Virus record (IMG/VR): IMGVR_UViG_3300034790_000150
Location: 1-33,260 of that record
Length of the DNA: 33,260 nucleotides
Direction: 5' to 3' (one strand)
Source of the DNA: a virus
Shown: piece by piece, positions 1 through 33,260 of the stretch
How positions within the stretch are numbered: position 1 is the stretch's first letter
How the letters are laid out: each line of letters begins with the position of its first letter
Position numbers and translations under genes: made by a program
Notes under the pieces: generated by a model
The model's input: the letters and a program-made list of their open reading frames with translations, nothing else
Databases searched by the model: none
Told to the model about the DNA's origin: nothing

Positions 1-2
1 GT

Positions 3-536
3 ATTCATTGCGTGCATCCAGAGCCGTATGCATTTATTGCTAATCCAACCCCTGCTCAAAAGGCCGCATGCACTACAGCGGGACACTTTGCCATCTGGAA
101 AGCTATCTCAGAGGGGCCAGATGAGGCCGTAGTGATACTTGAGCACGATGCTATAATGTTACACCCAGTTACAGTAGATGTACCAGATGATCGTATAGTG
201 GTTCTCGGATATAAAGTATTAGATACAACTAGTTACGATCACAAGACGGCTGGAATGCCTAAAGAATTAATTGAAATACAAGGGCATGAAGGCGCTCATG
301 CGTATGCTATTACACGTGTAATGGCTAAGAAACTTCTAAAAGAGTTACAAGAACAAGGTATTAGAAGCGCGATTGATAACGATTATTTTATTGTAAACCA
401 AAGAAGAACTAAGTATCAATTGTGTATAGCATCACCAACTCCTGCACTAGGATGGTTAAGAGAATCTACAATTTGGGGCAAATCTGCTGCTAGAAACTAT
501 AAGTTCATACCTTCTTTTCAAGAAAATTATAAATAA
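3..536 (+). CDS. GT25-like glycosyltransferase, 5' end cut by window
   Basis: The reading frame is open to the window edge, so the N-terminus is missing; the first in-window start (GTG at 12) is unlikely to be the true one. The visible part resembles family 25 (LPS biosynthesis type) glycosyltransferases: a segment like the family's 'ACxxSH' region (AACTTAGHFAIWKAI) followed by a hydrophobic strand ending in an acidic motif (VVILEHDAIM), comparable to the ILEDD motif that binds metal and nucleotide sugar. A later HAYAITRVMAKKLL stretch is also typical. The role would be sugar transfer to host envelope or phage structures. It is the first of several carbohydrate genes in the window. Family assignment is moderate; acceptor and donor are unknown. 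Confidence 0.6.
   Translation: MHCVHPEPYAFIANPTPAQKAACTTAGHFAIWKAISEGPDEAVVILEHDAIMLHPVTVDVPDDRIVVLGYKVLDTTSYDHKTAGMPKELIEIQGHEGAHAYAITRVMAKKLLKELQEQGIRSAIDNDYFIVNQRRTKYQLCIASPTPALGWLRESTIWGKSAARNYKFIPSFQENYK
528..535 (+). promoter_or_regulatory. T4-type late promoter box TATAAATA
   Basis: An exact TATAAATA lies over the end of the upstream gene, 40 bases before the start at 576. T4 and marine T4-like phages use (N/T)ATAAATA as the late -10 element read by the phage late sigma factor. The spacing matches other boxes in this window. Confidence 0.6.
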
Positions 537-575
537 AGCAATCAGCACATATATTAATAGATCTAGGAATAAAAC

Positions 576-2084
576 ATGGCTAAGCCAGATATTAAAAAGA
601 AAAGAAAAAGCTTTAAAGAGTTTGATGGTTCTAAATACATCGAACTTGAACCAACGCTAGAAGAAGCTGTTAAGTCTAGCACGGTAGTCATGACTTTTGG
701 AAGAATGAATCCTATGACAATAGGCCATGAAAAGCTCGTAGAAAAATTGCTCAAAGAAGCTGTAAAGCGCAAAGCAGAACCTATGGTTTTTCTTTCTCAT
801 TCCTCTGGTGCTAAAACAAAATCTGGCAAAGGCGCTGAAAATAAAGATCCTCTTGCGTATGATGATAAGATTAAATATGCTATTAAAGCATTTGGTCCTG
901 TAGTTAAAAAATCCCCTCTTAAAATCTTGATGTTGATTGCAAAATCTTTACAAGGTAAATATAAGAACTTGGTGATGGTTGCTGGTTCAGATCGGGTTGA
1001 CCAATATAAAGAATTGCTAAACAAATATAACGGCAAAGATTATACCTTTGATTCTATTGAGGTTGTTTCTGCTGGTCAAAGAGATCCCGATGGCGAAGGT
1101 GCTGCTGGTATGTCTGGAACTAAAATGCGCGAATTTGCAGTTGCTGGCAATCTTAATAAATTTGCAAGTAATCTGCCAAAAGCTCTTAAATCGAGTGCAC
1201 AGGAAATTATGGATAAAGTAGCTAAAGCGGTTAATCCGTTATCTGAAGAAGTTGAAGAGTTAGACGAAGTTTTAAGCCGCATGCAACGACGCAAGCGCGG
1301 AATTTCAATGAGAAAAGCACGATTCAAAATCAAACGTGGTAAAGAGAAAGCTGCTAAAAGAACTGCTTCACAAGATGTATTAAAGAAGCGTGCTCGCAAA
1401 GCTGCTCTTAATATCTTTAAAAAGAAGTTTTCTAAAAATAAACGATATGCTGATTTATCACCAGGTGAAAAAGAAGTAATCGAGAAGCGTATTGCAAAGA
1501 TTAATAAGAGCCGTATCGAACAGATCGCTCGTAAGCTTCTACCAAAAGTTAAACAAAAAGAAAGAGAACGTCGTAAGGCTATGATGTCTGGTGGATCTTC
1601 TAAGAATGAAAGCATTAACGAAGCATCTACTAAGGATCAAAGAGTTATGGCTAGACCTCATATGTTAATGGATAAGAACAATAAGCCAAAGACTGATGGC
1701 CGTTTCCGCATGTTCAAGAAAAAGGGTGTTAACGAAGATACCATGGAAGAGCATTATGAATTGTTTGAATTAATGGAAGCTACTGAAAAGTTTAGTGCTC
1801 AAATAAAGACAGAAGAAGGTGGTGCTGGCGATGAAGGTACACCTCGTCTATTAGCTAGATTAAAAAAGGATACTCCTAATAGTACGGTTTCTGAAGGAAC
1901 TGGTATTAAAGCTGGCGATGAAGTTCGTCTTAAAAAGCAATACACCGATTCACCTGCTGAAGCTAAACTGATATTTGTAGTTAAAGAGTTAAGAGGACCG
2001 CGTGTTCTTATCGCACCAAAGGTTTGGAAAAGCGGAATCGTCCCAACTGAATCCGTACAAATGTACATGATACAAAAGGTTTAA
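576..2084 (+). CDS. Nucleotidyltransferase-domain virion-type protein with basic middle region
   Basis: 502 residues. Residues about 33-195 form a cytidylyltransferase/NMNAT-type nucleotidyltransferase domain: the HIGH-class motif is GRMNPMTIGH (residues 42-51) and the second signature is SGTKMREF (180-187). Residues 235-345 are extremely Lys/Arg rich and predicted helical. Residues 443-502 look like a small beta domain (GDEVRLKKQY onward). Sites of the form (I/L)xE followed by Ala occur after residues 30, 349 and 401, resembling T4 gp21 prohead-protease sites; this suggests the protein is packaged in the head and cut. Preceded by a late promoter and an AGGAAT ribosome site. Substrate unknown (NMN, CTP-alcohol and others are possible). 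Confidence 0.7.
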   Translation: MAKPDIKKKRKSFKEFDGSKYIELEPTLEEAVKSSTVVMTFGRMNPMTIGHEKLVEKLLKEAVKRKAEPMVFLSHSSGAKTKSGKGAENKDPLAYDDKIKYAIKAFGPVVKKSPLKILMLIAKSLQGKYKNLVMVAGSDRVDQYKELLNKYNGKDYTFDSIEVVSAGQRDPDGEGAAGMSGTKMREFAVAGNLNKFASNLPKALKSSAQEIMDKVAKAVNPLSEEVEELDEVLSRMQRRKRGISMRKARFKIKRGKEKAAKRTASQDVLKKRARKAALNIFKKKFSKNKRYADLSPGEKEVIEKRIAKINKSRIEQIARKLLPKVKQKERERRKAMMSGGSSKNESINEASTKDQRVMARPHMLMDKNNKPKTDGRFRMFKKKGVNEDTMEEHYELFELMEATEKFSAQIKTEEGGAGDEGTPRLLARLKKDTPNSTVSEGTGIKAGDEVRLKKQYTDSPAEAKLIFVVKELRGPRVLIAPKVWKSGIVPTESVQMYMIQKV

Positions 2085-2088
2085 TGTA

Positions 2089-2397
2089 ATGGATAGCTTT
2101 AAAACGTTCTGTGAAGAAAAAGATTCCCGTTTAGATAACGCTGGTGTTAAAGGTTTTAATAAAGCCAAGCGTACGCCTGGGCATAAAACTAAAAGTCACG
2201 TTGTTGTTGCTAAAGACGGTGATAAAGTAAAAACTATTCGCTTTGGTGAGCAAGGTGCTTCAACTGCAGGTGATCCTAAAAAGGGTGAGTCTGATAAGAT
2301 GAAAGCTAAGCGCAAGTCATTTAAGGCTCGTCACGGCAAGAATATAGCAAAAGGCAAGATGTCTGCTGCATACTGGGCAGACAAAGCAAAATGGTAA
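2089..2397 (+). CDS. Small basic conserved phage protein (DUF6321-like)
   Basis: 102 residues, strongly basic. The C-terminal half (KTIRFGEQGAS, then KRKSFKARHGKNIAKGKMSA and a final AAYWADKAKW) matches a family I know from marine T4-like phages, probably the one named DUF6321; I cannot verify the accession. It starts 4 bases after the upstream stop, so it is likely co-translated with the nucleotidyltransferase protein. Composition suits a nucleic-acid contacting or head-internal protein, but the function is not known. Confidence 0.7.
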   Translation: MDSFKTFCEEKDSRLDNAGVKGFNKAKRTPGHKTKSHVVVAKDGDKVKTIRFGEQGASTAGDPKKGESDKMKAKRKSFKARHGKNIAKGKMSAAYWADKAKW

Positions 2398-2413
2398 TAG
2401 TGCAATCATTTTT

Positions 2414-2421
2414 TATAAATA
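2414..2421 (+). promoter_or_regulatory. T4-type late promoter box TATAAATA
   Basis: Exact TATAAATA in the 53-base gap, 29 bases before the start at 2451. Position and sequence fit a phage late promoter for the long Lys/Glu-rich gene. Confidence 0.65.
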
Positions 2422-2450
2422 TCATTAAATAATACAAAAGGCAAGCTTAA

Positions 2451-4310
2451 ATGAAACGGTTTACAACTCACATAACAGAAGCACGATTAAACGAAGAAAA
2501 TTGTAGCTGCTGCGATAATAAAATTGATGCTGATGGTAAATGTGGATGCGGTCCAGATTGCGAACACTGTGGTGGTCAACACGACGTTGATGAAGGCAGT
2601 TGTGGAACGGTTAACGCTAGCAAGAAAACAGTTAAAGAAGATTATACAGCTAGTTCTGAAAAATCTCAGTTTGGTGGACACCGAGCGCACTTAAAGAATA
2701 AAGAAGGCAAGACTTCTTATCTTGGTGGTAAATCTTATAAGAAGCCCGAGCATGCCGCTGGCGAAGCTCAAGTTTATCAAGATAATTACTCTAAAGGTCG
2801 TGGCGGTAATGAACGTGCCGCTGACAAAGCAGTAAGCGATTATAGAAACAAGAACAAAAAGCATATGCATGAGTCGCAAGATCTTACTGAAGGTAAGATG
2901 AAAGACTTCCATGATATGGTAAACAAAGGTATGTCTGCTGCCGAGATTGCTAAAAAAATTAAAATGCCAGTTAAAGATGTTGCTGATTTTATGAAAGGTA
3001 TGAAAGAAGATCTTGATGAAGGCGGTCTCTGGGCTAACATTCACGCTAAACGTAAGCGCATTAAGAATGGTTCTAAAGAAAAGATGAAGAAGCCAGGATC
3101 TGAAGGTGCTCCTACTGACAAAGACTTTAAAGACGCTTCTGAATCAGTTGAAGAAGGTCTTGAGCAAGACGGACCAAAGACAAAACTTGGAAAGTCGTTT
3201 GGTTTCGGTCGTGGTAAAAAAGTTAGTGATTATAGAGCTAAAAAAGCCCAACAGCGCAATGATATGAATAAGAAGAATGATCCAGGTGCTGCCAAAAAGC
3301 ATTTAGCTCTTAGTGTTATTGATAAAGAAAAAGCTGACAAGAAAGCTAAACCTAAAGGTACATCTATTAATAAGCAATGGCGCAAGAAGATGGGTTACGA
3401 AAGTGTAGACCTTGAAGAAGCTATGGCTGATAAATCTAGTGATGTTTATAAAGAGTATCTATTACTAAAGAAGAAATCTATTGCTGATTTGCGTAAGATG
3501 GTCGGGCAAGCACAACGTGGTGCTGTAGACTTAAAGTCATACGACAAACAAGGCGCTATCTCAGATCTTCTACGTATTAAGTTTGGTCAAAAGAAAGTTA
3601 AAGCTGGCATGGGTCTTGATGAAGCTAAGAAAGTTTCAGACATGACTCCAGAAGAAAAAGCAGCTAACGACAAGAAGCGTAAAGAGTACAACGAATATCA
3701 AAAGTCTAAGCGCAATGAATCTTTAGATGAAGCTAGATCAAGTGCATCAGACCAAGCGGCTAAAGCTGGCGCTTATAACGGTGGCAAGAGTGGCAACAAT
3801 AGTGGTGGTAAAGCACACTTATCTAACAAGCTATCAGGTGATGCTCTTGCTAAACATAGAGAAAAACGTTCTGCTGAATACGAAGCAGATCTTGTGAAAA
3901 AACGAGCTGAAAACGCTGCTAGACTAAAATCATATAGTGAATCTGAAACTAATGATTTAACAGCGCAGTATATTAATGAAAACAATATTTCTCTAGATCA
4001 ACTAGAAAATATGACTGAAGAAGAAATTAACGAGTTGATCGGTAAGGCAATCGGTGGTGCATTTAAGCTTGGAGCTAAAGCTGTTGTAGGTTCTGCTCGT
4101 CTTGCTAAAAAGGCTGCTAACCGAGTTTCTGTTTCTGGTAGAGCAGATGCTGCTGACGCGAAAGCGGACAAGTTTGATAATAAGATTAAAGCTAAGAAAG
4201 CTGCAGTTGCTAAGAAAGCTGCAGACCGGACTAGAATTACAGCGGCTGCAGCAAGGCTTAAAGCTGCTAAAGAAGCTGCTAGAAGTAAACCAGAAAAAAC
4301 TAATAAATAA
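2451..4310 (+). CDS. Large Lys/Glu/Ala-rich, probably head-internal protein with repeated protease-type sites
   Basis: 619 residues with no recognised enzyme domain. The N-terminus is Cys-rich (residues 18-51, several CxxC-like pairs, possible zinc site). The body is made of basic, low-complexity segments separated by short acidic motifs: ITE|A (10), LTE|G (147), LDE|G (190), VEE|G (235), LEE|A (323), LDE|A (391), LDE|A (427). These fit the (I/L)xE|small-residue rule of T4 gp21 prohead protease, so I infer a precursor cut into basic internal peptides during head maturation. A helix-turn-helix-like patch (AAEIAKKIKMPVKDVADF, 163-180) is visible. The C-terminus is Ala/Lys rich. It follows its own late promoter. 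Specific function not recognised. Confidence 0.65.
   Translation: MKRFTTHITEARLNEENCSCCDNKIDADGKCGCGPDCEHCGGQHDVDEGSCGTVNASKKTVKEDYTASSEKSQFGGHRAHLKNKEGKTSYLGGKSYKKPEHAAGEAQVYQDNYSKGRGGNERAADKAVSDYRNKNKKHMHESQDLTEGKMKDFHDMVNKGMSAAEIAKKIKMPVKDVADFMKGMKEDLDEGGLWANIHAKRKRIKNGSKEKMKKPGSEGAPTDKDFKDASESVEEGLEQDGPKTKLGKSFGFGRGKKVSDYRAKKAQQRNDMNKKNDPGAAKKHLALSVIDKEKADKKAKPKGTSINKQWRKKMGYESVDLEEAMADKSSDVYKEYLLLKKKSIADLRKMVGQAQRGAVDLKSYDKQGAISDLLRIKFGQKKVKAGMGLDEAKKVSDMTPEEKAANDKKRKEYNEYQKSKRNESLDEARSSASDQAAKAGAYNGGKSGNNSGGKAHLSNKLSGDALAKHREKRSAEYEADLVKKRAENAARLKSYSESETNDLTAQYINENNISLDQLENMTEEEINELIGKAIGGAFKLGAKAVVGSARLAKKAANRVSVSGRADAADAKADKFDNKIKAKKAAVAKKAADRTRITAAAARLKAAKEAARSKPEKTNK
4302..4309 (+). 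promoter_or_regulatory. Late promoter-like box AATAAATA
   Basis: AATAAATA overlaps the stop of the upstream gene and lies 30 bases before the next start. It fits the NATAAATA variant described for marine T4-like phages. An AAGGAG ribosome site follows at about 4327. Confidence 0.45.
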
Positions 4311-4339
4311 CAATAAGAAAAACCTTAAGGAGAATTACA

Positions 4340-4642
4340 ATGGCACTATGGGGAAAGACCGACGCATTAGCTTCCGTACCAACATGGTTAGAAGATGCTG
4401 CAGCTAACACAAACAAATCAAACGATCGCGATAACGCAATCTTCGTTGACCTTACCGAGGCAGCTGTTCCAGCTAACCGTGCAAAAGGTATTACTGGTCC
4501 AGGTTGGTGGTTATACCACACAGATGGTACACGTCACCACGCTGAATGCCTAGTACCAATGAAAGTAACCGCAGTTGCTGCTGGCGACTTGGGTGTTACT
4601 GGCGATACAGCAGTTGAAGATGCAATCGTCGCAGACGCATAA
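4340..4642 (+). CDS. Conserved small structural-type protein of marine T4-like phages
   Basis: 100 residues. It opens with MALWGKTDAL and contains the characteristic AANRAKGITGPGWWLY-like block (here PANRAKGITGPGWWLYH, about residues 48-64), a pattern I associate with conserved virion-associated proteins in marine T4-like phages. No signal peptide or membrane segment. A late promoter box and a strong AAGGAG ribosome site precede it, consistent with high late expression. Location in the virion is not known. Confidence 0.65.
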   Translation: MALWGKTDALASVPTWLEDAAANTNKSNDRDNAIFVDLTEAAVPANRAKGITGPGWWLYHTDGTRHHAECLVPMKVTAVAAGDLGVTGDTAVEDAIVADA

Positions 4643-4657
4643 GAGATATAGTATAAT

Positions 4658-5032
4658 ATGATATTAACAGAATCAACCTTTCTGTTGTTTGCATCGAAAC
4701 ATTATGACAATCCTCAATGCGCTGATATTTCAGAGTTTGAGGAAGATTTAAAGCGATTCCAATATTTACGAAAACTTTTTGGTAGATATAGGCACGATGC
4801 AGACCTTAAGGAAAGGTTGATTCTGAATCACTTGATTATTATCTATAACGTTTTTGGTCCAGAAGCAACAAATATGCTTTTCATGAAGCTCCATGAGTTT
4901 CACGATTGTTTAAAGCCGTTCGTAGAATACTTAAATTACATGCCACTGGTTATTCAGTATGACGATGTAGTTTTAGCTAAACAAAATATAGATTCTGATG
5001 ATTCTATATCAATATTACTCAAAGGAATTTGA
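4658..5032 (+). CDS. Conserved phage protein, unknown function
   Basis: 124 residues, helical and soluble. The central block (FQYLRKLFGRY, then LKERLILNHLIIIYNVFG at about 55-72) is one I recognise from T4-like cyanophages and other marine myoviruses, where the gene also sits among structural genes. It starts 15 bases after the preceding stop and 3 bases separate it from the next gene, so it is expressed with the structural group. Function not assigned. Confidence 0.65.
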   Translation: MILTESTFLLFASKHYDNPQCADISEFEEDLKRFQYLRKLFGRYRHDADLKERLILNHLIIIYNVFGPEATNMLFMKLHEFHDCLKPFVEYLNYMPLVIQYDDVVLAKQNIDSDDSISILLKGI

Positions 5033-5035
5033 CGC

Positions 5036-5623
5036 ATGTTCGTCGATCTATTTTTAGTATATCAATTCGTCCGTAGATTAGCTACACCATTTGAAAAGTG
5101 GGATGCTTTTAAAGAAGGCGTGATTGATAAAAGTGGTACTGTTCTAATAAAGAAAAAAGAACGTACATCAAAGCAGAAAAAGGCTTTTGGCCTTTTTGAT
5201 GTTATGGTTATGAATCTTAAGAAGTTGTTAGCAAAGGCACCTGGTGGTAGTTCTAAGATAGCATCATATGCTGCAGCACTATTCCTAATCAAAGAATATA
5301 AAGTGTTTACTGATGAATCAATGCTTACTGAAGATTTAACTGAAGAACAATTAGAAGAGTCTCTATCTATATTTAATGACCGATATGTCAATTATACCAT
5401 GCTTGCAGAGAATGTCAACCTTTTTATTGAGTTAAATGAAAAAAAATCAGTTATTAACACTAAGCCAGAATTAGAAGAAGAACCAACAAATAACGTTAGT
5501 GGCGGCAATGTTGCTGGCATGGACGCAGGACATATGTCTAAAGCAGGTCAAAAGAAATGGACCAGCAAGAACAAATCAACAAACAAGAAAAGACTTAGAG
5601 ATATTATGGGAGTACCAAAATGA
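5036..5623 (+). CDS. Conserved phage protein, probable structural or assembly role
   Basis: 195 residues. The N-terminal 90 residues (LVYQFVRRLATPFEKW, then KKAFGLFDVMVMNLKKLL and APGGSSKIASYAAALFLIKE) form a domain recurrent in marine T4-like phages next to the preceding gene. An acidic stretch with LEE|S at residues 106-109 resembles a prohead-protease site. The C-terminus is basic and polar (KKWTSKNKSTNKKRLRDIMG). It overlaps the endolysin start by 4 bases (ATGA). Function not established. Confidence 0.65.
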   Translation: MFVDLFLVYQFVRRLATPFEKWDAFKEGVIDKSGTVLIKKKERTSKQKKAFGLFDVMVMNLKKLLAKAPGGSSKIASYAAALFLIKEYKVFTDESMLTEDLTEEQLEESLSIFNDRYVNYTMLAENVNLFIELNEKKSVINTKPELEEEPTNNVSGGNVAGMDAGHMSKAGQKKWTSKNKSTNKKRLRDIMGVPK

Positions 5624-6471
5624 TTACGCTAGAACAATTCAGTGCAATGATTCCAAAGAACAAGGATGCCAAATCATGGTATGAATCCGCAGTTCCTATG
5701 TTTGAAAAATACGAGATCAATACAGCTAATCGTATTGCTGGTATGATGGCGCAATGCGCACACGAATCATTAGACTTTACTAAATTAGAAGAGAATATTA
5801 ATTACAGCGAAAAAGCGCTTAATGCTGTATTCGGTCGCTACTTCGGAAAAGGAAAAAGAGATGCTAAAGAATATGCTCGCAAGCCTGAAAAGATTGCTAA
5901 CTATGTCTACCAAGATGAATTCAGATCTAAACGTGGCGCTCTTGGCAACACCAACGCTGGGGATGGGTGGAGATTTAGGGGCCGCGGTATTAAGCAACTT
6001 ACAGGCCGGAATAATTATGCAGCATTTGCAAAGTCAATCGGAATCGGAACAGAAGAAGCAGCAGAATACGTAGCAACTCCTAAGGGTGCTATGGAATCAG
6101 CATGCTGGTTTTGGAAAACAAACAGACTAGAACGTTTTGCTGATAGAGATGATAATCTAGGGTTGACAAAAGCTATTAATGGTGGTACAATTGGTTTAGA
6201 AGACCGTAACCGTCGTTATGAAGCAGCTAAAGCTATCTTAGGTGGAGCAAGTGTTCCTAAAACAACAACTAAGGCTTCAACTGCATTACGTACCCTCCGT
6301 AAAGGAGATAAGGGTGATGATGTTGCAGCAATGCAAAAAGCACTTGGTATTACAGCTGATGGAGACTTTGGCTTTGGTACACAAACAAGTGTTAAAAAAT
6401 GGCAGAAGCTTAATGGTTTGGTTGCTGACGGCATTGTCGGTCCAGCTACACAATCAAAGTTACTCGGTTGA
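5620..6471 (+). CDS. Endolysin: GH19 (chitinase-like) domain plus peptidoglycan-binding domain
   Basis: 283 residues. Residues about 1-205 are a glycoside hydrolase family 19-like domain: the catalytic-glutamate region reads MAQCAHESLDFTKLEEN (48-64), followed by YSEKAL and the substrate-cleft block WRFRGRGIKQLTGRNNY. Residues about 225-283 are a PG_binding_1 domain (LRKGDKGDDVAAMQKALG, DGDFGFGTQ, VADGIVGPAT). There is no signal peptide, so export would need a holin. It starts inside the upstream gene's end (ATGA) and is followed by spanin genes, which supports a role in cell-wall lysis at the end of infection. A virion-borne wall hydrolase is the less likely alternative. Confidence 0.85.
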   Translation: MITLEQFSAMIPKNKDAKSWYESAVPMFEKYEINTANRIAGMMAQCAHESLDFTKLEENINYSEKALNAVFGRYFGKGKRDAKEYARKPEKIANYVYQDEFRSKRGALGNTNAGDGWRFRGRGIKQLTGRNNYAAFAKSIGIGTEEAAEYVATPKGAMESACWFWKTNRLERFADRDDNLGLTKAINGGTIGLEDRNRRYEAAKAILGGASVPKTTTKASTALRTLRKGDKGDDVAAMQKALGITADGDFGFGTQTSVKKWQKLNGLVADGIVGPATQSKLLG

Positions 6472-6477
6472 TAAATA
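6470..6477 (+). promoter_or_regulatory. Late promoter-like box GATAAATA
   Basis: GATAAATA overlaps the endolysin stop, 39 bases before the next start, with an AAAGGAG ribosome site between. It fits NATAAATA by sequence and spacing. Confidence 0.4.
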
Positions 6478-6516
6478 GATCCATCAGAATTAAACTAATC
6501 ACAAAGGAGAATTAAT

Positions 6517-6774
6517 ATGTCTTTAGAGAAAATTGTTGCGGAAGCAATGGCAGGACGTCCATTAGAAATGAAGGACGCATTTGCAGAAGAAATCGAATTA
6601 CGTATCCAGAACCGTCTTGAAGAAAAGTACGTTGAAATCATGGAAGCTAAGAAAGCTGACGAAGATGAAGACGACGAAGATGAAGACGAAGATGATGTGG
6701 AAGGCGAAGAAGATGAAGACGAAGATGAAGACGAAGATGATGATAAGCCTGCTTTCTTGAAGAAAGGTAAATAA
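6517..6774 (+). CDS. Acidic prohead-core-like protein (T4 gp67-like)
   Basis: 85 residues. A helical N-terminus (IVAEAMAGRPLEMKDAFAEE) is followed by an almost pure Asp/Glu tract (residues 47-76) and a short basic end (AFLKKGK). This layout, including the AEAMA segment and the acidic tail, resembles T4 gp67, a small prohead-core scaffold protein. An IME|A site at 41-44 matches the prohead-protease rule and would free the acidic tail. It has a strong AAAGGAG ribosome site and a late promoter box. Its position between endolysin and spanins, not beside portal and protease genes, is unusual. Assignment rests on composition and short similarity. Confidence 0.55.
   Translation: MSLEKIVAEAMAGRPLEMKDAFAEEIELRIQNRLEEKYVEIMEAKKADEDEDDEDEDEDDVEGEEDEDEDEDEDDDKPAFLKKGK
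6658..6746 (+). repeat. Imperfect GAAGATGAAGAC repeat coding the acidic tract
   Basis: Short tandem GAAGAT/GAAGAC/GACGAA units encode the run of Asp and Glu in the gp67-like gene. It is a low-complexity coding repeat, prone to length change by slippage. Confidence 0.8.
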
Positions 6775-6791
6775 GACGACCTAGTCGTTTT
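6773..6791 (+). terminator. Possible short intrinsic terminator
   Basis: AAGACGAC-CTA-GTCGTTTT can fold into an 8-bp stem (one G-T pair) with a 3-base loop, followed by TTTTAATATT. It lies just after the acidic-protein stop. The stem is short and AT-containing, so strength is uncertain. Confidence 0.4.
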
Positions 6792-6800
6792 AATATTATT

Positions 6801-7322
6801 ATGCCCTCATTTTTATATGTCGGAATGATTCTCATGGTAGTAGCTGGTGGTGGTGCTTTGTATTATAAGTCCACTCAAGCTACTATCATGGAATTAACTG
6901 CGTACAACGCACAGCTCACGGCAAACGTTGAGCAAATAGAGCAAGCTAATCAAAAGAACATTGATACTATTGCTCGGATGGAAGCTAACTTCGAATCGCA
7001 ACGCGAAAATTTCGAAGCATTACAAAGCAGCTTTAACACAATACGTGAACAAAAAAACCAACTCCAAAATCGTTTAGGTCGGCATGACATTGGCGCACTT
7101 GCTGCTGCTAAACCTGCCCTGGTTGAAAGAGTTATTAATACAGCATCAGTAAAAGCATTCAGGTGTTTTGAACTAGAGTCTGGTGCACCTTTGACAGAAA
7201 ATGAAAGGAGTGCTACGAATGGCAAAGCATTTAATAGTGAATGTCCTTGGATTTATGATGATCTTATCGCTAGCGGCGTGCTCGTCGAATCCAGTACAGC
7301 CACCAGCCAAGATAATAACTGA
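6801..7322 (+). CDS. Inner-membrane spanin (Rz-like)
   Basis: 173 residues. A single N-terminal membrane anchor (YVGMILMVVAGGGALYY, residues 6-22) is followed by a long coiled coil (about 30-90, rich in Gln, Glu and Asn) and a C-terminal region with two Cys. This is the architecture of i-spanins, which link the inner membrane to the outer-membrane spanin and fuse the membranes at lysis. The next gene begins within it in another frame and encodes a lipoprotein, the classical Rz/Rz1 arrangement. No good ribosome site precedes the ATG at 6801; the ATG at 6825 is an alternative but would cut into the membrane segment. Confidence 0.75.
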   Translation: MPSFLYVGMILMVVAGGGALYYKSTQATIMELTAYNAQLTANVEQIEQANQKNIDTIARMEANFESQRENFEALQSSFNTIREQKNQLQNRLGRHDIGALAAAKPALVERVINTASVKAFRCFELESGAPLTENERSATNGKAFNSECPWIYDDLIASGVLVESSTATSQDNN

Positions 7323-7575
7323 AACTGAATACGTTACCCCTCCACAACCTATAGTATCACAGCCAGACCAACTTACTTTAAGAGATGTAGATTTCATTAT
7401 TGTTACTGCGGATAACTTTGAAGAAGTAATGACAGATTTAAGAGACGACAAAGTTTTATTTGCGTTGACTGCAAAGGGGTATGAAGATATAGCACTAAAC
7501 CTTGCAGATATTCAAGCATATATTAAACAGCAAAAACAAGTAATTATTTTATACGAGAGGGTCTGGGAAGAATAA
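7219..7575 (+). CDS. Outer-membrane spanin lipoprotein (Rz1-like)
   Basis: 118 residues. The signal peptide (MAKHLIVNVLGFMMILSLAAC) ends in the lipobox LAAC, with lipidated Cys at residue 21 followed by SSNPVQPP, the Pro-rich start typical of o-spanins. I chose the ATG at 7219 because AAAGGAG lies 8 bases upstream; an in-frame ATG at 7201 would put that site inside the gene. It overlaps the i-spanin by 104 bases in a +1-type frame relation. Partner of the i-spanin in the final lysis step. The length is larger than lambda Rz1 (60), as in many phages with partly overlapping spanins. Confidence 0.75.
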   Translation: MAKHLIVNVLGFMMILSLAACSSNPVQPPAKIITETEYVTPPQPIVSQPDQLTLRDVDFIIVTADNFEEVMTDLRDDKVLFALTAKGYEDIALNLADIQAYIKQQKQVIILYERVWEE

Positions 7576-7578
7576 ATA
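7571..7578 (+). promoter_or_regulatory. Late promoter-like box AATAAATA
   Basis: AATAAATA overlaps the o-spanin stop region, 77 bases before the next start. A terminator hairpin lies between, so it may be a chance match. Confidence 0.3.
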
Positions 7579-7603
7579 TAACCAGATACTAATGTATAAC
7601 ATT

Positions 7604-7633
7604 AAACCCCAAGTATTCGTACATTGGGGTTTT
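7604..7633 (+). terminator. Intrinsic terminator after the spanin genes
   Basis: AAACCCCAA pairs with TTGGGGTTT (9-bp stem) around an inner GTA-TTCG-TAC mini-stem, followed by TTTTATC. It sits in the 80-base gap after the o-spanin stop and is the clearest rho-independent terminator in the window. Confidence 0.8.
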
Positions 7634-7655
7634 ATCAATTATAAGGAACGAAAAC

Positions 7656-8147
7656 GTGGCAAATCAAGATATTAACTTGACAACAGATGTTGCTTTAATA
7701 AAGAAAGATCTCAAACAAATTGAGAGATTTTTCGGTAGGTTCGATACTGCCCTTGATACTATGAATTCAATCTCAAAGGCCGTTGCGGTGCAAGATGAAG
7801 CTGCAAAGGCCGTCTCAGCTAAAATAGATTACATGGAAAGGCGTATGGGAGAGCACAAAGAAGAAGATGTGCTTCGCTTTCAAGCAATCGGCGTCCGTTT
7901 AGAAGAAATGCGAGAGTCTGCTTATGCTGACCACCAAAGAGTGGCAAAAGAAACTAACCAAAACCGTAAAGAACGAAATGAAGAAATAATGCTACAGCTT
8001 GGAAAGATGAATGGCGCACTAGACCTTCGCTTATCTAAGATAGATGACCGCATTAAACTCCTAGAGCAGTGGAAGTGGTACATCGCTGGTATTGGTGCTG
8101 TAGCTATCTTTGTTGCTGCAAATATTAAATGGACAGGCCTTTTTTAA
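7656..8147 (+). CDS. Coiled-coil protein with C-terminal membrane anchor, holin candidate
   Basis: 163 residues. Residues 1-135 are charged and coiled-coil-like with heptads; the C-terminus holds one membrane segment (WYIAGIGAVAIFVAANI, about 142-158) directly after LSKIDDRIKLLEQWKW. This resembles XhlA-type phage proteins and other C-tail-anchored lysis proteins. No other holin is visible near the endolysin and spanins, so by context it could be the holin or a lysis regulator. The GTG at 7656 codes for Met as the start, with AAGGAACG upstream. The function is inferred from topology and place only. Confidence 0.5.
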   Translation: MANQDINLTTDVALIKKDLKQIERFFGRFDTALDTMNSISKAVAVQDEAAKAVSAKIDYMERRMGEHKEEDVLRFQAIGVRLEEMRESAYADHQRVAKETNQNRKERNEEIMLQLGKMNGALDLRLSKIDDRIKLLEQWKWYIAGIGAVAIFVAANIKWTGLF

Positions 8148-8148
8148 G

Positions 8149-8177
8149 TTGACACCTTCACTAGATTAGTATATAAT
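8149..8177 (+). promoter_or_regulatory. Sigma70-type promoter, TTGACA-N17-TATAAT (first of tandem pair)
   Basis: Perfect -35 (8149-8154) and -10 (8172-8177) with a 17-base spacer, in the 134-base gap upstream of the primase gene. It would be read by host sigma70 RNA polymerase without phage factors, so it is probably an early promoter for the replication operon. Confidence 0.85.
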
Positions 8178-8215
8178 AGATCTAATATCCTTTGTAATGT
8201 AACGCAAAATATATG

Positions 8216-8244
8216 TTGACATTGTAGACTTTATAGGTTATAAT
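8216..8244 (+). promoter_or_regulatory. Sigma70-type promoter, TTGACA-N17-TATAAT (second of tandem pair)
   Basis: Perfect -35 (8216-8221) and -10 (8239-8244), 17-base spacer. The start at 8282 follows 37 bases later. The 17 bases from the -10 onward match those of the first promoter at 15 of 17 positions, suggesting a local duplication. Confidence 0.85.
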
Positions 8245-8281
8245 GGATCTTATATAATGATCTAGTGGAAAACTTTATAAT

Positions 8282-9307
8282 ATGGCAGAATTTATTGATA
8301 TACAATACGCACAGATGCTTTCTGGTCGTCTTGATCACTTCAAAATACGACATACCGCTCCATACAAAATCAACTTTCGCTGCCCATTGTGCGGTGACTC
8401 TCAAAAGTCTCGTTCAAAGGCTCGTGGTTGGTTACTAGAACGTGACAACAAGTTTTCTTATTATTGCCACAACTGCGGTGCATCTCATAGCTTCAATAAC
8501 TTTCTAAAAACAGTCGATCCTTTATTGTATAACGACTATATTGCTGAGAAGTTTATATCTGTAGCAAATACGTCTACTAAAGATACTAAGAAAGAAGCTC
8601 CAGACGAAGCGTTTAAAACAAAAGCTCCAGTGTTTACTAAATCAAATGATCCTCTTAAGAAGCTTAAAAAGATCAGCCAGCTTTCACACGAGCATCCCAT
8701 AAAGAAATATATCACTAAGCGTCAAATCCCGCCAGCACATCACTATCGTCTATTCTATGCTCGTCACTTTATGACATGGATTAACGAAATCATCCCAAAC
8801 AAATTTGATCCAGCAAAAATTGGTAAAGACGAACCAAGACTAGTAATTCCTTTCCTTGATGAAAACGGCAAGATCTTTGGTGTATCAGCTCGTGGGTTTA
8901 ATCCTAAGGGAATCAGATATATAACTATAATGTTTGATGAACGTCCAAAGATATTTGGCTTAGACAAAGTTAATCTTCAACATCCATATTATATTGTCGA
9001 AGGTGCTCTCGATAGTATGTTTCTTGAAAATGCTATTTCTATGAATGGTGCAGAGGGCAATGGTAACTCAGCAAATGAAAATGCGATATATGTTTTTGAT
9101 TCAGAACCGCGTAATAAAGAAATCCACAAGCGTATGGAAAAAGTAATTAAAAACGGCTATAGCATTTGTATATGGCCAGAAAATCTTCCAGGCAAAGATA
9201 TTAATGATATGCACCTTGCTGGATTAAACGTAGAAAAACTTATTGAAGATCATACTTATAAAGGCTTACAAGCCGAATTAAAATTTCAGTCATGGAGAAG
9301 AACTTGA
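8282..9307 (+). CDS. 61: DNA primase, T4 gp61-like
   Basis: 341 residues. An N-terminal zinc-binding module has CPLCGDS (Cys34, Cys37) and YYCHNC (Cys62, Cys65). A Toprim-like core follows, with the acidic motif YYIVEGALDS (about 238-247) and FDSEPRNKE later. This is the layout of T4 gp61, which makes the pentaribonucleotide primers for lagging-strand synthesis with the gp41 helicase. Length is equal to T4 gp61 (342). Two tandem promoters precede it and DHFR overlaps its last 16 bases. The start has only a weak ribosome site (GTGGAAA). Confidence 0.85.
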   Translation: MAEFIDIQYAQMLSGRLDHFKIRHTAPYKINFRCPLCGDSQKSRSKARGWLLERDNKFSYYCHNCGASHSFNNFLKTVDPLLYNDYIAEKFISVANTSTKDTKKEAPDEAFKTKAPVFTKSNDPLKKLKKISQLSHEHPIKKYITKRQIPPAHHYRLFYARHFMTWINEIIPNKFDPAKIGKDEPRLVIPFLDENGKIFGVSARGFNPKGIRYITIMFDERPKIFGLDKVNLQHPYYIVEGALDSMFLENAISMNGAEGNGNSANENAIYVFDSEPRNKEIHKRMEKVIKNGYSICIWPENLPGKDINDMHLAGLNVEKLIEDHTYKGLQAELKFQSWRRT

Positions 9308-9807
9308 TTAGAGGCATATTAGCGCACGATGATGCGTGGGGAATTGGCAAAGACGGTGATTTACCGTGGGCCAAAAACAGTGATGATTTGCGATGGTTTA
9401 AAGCGTGTACTGATGGGCAAACCGTTATTATGGGGCGTCATACTTGGGAAAGTTTACCTCCTTCACTTAAACCACTACCGAATCGTTTAAACGTAATCGT
9501 TACTACAAACAAACTGAGTGAGGAATCTCTTGGTTCTGTTGTAGTAACTATGGAAGAATTAATCTCAATCCTTCCAAGCGGATCAAATCACGAATTACCA
9601 GCACAAGATATCTGGATTATTGGTGGTGCACAGTTAATTAATAGCATGCTATTTTATATTGATGAACTTTGGTTGAATAACGTTGGTGGTTTTCACGATT
9701 GCGATGTTCGTTTGCCAAGGACACAAATTGAAAAAATGTTTTATCCAGCTGATATTGATGATAAAGACTTTGGAACAATTACAAAATGGAAGAAAAATAA
9801 TGTTTGA
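9292..9807 (+). CDS. folA: Dihydrofolate reductase
   Basis: 171 residues. It reduces dihydrofolate to tetrahydrofolate with NADPH. Family motifs are clear: [10 protein letters not shown] near residue 20, [12 protein letters not shown], a Pro-rich [13 protein letters not shown], and IWIIGGAQL for cofactor binding. The size is normal for DHFR. It starts inside the end of the primase gene and its last 8 bases overlap the start of thyA, so the three genes are translationally linked. DHFR recycles the dihydrofolate produced by ThyA; SHMT at 30396 completes the cycle. Confidence 0.92.
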
Positions 9808-10696
9808 TTATGAAAGATTACTACGCGTCATTATGGAATCAGGCAAAGACGTAGATAATCGTACTGGAACTGGTACACGTTCTATTTTTGGCCATCAGAT
9901 GCGGTTTAATTTGCAAGATGGTTTTCCTGCAGTAACTACAAAGAAACTTGCGTGGAAATCAGTTGTTGGAGAACTACTGTGGTTCCTCGAAGGTAGTACT
10001 GACGAACGCCGTTTAGCTGAACTTACGTACGGTAAAAGTACTTTAGAGTTGCAAGGCAAGAAAACTATTTGGACTGATAACGCAGATAACCAAGGCAAAG
10101 AACTTGGCTATTACAATTCCTTTGTGCGCAAAGAGCTTGGACCTGTTTATGGTCATCAGTGGAGATCATTCGGTAAAATTGGTGAGTACTTCCCTGGAAT
10201 TCCTGAGAGTGTTGATCAAATCAAATGGTTAATAAACGAGATTAAAACTAATCCAAATAGTCGTAGATTGATTTTAAGTGCATGGAATCCTAACCAAACA
10301 GATAAAATGGCGCTTCCACCTTGCCACGTTATGAGTCAATTCAGAGTGTATGATGGAGAATTGAGCTGTTCACTATATCAACGAAGCGCAGATGCTTTTC
10401 TTGGTGTACCGTTTAATATCGCGTCATATGCTTTGCTTACCCATATCATAGCACGAGAGTGTGGTTTAGAAGTAGGTGAATTGGTTCATAGCATTGGCGA
10501 TGCTCATATTTACAATAATCATATTGAGCAAGTAAACGAACAGTTGTCGCGAGCTCCATACCCAGCACCAGAACTAAATATTGATAAATCGTTCAAGTTA
10601 TCATTGCAAGACGATTATCCTCTTGATTCAGTAAGTAAATTTGTGTTGACAAAATACTTGCATCATGATACAATTAAAGCTGTAATGGCAATATAA
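9800..10696 (+). CDS. thyA: Thymidylate synthase ThyA
   Basis: 298 residues from the ATG at 9800; a longer in-frame extension to 9683 lies within DHFR and lacks homology. It methylates dUMP to dTMP with methylene-tetrahydrofolate. Signatures are [12 protein letters not shown] at the N-terminus, catalytic Cys175 in [26 protein letters not shown], and [12 protein letters not shown]. It starts 8 bases before the DHFR stop. T4 td, which carries an intron, has the same neighbour frd; no intron is seen here. Together with NrdA/B it supplies dNTPs for phage replication. Confidence 0.95.
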
Positions 10697-10699
10697 ATA
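10692..10699 (+). promoter_or_regulatory. Late-type box TATAAATA before nrdA
   Basis: TATAAATA overlaps the thyA stop codon and ends 35 bases before the nrdA start, with a good AAGGAAAGAG ribosome site between. Sequence and spacing match the structural-gene boxes, but a late promoter for nrd genes would be unexpected, and the overlap with the stop makes chance possible. Confidence 0.3.
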
Positions 10700-10734
10700 A
10701 AGAACCAGATATAGATATATTATAAGGAAAGAGT

Positions 10735-13026
10735 ATGATTCAAGTTACGAAGCGAGATGGAACAAAGGAACTAATTGATGTTGAAAAGCTTCATAAAGTT
10801 GTATTCCATGCATGTGAAGGTATTACTGGCGTTAGCCCATCTGAAATAGAAATTCAAAGTCAAATCCAATTTTACAATGGAATGCAGACTTCTGAAATCC
10901 AAGAAACACTAATTAAAGCAGCAGCTGATCTTATTAACGAAGACACTCCAAACTATCAGTTTGTTGGTGGTCGTTTGATTAACTACGCGTTGCGTAAAGA
11001 AGTATATGATGGGTACGAGCCTATTCACGTACATGATTTAGTGATTCAAAATACTACTCGTGGATTCTATGATCCTGAACTAAGTGCATACTATTCTTCT
11101 GATGAGTGGGATAAGATCAATGGTTTCGTTAAGCACGAACGAGATGAACACTTAACTTATGTTGCTATGGAACAGCTTCGTGGCAAATATCTGGTTCAAA
11201 ACCGTGTTAGTGGTGAGATCTTTGAAACACCTCAGATGTGTTATATTCTTATTGCAGCTACACTGTTCCATAACTATCCAGTAGAAACTAGACTGCAATA
11301 TGTAAAGGATTATTACGATGCTATTTCTCTACACGACATTAGTTTGCCAACTCCTGTTATGGCTGGTGTTCGTACGCCTCAACGTCAATTCAGTAGCTGT
11401 GTTCTTATTGAAACTGGCGATTCTCTTGACAGCATTAGCGCTACTGCATCTGCCGTTGTAAAATATGTAAGCCAAAAGGCTGGTATTGGTATTGGCGCAG
11501 GATCAATTCGCGCAGTTGGTACTCCTATCCGTAAAGGCGATGCTTATCACACTGGTGTTATTCCATTTTATAAGCACTTTCAAACAGCTATTAAATCATG
11601 TTCACAAGGTGGTGTACGTGGTGGTGCTGGAACAATCTATTATCCTATCTGGCACTTTGAAGCAGAAGATCTTCTTGTACTGAAAAACAATAAAGGTACC
11701 GAAGATAATCGTGTTCGTCATATGGATTACGGTGTACAGTTTAATAAGTTGATGTATGAACGTCTAATTACTGGTGGTGATATCACTCTGTTTTCACCAA
11801 GCGATGTTCCAGGCTTGTACGACGCGTTCTATGCGAATCAAGATCTTTTCCGTGAACTATATGAAAAGGCAGAACGTAATACAAGACTACGTAAGAAAAC
11901 AATCAAAGCTGCATCGTTGTTTAGTTCCTTTATGGATGAGCGTAAAAACACTGGTCGTATCTATCTGCAAAACGTAGATAATGCAAACGATCATGGTTCA
12001 TTCTTGCCAGAACTTGCTCCTATTCGTCAAAGTAACTTGTGCGCAGAAATTACATTGCCAACTAAGCCTTTGAACGATATTAATGATACTGAAGGTGAGA
12101 TTAGTCTATGTACTCTTTCAGCTATTAACTGGGGTAATATTAAAACTCCTGCTGATTTTGAGAAGTGTTGTAACCTTGCAGTTCGCGGATTGGATGCTCT
12201 ATTAAGCTATCAAAACTACCCTGTAATTGCTGCAGAACTGTCGACTATGAAGCGTAGACCTATTGGAGTGGGCATTATTAACTTTGCCTATTGGATTGCC
12301 AAGCATGATTTAAGCTATCAAGATATCACTCCAGAGGGCTTAGAACTCATCGATGAATACGCAGAAGCGTGGTCATACTATCTTATTAAAGCTTCAGCAG
12401 ATCTTGCTATTGAGTTCGGTAGCATTTCAGGTGCTGATGAAACTAAATACGGACAAGGCATTACTCCTAACCAAACATACAAAAAAGATCTTGACGAATT
12501 GGTTAAGCATAAAGAACGTATGGATTGGAAAGGTCTACGCAAGCAGCTTAAGGCTACGGGTATTCGTAACTCTACTCTTATGGCTCTTATGCCTAGTGAA
12601 ACATCTGCGCAGATTGCAAACGCTACTAACGGTATTGAACCACCACGTAGTCTTATTAGTGTTAAACAAAGTAAGCACGGCGTTCTTAAACAGGTTGTGC
12701 CAGAGTATCGTAGGCTTAAAAACAAATATGATTTACTATGGGATCAAAAGTCTCCTGAAGGTTATTTAAAGATTATGGCAGTATTGCAGAAGTATATCGA
12801 TCAAGGTATCTCAGTTAATACAAGTTACAATCCAGTATACTTTGAAGATGAAAAGATTCCAATGAGTGTTCTTCTACAGCACTTGCTAATGTTCTATAAA
12901 TACGGTGGTAAGCAACTTTACTACTTCAACACATTCGATGGTCAAGGTGAACTTGATACAGACAAAATGACTGACTTGCCTCAGGGCGAATTAGATGAGG
13001 ATGATTGCGAAAGTTGTACAATTTAA
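10735..13026 (+). CDS. nrdA: Class Ia ribonucleotide reductase, large (alpha) subunit
   Basis: 763 residues, equal to E. coli NrdA in size. It reduces ribonucleoside diphosphates. An N-terminal ATP-cone (residues about 1-92) for activity control is intact. The three active-site Cys are present: RQFSSCVLIE (Cys222), SNLCAEITLP and SLCTLSAINWG. The radical-path region near ANATNGIEPPRSL is conserved and the C-terminal redox pair is ECESCTI-like (DDCESCTI). It is followed by nrdB and then ALAS. A phage glutaredoxin at 28471 could reduce the C-terminal pair. No inteins or introns seen. Confidence 0.96.
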   Translation: MIQVTKRDGTKELIDVEKLHKVVFHACEGITGVSPSEIEIQSQIQFYNGMQTSEIQETLIKAAADLINEDTPNYQFVGGRLINYALRKEVYDGYEPIHVHDLVIQNTTRGFYDPELSAYYSSDEWDKINGFVKHERDEHLTYVAMEQLRGKYLVQNRVSGEIFETPQMCYILIAATLFHNYPVETRLQYVKDYYDAISLHDISLPTPVMAGVRTPQRQFSSCVLIETGDSLDSISATASAVVKYVSQKAGIGIGAGSIRAVGTPIRKGDAYHTGVIPFYKHFQTAIKSCSQGGVRGGAGTIYYPIWHFEAEDLLVLKNNKGTEDNRVRHMDYGVQFNKLMYERLITGGDITLFSPSDVPGLYDAFYANQDLFRELYEKAERNTRLRKKTIKAASLFSSFMDERKNTGRIYLQNVDNANDHGSFLPELAPIRQSNLCAEITLPTKPLNDINDTEGEISLCTLSAINWGNIKTPADFEKCCNLAVRGLDALLSYQNYPVIAAELSTMKRRPIGVGIINFAYWIAKHDLSYQDITPEGLELIDEYAEAWSYYLIKASADLAIEFGSISGADETKYGQGITPNQTYKKDLDELVKHKERMDWKGLRKQLKATGIRNSTLMALMPSETSAQIANATNGIEPPRSLISVKQSKHGVLKQVVPEYRRLKNKYDLLWDQKSPEGYLKIMAVLQKYIDQGISVNTSYNPVYFEDEKIPMSVLLQHLLMFYKYGGKQLYYFNTFDGQGELDTDKMTDLPQGELDEDDCESCTI

Positions 13027-13029
13027 ATG

Positions 13030-13061
13030 TTGACAGTTCAGCTAAATGATGATAATATAAT
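13030..13061 (+). promoter_or_regulatory. Possible promoter in nrdA-nrdB gap
   Basis: A perfect TTGACA (13030-13035) lies just after the nrdA stop. A perfect TATAAT sits at 13056-13061, but with a 20-base spacer; TAATAT at 13053 would give 17. The box pair resembles the others in the window, with weaker geometry. It would drive nrdB and the ALAS gene. Confidence 0.5.
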
Positions 13062-13091
13062 ACAAGAAATAGAATTCAAAGGAAAATTTAG

Positions 13092-14219
13092 ATGAGCGTT
13101 TTTGATGTGAATAACCGCGTTGACCATACTTCAGTTGCGTCCTTTTTGGATCCAACTGGTGGGCCAACCATTCAACGTTATGATACACTAAAGTACAAGC
13201 AGTTTGATCAACTGACTGATAAACAACTAGGCTTCTTTTGGCGTCCAGAAGAAGTTGACATCTACCAAGATGCAAAAGACTTTAAAGCACTAACAGAACA
13301 TGAACAGCACATCTTTACTTCTAACTTGAAACGTCAGATTCTGTTAGATAGTGTTCAAGGACGGGCTCCAGCTGAAGCCTTTGGTTCTATTGTTTCGTTG
13401 CCTGAACTTGAAAATTGGATCATTACTTGGACGTTCTCTGAAACTATTCATAGTCGTTCTTACACTCACATCATTCGTAACATCTATTCTAATCCATCTA
13501 AGATCTTTGACGGAATGCTTGATGTGCCAGAAATTGTAGACTGTGCTGATTCTATCTCAGGTTACTATGATGATCTTATTGAGAAAGCTGGTTACTATAA
13601 TCTTTTAGGTCTTGGTACTCATACAGTTAATGGTAAAAAAGTTGTAATTGATCTTTACGAATTAAAGAAACTTCTATATCTTACACTAATGAGTGTTAAC
13701 ATTCTTGAGGGTGTACGTTTTTATGTTTCGTTTGCTTGTTCGTGGGCATTCGCTGAATTGAAGAAAATGGAAGGTAACGCCAAGATCATTAAGCTTATTG
13801 CTCGTGATGAAAACTTGCACCTTGCATCTACTCAAATGATGCTAAAATTGCTTAAGCAAGAAGATCCTGATTTTGTGAAGATTGAAGAAGAAACACGCGA
13901 TGAATGTACTCAGATGTTTGTTGATGCAGTTGATCAAGAAAAAGAATGGGCTGAATACCTATTTAAAGACGGATCTATGATTGGTTTAAATACTGAGTTA
14001 CTTTCTCAATATATTGAATTCATTGCGACACGTCGTATGACTAACGTAAAACTTACTTCACCTTACACTATTAAATCTAATCCGTTACCGTGGACACAAA
14101 AGTGGATTTCAGGAGCTGACGTTCAAGTAGCTCCACAAGAAACAGAAATCACTTCTTATGTTCAAGGTGGTACAAAACAAGATGTCGATAAAGACACATT
14201 CACAGGATTCTCGTTATAA
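13092..14219 (+). CDS. nrdB: Class Ia ribonucleotide reductase, small (beta) subunit
   Basis: 375 residues. It houses the di-iron centre and tyrosyl radical. Ligands and radical site align with E. coli NrdB: Asp86 in LLDSVQGR, Glu117 and His120 in FSETIHSRSY, radical Tyr124, then EGVRFYVSF and ARDENLHLAST. The radical Tyr is kept, so it is the standard iron-tyrosyl class, needing oxygen and iron. The C-terminus (DTFTGFSL) fits the NrdA-binding tail. The stop overlaps the ALAS start by one base (TAATG), so ALAS is co-translated with it. Confidence 0.96.
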   Translation: MSVFDVNNRVDHTSVASFLDPTGGPTIQRYDTLKYKQFDQLTDKQLGFFWRPEEVDIYQDAKDFKALTEHEQHIFTSNLKRQILLDSVQGRAPAEAFGSIVSLPELENWIITWTFSETIHSRSYTHIIRNIYSNPSKIFDGMLDVPEIVDCADSISGYYDDLIEKAGYYNLLGLGTHTVNGKKVVIDLYELKKLLYLTLMSVNILEGVRFYVSFACSWAFAELKKMEGNAKIIKLIARDENLHLASTQMMLKLLKQEDPDFVKIEEETRDECTQMFVDAVDQEKEWAEYLFKDGSMIGLNTELLSQYIEFIATRRMTNVKLTSPYTIKSNPLPWTQKWISGADVQVAPQETEITSYVQGGTKQDVDKDTFTGFSL

Positions 14220-15409
14220 TGTATGAAAAATATTTTGATGCCGTAGTAAAAGATTTTCAAGTAGATGGTCGTTATAGAGTATTTAACGACATTCTTAGAG
14301 AACGTGGAGCCTTTCCCGAAGCTATATGGTATGGCAAATATGCTCCTAAGAACATCGTAAACTGGTGTTCAAATGACTATCTTGGTATGGGTCAAAACGA
14401 ATATGTAATTAGTGCTATGCACACTGCGCTAGATCAATCTGGCTCTGGTTCTGGTGGTACTCGAAATATCGGCGGAACTTCACAATACCACGTAACACTT
14501 GAAAGAGAGCTTGCTAGTCTGCATAGTAAACCAGCATCTTTGTTATTTACAAGTGCTTACGTTGCTAATGAATGGGCTCTTATTGCTCTAAGTAAAATTA
14601 TTCCAAACATTTGTTTTATTTCTGATAGTAAAAACCATGCTTCATTAATTGTTGGTATGTCGCATAGTCGTGCTGCTAAAAAAGTTTTTGAACATAATAA
14701 CTTATATGATTTAGAAGCACAACTTAAAGCTGCAGTAAAAGCAAAACATATTCCTTGTGTTGTATTTGAGTCTGTTTATTCTATGGACGGTGATATTAGT
14801 CCAATGGAAGCTATCTGTGATCTTGCAGATAAATATGACGCAATTACTTATATTGATGAAGTTCATGCTGTTGGTCTATACGGTGAACAGGGTGCTGGTT
14901 GGATTGAAAAACTAGGATTATCAGATAGGGTTGATATAATCAATGGTACGTTGGGTAAAGCGTTCGGCGTTCAAGGCGGGTATATTGTCGGGAATACTAA
15001 TATTATTGATGCTGTTAGGTGTGTTGCTAGTGGGTTTATATTCACCACATCAACTAGTCCGGTCATTTGTGCCGGAGCCTTGGCATCTATCAGATATCTC
15101 CGTGACAATCCTCAACTAAGAGATAAGCATCAAGAACGTGCAACAAAGCTAAAAGAAATGTTAGCTGAAGCTGATATACTAGTCCATGAAAGCTCATGTA
15201 CTCATATTGTTCCTGTAATGGTAAATGATGCGTTTAAATGTAAAACCGCAAGTGATCGTCTTTTAAATGAGTATGGCATATACATTCAAGCGATTAACTC
15301 GCCAACCGTTGCTGCCGGATCTGAAAGACTAAGAATTGCTCCTACACCATTCCACAACGACGTAATGATGATACAGTTAGTAGAGGCATTGAAAGAAGTT
15401 TTAAAATGA
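14219..15409 (+). CDS. hemA: 5-Aminolevulinate synthase (ALAS, C4/Shemin pathway)
   Basis: 396 residues, normal for bacterial ALAS. It condenses glycine with succinyl-CoA to 5-aminolevulinate, the first committed heme step in alphaproteobacteria. It is an alpha-oxoamine synthase with the ALAS signature GSGSGGTRNIGGTSQYH (about 75-91), PLP-contacting YIDEVHAVGLYG (Asp213, His216) and PLP Lys247 in GTLGKAFGVQGG. KBL and BioF relatives lack the TRNIGGTSQYH form. The start overlaps nrdB's stop. No heme-regulatory CP motif with mitochondrial-type leader is visible. It likely came from an alphaproteobacterial host. All key residues are present, so it is probably active. Confidence 0.93.
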   Translation: MYEKYFDAVVKDFQVDGRYRVFNDILRERGAFPEAIWYGKYAPKNIVNWCSNDYLGMGQNEYVISAMHTALDQSGSGSGGTRNIGGTSQYHVTLERELASLHSKPASLLFTSAYVANEWALIALSKIIPNICFISDSKNHASLIVGMSHSRAAKKVFEHNNLYDLEAQLKAAVKAKHIPCVVFESVYSMDGDISPMEAICDLADKYDAITYIDEVHAVGLYGEQGAGWIEKLGLSDRVDIINGTLGKAFGVQGGYIVGNTNIIDAVRCVASGFIFTTSTSPVICAGALASIRYLRDNPQLRDKHQERATKLKEMLAEADILVHESSCTHIVPVMVNDAFKCKTASDRLLNEYGIYIQAINSPTVAAGSERLRIAPTPFHNDVMMIQLVEALKEVLK

Positions 15410-15427
15410 AGTTAAAGGAAATATAGA

Positions 15428-15847
15428 ATGAATAAAATTAAAAAAGCGTTTTGGCTCACACTGGGAGTTCTTCTTGTAGGTGTAGCTTATCTTGGAGTAT
15501 TAATTCCTGGGCTACCTTGGAGTACTCCAATTCTTGGTGCAACATTTTGTTTTGCAAAATCAAGTCCAAGATTTCATGCTTGGATTATGAATCATCCACG
15601 ATTCGGCCCGTTTATTAAAAACTGGTCAACATATCGAGTATACCCAACAGCGGCAAAATATCTTATGGTAGCAGTCATGACTTCTTCCCTTGTGGTATTT
15701 TTCCTTACAGTTGCTAACGTAAAAGCTACAATTTATATGGGTATCACGTTCGCATTGATTATTGGTTGGGCTACACGTTATCCTGGATCAAGAGCAGAAG
15801 CAGAACGCCGTATTAAAGCCGGTGAAAAAATCGGTTGGCTAAAGTAA
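15428..15847 (+). CDS. DUF454/YbaN-like inner-membrane protein
   Basis: 139 residues with two or three membrane segments (about 8-30, 77-95 and 97-112). The family signature is clear: LGVLIPGLPWSTPILGATFCFAKSSPRFHAWIMNHPRFGP, that is a Pro-turn-Pro between helices followed by CFA.SSPRFH. The family's role is unknown; in some proteobacteria such genes are found near iron or heme genes, a recollection I cannot check here. It follows ALAS by 18 bases with an AAAGGAA ribosome site, so it is in the same transcript. A host-derived membrane gene coupled with ALAS is unusual for a phage. Confidence 0.8.
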   Translation: MNKIKKAFWLTLGVLLVGVAYLGVLIPGLPWSTPILGATFCFAKSSPRFHAWIMNHPRFGPFIKNWSTYRVYPTAAKYLMVAVMTSSLVVFFLTVANVKATIYMGITFALIIGWATRYPGSRAEAERRIKAGEKIGWLK

Positions 15848-15864
15848 ATAAATAAACACAATAC

Positions 15865-15894
15865 GGCAATCACCTCTGTTAACAAGTGATTGCC
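15865..15894 (+). terminator. Perfect 9-bp hairpin, possible terminator or RNA-end stabiliser
   Basis: GGCAATCAC and GTGATTGCC form a perfect 9-bp stem with a 12-base loop (CTCTGTTAACAA) in the 78-base gap after the DUF454 gene. The 3' side continues ATTATAACATG, without a proper T-run, so it is not a canonical rho-independent terminator. It could end the nrdB-ALAS transcript weakly, protect its 3' end, or bind a regulator. Confidence 0.5.
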
Positions 15895-15925
15895 ATTATA
15901 ACATGTTTTTGATGACGGAGATATT

Positions 15926-16951
15926 ATGACGAAGAGAATCCTTATTACAGGTGGCGGAGGCTTTATTGCTCACCACTTAATCAACCAAGTACTAAAAACC
16001 ACTGATTGGGAAATTGTTACTGTAGATCGTTTAGATTACAGTGGAAATCTTAATCGACTGCACGATCTTTTGCAAGAAAGAACAGCAGAAGAACGCAAGC
16101 GTTTACGTACAATCTTTCATGACTTAAAAGCAGAATTCAATCCAATGCTCGTTGCAGATATTGGTCCAATTGATGTTATTGCTCACTTAGCAGCAGGTTC
16201 TCACGTTGATCGGTCTATTGACTTCCCAATGGAATTTGTAATGGATAACGTTGTTGGTACGTGTAATATCTTAGAATTTGCGCGTAAGCAAACTAATCTA
16301 GAACGTTTCTTGTATTTCTCAACAGACGAAGTATTTGGTCCTGCACCAGAAGGTGTTAACTACGACGAATACGATCGTTACAATTCAACCAATCCTTATT
16401 CAGCTTCTAAAGCAGGTGCTGAAGAGCTTTGTGTAGCATATCAAAACACATATAACATGCCTATCTATATTACACATACTATGAACGTATTTGGTGAGCG
16501 TCAACATCCTGAGAAGTTTATCCCTATGACTATTCGTAATGTACGAGATGGTGGTATGGTAACAATTCACTCTGATGAAACAAAAACAATTGCCGGTTCA
16601 CGTCATTATATTCATGCTGAAGACGTTGCAGACGCTACTTTGTTCTTGCTTAAATCAGATCTTACTCTTGATACACAGAATAATAACGGTGTTAAATGTC
16701 CTAAGTTTAATATCTGCGGTGCAACTGAGTTATCTAACTTAGAGTTAGCACAAATGATTGCTGATGCACAAGGTAAAGAATTGAAGTACCAAATGCAAGA
16801 TTTCCATTCTTCACGCCCAGGTCACGATCTTCGCTATGCACTTAGCGGTGAACGCATGAAGAAAATGGGATGGGAACCAACTGCTGTACAACAACGTATT
16901 GCTGAAGTGGTTAAGTGGACATTAGAAAATAGAAGGTGGTTAGACGTATGA
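15926..16951 (+). CDS. NAD-dependent nucleotide-sugar epimerase/dehydratase (RmlB-like)
   Basis: 341 residues, extended SDR family. The NAD site is ITGGGGFIAHHL near the N-terminus; LAAGSHVDRSID and FSTDEVFGPAPEG match dTDP-glucose 4,6-dehydratase, and the catalytic YxxxK is YSASKAGAEE. The reaction would be 4,6-dehydration of an NDP-hexose; the exact sugar cannot be told. It sits at the head of a sugar cluster (methyltransferase, glycosyltransferase-sulfotransferase) and overlaps the methyltransferase start (ATGA). Likely supplies a deoxysugar for envelope or virion decoration. Confidence 0.8.
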   Translation: MTKRILITGGGGFIAHHLINQVLKTTDWEIVTVDRLDYSGNLNRLHDLLQERTAEERKRLRTIFHDLKAEFNPMLVADIGPIDVIAHLAAGSHVDRSIDFPMEFVMDNVVGTCNILEFARKQTNLERFLYFSTDEVFGPAPEGVNYDEYDRYNSTNPYSASKAGAEELCVAYQNTYNMPIYITHTMNVFGERQHPEKFIPMTIRNVRDGGMVTIHSDETKTIAGSRHYIHAEDVADATLFLLKSDLTLDTQNNNGVKCPKFNICGATELSNLELAQMIADAQGKELKYQMQDFHSSRPGHDLRYALSGERMKKMGWEPTAVQQRIAEVVKWTLENRRWLDV

Positions 16952-17535
16952 ATATGAAAGATTGGGAAAGAATTATTGAAAAAGAGTATCAAGACGAATT
17001 AAGTACTCCGTCTGATATTAGTGAGCACTTGCATGATTTATCTAAATTGGCAAAAGATTGCACACACGTTACTGAGTTTGGTAGCAGGTTTGGATCTAGT
17101 ACAAAGGTTTTCTTGCGTGAGCAATTATCACTCAGGGCATACGATTTAGAGATTCACGAGCCTCTAGATCAATTGTTTAATATGGCACGTAAGTGTGGCA
17201 AAGATGTTGATTATGTACGGGGCAATACACTTGGTATTCTCATTGATCCTACAGACTTGCTCTTTATTGATACTTGGCATTCACAAAAGCAATTGCGCGA
17301 GGAGCTAAAAATTCACGGTAACGCCGCGTCTAAATATCTGGTTTTCCATGATACTCATACATACGGTGTTCGTGATGAACAAGCTGATTGGGCTAAAAAT
17401 CCTAATCGTAAAGCTATGGCTGGGCAAGGATTGCTGCCAGCAGTTATTGATTTTGTAATTGCGAATCCTCATTGGAAGTTCAAGATGCATAAAACAAATA
17501 ATAATGGACTAACCGTTTTGGAAAGAAGAGGCTAA
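16948..17535 (+). CDS. Class I SAM-dependent methyltransferase, CmcI-like
   Basis: 195 residues from the ATG at 16948, picked for its ATGA overlap with the upstream stop; a GTG at 16936 is also in frame. The SAM motif reads VTEFGSRFGSST, followed by an acidic DLEIHEPLD and a LLFIDTWHSQKQLREEL strand; VFHDTHTYG is typical of the CmcI/rhamnosyl O-methyltransferase group. The substrate is probably a sugar or glycan, given its position between a dehydratase and a glycosyltransferase. Family placement moderate, substrate unknown. Confidence 0.65.
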   Translation: MNMKDWERIIEKEYQDELSTPSDISEHLHDLSKLAKDCTHVTEFGSRFGSSTKVFLREQLSLRAYDLEIHEPLDQLFNMARKCGKDVDYVRGNTLGILIDPTDLLFIDTWHSQKQLREELKIHGNAASKYLVFHDTHTYGVRDEQADWAKNPNRKAMAGQGLLPAVIDFVIANPHWKFKMHKTNNNGLTVLERRG

Positions 17536-17536
17536 T

Positions 17537-19129
17537 ATGCAAGTTGTGGATTGTTTCCCTTGGTTCGCTCCTTATGGAGAAGAGCTGCTTAAATTGCGTG
17601 TAAACCTTTTAAAGGACCACGTAGATAAATTTATTATCGTTGAATCGAACAAGACACATAGTGGGCAACCCGTGGAACGAAAGTTTCCCGAGGTTGCTCG
17701 TAAGCTTGGTCTACCTATTGAAAAGATTATCTATATCGAGCATGATATTCCAGAAACTGAAGACTTGGAAATCTTAGATATTGATAGAAGAAATGCTGGT
17801 AATAATTCTAAGAACAAAGAATCGCTATTAGCTCGTGTACGCGAACGTCTGCAAAAAGACGCTGTAATGACTGGCCTAAAAGATTTTGATAAGCGTGATG
17901 TGTTCATCTATGGTGACGCTGATGAGATTATTGATCCTAAGCATATACACTGGTTAGCTAGGATGGCGCACAATCATCCTAATATTATCGTCAAGATTCC
18001 ATTAGTATATTTACAAGGACGCGCTGACTTGCGTATTCATCATCAAGATGGCCGCCCTGTTATTTGGAAACGTGCAATGTTTGTTGCTACCAAAGAACAA
18101 ATACAACACTGCAAAATTAGTAATATTCGTTGTGGTAACATTGCTATACCAATTCGTTTTCCAACTAATGAAGGTGTTGTACAAGAAGATATGGGATGGC
18201 ATTTTGCTTGGATGGGCACTAGTGCTCAACGCCAAACAAAGGCAGATTCTTTCGCTCACGCATTTGATAGTTTTAAATGGCATACTGAAGGCGGCTATTC
18301 AGACTATAAGAAATTTGTAGATTCTACAGAACCTGTTGAAGGTAACGTTGCACCAGATAGTAATGAAGATCATATTCTTAAAAGATACCCTGTTGCAAAC
18401 CTTCCTCAAAAAATATTTGATATGCAAGATGTTAAGGATTTCTTGTTGCCGTCAGTTAAGCTCGATCAAGACTACGCGTTCAATGACTGTTCTTGTTATT
18501 GGTGCCAAAAACTTGAATGGCCTCTGATGTATGATCTAGAAGATAACAACGAGAAACTTTGGTTTGAAGTCCCAAGAAGTTGTTCAGTTACTATTAAAGA
18601 AAGCTTTCCTTTGCGTAGACAAGTTATGCGTGATACAAGGATGTATAACCGGTTTATCGAAGAAAAGAAAACGCCTTTGATGATTTTCACAGATCCTATT
18701 ACTAGATTTATTTCGTTAATCAATGTATATCTTACTGAAGACCAGCGATACGCCGATTATGGTAAAGACGTCTTTAATTCGTTTGGTAAGGATATCGCAT
18801 CTTTATCAAAGCCAGAAAAGATCGAGTTGTTCTTTACTAATTTGAATAAGATTACGTCTGGGCATCAGGTACACCATTTTCATCCACAATGTAGATTCAT
18901 TGATACTGAGAATTTCGAAAACATTAAAGTTGTTTTGAAATCAGAAGTTAATGATTACTTTGATATAACCGCAATGCATAACGTTACTAAAAAAGAAATC
19001 ACGCGCCAAGACTTTACTGAAGAGCAGATTGATTTTATCAAACGTGCATATGCTAGTGACTACGCATTTTTAAAGAAATATGGTGTAAAGAATAATGGCA
19101 ATACTAAAGGTAAACGAAAGAACGGTTGA
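17537..19129 (+). CDS. GT17-like glycosyltransferase fused to sulfotransferase domain
   Basis: 530 residues with two enzyme domains. Residues about 1-285 look like family 17 glycosyltransferases (N-terminal MQVVDCFPWFAPYGEELLKLR variant, FIIVESNKTHSG, the metal-binding DAD at 127-129 in IYGDADEIIDP, and GWHFAWMG). Residues about 340-516 resemble a family 2 sulfotransferase: a PAPS 5'-phosphate loop VPRSCSVTIKES (345-356), a 3'-phosphate motif TDPITRFISL (385-394), and HFHPQCRFID (447-456). The linker has a CSCYWC cluster. It may transfer a sugar and then sulfate the product. I see no frameshift or stop between the domains, so the fusion looks real. Confidence 0.7.
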   Translation: MQVVDCFPWFAPYGEELLKLRVNLLKDHVDKFIIVESNKTHSGQPVERKFPEVARKLGLPIEKIIYIEHDIPETEDLEILDIDRRNAGNNSKNKESLLARVRERLQKDAVMTGLKDFDKRDVFIYGDADEIIDPKHIHWLARMAHNHPNIIVKIPLVYLQGRADLRIHHQDGRPVIWKRAMFVATKEQIQHCKISNIRCGNIAIPIRFPTNEGVVQEDMGWHFAWMGTSAQRQTKADSFAHAFDSFKWHTEGGYSDYKKFVDSTEPVEGNVAPDSNEDHILKRYPVANLPQKIFDMQDVKDFLLPSVKLDQDYAFNDCSCYWCQKLEWPLMYDLEDNNEKLWFEVPRSCSVTIKESFPLRRQVMRDTRMYNRFIEEKKTPLMIFTDPITRFISLINVYLTEDQRYADYGKDVFNSFGKDIASLSKPEKIELFFTNLNKITSGHQVHHFHPQCRFIDTENFENIKVVLKSEVNDYFDITAMHNVTKKEITRQDFTEEQIDFIKRAYASDYAFLKKYGVKNNGNTKGKRKNG

Positions 19130-19334
19130 ACATCTTCAGCTAGAAATCGGTCATCTTAAAAAAGAAAAAGACTTGTTCCGCAGAGATAATGATTCTCTGC
19201 GGGATGAGAACTCAATGTTGCGCGAAGTACTTACAGACTTAACTTCAACAGAAAGCTACTGGACTGATGATGTAAGCACAAAAACTATGTTATGGCGCAT
19301 AAAAAACTTGCTAAATAACTTAAATAATGGTTGA
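19095..19334 (+). CDS. Small coiled-coil protein
   Basis: 79 residues. Residues 8-50 show leucine heptads (LQLEIGHLKKEKDLFRRDND and onward), a predicted parallel coiled coil, then a short polar tail. The start lies inside the end of the upstream gene (35-base overlap) in a different frame, which lowers certainty; the overlap region is coding in both. I do not recognise a family. It may be a small DNA- or protein-binding factor. Real gene status is likely because the reading frame fills the gap up to the next promoter. Confidence 0.5.
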   Translation: MAILKVNERTVEHLQLEIGHLKKEKDLFRRDNDSLRDENSMLREVLTDLTSTESYWTDDVSTKTMLWRIKNLLNNLNNG

Positions 19335-19359
19335 CATTTGTTTTTAGATGATGTATAAT
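19331..19359 (+). promoter_or_regulatory. Sigma70-type promoter of the hemE-hemF-hemC operon
   Basis: TTGACA (19331-19336) and TATAAT (19354-19359) with a 17-base spacer, 27 bases before the next gene start. It overlaps the upstream stop codon. The perfect match suggests strong early transcription of the hydrolase and heme genes. Confidence 0.85.
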
Positions 19360-19386
19360 AGTCTTATACAAAATGAGGTATAACCA

Positions 19387-19887
19387 ATGAAAAACATTAT
19401 TCCAACAACAGTCATCGCATCAATGCTTATCACAGGTTTGACTTCCGTAGCTGGTAATGCTACTGCAAGCCGTGTAGATGAAGTCTTTGAAGATACAGAA
19501 GCCACCTGTTTAGCTCTAAACGTGTACTACGAAGCACGTGGAAGCAATCTAGCAGACAAAGCTGCAGTTGCTGATGTTGTACTCAACCGAACTCTAGACC
19601 GTCGCTATCCTGCTACTATTTGCGGTGTGGTGCAAGACGGTTACAAACCAGGCCGCAGTGATTGCCAATTCTCTTGGTACTGCGATGGTAAAGCTGACAA
19701 ACCACGAGATATGGACAGCTGGTACGAAGCGCAATATATCGCGTATTCAATACTTGCTGACGATCAATATCGTGGCATCTCAGAAGGTGCAACTCACTAT
19801 CACGCTACTTACGTTAATCCATACTGGGCTTCTAGCCTTCAGATGGTTGGTACGATTGGTAAGCACGTTTTTTATCGTTGGGAGTAA
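19387..19887 (+). CDS. Exported SleB/CwlJ-type cell-wall hydrolase
   Basis: 166 residues. An N-terminal signal peptide (MKNIIPTTVIASMLITGLTS..., cleavage probably after an ATA/SA near residue 26) precedes a Hydrolase_2 domain: LALNVYYEARGSN (with catalytic Glu), AAVADVVLNRTLDRRYP, ICGVVQDGY, CQFSWYCDG, and a late THYHATYVNPYW. The family cleaves peptidoglycan as lytic transglycosylase/amidase-type enzymes. It is separate from the GH19 endolysin and, with a signal peptide, does not need a holin. It is the first gene of the heme operon, 10 bases before hemE. It may act in wall remodelling during infection or superinfection control (inference). Confidence 0.85.
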   Translation: MKNIIPTTVIASMLITGLTSVAGNATASRVDEVFEDTEATCLALNVYYEARGSNLADKAAVADVVLNRTLDRRYPATICGVVQDGYKPGRSDCQFSWYCDGKADKPRDMDSWYEAQYIAYSILADDQYRGISEGATHYHATYVNPYWASSLQMVGTIGKHVFYRWE

Positions 19888-19896
19888 TATGGACAA

Positions 19897-20871
19897 ATGA
19901 CTAAGTTTACAAATGCTGTTAATAGAATAGAACAGCCGTGTCCTCCTATTTGGATGATGCGACAAGCTGGTAGGTATCAGCCTTCTTACATGGAAATAAA
20001 GCAAAAATATAACTTTGAGCAAATGTGCAAGTTGCCACGAGTAGCAGCTGATGTTGCTATGTTGCCTATTAAAGAGTTTGATTTTGATGCTGCTATTTTG
20101 TTTAGTGATATTCTTTGGCACGTCGAAGGACTAGGCATCCCTGTAAAGTTTGATCCCGCACCTAAGTTTGAGTTTAATCTAACCGAAGATAACTGGAAAG
20201 ACCATTCTGACTTTAGACAAGCAATGGATCATTTAAAGTTTCAGCAAACTGCTATAGCTTTAACGCGTGATTTACTTCCATCTAGTAAGAGTCTAATCGG
20301 ATTTATTGGTGGTCCTTGGAGTGTATTGAACTATGCACTTGGTACTAATAAAGTAAGTAACGATTTCAAAACGATGTATCTTAAAGAAGTTATTATTCCG
20401 CTGATGGCTAGAAGTATTAGAGCTCAGAAAGATGCTGGCGCTGATGTCGTTATGATTTTTGATAGTGGCTTGCATAATGTTAGCAAAAAGTATTATGAAA
20501 CTGTATATTTGCCGATACTACAAGAGCTTTCTGATATAGGTGGTGTTGGTTATTATTCTCGTGCTTTACCGAATGGTACTCTGCCCAAAGTAAAGAAAAT
20601 GAATTGGTGTGGCATCGGTATTGATTCTAGTGAAAACTTACCTAAAACATTACAGACACATAAGAATGGTTTTGTGCAAGGTAACTTCGATGAAAGCCAT
20701 ATGTTATTAGAGAACAAGCTGTACCATTATGAACTAGATAAGTGGCTCGATACTTTAGATGGTGTTGATACTACTGGTTGGATCTGCGGTCTTGGACATG
20801 GCATATATAAGACGACACCGCCTGCTAATGTGCAGTACTTTATTGATACCGTGAGGAATAAATTCGAATGA
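19897..20871 (+). CDS. hemE: Uroporphyrinogen decarboxylase
   Basis: 324 residues, slightly shorter than the usual 340-355. It removes four carboxyls from uroporphyrinogen III to make coproporphyrinogen III. Signatures: WMMRQAGRYQPSY (Arg22, Arg26 for substrate carboxylates), FSDILWHVEGLG (Asp71 catalytic), a FDPAPKF stretch, FIGGPWSVLNYALG, IFDSGLHNVS and the final LGHGIYKTTP block. All key residues I can place are kept. Its stop overlaps the next gene's start (ATGA). Only a weak ribosome site is visible; coupling to the upstream hydrolase may help translation. Confidence 0.95.
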   Translation: MTKFTNAVNRIEQPCPPIWMMRQAGRYQPSYMEIKQKYNFEQMCKLPRVAADVAMLPIKEFDFDAAILFSDILWHVEGLGIPVKFDPAPKFEFNLTEDNWKDHSDFRQAMDHLKFQQTAIALTRDLLPSSKSLIGFIGGPWSVLNYALGTNKVSNDFKTMYLKEVIIPLMARSIRAQKDAGADVVMIFDSGLHNVSKKYYETVYLPILQELSDIGGVGYYSRALPNGTLPKVKKMNWCGIGIDSSENLPKTLQTHKNGFVQGNFDESHMLLENKLYHYELDKWLDTLDGVDTTGWICGLGHGIYKTTPPANVQYFIDTVRNKFE

Positions 20872-21212
20872 TTAGTTATAGCACAAATTGGATGGGACCA
20901 GTAAATACTAAGTGGTACGAAGATAGAGACATACCTTACGTGTTAAAAACAACGAGTGGAAGATTTGGTCCTGCTAAAGAGTACAAAGACTTTACTGAAT
21001 CATATTCTTGTGGGCGTATAGATATTCGTGGGTTAGACGAAGAAGAATATTATTGTGGTCAGCACGAGTACGGTGTTTCTCCAATGCGTACTGAAGATTG
21101 GAACGCATTAGGAGATTGGTTAGATAATACAAAGGATGAAAGCATAACTACATATAAAGAACTGATACGTCAATTCGAAGATCACTATGGCAAGATACGG
21201 TGGAGCAAATGA
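20868..21212 (+). CDS. Conserved phage protein of unknown function inside the heme operon
   Basis: 114 residues, acidic, no membrane segment or signal. It opens with ISYSTNWMGPVNTKWYEDR and has a central ESYSCGRIDIRGLDEEEYYCGQHEYG block and a C-terminal helix. The opening block resembles small hypothetical proteins I have seen in marine phages, not a heme enzyme; it is too short and unlike HemD or HemB. It is locked between hemE and hemF by ATGA overlaps on both sides. Function unknown; a role with the heme enzymes is suggested only by position. Confidence 0.75.
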   Translation: MISYSTNWMGPVNTKWYEDRDIPYVLKTTSGRFGPAKEYKDFTESYSCGRIDIRGLDEEEYYCGQHEYGVSPMRTEDWNALGDWLDNTKDESITTYKELIRQFEDHYGKIRWSK

Positions 21213-21997
21213 TGTTTGATTTATATGCTAGTTGGTTTAAAACACTGCAAGAAAACATTTGCCACACTATAGAAGATATAGATAGCGAAATGGAAAGCCA
21301 CGAGCCTACAGGAAAAGAAGGATGGACTCAAAGGCATATGACTTTGCGTGGTGATGTGTTTGAGAAAGCAACTGTAAACTTCTCTAAGATTGAATCTGAA
21401 TTCGATCCTGAGTTTGCACACGAAATTCCAGGCACTGAAGAGCACAATAAATATCAGGCTACTGGGATCAGTGTTGTTCTTCATCCTTGGAACCCGCATG
21501 CTCCTGCAATGCATTTCAATACACGTTACTTAAAAACAAGCACTAAAGAATGGTTTGGTGGTGGCATGGATGTTACTCCTTGTATGCCATTCGATAAAGA
21601 ATCATATCATAACGAATTAAAAGATATGTGTGAAATATTCGATTCAGAGTATTATCCTAAGTTCAGCAAAGCATGTGACGAGTATTTCTATTTGCCACAT
21701 CGTAAAGAAACACGTGGCGTAGGTGGTCTGTTCTTTGAGTACCACGATCCAAAGGATATGAGCTTTGATTTTGTAAAAGATGTTGGTAATACATTTAATG
21801 ATTTAATACGATCTATTGTTACTCCTACGTTAGAGATGAATTACTCTCAAGCAGATAGAGAAATGTTAGAAATTAAACGTGGACGATATGTTGAGTTCAA
21901 TCTATTATATGATAGAGGAACTCGTTTTGGTTTTAAAACAGGAGGTAACATGGATGCGATTCTGATGAGTCTTCCACCAACAGTGAGATGGACATGA
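21209..21997 (+). CDS. hemF: Oxygen-dependent coproporphyrinogen III oxidase, C-terminally short
   Basis: 262 residues from the ATG at 21209, which overlaps the upstream stop; the adjacent ATG at 21212 has better spacing to GGAG. It converts coproporphyrinogen III to protoporphyrinogen IX using oxygen. Signatures: GISVVLHPWNPHAP, MHFNTRYL (His102), WFGGGMDVTPCMPF (115-128), YFYLPHRKETRGVGGLFF, and GRYVEFNLLYDRGTRFGF. It ends at LPPTVRWT, so it lacks the tail of roughly 30 residues seen in cellular HemF. Active-site blocks are intact. It overlaps the hemC start. Confidence 0.95.
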   Translation: MMFDLYASWFKTLQENICHTIEDIDSEMESHEPTGKEGWTQRHMTLRGDVFEKATVNFSKIESEFDPEFAHEIPGTEEHNKYQATGISVVLHPWNPHAPAMHFNTRYLKTSTKEWFGGGMDVTPCMPFDKESYHNELKDMCEIFDSEYYPKFSKACDEYFYLPHRKETRGVGGLFFEYHDPKDMSFDFVKDVGNTFNDLIRSIVTPTLEMNYSQADREMLEIKRGRYVEFNLLYDRGTRFGFKTGGNMDAILMSLPPTVRWT

Positions 21998-22740
21998 TGA
22001 TTAGAGTAGGAGTAAGAGGTAGTAAGCTAGCATTAGCATATGCTGATCGTGTAAGAATGGCACTTCCGTTCGCATCTGAATTAGTTGTTATTAAAACATT
22101 AGGTGATTTAAATCCTAACGTTCCTGTTAACGAGATCGGTGGCAAAGGTGTGTTTTGTTCTGCGTTAGAAATGGCGTTGCTTGATAACGAGATTGATGTT
22201 GCTGTGCATAGCTTAAAAGATATGCCCGGAGACTTTGAGCATCCAGATCTAGAAATTACTTCAACATTAAGACGCAATTTGCCGCACGACGTGCTGATTG
22301 GAAATATTTCTGACGGCTGTACATTAGGAACAAGCAGTCCTAGGCGAATCTCGCAATTAGAAGAGCTTTACTCTGGACGTGGGATAAAAATTAAGCCTAT
22401 CAGAGGAAACATTGATAGTCGCTTAGCAAAGCTTGACGCTGGCGAGTATGATGCGATCGTACTAGCAGAAGCTGGTTTGGTAGCGCTTCGCATTGCAAGG
22501 TCATATACTAGATTAGCTATCATTCCTGCTGTAGGTCAAGGCACTATTGCTTTGCAGTGCAGGAAGTCAGACGCTAGCACAATAGAACAAGTAATACAAC
22601 TTGACCACGAATTAACTCATCGCCAATCTGATTTAGAACGTGCTTTATTAAAAGGTCTTATGGGTGACTGTACTACATCTGTTGCGGCCTATGCGCACGG
22701 CGATAATCCTATTAAAATGAAGACAGTTTTTTACAAGTAA
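21994..22740 (+). CDS. hemC: Porphobilinogen deaminase (hydroxymethylbilane synthase), C-terminally short
   Basis: 248 residues from the ATG at 21994 (ATGA overlap with hemF; 21988 and 21997 are alternatives). It links four porphobilinogens into hydroxymethylbilane. Signatures: RVGVRGSKLAL, GGKGVFCSALEMAL, VHSLKDMP with catalytic Asp76, LGTSSPRRISQL, IRGNIDSRLAKL, VGQGTIALQCR, and the dipyrromethane-attachment Cys226 in LMGDCTTSVAAYA. Cellular enzymes run about 60 residues further after this Cys (E. coli 313 aa); domain 3 is therefore trimmed here. All catalytic residues are present. Confidence 0.94.
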   Translation: MMIRVGVRGSKLALAYADRVRMALPFASELVVIKTLGDLNPNVPVNEIGGKGVFCSALEMALLDNEIDVAVHSLKDMPGDFEHPDLEITSTLRRNLPHDVLIGNISDGCTLGTSSPRRISQLEELYSGRGIKIKPIRGNIDSRLAKLDAGEYDAIVLAEAGLVALRIARSYTRLAIIPAVGQGTIALQCRKSDASTIEQVIQLDHELTHRQSDLERALLKGLMGDCTTSVAAYAHGDNPIKMKTVFYK

Positions 22741-22743
22741 CTG

Positions 22744-22772
22744 TGTACAAACTACGTACTATGTGTTATTAT
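22744..22772 (+). promoter_or_regulatory. Weak sigma70-like promoter after hemC
   Basis: TGTACA (22744-22749) and TATTAT (22767-22772), 17-base spacer, in the 65-base gap. The two boxes match consensus imperfectly; TATAGT at 22770 is an alternative -10. It would serve the acidic small gene and possibly the ClpP-like gene. Confidence 0.45.
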
Positions 22773-22805
22773 AGTATTAATGAATCAATAAGAGGAACAA
22801 TCAAT

Positions 22806-22991
22806 ATGAACAAAGATGAAAATCACTTTTGGAACCTTCTTGAAGAAGAATCTTCTACATTATATGTAGACAGTGACGGCTGCTACATTGAAGAAGAAGA
22901 AACTGAAGAAACCCATACATTTGATTTTGGACCAGAACAGTTAGTACTTATGTTCGCAACTAAAATGGGAATTGAAGCTGAAGCTGCATAA
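22806..22991 (+). CDS. Small acidic protein, unknown function
   Basis: 61 residues from the ATG at 22806, chosen for the AGAGGAAC ribosome site; a GTG at 22743 in the same frame would run through the promoter. It is highly acidic (EEEETEETH core), with a C-terminal helix (EQLVLMFATKMGIEAEA). No family recognised. Such small acidic early phage proteins sometimes act as host-enzyme inhibitors or DNA mimics, but nothing here shows this. Confidence 0.6.
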   Translation: MNKDENHFWNLLEEESSTLYVDSDGCYIEEEETEETHTFDFGPEQLVLMFATKMGIEAEAA

Positions 22992-23030
22992 ACACCACAG
23001 TATTATATAAAAAGCATGGAGATTCATCAT

Positions 23031-23714
23031 ATGAATAAATTAAGCAGTAAAGCTATCGACATCATGGATTTGATGAAACCGGCAGGTGGTCAAAACGGAA
23101 GAATCATTACTAAAAACGCAGTGCACATTCATGAGTTCTATTTGAGCGGTGATATTGATTCACCTGAAGAATATATTGAATGGTTCGATATTATTAGAAG
23201 CGCAAGTGCAAACGATATTATAAAAATCTATATTAACTCTAGCGGTGGTGATCTTTTCACAGCTATCCAGTTTATGCGAGTTCTACAAGAAACAGACGCA
23301 ACTATATCAGTATCAGTAGAAGGTGCTTGTATGAGCGCTGCTACTCTTATCTTCTTGCAAGGTCATCAGTTTGAAGTTTCACCACACTCGATGTTTATGT
23401 TCCACAACTATTCAAGTGGAGTAATGGGTAAAGGTGGCGAAATGTATGATCGTCTATCACACGAAAAGGGTTGGTCTGAAAAGCTAATGCGAGACGTATA
23501 CGCAGATTTCTTAACTGACGATGAAATTTCTTCTATTCTTGGTAGCAAAGATATTTGGATGGACGGTGACGAAATCATCGAACGTTTAAAGCATAAAGTA
23601 TCAGTAATGGAAGCAGCGATTGATAAAGCTGAAGCTAAAACTGAAGCTAAAACTGATGAGCCAGAAGAAGATACCAAGCCAAAGAAACGAGCTCCTCGCA
23701 AATCTAAAAAATAA
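23031..23714 (+). CDS. ClpP-like serine protease with basic C-terminal tail
   Basis: 227 residues; start at 23031 has GGAG 9 bases upstream, while the in-frame ATG at 23016 lacks a ribosome site. It is a family S14 (ClpP) fold: FYLSGDIDSPEEY, YINSSGGDLFTAIQF for oxyanion contacts, nucleophile Ser102 in GACMSAAT, His125 in FMFHNYSSG and a likely Asp174 in SKDIWMDGDEI. The tail (190-227) has a 12-base tandem duplication (EAKTEAKT) and a Lys/Arg-rich end. No ClpX/ClpA partner is in the window, so it may work with host chaperones, alone, or in prohead maturation. The last is speculative. Confidence 0.85.
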   Translation: MNKLSSKAIDIMDLMKPAGGQNGRIITKNAVHIHEFYLSGDIDSPEEYIEWFDIIRSASANDIIKIYINSSGGDLFTAIQFMRVLQETDATISVSVEGACMSAATLIFLQGHQFEVSPHSMFMFHNYSSGVMGKGGEMYDRLSHEKGWSEKLMRDVYADFLTDDEISSILGSKDIWMDGDEIIERLKHKVSVMEAAIDKAEAKTEAKTDEPEEDTKPKKRAPRKSKK

Positions 23715-23725
23715 GTAAATAAGTA

Positions 23726-23754
23726 TTGACACCGTCTTCTTTTAGTGTTATAAT
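23726..23754 (+). promoter_or_regulatory. Sigma70-type promoter, TTGACA-N17-TATAAT
   Basis: Perfect boxes (23726-23731; 23749-23754) with 17-base spacer in the gap after the ClpP-like gene, 29 bases before the start at 23784. It heads a long run of overlapping genes reaching 28734. Confidence 0.85.
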
Positions 23755-23783
23755 AGTATCTAAATAATGATAGGAATGCAGTT

Positions 23784-24191
23784 ATGGATATTAAACATCC
23801 AAATATTTTTGAAATAGATAAAGTAATTGAAATATACGAAAAGAAAGACGGTGTAGATATTAAGTACGTATGTACTACTGATCTTCGAGCTAGTGATCTT
23901 CCAGCTGATATCTTTTACAGATCAACACCACATCCAGAGTTTGGCAATCGTTATTTTGGTTTGTATAAGAACCATCTCGGTAAGCTTATGATTACAAACG
24001 CTGATATAGTAGAGGATTTTGAATTTGGTATGATTAAGAGTTCTGATAATGAATGGTACTATTCTTCATCTCACCATGATTGTATTTTTATTGAAGATAA
24101 GATGATAGACGGAGGTCGGCAGTATATCCGATCTTCAGGTCTTGAAGATGTATTTAAAATAGTAGATGGAGAATTTGTTTATGAACAGTGA
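23784..24191 (+). CDS. Unknown protein, first gene of an early operon
   Basis: 135 residues, soluble, acidic and aromatic rich. It has no motif I recognise; visible features are PHPEFGNRYFGLYKNHLGKL (a possible beta sheet) and SSSHHDCIFIEDK. It follows a strong promoter and overlaps the next gene by 11 bases. The reading frame is complete and the codon pattern resembles its neighbours. Function unknown. Confidence 0.7.
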   Translation: MDIKHPNIFEIDKVIEIYEKKDGVDIKYVCTTDLRASDLPADIFYRSTPHPEFGNRYFGLYKNHLGKLMITNADIVEDFEFGMIKSSDNEWYYSSSHHDCIFIEDKMIDGGRQYIRSSGLEDVFKIVDGEFVYEQ

Positions 24192-24531
24192 AGATGATAT
24201 TTTTGTACCAGAAGAACGCTATGTAGTAGTGACAACAGTTAGTCAATTTCGGCAACGATATGCTATTCCTGTAAGCGAATTGCAGAAGCTTAATACTGAC
24301 GTTGATATTATGAATGATCCTGTTAAGCAAGTAGAGTGGGCCAACGATTCTGTTTCTATGGAAGATATAAAAGAGTTTTCTCAACATTACTTAGGTGAAT
24401 CTATTATTGATACGTTTATCTTAGATGAAGACCGCGTAAAGCTTATGTTTAATCGCGACAACGACTACTTGTCTGACTGGTCTGATGAAAAGAAGATGGA
24501 TTTCATTAAAGATTGGAAGCAAAGCGAATGA
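24181..24531 (+). CDS. Unknown acidic protein
   Basis: 116 residues from the ATG at 24181, which has GGAG 9 bases upstream; an ATG at 24166 in frame would remove it. Mixed helix/strand with a C-terminal acidic-aromatic stretch (DWSDEKKMDFIKDWKQSE). No recognised family. It overlaps both neighbours (11 bases upstream, ATGA downstream), so it belongs to the same coupled run. Confidence 0.7.
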   Translation: MNSEDDIFVPEERYVVVTTVSQFRQRYAIPVSELQKLNTDVDIMNDPVKQVEWANDSVSMEDIKEFSQHYLGESIIDTFILDEDRVKLMFNRDNDYLSDWSDEKKMDFIKDWKQSE

Positions 24532-25034
24532 GTTTATATAACCCAGATAAATGGATGCTAATTAAGATTGGCGGAACAGATCCACATTATAGAGTATTTG
24601 GTTGTTGGTCAGGCGGCTATATTGGCAGTGATAGTTGGCGTATGAATAGTGGTATTGTTCGTGTCGAAGAAGACGAAGAAAATTACCGCATTTACGGTTC
24701 ATCTGGATCTTGTTATGTTTGTAGAAAAGATGGGTATGGATATACTTTCTATGGATATGGAATAGCAAAAGGCTACGAAGATAAAGATGGTGAGTTGTTC
24801 CGTATTATGGAAGAAGAACCAAAAGATATTATGAACATGGATTGGATCATCGGTGAAACAACTGAAACAACTGATTTAGATACAATGATCAATGCCAAAA
24901 ACATTTCTAGATTAGAAGTGATTGATGAAACCGGTAGAGCTTATGTAAAGTATCTTGATCTTGCAGTTGAAGAACTTAATTATTCTTTGCAGGATGATGG
25001 AAGAACTCTTAAAGTGTTTGTAAGTAAACTATGA
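24528..25034 (+). CDS. Unknown Gly/Tyr-rich phage protein
   Basis: 168 residues from the ATG at 24528 (ATGA overlap). The first half is Gly, Ser and Tyr rich with alternating short strands (YRVFGCWSGGYIGSDSWRMN, RIYGSSGSCYVCRKDGYGY), a pattern I associate with small conserved phage proteins of unknown function in marine myoviruses. The second half is acidic. It overlaps the dehydrogenase start by 4 bases. No enzymatic motif. Confidence 0.7.
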   Translation: MSLYNPDKWMLIKIGGTDPHYRVFGCWSGGYIGSDSWRMNSGIVRVEEDEENYRIYGSSGSCYVCRKDGYGYTFYGYGIAKGYEDKDGELFRIMEEEPKDIMNMDWIIGETTETTDLDTMINAKNISRLEVIDETGRAYVKYLDLAVEELNYSLQDDGRTLKVFVSKL

Positions 25035-25783
25035 AAATTCTAATTTGTGGATATGGTTTTGTTGGAATGGCGCATGCACTTGCTTTACAGAGTGATCACG
25101 AAGTTCATATTTACGATCCCCATAAAGGGTACAACAATTGGGTTGATGCGGACGCGGTAATTATTGCAGTATCAACTCCTGAAGCTTCTGATGGATCTTG
25201 CTTTATGGGCAACGTGTTTGAATGTGTTTCAACAATATCTAATGATACTCCCATACTTATTAAATCTACTATTAGTATTGAAGGATGGCGCCAGCTTAAG
25301 AAAGATTTTCCAAAGTCAGACGTTTCGTTTTCACCAGAATTTTTAAGAGCTAAGCACGCTTATGAAGATTTTAAGAATCAAGATATGATTTTAATTGGTG
25401 GTCACAATTCGGCATTTTGGATTAACACGCTGCAGCCTAGTCTTGGTGTAGAATTTGAAACAGTAGATCCAGAAGAGTTAATCATTACTAAATATGTTCG
25501 TAATAGTTTCTTAGCTCTTAAGGTTGCTTTCTTTAATCAAGTTTTTGACTTGTGCGAAAACGCCAACGCAGACTATAATACAGTAGCTCATTACGTTGGT
25601 ATGGATGATCGCATTGGGTATAGTCACACATGTGTGAGTAACAGTCGTGGATTTGGAGGTCATTGCTTTCCAAAAGACACAGCCGCTTTATCAGAATCTT
25701 CTAAGCAATTAGGTATAACCTTTAGCATATTAGAAGAAGCAATTAATTATAATTCTAAAGTTAGAAGAAGTAAAGGGGAATGA
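25031..25783 (+). CDS. Short UDP-glucose/GDP-mannose dehydrogenase family protein
   Basis: 250 residues; cellular enzymes are 390-440. The NAD-binding N-terminus (KILICGYGFVGMAHALAL), VIIAVSTP, the SPEFLR motif (Glu103), Lys164 in LALKVAFFNQ and catalytic Cys212 in GFGGHCFPKDT are all present. The C-terminal UDP-binding domain (about 150 residues) is absent. It oxidises the C6 alcohol of a nucleotide sugar to a uronate in the family; whether the short form is active is open. Related short forms occur in marine phages by my recollection. It is followed by a cytidylyltransferase and a PMM-like phosphatase. Confidence 0.8.
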   Translation: MKILICGYGFVGMAHALALQSDHEVHIYDPHKGYNNWVDADAVIIAVSTPEASDGSCFMGNVFECVSTISNDTPILIKSTISIEGWRQLKKDFPKSDVSFSPEFLRAKHAYEDFKNQDMILIGGHNSAFWINTLQPSLGVEFETVDPEELIITKYVRNSFLALKVAFFNQVFDLCENANADYNTVAHYVGMDDRIGYSHTCVSNSRGFGGHCFPKDTAALSESSKQLGITFSILEEAINYNSKVRRSKGE

Positions 25784-26193
25784 TGAAATACGGAATAACG
25801 TTTAGTTCTTTTGATTTGTTGCACGCCGGACATGTTCAGATGCTCAGAGAGGCCAAAGAGCAGTGTGACTATTTGATCTGTGGGTTACAGATGGATCCAT
25901 CATTAGATCGCACAGATAAGAACTCTCCTGTGCAGACTGTGGTAGAACGATACACTCAGCTAAACGCTATTCAGTACGTCGATGAAATTATTCCTTATAA
26001 TAATGAAAAAGATGTTGAAGATATATTGACAATGTACCACATTGATGTTAGAATACTAGGAGAGGAATATAAAGAGCTAGACTTCACTGGCAAAGATATT
26101 TGCAAGAAACGCGGTATTAGCTTATATTTCAATAAACGTGAACATCGCTTTTCTACTTCAGATTTGCGTAAACGAGTTAAGGATAATGCATAA
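25780..26193 (+). CDS. Glycerol-3-phosphate cytidylyltransferase-like (TagD-like)
   Basis: 137 residues, the normal size for TagD. The HxGH motif is LLHAGHVQML (about 15-24) and the second motif is RFSTSDLRKR near the C-terminus, matching the STTxI(K/R) type. It transfers CMP from CTP to an alcohol phosphate, giving for instance CDP-glycerol. Start at 25780 overlaps the upstream stop; the adjacent ATG at 25783 gives better spacing from the GGGG ribosome site. Its neighbours suggest glycan or polyol-phosphate precursor synthesis. Substrate unverified. Confidence 0.8.
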   Translation: MMKYGITFSSFDLLHAGHVQMLREAKEQCDYLICGLQMDPSLDRTDKNSPVQTVVERYTQLNAIQYVDEIIPYNNEKDVEDILTMYHIDVRILGEEYKELDFTGKDICKKRGISLYFNKREHRFSTSDLRKRVKDNA

Positions 26194-26435
26194 TGGCAGA
26201 TTTAAAATTTACTACAGCAGGTGAATACATTGAAGACCAGGATGAAGCAGCCGCCGGTTATGAAGCGTATTCAACGCCAAAATCCCCATCCACTATAGAG
26301 TTTGAAGCAATTTGCAAATCCGACATGCAGATGGTAAATGATTTGCGACACATTGGTTTAGTTCATATTGCGGATCGCCTTGAGCAACTTACGAGTAAAG
26401 CTCATAATCGTTTACACTGGACTGGAGCAGAATAA
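26193..26435 (+). CDS. Small unknown phage protein
   Basis: 80 residues, mostly acidic at the start with a C-terminal helix pair (SDMQMVNDLRHIGLVHIADRLEQLTSKAHN). No recognised family or membrane segment. TAATG overlap at both ends puts it in the coupled operon between the cytidylyltransferase and the next small gene. Confidence 0.65.
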   Translation: MADLKFTTAGEYIEDQDEAAAGYEAYSTPKSPSTIEFEAICKSDMQMVNDLRHIGLVHIADRLEQLTSKAHNRLHWTGAE

Positions 26436-26620
26436 TGTTTTGGTCTCTATTCATACAGACGTTAATTATGACAGGCCCTGATGCTGGTGAAAATAAGTAC
26501 TTGTATATAGAGACTTATGAAAGCCGTGCTCAGTGCGAATTCCATATGGATGACTTGCTTTCTAGTTTTGAAGTACCAGAAGGCGGTGCGATCCTATGCT
26601 TAAGAACGGATGAAGACTAA
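26435..26620 (+). CDS. Very small unknown protein, possible exported or membrane-associated
   Basis: 61 residues. The first 13 residues are hydrophobic (MFWSLFIQTLIMT), perhaps a short uncleaved anchor or a signal-like start; the rest is acidic and has two Cys (QCEF, ILCL). No family recognised. TAATG overlap with both neighbours supports it being translated. Confidence 0.6.
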   Translation: MFWSLFIQTLIMTGPDAGENKYLYIETYESRAQCEFHMDDLLSSFEVPEGGAILCLRTDED

Positions 26621-27324
26621 TGGTGCATTACGTGTTCGATATAGACGGAACCTTAACACCAAGTCGCCAGCCTATGGATCCAGAGTTTTTTGCATGGTTT
26701 GACAACTGGTGTTCTGATAAGAATGTTCATTTTGTAACTGGAAGTGATTATTCTAAAACGGCCGAACAGGTATCACATAATCTTTGTGAAAAAGTTAATA
26801 CAGTATATAACTGTGCTGGATCAATCGTTACTAAACAAGGTGTGATTACAAGAACTAACGAGTGGGATCACCCACCTGCGTTAACACAGCTTATGAACGG
26901 ATGGTTGCTCGGAAGCCAGTTTAAAATAAGAACTGGCAATCATATTGAAAAACGACAAGGTATGGTAAACTTCAGTATTGTAGGACGCAATGCTACATTA
27001 GAACAACGCAAAGAATACGTTGAATTTGATACTGCAAACAATGAACGCGCAACTATAGCAAATGTGCTTAATCATTATTTCGACGATATTAAATGTACTG
27101 TTGGCGGCGAAACTGGCATAGACATTCATCCTGTTGGTTGGGACAAGAGTCAGATCTTGAAAGATTTTAAAGAAGATGATACAATACATTTTTACGGTGA
27201 TGCAATGTTTGAAGGCGGTAACGACTACCCATTAGCGCATGCATTAAAGAAATTTCAGTTAGGATTTTCACATCAAGTTAAAGATTGGGAAGACACTTGG
27301 CGCAATATTAAGGACGTTGTATAA
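26620..27324 (+). CDS. HAD-superfamily phosphomannomutase-like protein
   Basis: 234 residues. The HAD nucleophile motif is FDIDGTLTPSR (Asp7, Asp9). Features of the eukaryotic-type phosphomannomutase (HAD-IIB) group are VTGSDYSK, YNCAGS, RQGMVNFSIVGRNAT, GGETGIDIHPVGWDKSQIL and FYGDAMFEGGNDYPL. In that group Asp is phosphorylated and the enzyme interconverts mannose-6- and mannose-1-phosphate. It may supply GDP-mannose or act as a sugar phosphatase. It is linked to the dehydrogenase and TagD-like gene. Length is near the 245-residue norm. Confidence 0.8.
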   Translation: MVHYVFDIDGTLTPSRQPMDPEFFAWFDNWCSDKNVHFVTGSDYSKTAEQVSHNLCEKVNTVYNCAGSIVTKQGVITRTNEWDHPPALTQLMNGWLLGSQFKIRTGNHIEKRQGMVNFSIVGRNATLEQRKEYVEFDTANNERATIANVLNHYFDDIKCTVGGETGIDIHPVGWDKSQILKDFKEDDTIHFYGDAMFEGGNDYPLAHALKKFQLGFSHQVKDWEDTWRNIKDVV

Positions 27325-27881
27325 TGAAAGTTAAAATAGGCGGATACAGTAGCAGATTAATCTGCAATATTCATACACGTCACATGAATAAGAAATATGG
27401 GTTGTTATGGAGTGACAATAAAGATTACGATGATCACTTGCAAGAAGCTATTGAAGATACGATTCAATCTGTTTACAACGTGTTTAACTGGATTTGGTTT
27501 GATAGACGTGAACAAAAGGTAAAAGTACGTATTGATAAGTGGGACACTTGGAGTATGGATCATACTCTTGCCCGCATTGTACATCCTATGCTAGTACAGC
27601 TCAAAGCTACTAATCACGGTTATCCAAGTGGACTCACTGAAAAACAGTGGGATGACATTATGGACGAAATGATTTGGGCATTTGAACAAAAATGTCGTGA
27701 TGATTGGGACGGTGATTACTACGAGTACAGAGAAGCGGGACCAGAGGAATCTAAAGATCCTAACAGTCTTTTTGGTCTTGTACTTGTATGGGAAGATAAA
27801 AAAGGTAGAGCTGATCATCAGAAACGAATGACCAAAGGTTTTAAACTCTTTGGAAAATACTACGAAAACTTATGGGACTAA
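27324..27881 (+). CDS. Conserved phage protein of unknown function
   Basis: 185 residues, acidic and very Trp/Tyr rich. The visible blocks are MKVKIGGYSSRLICNIHT at the start, then DTWSMDHTLARIVHPMLVQL and QWDDIMDEMIWAFEQK, and a C-terminal GFKLFGKYYENLWD. I recognise this pattern as a recurring hypothetical in T4-like marine phages, but no function is known to me. One-base overlap with the upstream stop. No signal peptide or membrane segment. Confidence 0.75.
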   Translation: MKVKIGGYSSRLICNIHTRHMNKKYGLLWSDNKDYDDHLQEAIEDTIQSVYNVFNWIWFDRREQKVKVRIDKWDTWSMDHTLARIVHPMLVQLKATNHGYPSGLTEKQWDDIMDEMIWAFEQKCRDDWDGDYYEYREAGPEESKDPNSLFGLVLVWEDKKGRADHQKRMTKGFKLFGKYYENLWD

Positions 27882-27884
27882 TAA

Positions 27885-28052
27885 ATGAAGCGGGTGTGGA
27901 GAATCTGGGCAAAGAGCCTTGGAGAGAAAGTAGGAGAAACTGATAAGCAAGCTGATGCTGTAGCTGTTATCAGAACATTTTGGTGGATTGTTCATATTGC
28001 AACCTGCTTTATGATTATTATCCATAACGCAACAAAGCTAGGGTGGATCTAA
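27885..28052 (+). CDS. 55-residue membrane protein
   Basis: Starts 3 bases after the upstream stop and ends one base before the next start. The N-terminus is basic (MKRVWRIWAKSLGEKVGE), and residues 32-47 are a single membrane segment (FWWIVHIATCFMIIIH). I know of similar small proteins starting with this KR-WRIWAKSLGEK pattern in marine phages. It may be a membrane-tethered phage factor; function unknown. Confidence 0.6.
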   Translation: MKRVWRIWAKSLGEKVGETDKQADAVAVIRTFWWIVHIATCFMIIIHNATKLGWI

Positions 28053-28053
28053 C

Positions 28054-28227
28054 ATGAAACATTCATGGGAGTATTGTGATCACTGCAAAGATAATACAGT
28101 AGTTTGTGGTGCTTGTGGTAATAACATGTGCAACGGTGGTGTTGGAACAATAGAAGGTAGCGATTGTTCGTTTTGTAATGATGCATATGAAATATGGGTT
28201 GCAGGAATGATCGATAAATACGAGTGA
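28054..28227 (+). CDS. 57-residue zinc-ribbon-like protein
   Basis: Short, with CxxC pairs: YCDHC (Cys8, Cys11), VCGAC (Cys18, Cys21), MC (Cys26) and CSFC (Cys38, Cys41). Seven Cys suggest one or two zinc sites. It starts one base after the upstream gene and ends 13 bases before the next. No family recognised. The tight packing supports it being a real gene. Confidence 0.6.
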   Translation: MKHSWEYCDHCKDNTVVCGACGNNMCNGGVGTIEGSDCSFCNDAYEIWVAGMIDKYE

Positions 28228-28240
28228 AAGGAATTGCGCC

Positions 28241-28474
28241 ATGTTTACAATCGAAATGGATTGGGACGAAACGTCAGTACGAATTCTAGACACCAATGGC
28301 AATTGGGGAGATCTAGAAGTTATCATATACGATGATATAACATATATGCGCCAGTTTGATGAAGATACCGAGAGTTATTCTATAATTGTGTTATCACCTG
28401 AAATGCTGCTAGCGTTGAATAAATCTTTCGGATTGCCAGTCGGTGCTTATACATTAAAAGGAGAAACACAATGA
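28241..28474 (+). CDS. Small conserved unknown phage protein
   Basis: 77 residues, acidic, mostly beta. Blocks are MFTIEMDWDETSVRILDTNG, then EVIIYDDITYMRQFDE and LSPEMLLALNKSFGLPVGAYTL. This layout recurs among marine phage hypotheticals before glutaredoxin genes, as I recall, with no assigned function. It overlaps glutaredoxin (ATGA). AAAGGA at 28227-28232 is its ribosome site. Confidence 0.7.
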   Translation: MFTIEMDWDETSVRILDTNGNWGDLEVIIYDDITYMRQFDEDTESYSIIVLSPEMLLALNKSFGLPVGAYTLKGETQ

Positions 28475-28734
28475 TTACAATTTATGGTAAGCCACAATGT
28501 GGTTTTTGCACGAAAGCCAAAGCTTTAGCAGATAGCTATAGCATGGAATACGTTTATAAAGATGTTACTAATAGCGTAGAAATAATGTCTGAAATGAAAG
28601 ATCGCGCAGGTACTGTTGTAATAAAAACTGTACCACAGATATTCATCAGAAATGAATACATCGGTGGCTATACGCAGTTTGCTAAGTACATTGAAGAAAC
28701 TGGTTACACAGGGCACGCTGATCATTCTTTGTAA
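28471..28734 (+). CDS. Glutaredoxin (monothiol-dithiol CGFC type)
   Basis: 87 residues, normal for small glutaredoxins. The active site is PQCGFCTK (CGFC), and the family's TVPQIFI cis-Pro motif and EYIGGYTQF glutathione-binding motif are present. It transfers electrons from glutathione to disulfides. In T4 the equivalent (NrdC) reduces the phage ribonucleotide reductase, so here NrdA is the likely partner. It is the last gene of the run that starts at the 23726 promoter. Confidence 0.92.
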   Translation: MITIYGKPQCGFCTKAKALADSYSMEYVYKDVTNSVEIMSEMKDRAGTVVIKTVPQIFIRNEYIGGYTQFAKYIEETGYTGHADHSL

Positions 28735-28741
28735 TTAACTG

Positions 28742-28770
28742 TTGACATTAGCGCATGTTATTGTTATAAT
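28742..28770 (+). promoter_or_regulatory. Sigma70-type promoter, TTGACA-N17-TATAAT
   Basis: Perfect boxes (28742-28747; 28765-28770), 17-base spacer, 30 bases before the next gene. The bases after the -10 (AGTAT) match those after the promoter at 23726. Confidence 0.85.
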
Positions 28771-28800
28771 AGTATAGAAATCAGGCTAAGGAATTATATT

Positions 28801-29223
28801 ATGAGTATGCACATGATTCACGGTGTTCAAGTACACGGCAAAGCTAAGGCCAAGTCTAAGAAATTAGATATGGCTAAAGTTGAAGTAGAATGGCGCAGAT
28901 ACAATAAAGATATGCGTCGTAAGTGTATGCACAACTGTCAGTTTGAAACTGTCCAAGATTACGCTAATTATATAACAGGTAAGATGCCTAAACAAAAAAG
29001 GAAGTTTAAAGAATATGAAGCGCCAAAATCGCCTAACAGCAACCAACAGGTCTATCCAAGCAAAGCGACGTCGGACACAATTCCTGGAAATTGCTCTAGA
29101 AAAGACAATCCCACCTACACCGGAGATCTTATCATCGGAATCGGAACCATGCACAAATCAAACCTCGTCCCCATCATGCGCGGAACCAACGAAGCAATAG
29201 ACATAGCAAACATGCGCCGTTAA
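28801..29223 (+). CDS. Conserved phage protein, unknown function
   Basis: 140 residues, basic. It begins MSMHMIHGVQVHGKAKAKSK and later carries DTIPGNCSRKDNPTYTGD and GIGTMHKSNLVPIMRG, blocks I know as widespread in marine T4-like phages. No enzyme motif. Possibly nucleic-acid binding from the N-terminal Lys-rich part. It follows a strong promoter and precedes the DNA ligase by 17 bases. An alternative-frame open stretch inside it is a shadow. Confidence 0.75.
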   Translation: MSMHMIHGVQVHGKAKAKSKKLDMAKVEVEWRRYNKDMRRKCMHNCQFETVQDYANYITGKMPKQKRKFKEYEAPKSPNSNQQVYPSKATSDTIPGNCSRKDNPTYTGDLIIGIGTMHKSNLVPIMRGTNEAIDIANMRR

Positions 29224-29240
29224 ACAAACAGGATTATATT

Positions 29241-30380
29241 ATGATTGAAGAAACTATTATTGATATTATTGCAGGTACAAGCCCTCTCTATAAAAGAGAT
29301 TCAAAAGGCAAAGTTCGCGTTTGGCGAGCTGAAGTTGGTGTTAGCGGTGCTAGTTGCTTTTGGCGTACTATTGCTGGACTTGACGATGGCAAACACGTAG
29401 AATCTGGCTGGAAAGTTGTAGAACAAAAGAACATCGGCAAAGCAAACGAAACATCTTTAGAAGATCAGGCTGTTGCAGAAATGATGGCTGACTTTAATAA
29501 GAAAGCTGAGCGCGGTTACTTTAGACTTATAGGTGACATTGATAAGTTTGATAAGATCAAACCAATGCTTGCTTCTAAGCACGAAGATGCTAAATATGAT
29601 TTCGAAAAGAATACGTATTACTCCCAACCAAAACTAGATGGTATTCGTTGTGTTGCTCGTAAAGACGGACTATGGTCTCGCTCTGGCAAATTGCTACTTA
29701 GTGTTCCTCACATTAGTGAAGAATTAAAAGCTCTGTTTGTAACGAATCCAGATGTAATTCTAGATGGTGAGCTATATAACCACGATCTGCGTGAAAACTT
29801 CAATAAGATTACTTCTCTTGTTCGCAAAACAAAGCCAACTCCAGAAGACATTGCAGAGTCAAAACTATTAGTAGATTATCATGTTTACGATGTCATTAGT
29901 CATCCTGGAACGTTTTCAGAACGTAGTGATTGGTTTGCTAGCCAAGGCTTTAACGGATCAGTTCAAACTGTTGAAACAACAAAGGTAGCAACACCAGAAG
30001 TACTAGATGATATCTATGGCTTATACCTTGAAGATGGCTACGAAGGTCAGATGGTTCGAACTGACAGTACTTATCAACAGAACAAGCGTTCTAAAGGTCT
30101 TATCAAACGTAAGGAATTCCTTACTGACGAGTATGATGTTCTGCGTGTAGAAGAAGGAAAGGGTAACTGGGCTGGTACTATTAAACGGTTCGTTATGCAA
30201 ACAGAAAATGGACAGGAATTTGGTGCTGGTGTACGTGGCAGTCAAGAATTAATGGGTGCTATGTTTGAAAGTAAAGAAGTACCAACGTGGTGCACACTAC
30301 GATATTTTGCACCAACACCAGACGGTATTCCTCGTTTCCCAGTTGTGATTGATTGGGGAATGGGACAACGCAACGACTAA
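29241..30380 (+). CDS. ATP-dependent DNA ligase
   Basis: 379 residues. Residues 1-95 resemble a WGR-like N-terminal module (LYKRDSKGKVRVWRAEV, ...KNIGKANETSLEDQA, ERGYF). The adenylation site is QPKLDGIR, with the AMP-accepting Lys131, followed by DGELYNHDL, then EGQMVRTD, and GLIKRKEFLTDEYDV. The C-terminal OB fold is evident (RFVMQTENGQEFGAGV). It seals nicks with ATP and serves phage replication and repair, like T4 gp30, though it is smaller. It is followed 15 bases later by SHMT. Confidence 0.93.
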   Translation: MIEETIIDIIAGTSPLYKRDSKGKVRVWRAEVGVSGASCFWRTIAGLDDGKHVESGWKVVEQKNIGKANETSLEDQAVAEMMADFNKKAERGYFRLIGDIDKFDKIKPMLASKHEDAKYDFEKNTYYSQPKLDGIRCVARKDGLWSRSGKLLLSVPHISEELKALFVTNPDVILDGELYNHDLRENFNKITSLVRKTKPTPEDIAESKLLVDYHVYDVISHPGTFSERSDWFASQGFNGSVQTVETTKVATPEVLDDIYGLYLEDGYEGQMVRTDSTYQQNKRSKGLIKRKEFLTDEYDVLRVEEGKGNWAGTIKRFVMQTENGQEFGAGVRGSQELMGAMFESKEVPTWCTLRYFAPTPDGIPRFPVVIDWGMGQRND

Positions 30381-30395
30381 GAGGAAATAAAGTTA

Positions 30396-31535
30396 ATGGA
30401 CAACAGAATACAAGCTATTCTCGATAAAGAAGGTGTACGGCAGGAAAGTACAGTTGAGCTTATTGCTAGTGAAAACTTTGCAAGTCAAGCTGTAATGGAC
30501 TTATCCGGCAGTATCCTTACTAACAAATATGCTGAAGGCTATCCTGGAAAGCGTTACTATAACGGATGCGATAATTGCGATGATATTGAACAGTTAGCTA
30601 TTGATACTCTATGCAAATTGTATGGATCTAAATATGCTAACGTGCAACCACACTCCGGTGCTAATGCTAACATGGCAGTATTCAAAGCATTCCTAAAGCC
30701 AGGTGATTCTATTCTTGGTATGGATCTAGCTAGTGGTGGTCATTTATCACATGGCGCTAGTGTGAATACATCTGGTGCTTGGTTTGATGCTCATACTTAT
30801 GGTGTTGATGAAGACGGCCTAATTGATTACGACGAAGTTCAACTGTTAGCAGAACAGCATAAACCAAAAATGGTAATTGCTGGTGCAAGTGCGTATCCAA
30901 GACAAATTGATTGGGTACGATTTAGAGAAATTGCTGATTCAGTAGGTGCGATATTGCTCGTAGATATGGCTCACTATTCTGGTTTGATTGCTGGTGGCTG
31001 TTACGATAGCCCAGTTGGTATCGCCGACGTAGTAACTTCAACTACACACAAAACACTCCGTGGCCCTCGTGGTGGCATTATCTTATGGGATAACCCAGAC
31101 TACACTCGCAAGATTAATGGCGCAATATTTCCAGGCACACAGGGTGGTCCATTGATGCATATTATTGCAGCTAAAGCTCAGTGTTTCATTGAGGCTAGTC
31201 ATGATGATTTTCTTTACTACGCGAATGATGTTATTGATAACGCCCAAGCTATGTGTAAAGTCTTTGAAGATCGTGGATTTCCGGTTCTTACTGGTGGTAC
31301 TGATAGTCATATCATTTTAATGGATTTAAGCAATAGTAAACATAGTGGCCGAGAAGCTGCTGACTTGCTTGAAGAAGCTGGTATTACTGTAAACAAAAAC
31401 GGTGTTCCAAATGACCCTCGCCCATTTATGGAAACAAGCGGTATTCGTATTGGCACAGCAGCAGAAACTACGCGTGGTCATGGTCAAGCTTGGTTTCACG
31501 AACTCGCAGAACGAATCGTAAAGATTCTATCATAG
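30396..31535 (+). CDS. glyA: Serine hydroxymethyltransferase
   Basis: 379 residues, shorter than cellular enzymes (about 417). It converts serine and tetrahydrofolate to glycine and methylene-tetrahydrofolate. Signatures: ELIASENFAS, TNKYAEGYPGKRYY, PHSGANANMAV, VDMAHYSGLIAGG with Asp190, PLP Lys219 in TSTTHKTLRGPRGG, and PGTQGGPLMH. The enzyme is probably active. It closes the thymidylate cycle with the ThyA and DHFR at 9292-10696 and produces glycine, the ALAS substrate (link is inference). Confidence 0.94.
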   Translation: MDNRIQAILDKEGVRQESTVELIASENFASQAVMDLSGSILTNKYAEGYPGKRYYNGCDNCDDIEQLAIDTLCKLYGSKYANVQPHSGANANMAVFKAFLKPGDSILGMDLASGGHLSHGASVNTSGAWFDAHTYGVDEDGLIDYDEVQLLAEQHKPKMVIAGASAYPRQIDWVRFREIADSVGAILLVDMAHYSGLIAGGCYDSPVGIADVVTSTTHKTLRGPRGGIILWDNPDYTRKINGAIFPGTQGGPLMHIIAAKAQCFIEASHDDFLYYANDVIDNAQAMCKVFEDRGFPVLTGGTDSHIILMDLSNSKHSGREAADLLEEAGITVNKNGVPNDPRPFMETSGIRIGTAAETTRGHGQAWFHELAERIVKILS

Positions 31536-31542
31536 GAAACTT

Positions 31543-31725
31543 ATGCCAACTTATACTTACAAATGCGATAAATGCGATCACCAGTTTGACCAGATACAAA
31601 AGATAACTGCCGATCCGCTTAAAGCATGTCCAAATTGTAAAGATGAAAAACTAAGGAAGATTATCACCGGCGGCGGTAACTTCTCACTTAAAGGAAAGGG
31701 ATGGTTTAAATCAGGCGGCTACTAA
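31543..31725 (+). CDS. FmdB-type zinc ribbon protein
   Basis: 60 residues. It begins MPTYTYKCDKCDHQFD (CxxC) and has ACPNCKDEKLRKIITGGGNFS (second CxxC), the pattern of the FmdB/CxxC_CXXC_SSSS family, named after a putative regulator. It starts 7 bases after the SHMT stop. In phages such small ribbons are common and of unknown function; nucleic-acid or protein binding is likely. Confidence 0.85.
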   Translation: MPTYTYKCDKCDHQFDQIQKITADPLKACPNCKDEKLRKIITGGGNFSLKGKGWFKSGGY

Positions 31726-31728
31726 TTG

Positions 31729-31736
31729 CATAAATA
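31729..31736 (+). promoter_or_regulatory. Possible CATAAATA late-type box
   Basis: CATAAATA lies 28 bases before the chosen start at 31765, a spacing like the late boxes in 1-7.6 kb. Only one match in an early/middle gene area, so it may be chance. Confidence 0.25.
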
Positions 31737-31764
31737 CCTCATTAGTACAATGATGGGGAATTGC

Positions 31765-32208
31765 ATGTGGTTATATAAAGGTGAGGAATTCACCTCTGAA
31801 ATGATTGAAGAATGGGTTGGTTTTGTTTATTTAATTACTGATAAATCTAACGGTATGAAATACGTTGGTAAAAAGCTACTTACACGCGTAGCAAAACTAC
31901 CACCGCTTAAAGGCAAAACACGAAGAAGGCACGTAGTAAAAGAAACCGATTGGAAGAAATACTACGGGTCTTCTGAAGCTGTTAAGCTAATGATTGAAGA
32001 AAAAGGTAAAGATAATTTCCATCGAGAAATTCTGTATCTATGTAGCACGAAAGGACAGCTTGGTTATTTAGAAGCTAAATACCAATTTGTAAACGATGTT
32101 CTTCTTAGAGATGATTACTACAATGGTATCATACAATGTAAGATCCACAGAAACCATGCAAAGAGTCTTATTGGTATGGAAATTAATATGATGGAAAGTG
32201 AAAATTAA
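31765..32208 (+). CDS. GIY-YIG-like nuclease domain protein
   Basis: 147 residues from the ATG at 31765 (GGGG 6 bases upstream); upstream in-frame starts at 31726 and 31750 are less likely. The core reads WVGFVYLITDKSNGMKYVGKKLL, a variant of GIY-YIG with GFVY and YVG, then KETDWKKYYGSS, a block I know from phage proteins of this type, and EAKYQF with the conserved Glu. It may be a nicking or homing-type endonuclease, or a degenerate relative. No intron is visible nearby. Confidence 0.6.
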   Translation: MWLYKGEEFTSEMIEEWVGFVYLITDKSNGMKYVGKKLLTRVAKLPPLKGKTRRRHVVKETDWKKYYGSSEAVKLMIEEKGKDNFHREILYLCSTKGQLGYLEAKYQFVNDVLLRDDYYNGIIQCKIHRNHAKSLIGMEINMMESEN

Positions 32209-32211
32209 CTA

Positions 32212-32240
32212 TTGACAGTTGCATAGTTTTATATTATAAT
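32212..32240 (+). promoter_or_regulatory. Sigma70-type promoter, TTGACA-N17-TATAAT
   Basis: Perfect boxes (32212-32217; 32235-32240), 17-base spacer, in the 67-base gap before the next gene. Confidence 0.85.
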
Positions 32241-32275
32241 AGTTAATATAAATTGAATGGAACGTGGAGAATATT

Positions 32276-32512
32276 ATGATGAATATAGCTCGTAAAAGTG
32301 TTATCACTGGCAAAACCCGTACAAGAACTATACATGCAGATCCTGAGGATATGAAATTGTATAACGGTGGGCAAATTTCAATCAATGAAGCAATGCCATA
32401 TCTAACTCCTCAAGATCGTGATTTTGTTTTAGCTGGAATCACTGCGAATGAATGGAATAATCTTTTCTCCTCTGAAATACAATCAATTATAAACGATAAG
32501 ATGGGATCATAA
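32276..32512 (+). CDS. Small conserved phage protein, unknown function
   Basis: 78 residues from the ATG at 32276; the ATG at 32279 is equally placed behind GTGGAGA, and an in-frame GTG at 32264 lies inside the ribosome site. It starts ARKSVITGKTRTRTIHA and has MPYLTPQDRDFVLAGITANEWNNLF, which I know from many tailed phages as a small conserved hypothetical, with a helix pair ending in PxDRxFxxxGIxxxEW. Function unknown. TAATG overlap with the next gene. Confidence 0.75.
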   Translation: MMNIARKSVITGKTRTRTIHADPEDMKLYNGGQISINEAMPYLTPQDRDFVLAGITANEWNNLFSSEIQSIINDKMGS

Positions 32513-33135
32513 TGATAATTCTATTTAATGGGCCACCTGGATCTGGTAAAGATCATGCAGCTGATTACTACAAGCAATACGGATTTAAGCACCTGTCGTT
32601 TAAGTACCAGTTGTTCAAAGAAACAATTAAGTACTTCAATGTAGATAAAACATGGTTTATGGAACGCTACGACGATCGTAGTTTAAAAGAAGTTCCTACT
32701 TGGAAACTCGGTAATATGTCTTGTCGCGAAGCTATGATATATGTTTCAGAAGAGAAAATTAAACCTCGGCACGGTTTAGATCACTTCGGAAAATTAGTTG
32801 CAGCTGAGATTGATCCAAACGTTGATTACTGTATTTCTGATGGTGGCTTCATTGATGAACTAATCCCAGTGATTAAGAAAGTTGGAAACAACAATTTCAC
32901 TTTGGTTCAACTTACTCGAGACGGCCATGATTTTTCTACAGATTCGCGTCGATATTTTGATGGAAATCTAATAGAAAATTATGTGCTTGGATACAATACA
33001 GAAATAGAAAATAAGTATGTGTTACCTCACAAGTTTAATGTAGACACTTATAGGATACACAACAACTCAAACATTTCAGAGTTCAATAGAGCTTTGGAAG
33101 AAATAAATATTAATGTGAAACTAGGAGTTATATAA
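32512..33135 (+). CDS. P-loop protein, probable deoxynucleoside monophosphate kinase-like
   Basis: 207 residues. A Walker A motif is at the very N-terminus (IILFNGPPGSGKDHAAD, residues 2-18), with the G-K-D ending common to nucleotide kinases and T4 gp1. The rest (FKHLSFKYQLFKETI, SCREAMIYVSEEKI, DYCISDGGFIDELIPVI) fits a dNMP kinase fold with a substrate-binding lid. It would phosphorylate dNMPs for dNTP supply, in line with ThyA and RNR. The family is inferred from motif and context; other P-loop kinases remain possible. Confidence 0.6.
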   Translation: MIILFNGPPGSGKDHAADYYKQYGFKHLSFKYQLFKETIKYFNVDKTWFMERYDDRSLKEVPTWKLGNMSCREAMIYVSEEKIKPRHGLDHFGKLVAAEIDPNVDYCISDGGFIDELIPVIKKVGNNNFTLVQLTRDGHDFSTDSRRYFDGNLIENYVLGYNTEIENKYVLPHKFNVDTYRIHNNSNISEFNRALEEININVKLGVI

Positions 33136-33260
33136 TGATTAATCAACCAATACTTAGATCTGCACTACATGCCGGCGTTGTTCAAGTTACATTTACGAAA
33201 GTAAATGGCGATGAGCGTATCATGTCTTGCACGTTGAAAAGTGATCTTCTTCCTGTAGTC
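33135..33260 (+). CDS. DUF2693-like phage protein, 3' end cut by window
   Basis: First 42 residues only. The segment LHAGVVQVTFTKVNGDERIMSCTL resembles the small beta-domain family (DUF2693-type) common in T4-like and other phages, whose function is unknown. It overlaps the upstream stop (TAATG). Confidence 0.6.
   Translation, partial: MINQPILRSALHAGVVQVTFTKVNGDERIMSCTLKSDLLPVV

Follow-up and report, generated by a model that had tools for sequence, protein, structure and literature searches.

Long proteins of a marine T4 relative as putative modular precursors joined at head-protease-type sites

Among the closest described counterparts of the locus presented here are the internal head proteins of phage T4. 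IPI, IPII, IPIII and Alt have a capsid-targeting sequence and are cut by gp21; in ipII and ipIII the sequence reads MKTYQEFIAE↓A (arrows mark the scissile position). In this capsid-targeting sequence, residues 4 and 7 serve targeting while residues 8 and 10 serve processing, and aspartate as residue 10 of IPIII prevents processing (PMC9026906). The T4 core proteins gp22, gp67 and gp68 carry several sites for the head protease gp21 per chain. Homologous nucleotidyltransferases have been found in cyanophage virion proteomes (PMC10665884, PMC9602691), one of which, S-CREM2 gp154, was detected in virions by mass spectrometry (PMC10665884). Phages and conjugative elements also encode multidomain polyvalent proteins, which are believed to be packaged with the DNA and to enter along with it, and which the authors who described them have likened to polyproteins (Iyer et al. 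2017, PMC5512222). The gp21 rule, the targeting sequence and the presence of nucleotidyltransferases in virions all come from published experimental work on relatives.

The window is the whole stretch analyzed, 33,260 nucleotides of the IMG/VR record IMGVR_UViG_3300034790_000150. Two of its long proteins, of 502 and 619 aa, appear to be assembled from modules that can be swapped, and the joints between them fit the phage's own head protease. The best explanation, and a fairly probable one, is that both are head-targeted, gp21-cut modular precursors of a T4-like phage. As the head forms, each would probably be cleaved to yield an enzyme plus several small peptides. The features of both genes and of their two small neighbors described below lie on the plus strand.

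The 502-aa ORF (576..2084) matches phrog_3041, annotated as a cytidyltransferase (E = 1.9e-60), and its AlphaFold2 model has PPAT and NadD as its best PDB matches (PPAT TMt 0.71, E = 1.1e-5). It reads TIGH where HxGH is expected and MSGTKMR where ISSTxxR is expected, and residues G50, H51, S180 and R185 are invariant in the family. Relatives score above the cut-off for Pfam CTP_transf_like while the window protein itself falls below it. On the modeled fold and the active-site motifs, the protein is an HxGH nucleotidyltransferase of the NMNAT/PPAT fold. An earlier note on this DNA had called both proteins head proteins cut into DNA-binding internal peptides. Its gp21-type sites, T4 precedent and polyprotein-like layout are borne out by computation; the 502-aa product is better described as this enzyme than as a structural head protein.

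In place of the leader of about 10 aa, the 502-aa protein has a longer predicted propeptide of about 30 aa. The putative propeptide cut LEE↓A (P1 = residue 30; 657..668) lies directly ahead of the enzyme fold in a stretch with pLDDT below 50. Of the 29 family members, 26 have a site here, invariably 10–11 aa upstream of GRMNP. Further sites follow in the tail. INE↓A (residue 349; 1614..1625) begins a PHMLMDKN module and falls in the low-pLDDT stretch 341–362. LME↓A (residue 401; 1770..1781) matches the rule but is within a predicted helix, 389–412. VSE↓G (residue 440; 1887..1898), which fits a weaker rule, begins the IKAGDEVRLKKQ module that is also found behind a capsid-targeting sequence at two other loci. 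This last site was absent from the earlier list, as was LKE↓A at residue 61, which the AlphaFold2 model places in a well-ordered helix of the nucleotidyltransferase fold and which is probably a chance match.

The 619-aa ORF (2451..4310) is a predicted polyprotein with eight [ILV].E[AGS] sites and mosaic relatives. It opens with a capsid-targeting-like sequence of about 10 aa ending in (I/L)xE, MKRFTTHITE↓A, with a site after residue 10 (2451..2483). Residues 8 (I) and 10 (E) agree with the T4 leader, residue 4 is F where T4 has Y, and residue 7 is H where T4 has F. VDE↓G (residue 48; 2586..2597), a further site absent from the earlier list, is conserved in three relatives. LTE↓G (residue 147; 2883..2894) precedes module 148–190 (GKMKDFHDMV...FMKGM; 2892..3020), which has predicted HTH-like helices and recurs in otherwise different proteins of five loci; at five loci the site ahead of it reads LEE↓G or LTE↓G. 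Between the motif matches LDE↓G (residue 190; 3012..3023) and VEE↓G (residue 235; 3147..3158) lies module 191–235 (GGLWANIHAKRKRI...; 3021..3155; phrog_16028), a free ORF of 47–60 aa in podophages. Module 324–391 (SSDVYKEYLLLKKKSIADL...; 3420..3623) is missing in the ortholog at locus L003, with LEE↓A (residue 323; 3411..3422) as the left and LDE↓A (residue 391; 3615..3626) as the right end of the indel; it also occurs at four further loci behind SE↓A or DE↓A. The final site, LDE↓A (residue 427; 3723..3734), is less certain because it is predicted to be inside a long helix (400–441). The protein has a pN/pS of 0.39 relative to L003, and the site codons of close relatives are largely conserved.

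All nine (I/L)xE↓A/G sites first listed in the two proteins were found at the residues given, as was VEE↓G 235, and their excess over shuffled sequence held up. The 619-aa protein has six [IL].E[AG] matches where composition shuffles give 0.82 (p about 0.001), or eight against 1.58 with the looser [ILV].E[AGS] (p < 0.001), and the 502-aa protein has four against 0.75 (p = 0.007). Among the approximately 48 ORFs of the window, no other reached p < 0.05 with [IL].E[AG]. Some did so with looser motifs only (p = 0.003–0.05), as expected from about 48 ORFs and three motifs. The description of the segments as basic is true on average, the two proteins having net charges of +44 and +37, but single segments range from −7 to +38. 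Several are neutral or acidic, and a DNA-binding label for the products is not supported.

Tails from a non-redundant set of 31 relatives of the 502-aa protein were compared with 12-aa local shuffles that keep composition. They hold 89 [IL].E[AGS] matches against 35.2 ± 5.6 (z = 9.6, a score that overstates significance since related sequences are not independent, a problem that the indel and leader tests lessen without removing) and 36 V.E[AGS] against 16.7 expected. In the same tails, [IL].D[AGS] was not enriched (16 against 31 expected), nor were motifs with shifted spacing or reversed order (about 1×). For 20 independent module insertions or deletions between close relatives, a set that takes in module 324–391 of the window protein, 27 of the 40 ends coincide with [ILV]xE (10.0 ± 2.7 expected). 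Both ends do so in 11 of the 20 cases (1.3 expected) and midpoints in none. Segments common to unrelated proteins start near a site in 15% and end near one in 22% of cases, compared with 10% at random and 3.6% for midpoints. Some modules exist elsewhere as free proteins behind a T4-type leader; when fused, these were found just after a site in 200 of 241 contexts, against 44 expected, in a stricter version of the test that replaced one taking in antisense frames. Distance windows and identity cut-offs for these tests were set during the analysis rather than beforehand, and the tests overlap in their sequence sets.

The modules found free with their own leader include enzymes, namely a kinase, an HD domain and a nucleotidyltransferase, and relatives of the window proteins also have a P-loop kinase domain and DUF5824. 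The LWAN module (residues 191–235 of the 619-aa protein) stands alone as a gene of 47–60 aa in podophages that lack gp21, and in T4-like phages it is a segment with sites on either side; ten complete genomes with a free LWAN ORF contained no gp21. Between the two long genes, a 102-aa ORF (2089..2397; phrog_7595) has a targeting-like start, MDSFKTFCEE, and weakly resembles phrog_220, 'minor head protein and DNA pilot'. Other proteins contain its module in fused form, whereas podophages encode it separately. A free 102-aa-like ORF lies no more than 600 nt from 15 of the 68 free LWAN ORFs. A DNA search with the module region against named phages gave no match.

The protease itself, gp21 (Peptidase_S77), is absent from the 33-kb fragment. 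Of 40 related records, all fragmentary, nine encode it, among them G006, which carries a relative of the 619-aa protein, and so does each of the six complete T4-like genomes that have a 502-aa protein homologue. The gp23 proteins of relatives retain a site resembling FLTE↓A of T4, in the form FLTE↓T, LLSE↓A or FLSE↓A, and core proteins adjoining gp21 have the same ELDE↓A joints. A ClpP-like ORF of the window (23016–23714) gave a sub-cut-off NCBIfam match to a ClpP-related head maturation protease; it is not favored as the head protease because the relatives carry gp21 and their gp23 keeps the T4-type site. An 85-aa ORF (6517..6774) has an acidic tail and sites VAE↓A (residue 9) and IME↓A (residue 43), the latter as the earlier note had it. 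It resembles T4 gp67 in size, acidic tail, sites and position in relatives only; BLASTP gave no alignment with T4 gp67, and homology to it is not supported.

The same observations may be read in other ways. The 619-aa protein and the tails could be prohead core or scaffold in the manner of T4 gp22, gp67 and gp68, with gp21 pieces exiting to make room for DNA and no module serving as free cargo. In T4, core fragments and propeptides do for the most part exit the head (PMC9026906), those propeptides of SPN3US that receive several cuts largely disappear (PMC10052503), and the gp67- and gp68-like core proteins beside gp21 in relatives hold the same modules. This account is nonetheless unlikely: several modules, the three enzymes included, also exist as free leader-led proteins, some are free genes in phages without gp21, and cyanophage virions retain the nucleotidyltransferase.

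It is improbable that the ESVELDE-type stretches are acidic, flexible joints that spread by descent with the modules and resemble gp21 sites while remaining uncleaved. Most linkers are indeed acidic (net −1 to −4) and often alike (E-S-V-x-L-D-E), and the counts are inflated by relatedness. However, order, spacing and residue are specific (E rather than D, I/L/V at P3, A at P1'), the enrichment survives local shuffles that preserve such composition, and the rule also holds behind targeting leaders and within gp23. Nor are the sites DNA repeats, an origin that was rejected, and their P2 residue varies. Chance is a very remote explanation. The motif is short and degenerate in proteins rich in I, L, E and A (0.8–1.7 expected per protein), and single genomes show a weak excess: per-protein enrichment was weak in three other related genomes (six against 2.6 in the 1087-aa homologue of G014, p = 0.05). 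Tail enrichment, indel ends and the match of leader-led with fused modules all argue against it. Few proteins were prominent when the motif was ranked across four whole genomes, and since this ranking was weak, the motif alone does not identify substrates.

Under the preferred reading of head-targeted, protease-cut precursors, an N-terminal targeting propeptide would bring both proteins into the core of the prohead. Cleavage by the phage's gp21-type protease would follow at module joints, on the C-terminal side of (I/L/V)xE and in most cases with A, G or S as the next residue. Several points count against this reading: many joints have another P1' residue (I, L, D, E or K), the matches at residues 61, 401 and 427 lie in the enzyme fold or in predicted helices, the motif excess in other related genomes is weak, and the rule for the mature N-terminus was fitted post hoc. 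The 502-aa precursor would release its nucleotidyltransferase, and both would yield a set of modules of about 35–190 aa each, at least part of which may be kept in the head and delivered with the DNA. Cleavage, retention and delivery are proposed here from sequence, as is any function assigned to the small modules. The code of targeting leader, module, site and module would be common to many proteins of this phage group, with modules passing between proteins as site-bounded units.

A broader proposal is more tentative, at somewhat less than even chance: that marine T4-like phages share a shuffled cargo code by which enzymes and small peptide modules, dozens in all, are head-loaded, either singly behind a leader or as head-protease-cut polyproteins, with one leader serving many effectors. 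If true, there would be a sequence rule for which proteins of a very abundant marine phage group enter the head and into what pieces, many of them now annotated as hypothetical proteins. The role of the T4 internal head proteins could be tested through many natural variants, and a tailed-phage head protease would support a polyprotein strategy with processing in trans. No published description of such head-protease-cut modular polyproteins was found in the open-licence literature.

Compared with known systems, the window proteins share with the T4 internal proteins the same P3-P1-P1' rule and a net basic charge, and the leader of the 619-aa protein corresponds to theirs. The T4 proteins consist of one leader and one mature protein, whereas here there are up to eight internal sites and modules are shuffled between proteins. 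Several sites per chain are also typical of T4 gp22, gp67 and gp68, and a gp67-like ORF is nearby; the fragments of those core proteins mostly exit the head, whereas the window modules have free and leader-led counterparts. The enzyme domain of the 502-aa protein is homologous to the virion NMNAT-like proteins or cytidylyltransferases of S-CREM2 (gp154; E = 2e-17), S-SCSM1, S-CBWM1 and S-SZBM1. The S-CREM2 protein, at 286 aa, has a T4-type leader (MKNFSSFLTE↓ADEKQQ) and is without the modular tail. Cultured T4-like phages that have the long form include Sinorhizobium phage phiM12 and Methylophilales phage Melnitz. As in polyvalent proteins, several different domains occur per chain, here an enzyme and modules. 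Release of those domains is ascribed to embedded peptidase domains, whereas no peptidase family was identified in the two window proteins or nine relatives, and release would come in trans from the head protease. In the giant phages phiKZ and SPN3US (gp245), the head protease cleaves one protein after xxE at several places, as proposed here; the extra cuts of those phages are in N-terminal propeptides, whereas those of the window proteins would fall between recurring modules.

The window, a complete IMG/VR record of 33,260 bases, is a piece of a T4-like phage genome and has near relatives among uncultured viral contigs of marine and aquatic origin. Neighbouring ORFs encode a 502-aa protein (576–2084), a 102-aa protein (2089–2397) and a 619-aa protein (2451–4310), the last of which recurs at 100% identity in two related contigs. 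Putative prohead-protease sites of the type (I/L/V)xE/(A/G/S), where the slash marks the cut, are abundant in the two large proteins. The motif [IL].E[AG] occurs six times in the 619-aa protein and four times in the 502-aa protein versus 0.82 and 0.75 expected from shuffles; none of the remaining window ORFs is enriched at p < 0.05 in the same comparison. The sites that an earlier note had listed, including one in a gp67-like ORF (6517–6774), were all found at the residues it named. The note missed one site in the 619-aa protein, after residue 48, and two in the 502-aa protein, after residues 61 and 440. Its description of the intervening segments as basic is true only on average since net charge ranges from −7 to +38 (segments of the 619-aa protein span −7 to +15, those of the 502-aa protein −1 to +38). 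Per-protein enrichment is weak in several related genomes.

Although the note called it a head protein, the 502-aa protein is not a structural component of the head but an enzyme, flanked by a propeptide and a tail. Its sequence matches phrog_3041 "cytidyltransferase" (E = 1.9e-60), and its AlphaFold2 model, with a mean pLDDT of 70 and values mostly of 85–95 in the enzyme core, matches phosphopantetheine and nicotinate-nucleotide adenylyltransferases, with TIGH replacing the usual HxGH and MSGTKMR replacing ISSTxxR. A site lies 10–11 residues upstream of the enzyme motif GRMNP in 26 of 29 family members. T4-like cyanophages are reported to have homologues in their virion proteomes (PMC10665884, PMC9602691). 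One such homologue, S-CREM2 gp154 (32% identity over 173 aa), was detected by three unique peptides, co-purification being possible according to the authors (PMC10665884); its N-terminus, MKNFSSFLTE/A, is a T4-type capsid-targeting leader.

The T4 prohead protease gp21 cuts after L/I-X-E (PMC9026906). It was not seen in the window, which is a genome fragment. The major capsid protein of four related gp21-carrying records retains FLTE/T, LLSE/T, LLSE/A and FLSE/A, matching FLTE/A in T4 gp23. A set of 31 non-redundant relatives of the 502-aa protein has 89 copies of [IL].E[AGS] in its tails versus 35.2 ± 5.6 in 12-aa local shuffles, with z-scores that are too large because the shuffles ignore relatedness. 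Valine at P3 is also elevated (36 versus 16.7), aspartate in place of glutamate is depleted (16 versus 31), and one-residue-shifted and reversed motifs are not enriched (~1x).

Pieces of both proteins reappear in otherwise unrelated proteins. Among close relatives, 34 clean insertions or deletions of at least 20 aa were collected, 20 of them distinct by sequence, and expectations were obtained by sliding each interval along the same protein. Thresholds for this and the other tests were set during data inspection, and the tests overlap in the sequences they use. Of the 40 ends, 27 (10.0 ± 2.7 expected) fell no more than 6 aa from [ILV].E, as did both ends in 11 of 20 (1.3 expected) and none of the 20 midpoints; the counts were 13 of 40 for the strict [IL].E[AGS] (3.0 expected) and 2 of 40 for [ILV].D. 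An ortholog that is 93% identical (L003) lacks residues 324–391 of the 619-aa protein, the gap running exactly from LEE/A to LDE/A. Segments common to unrelated proteins show a modest excess of strict sites at their ends (22%, 84/387) and starts (15%, 67/448), compared with 10% at random and 3.6% at midpoints. The predicted structures weakly support cut joints. In the low-confidence, helical model of the 619-aa protein (mean pLDDT = 61, pTM = 0.27), sites 147, 190, 235, 323 and 391 are in or a few residues from low-confidence stretches and site 427 is within a helix; in the 502-aa model, low-confidence stretches contain sites 30, 349 and 440, a helix contains site 401 and the ordered enzyme core contains site 61.

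Several modules also exist on their own. The LWANIHAKR module (residues 191–235 of the 619-aa protein, phrog_16028) is a free 47–60-aa ORF in 54 loci. It is also free in ten complete genomes of podophages or unclassified small phages, none of which has a Peptidase_S77 match. Where fused in loci related to the window proteins, it follows [ILV].E within ~8 aa (FNE in L014). Fused copies in several other records, L154, L176 and L182 among them, have no preceding site; these records are fragments, whose phages may still encode gp21. A free ORF resembling the 102-aa protein lies within 600 nt of the free module in 15 of 68 distinct cases (L143, L147, L167, L177, L185, L200, L209 and others). Gene starts were assigned mechanically and most records are fragments. 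Among 175 ORFs with a T4-type leader there are 17 module clusters with internal homologues, which occur in 241 distinct contexts. In 200 of these, versus 44 expected, the residue that aligns with the mature N-terminus has an [ILVMF].E cut no more than 4 aa away (52 under the strict rule). A Zeta-toxin/AAA_33-like P-loop kinase domain (L015:4531–5199, L047:3017–3838, L090:9956–13246) is likewise either free behind a leader, as MLRFKTFINE/GVNDPSIFKAVFLAGGPG in L015, or fused into the nucleotidyltransferase protein, behind LLDE/ in L090.

Other proteins of the related loci may be considered alongside these. A 210-aa protein with the leader MQNFKSFISE/A and an HD_4-type HD domain (L050:12771–13403) is possibly a packaged hydrolase. 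DUF6267 proteins (L001:1530–2774 and relatives; L001 reaches further upstream than the window) have leaders such as MHNFKEFISE/A and MKRFTQYIAE/A in many related records. The L075 protein (888–2723) has a 134-aa insertion ending in a VVSSHN-like YYTNGVSSHN, by its look an intein, and otherwise resembles an L100 protein. The window itself carries four tetrapyrrole-pathway genes on one phage fragment (14219–15409, 19897–20871, 21200–21997, 21988–22740): 5-aminolevulinate synthase, with DNA matches in 11 of 14 related records, a hemE-like gene matching under the curated cut-off, oxygen-dependent coproporphyrinogen oxidase and hydroxymethylbilane synthase. Heme genes, for coproporphyrinogen oxidase and porphobilinogen deaminase, have already been reported from some pelagimyophages (PMC7029224). 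A ClpP-like ORF (23016–23714) matches the model of a ClpP-related head maturation protease, though below the cut-off.

The best reading is that the two proteins are precursors that would be targeted to the head and cut by gp21 at the joints between modules, yielding the nucleotidyltransferase together with a collection of small modules, some of which may be retained in the head and then delivered; we infer each of these steps, from targeting to delivery. In the main rival explanation, the pieces serve as core filler and leave the head like most T4 core fragments. The modules that exist free or behind a leader argue against filler, although they are not decisive for any single module. As precursors cut by gp21, the proteins would resemble the T4 internal-protein system in targeting leader and cleavage rule, here read from sequence with cleavage presumed. 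They are also similar to polyvalent proteins (PMC5512222), but have no embedded peptidase domain. In a search of open-licence papers, what is new is the presence of several modules per chain, joined and shuffled at head-protease sites.
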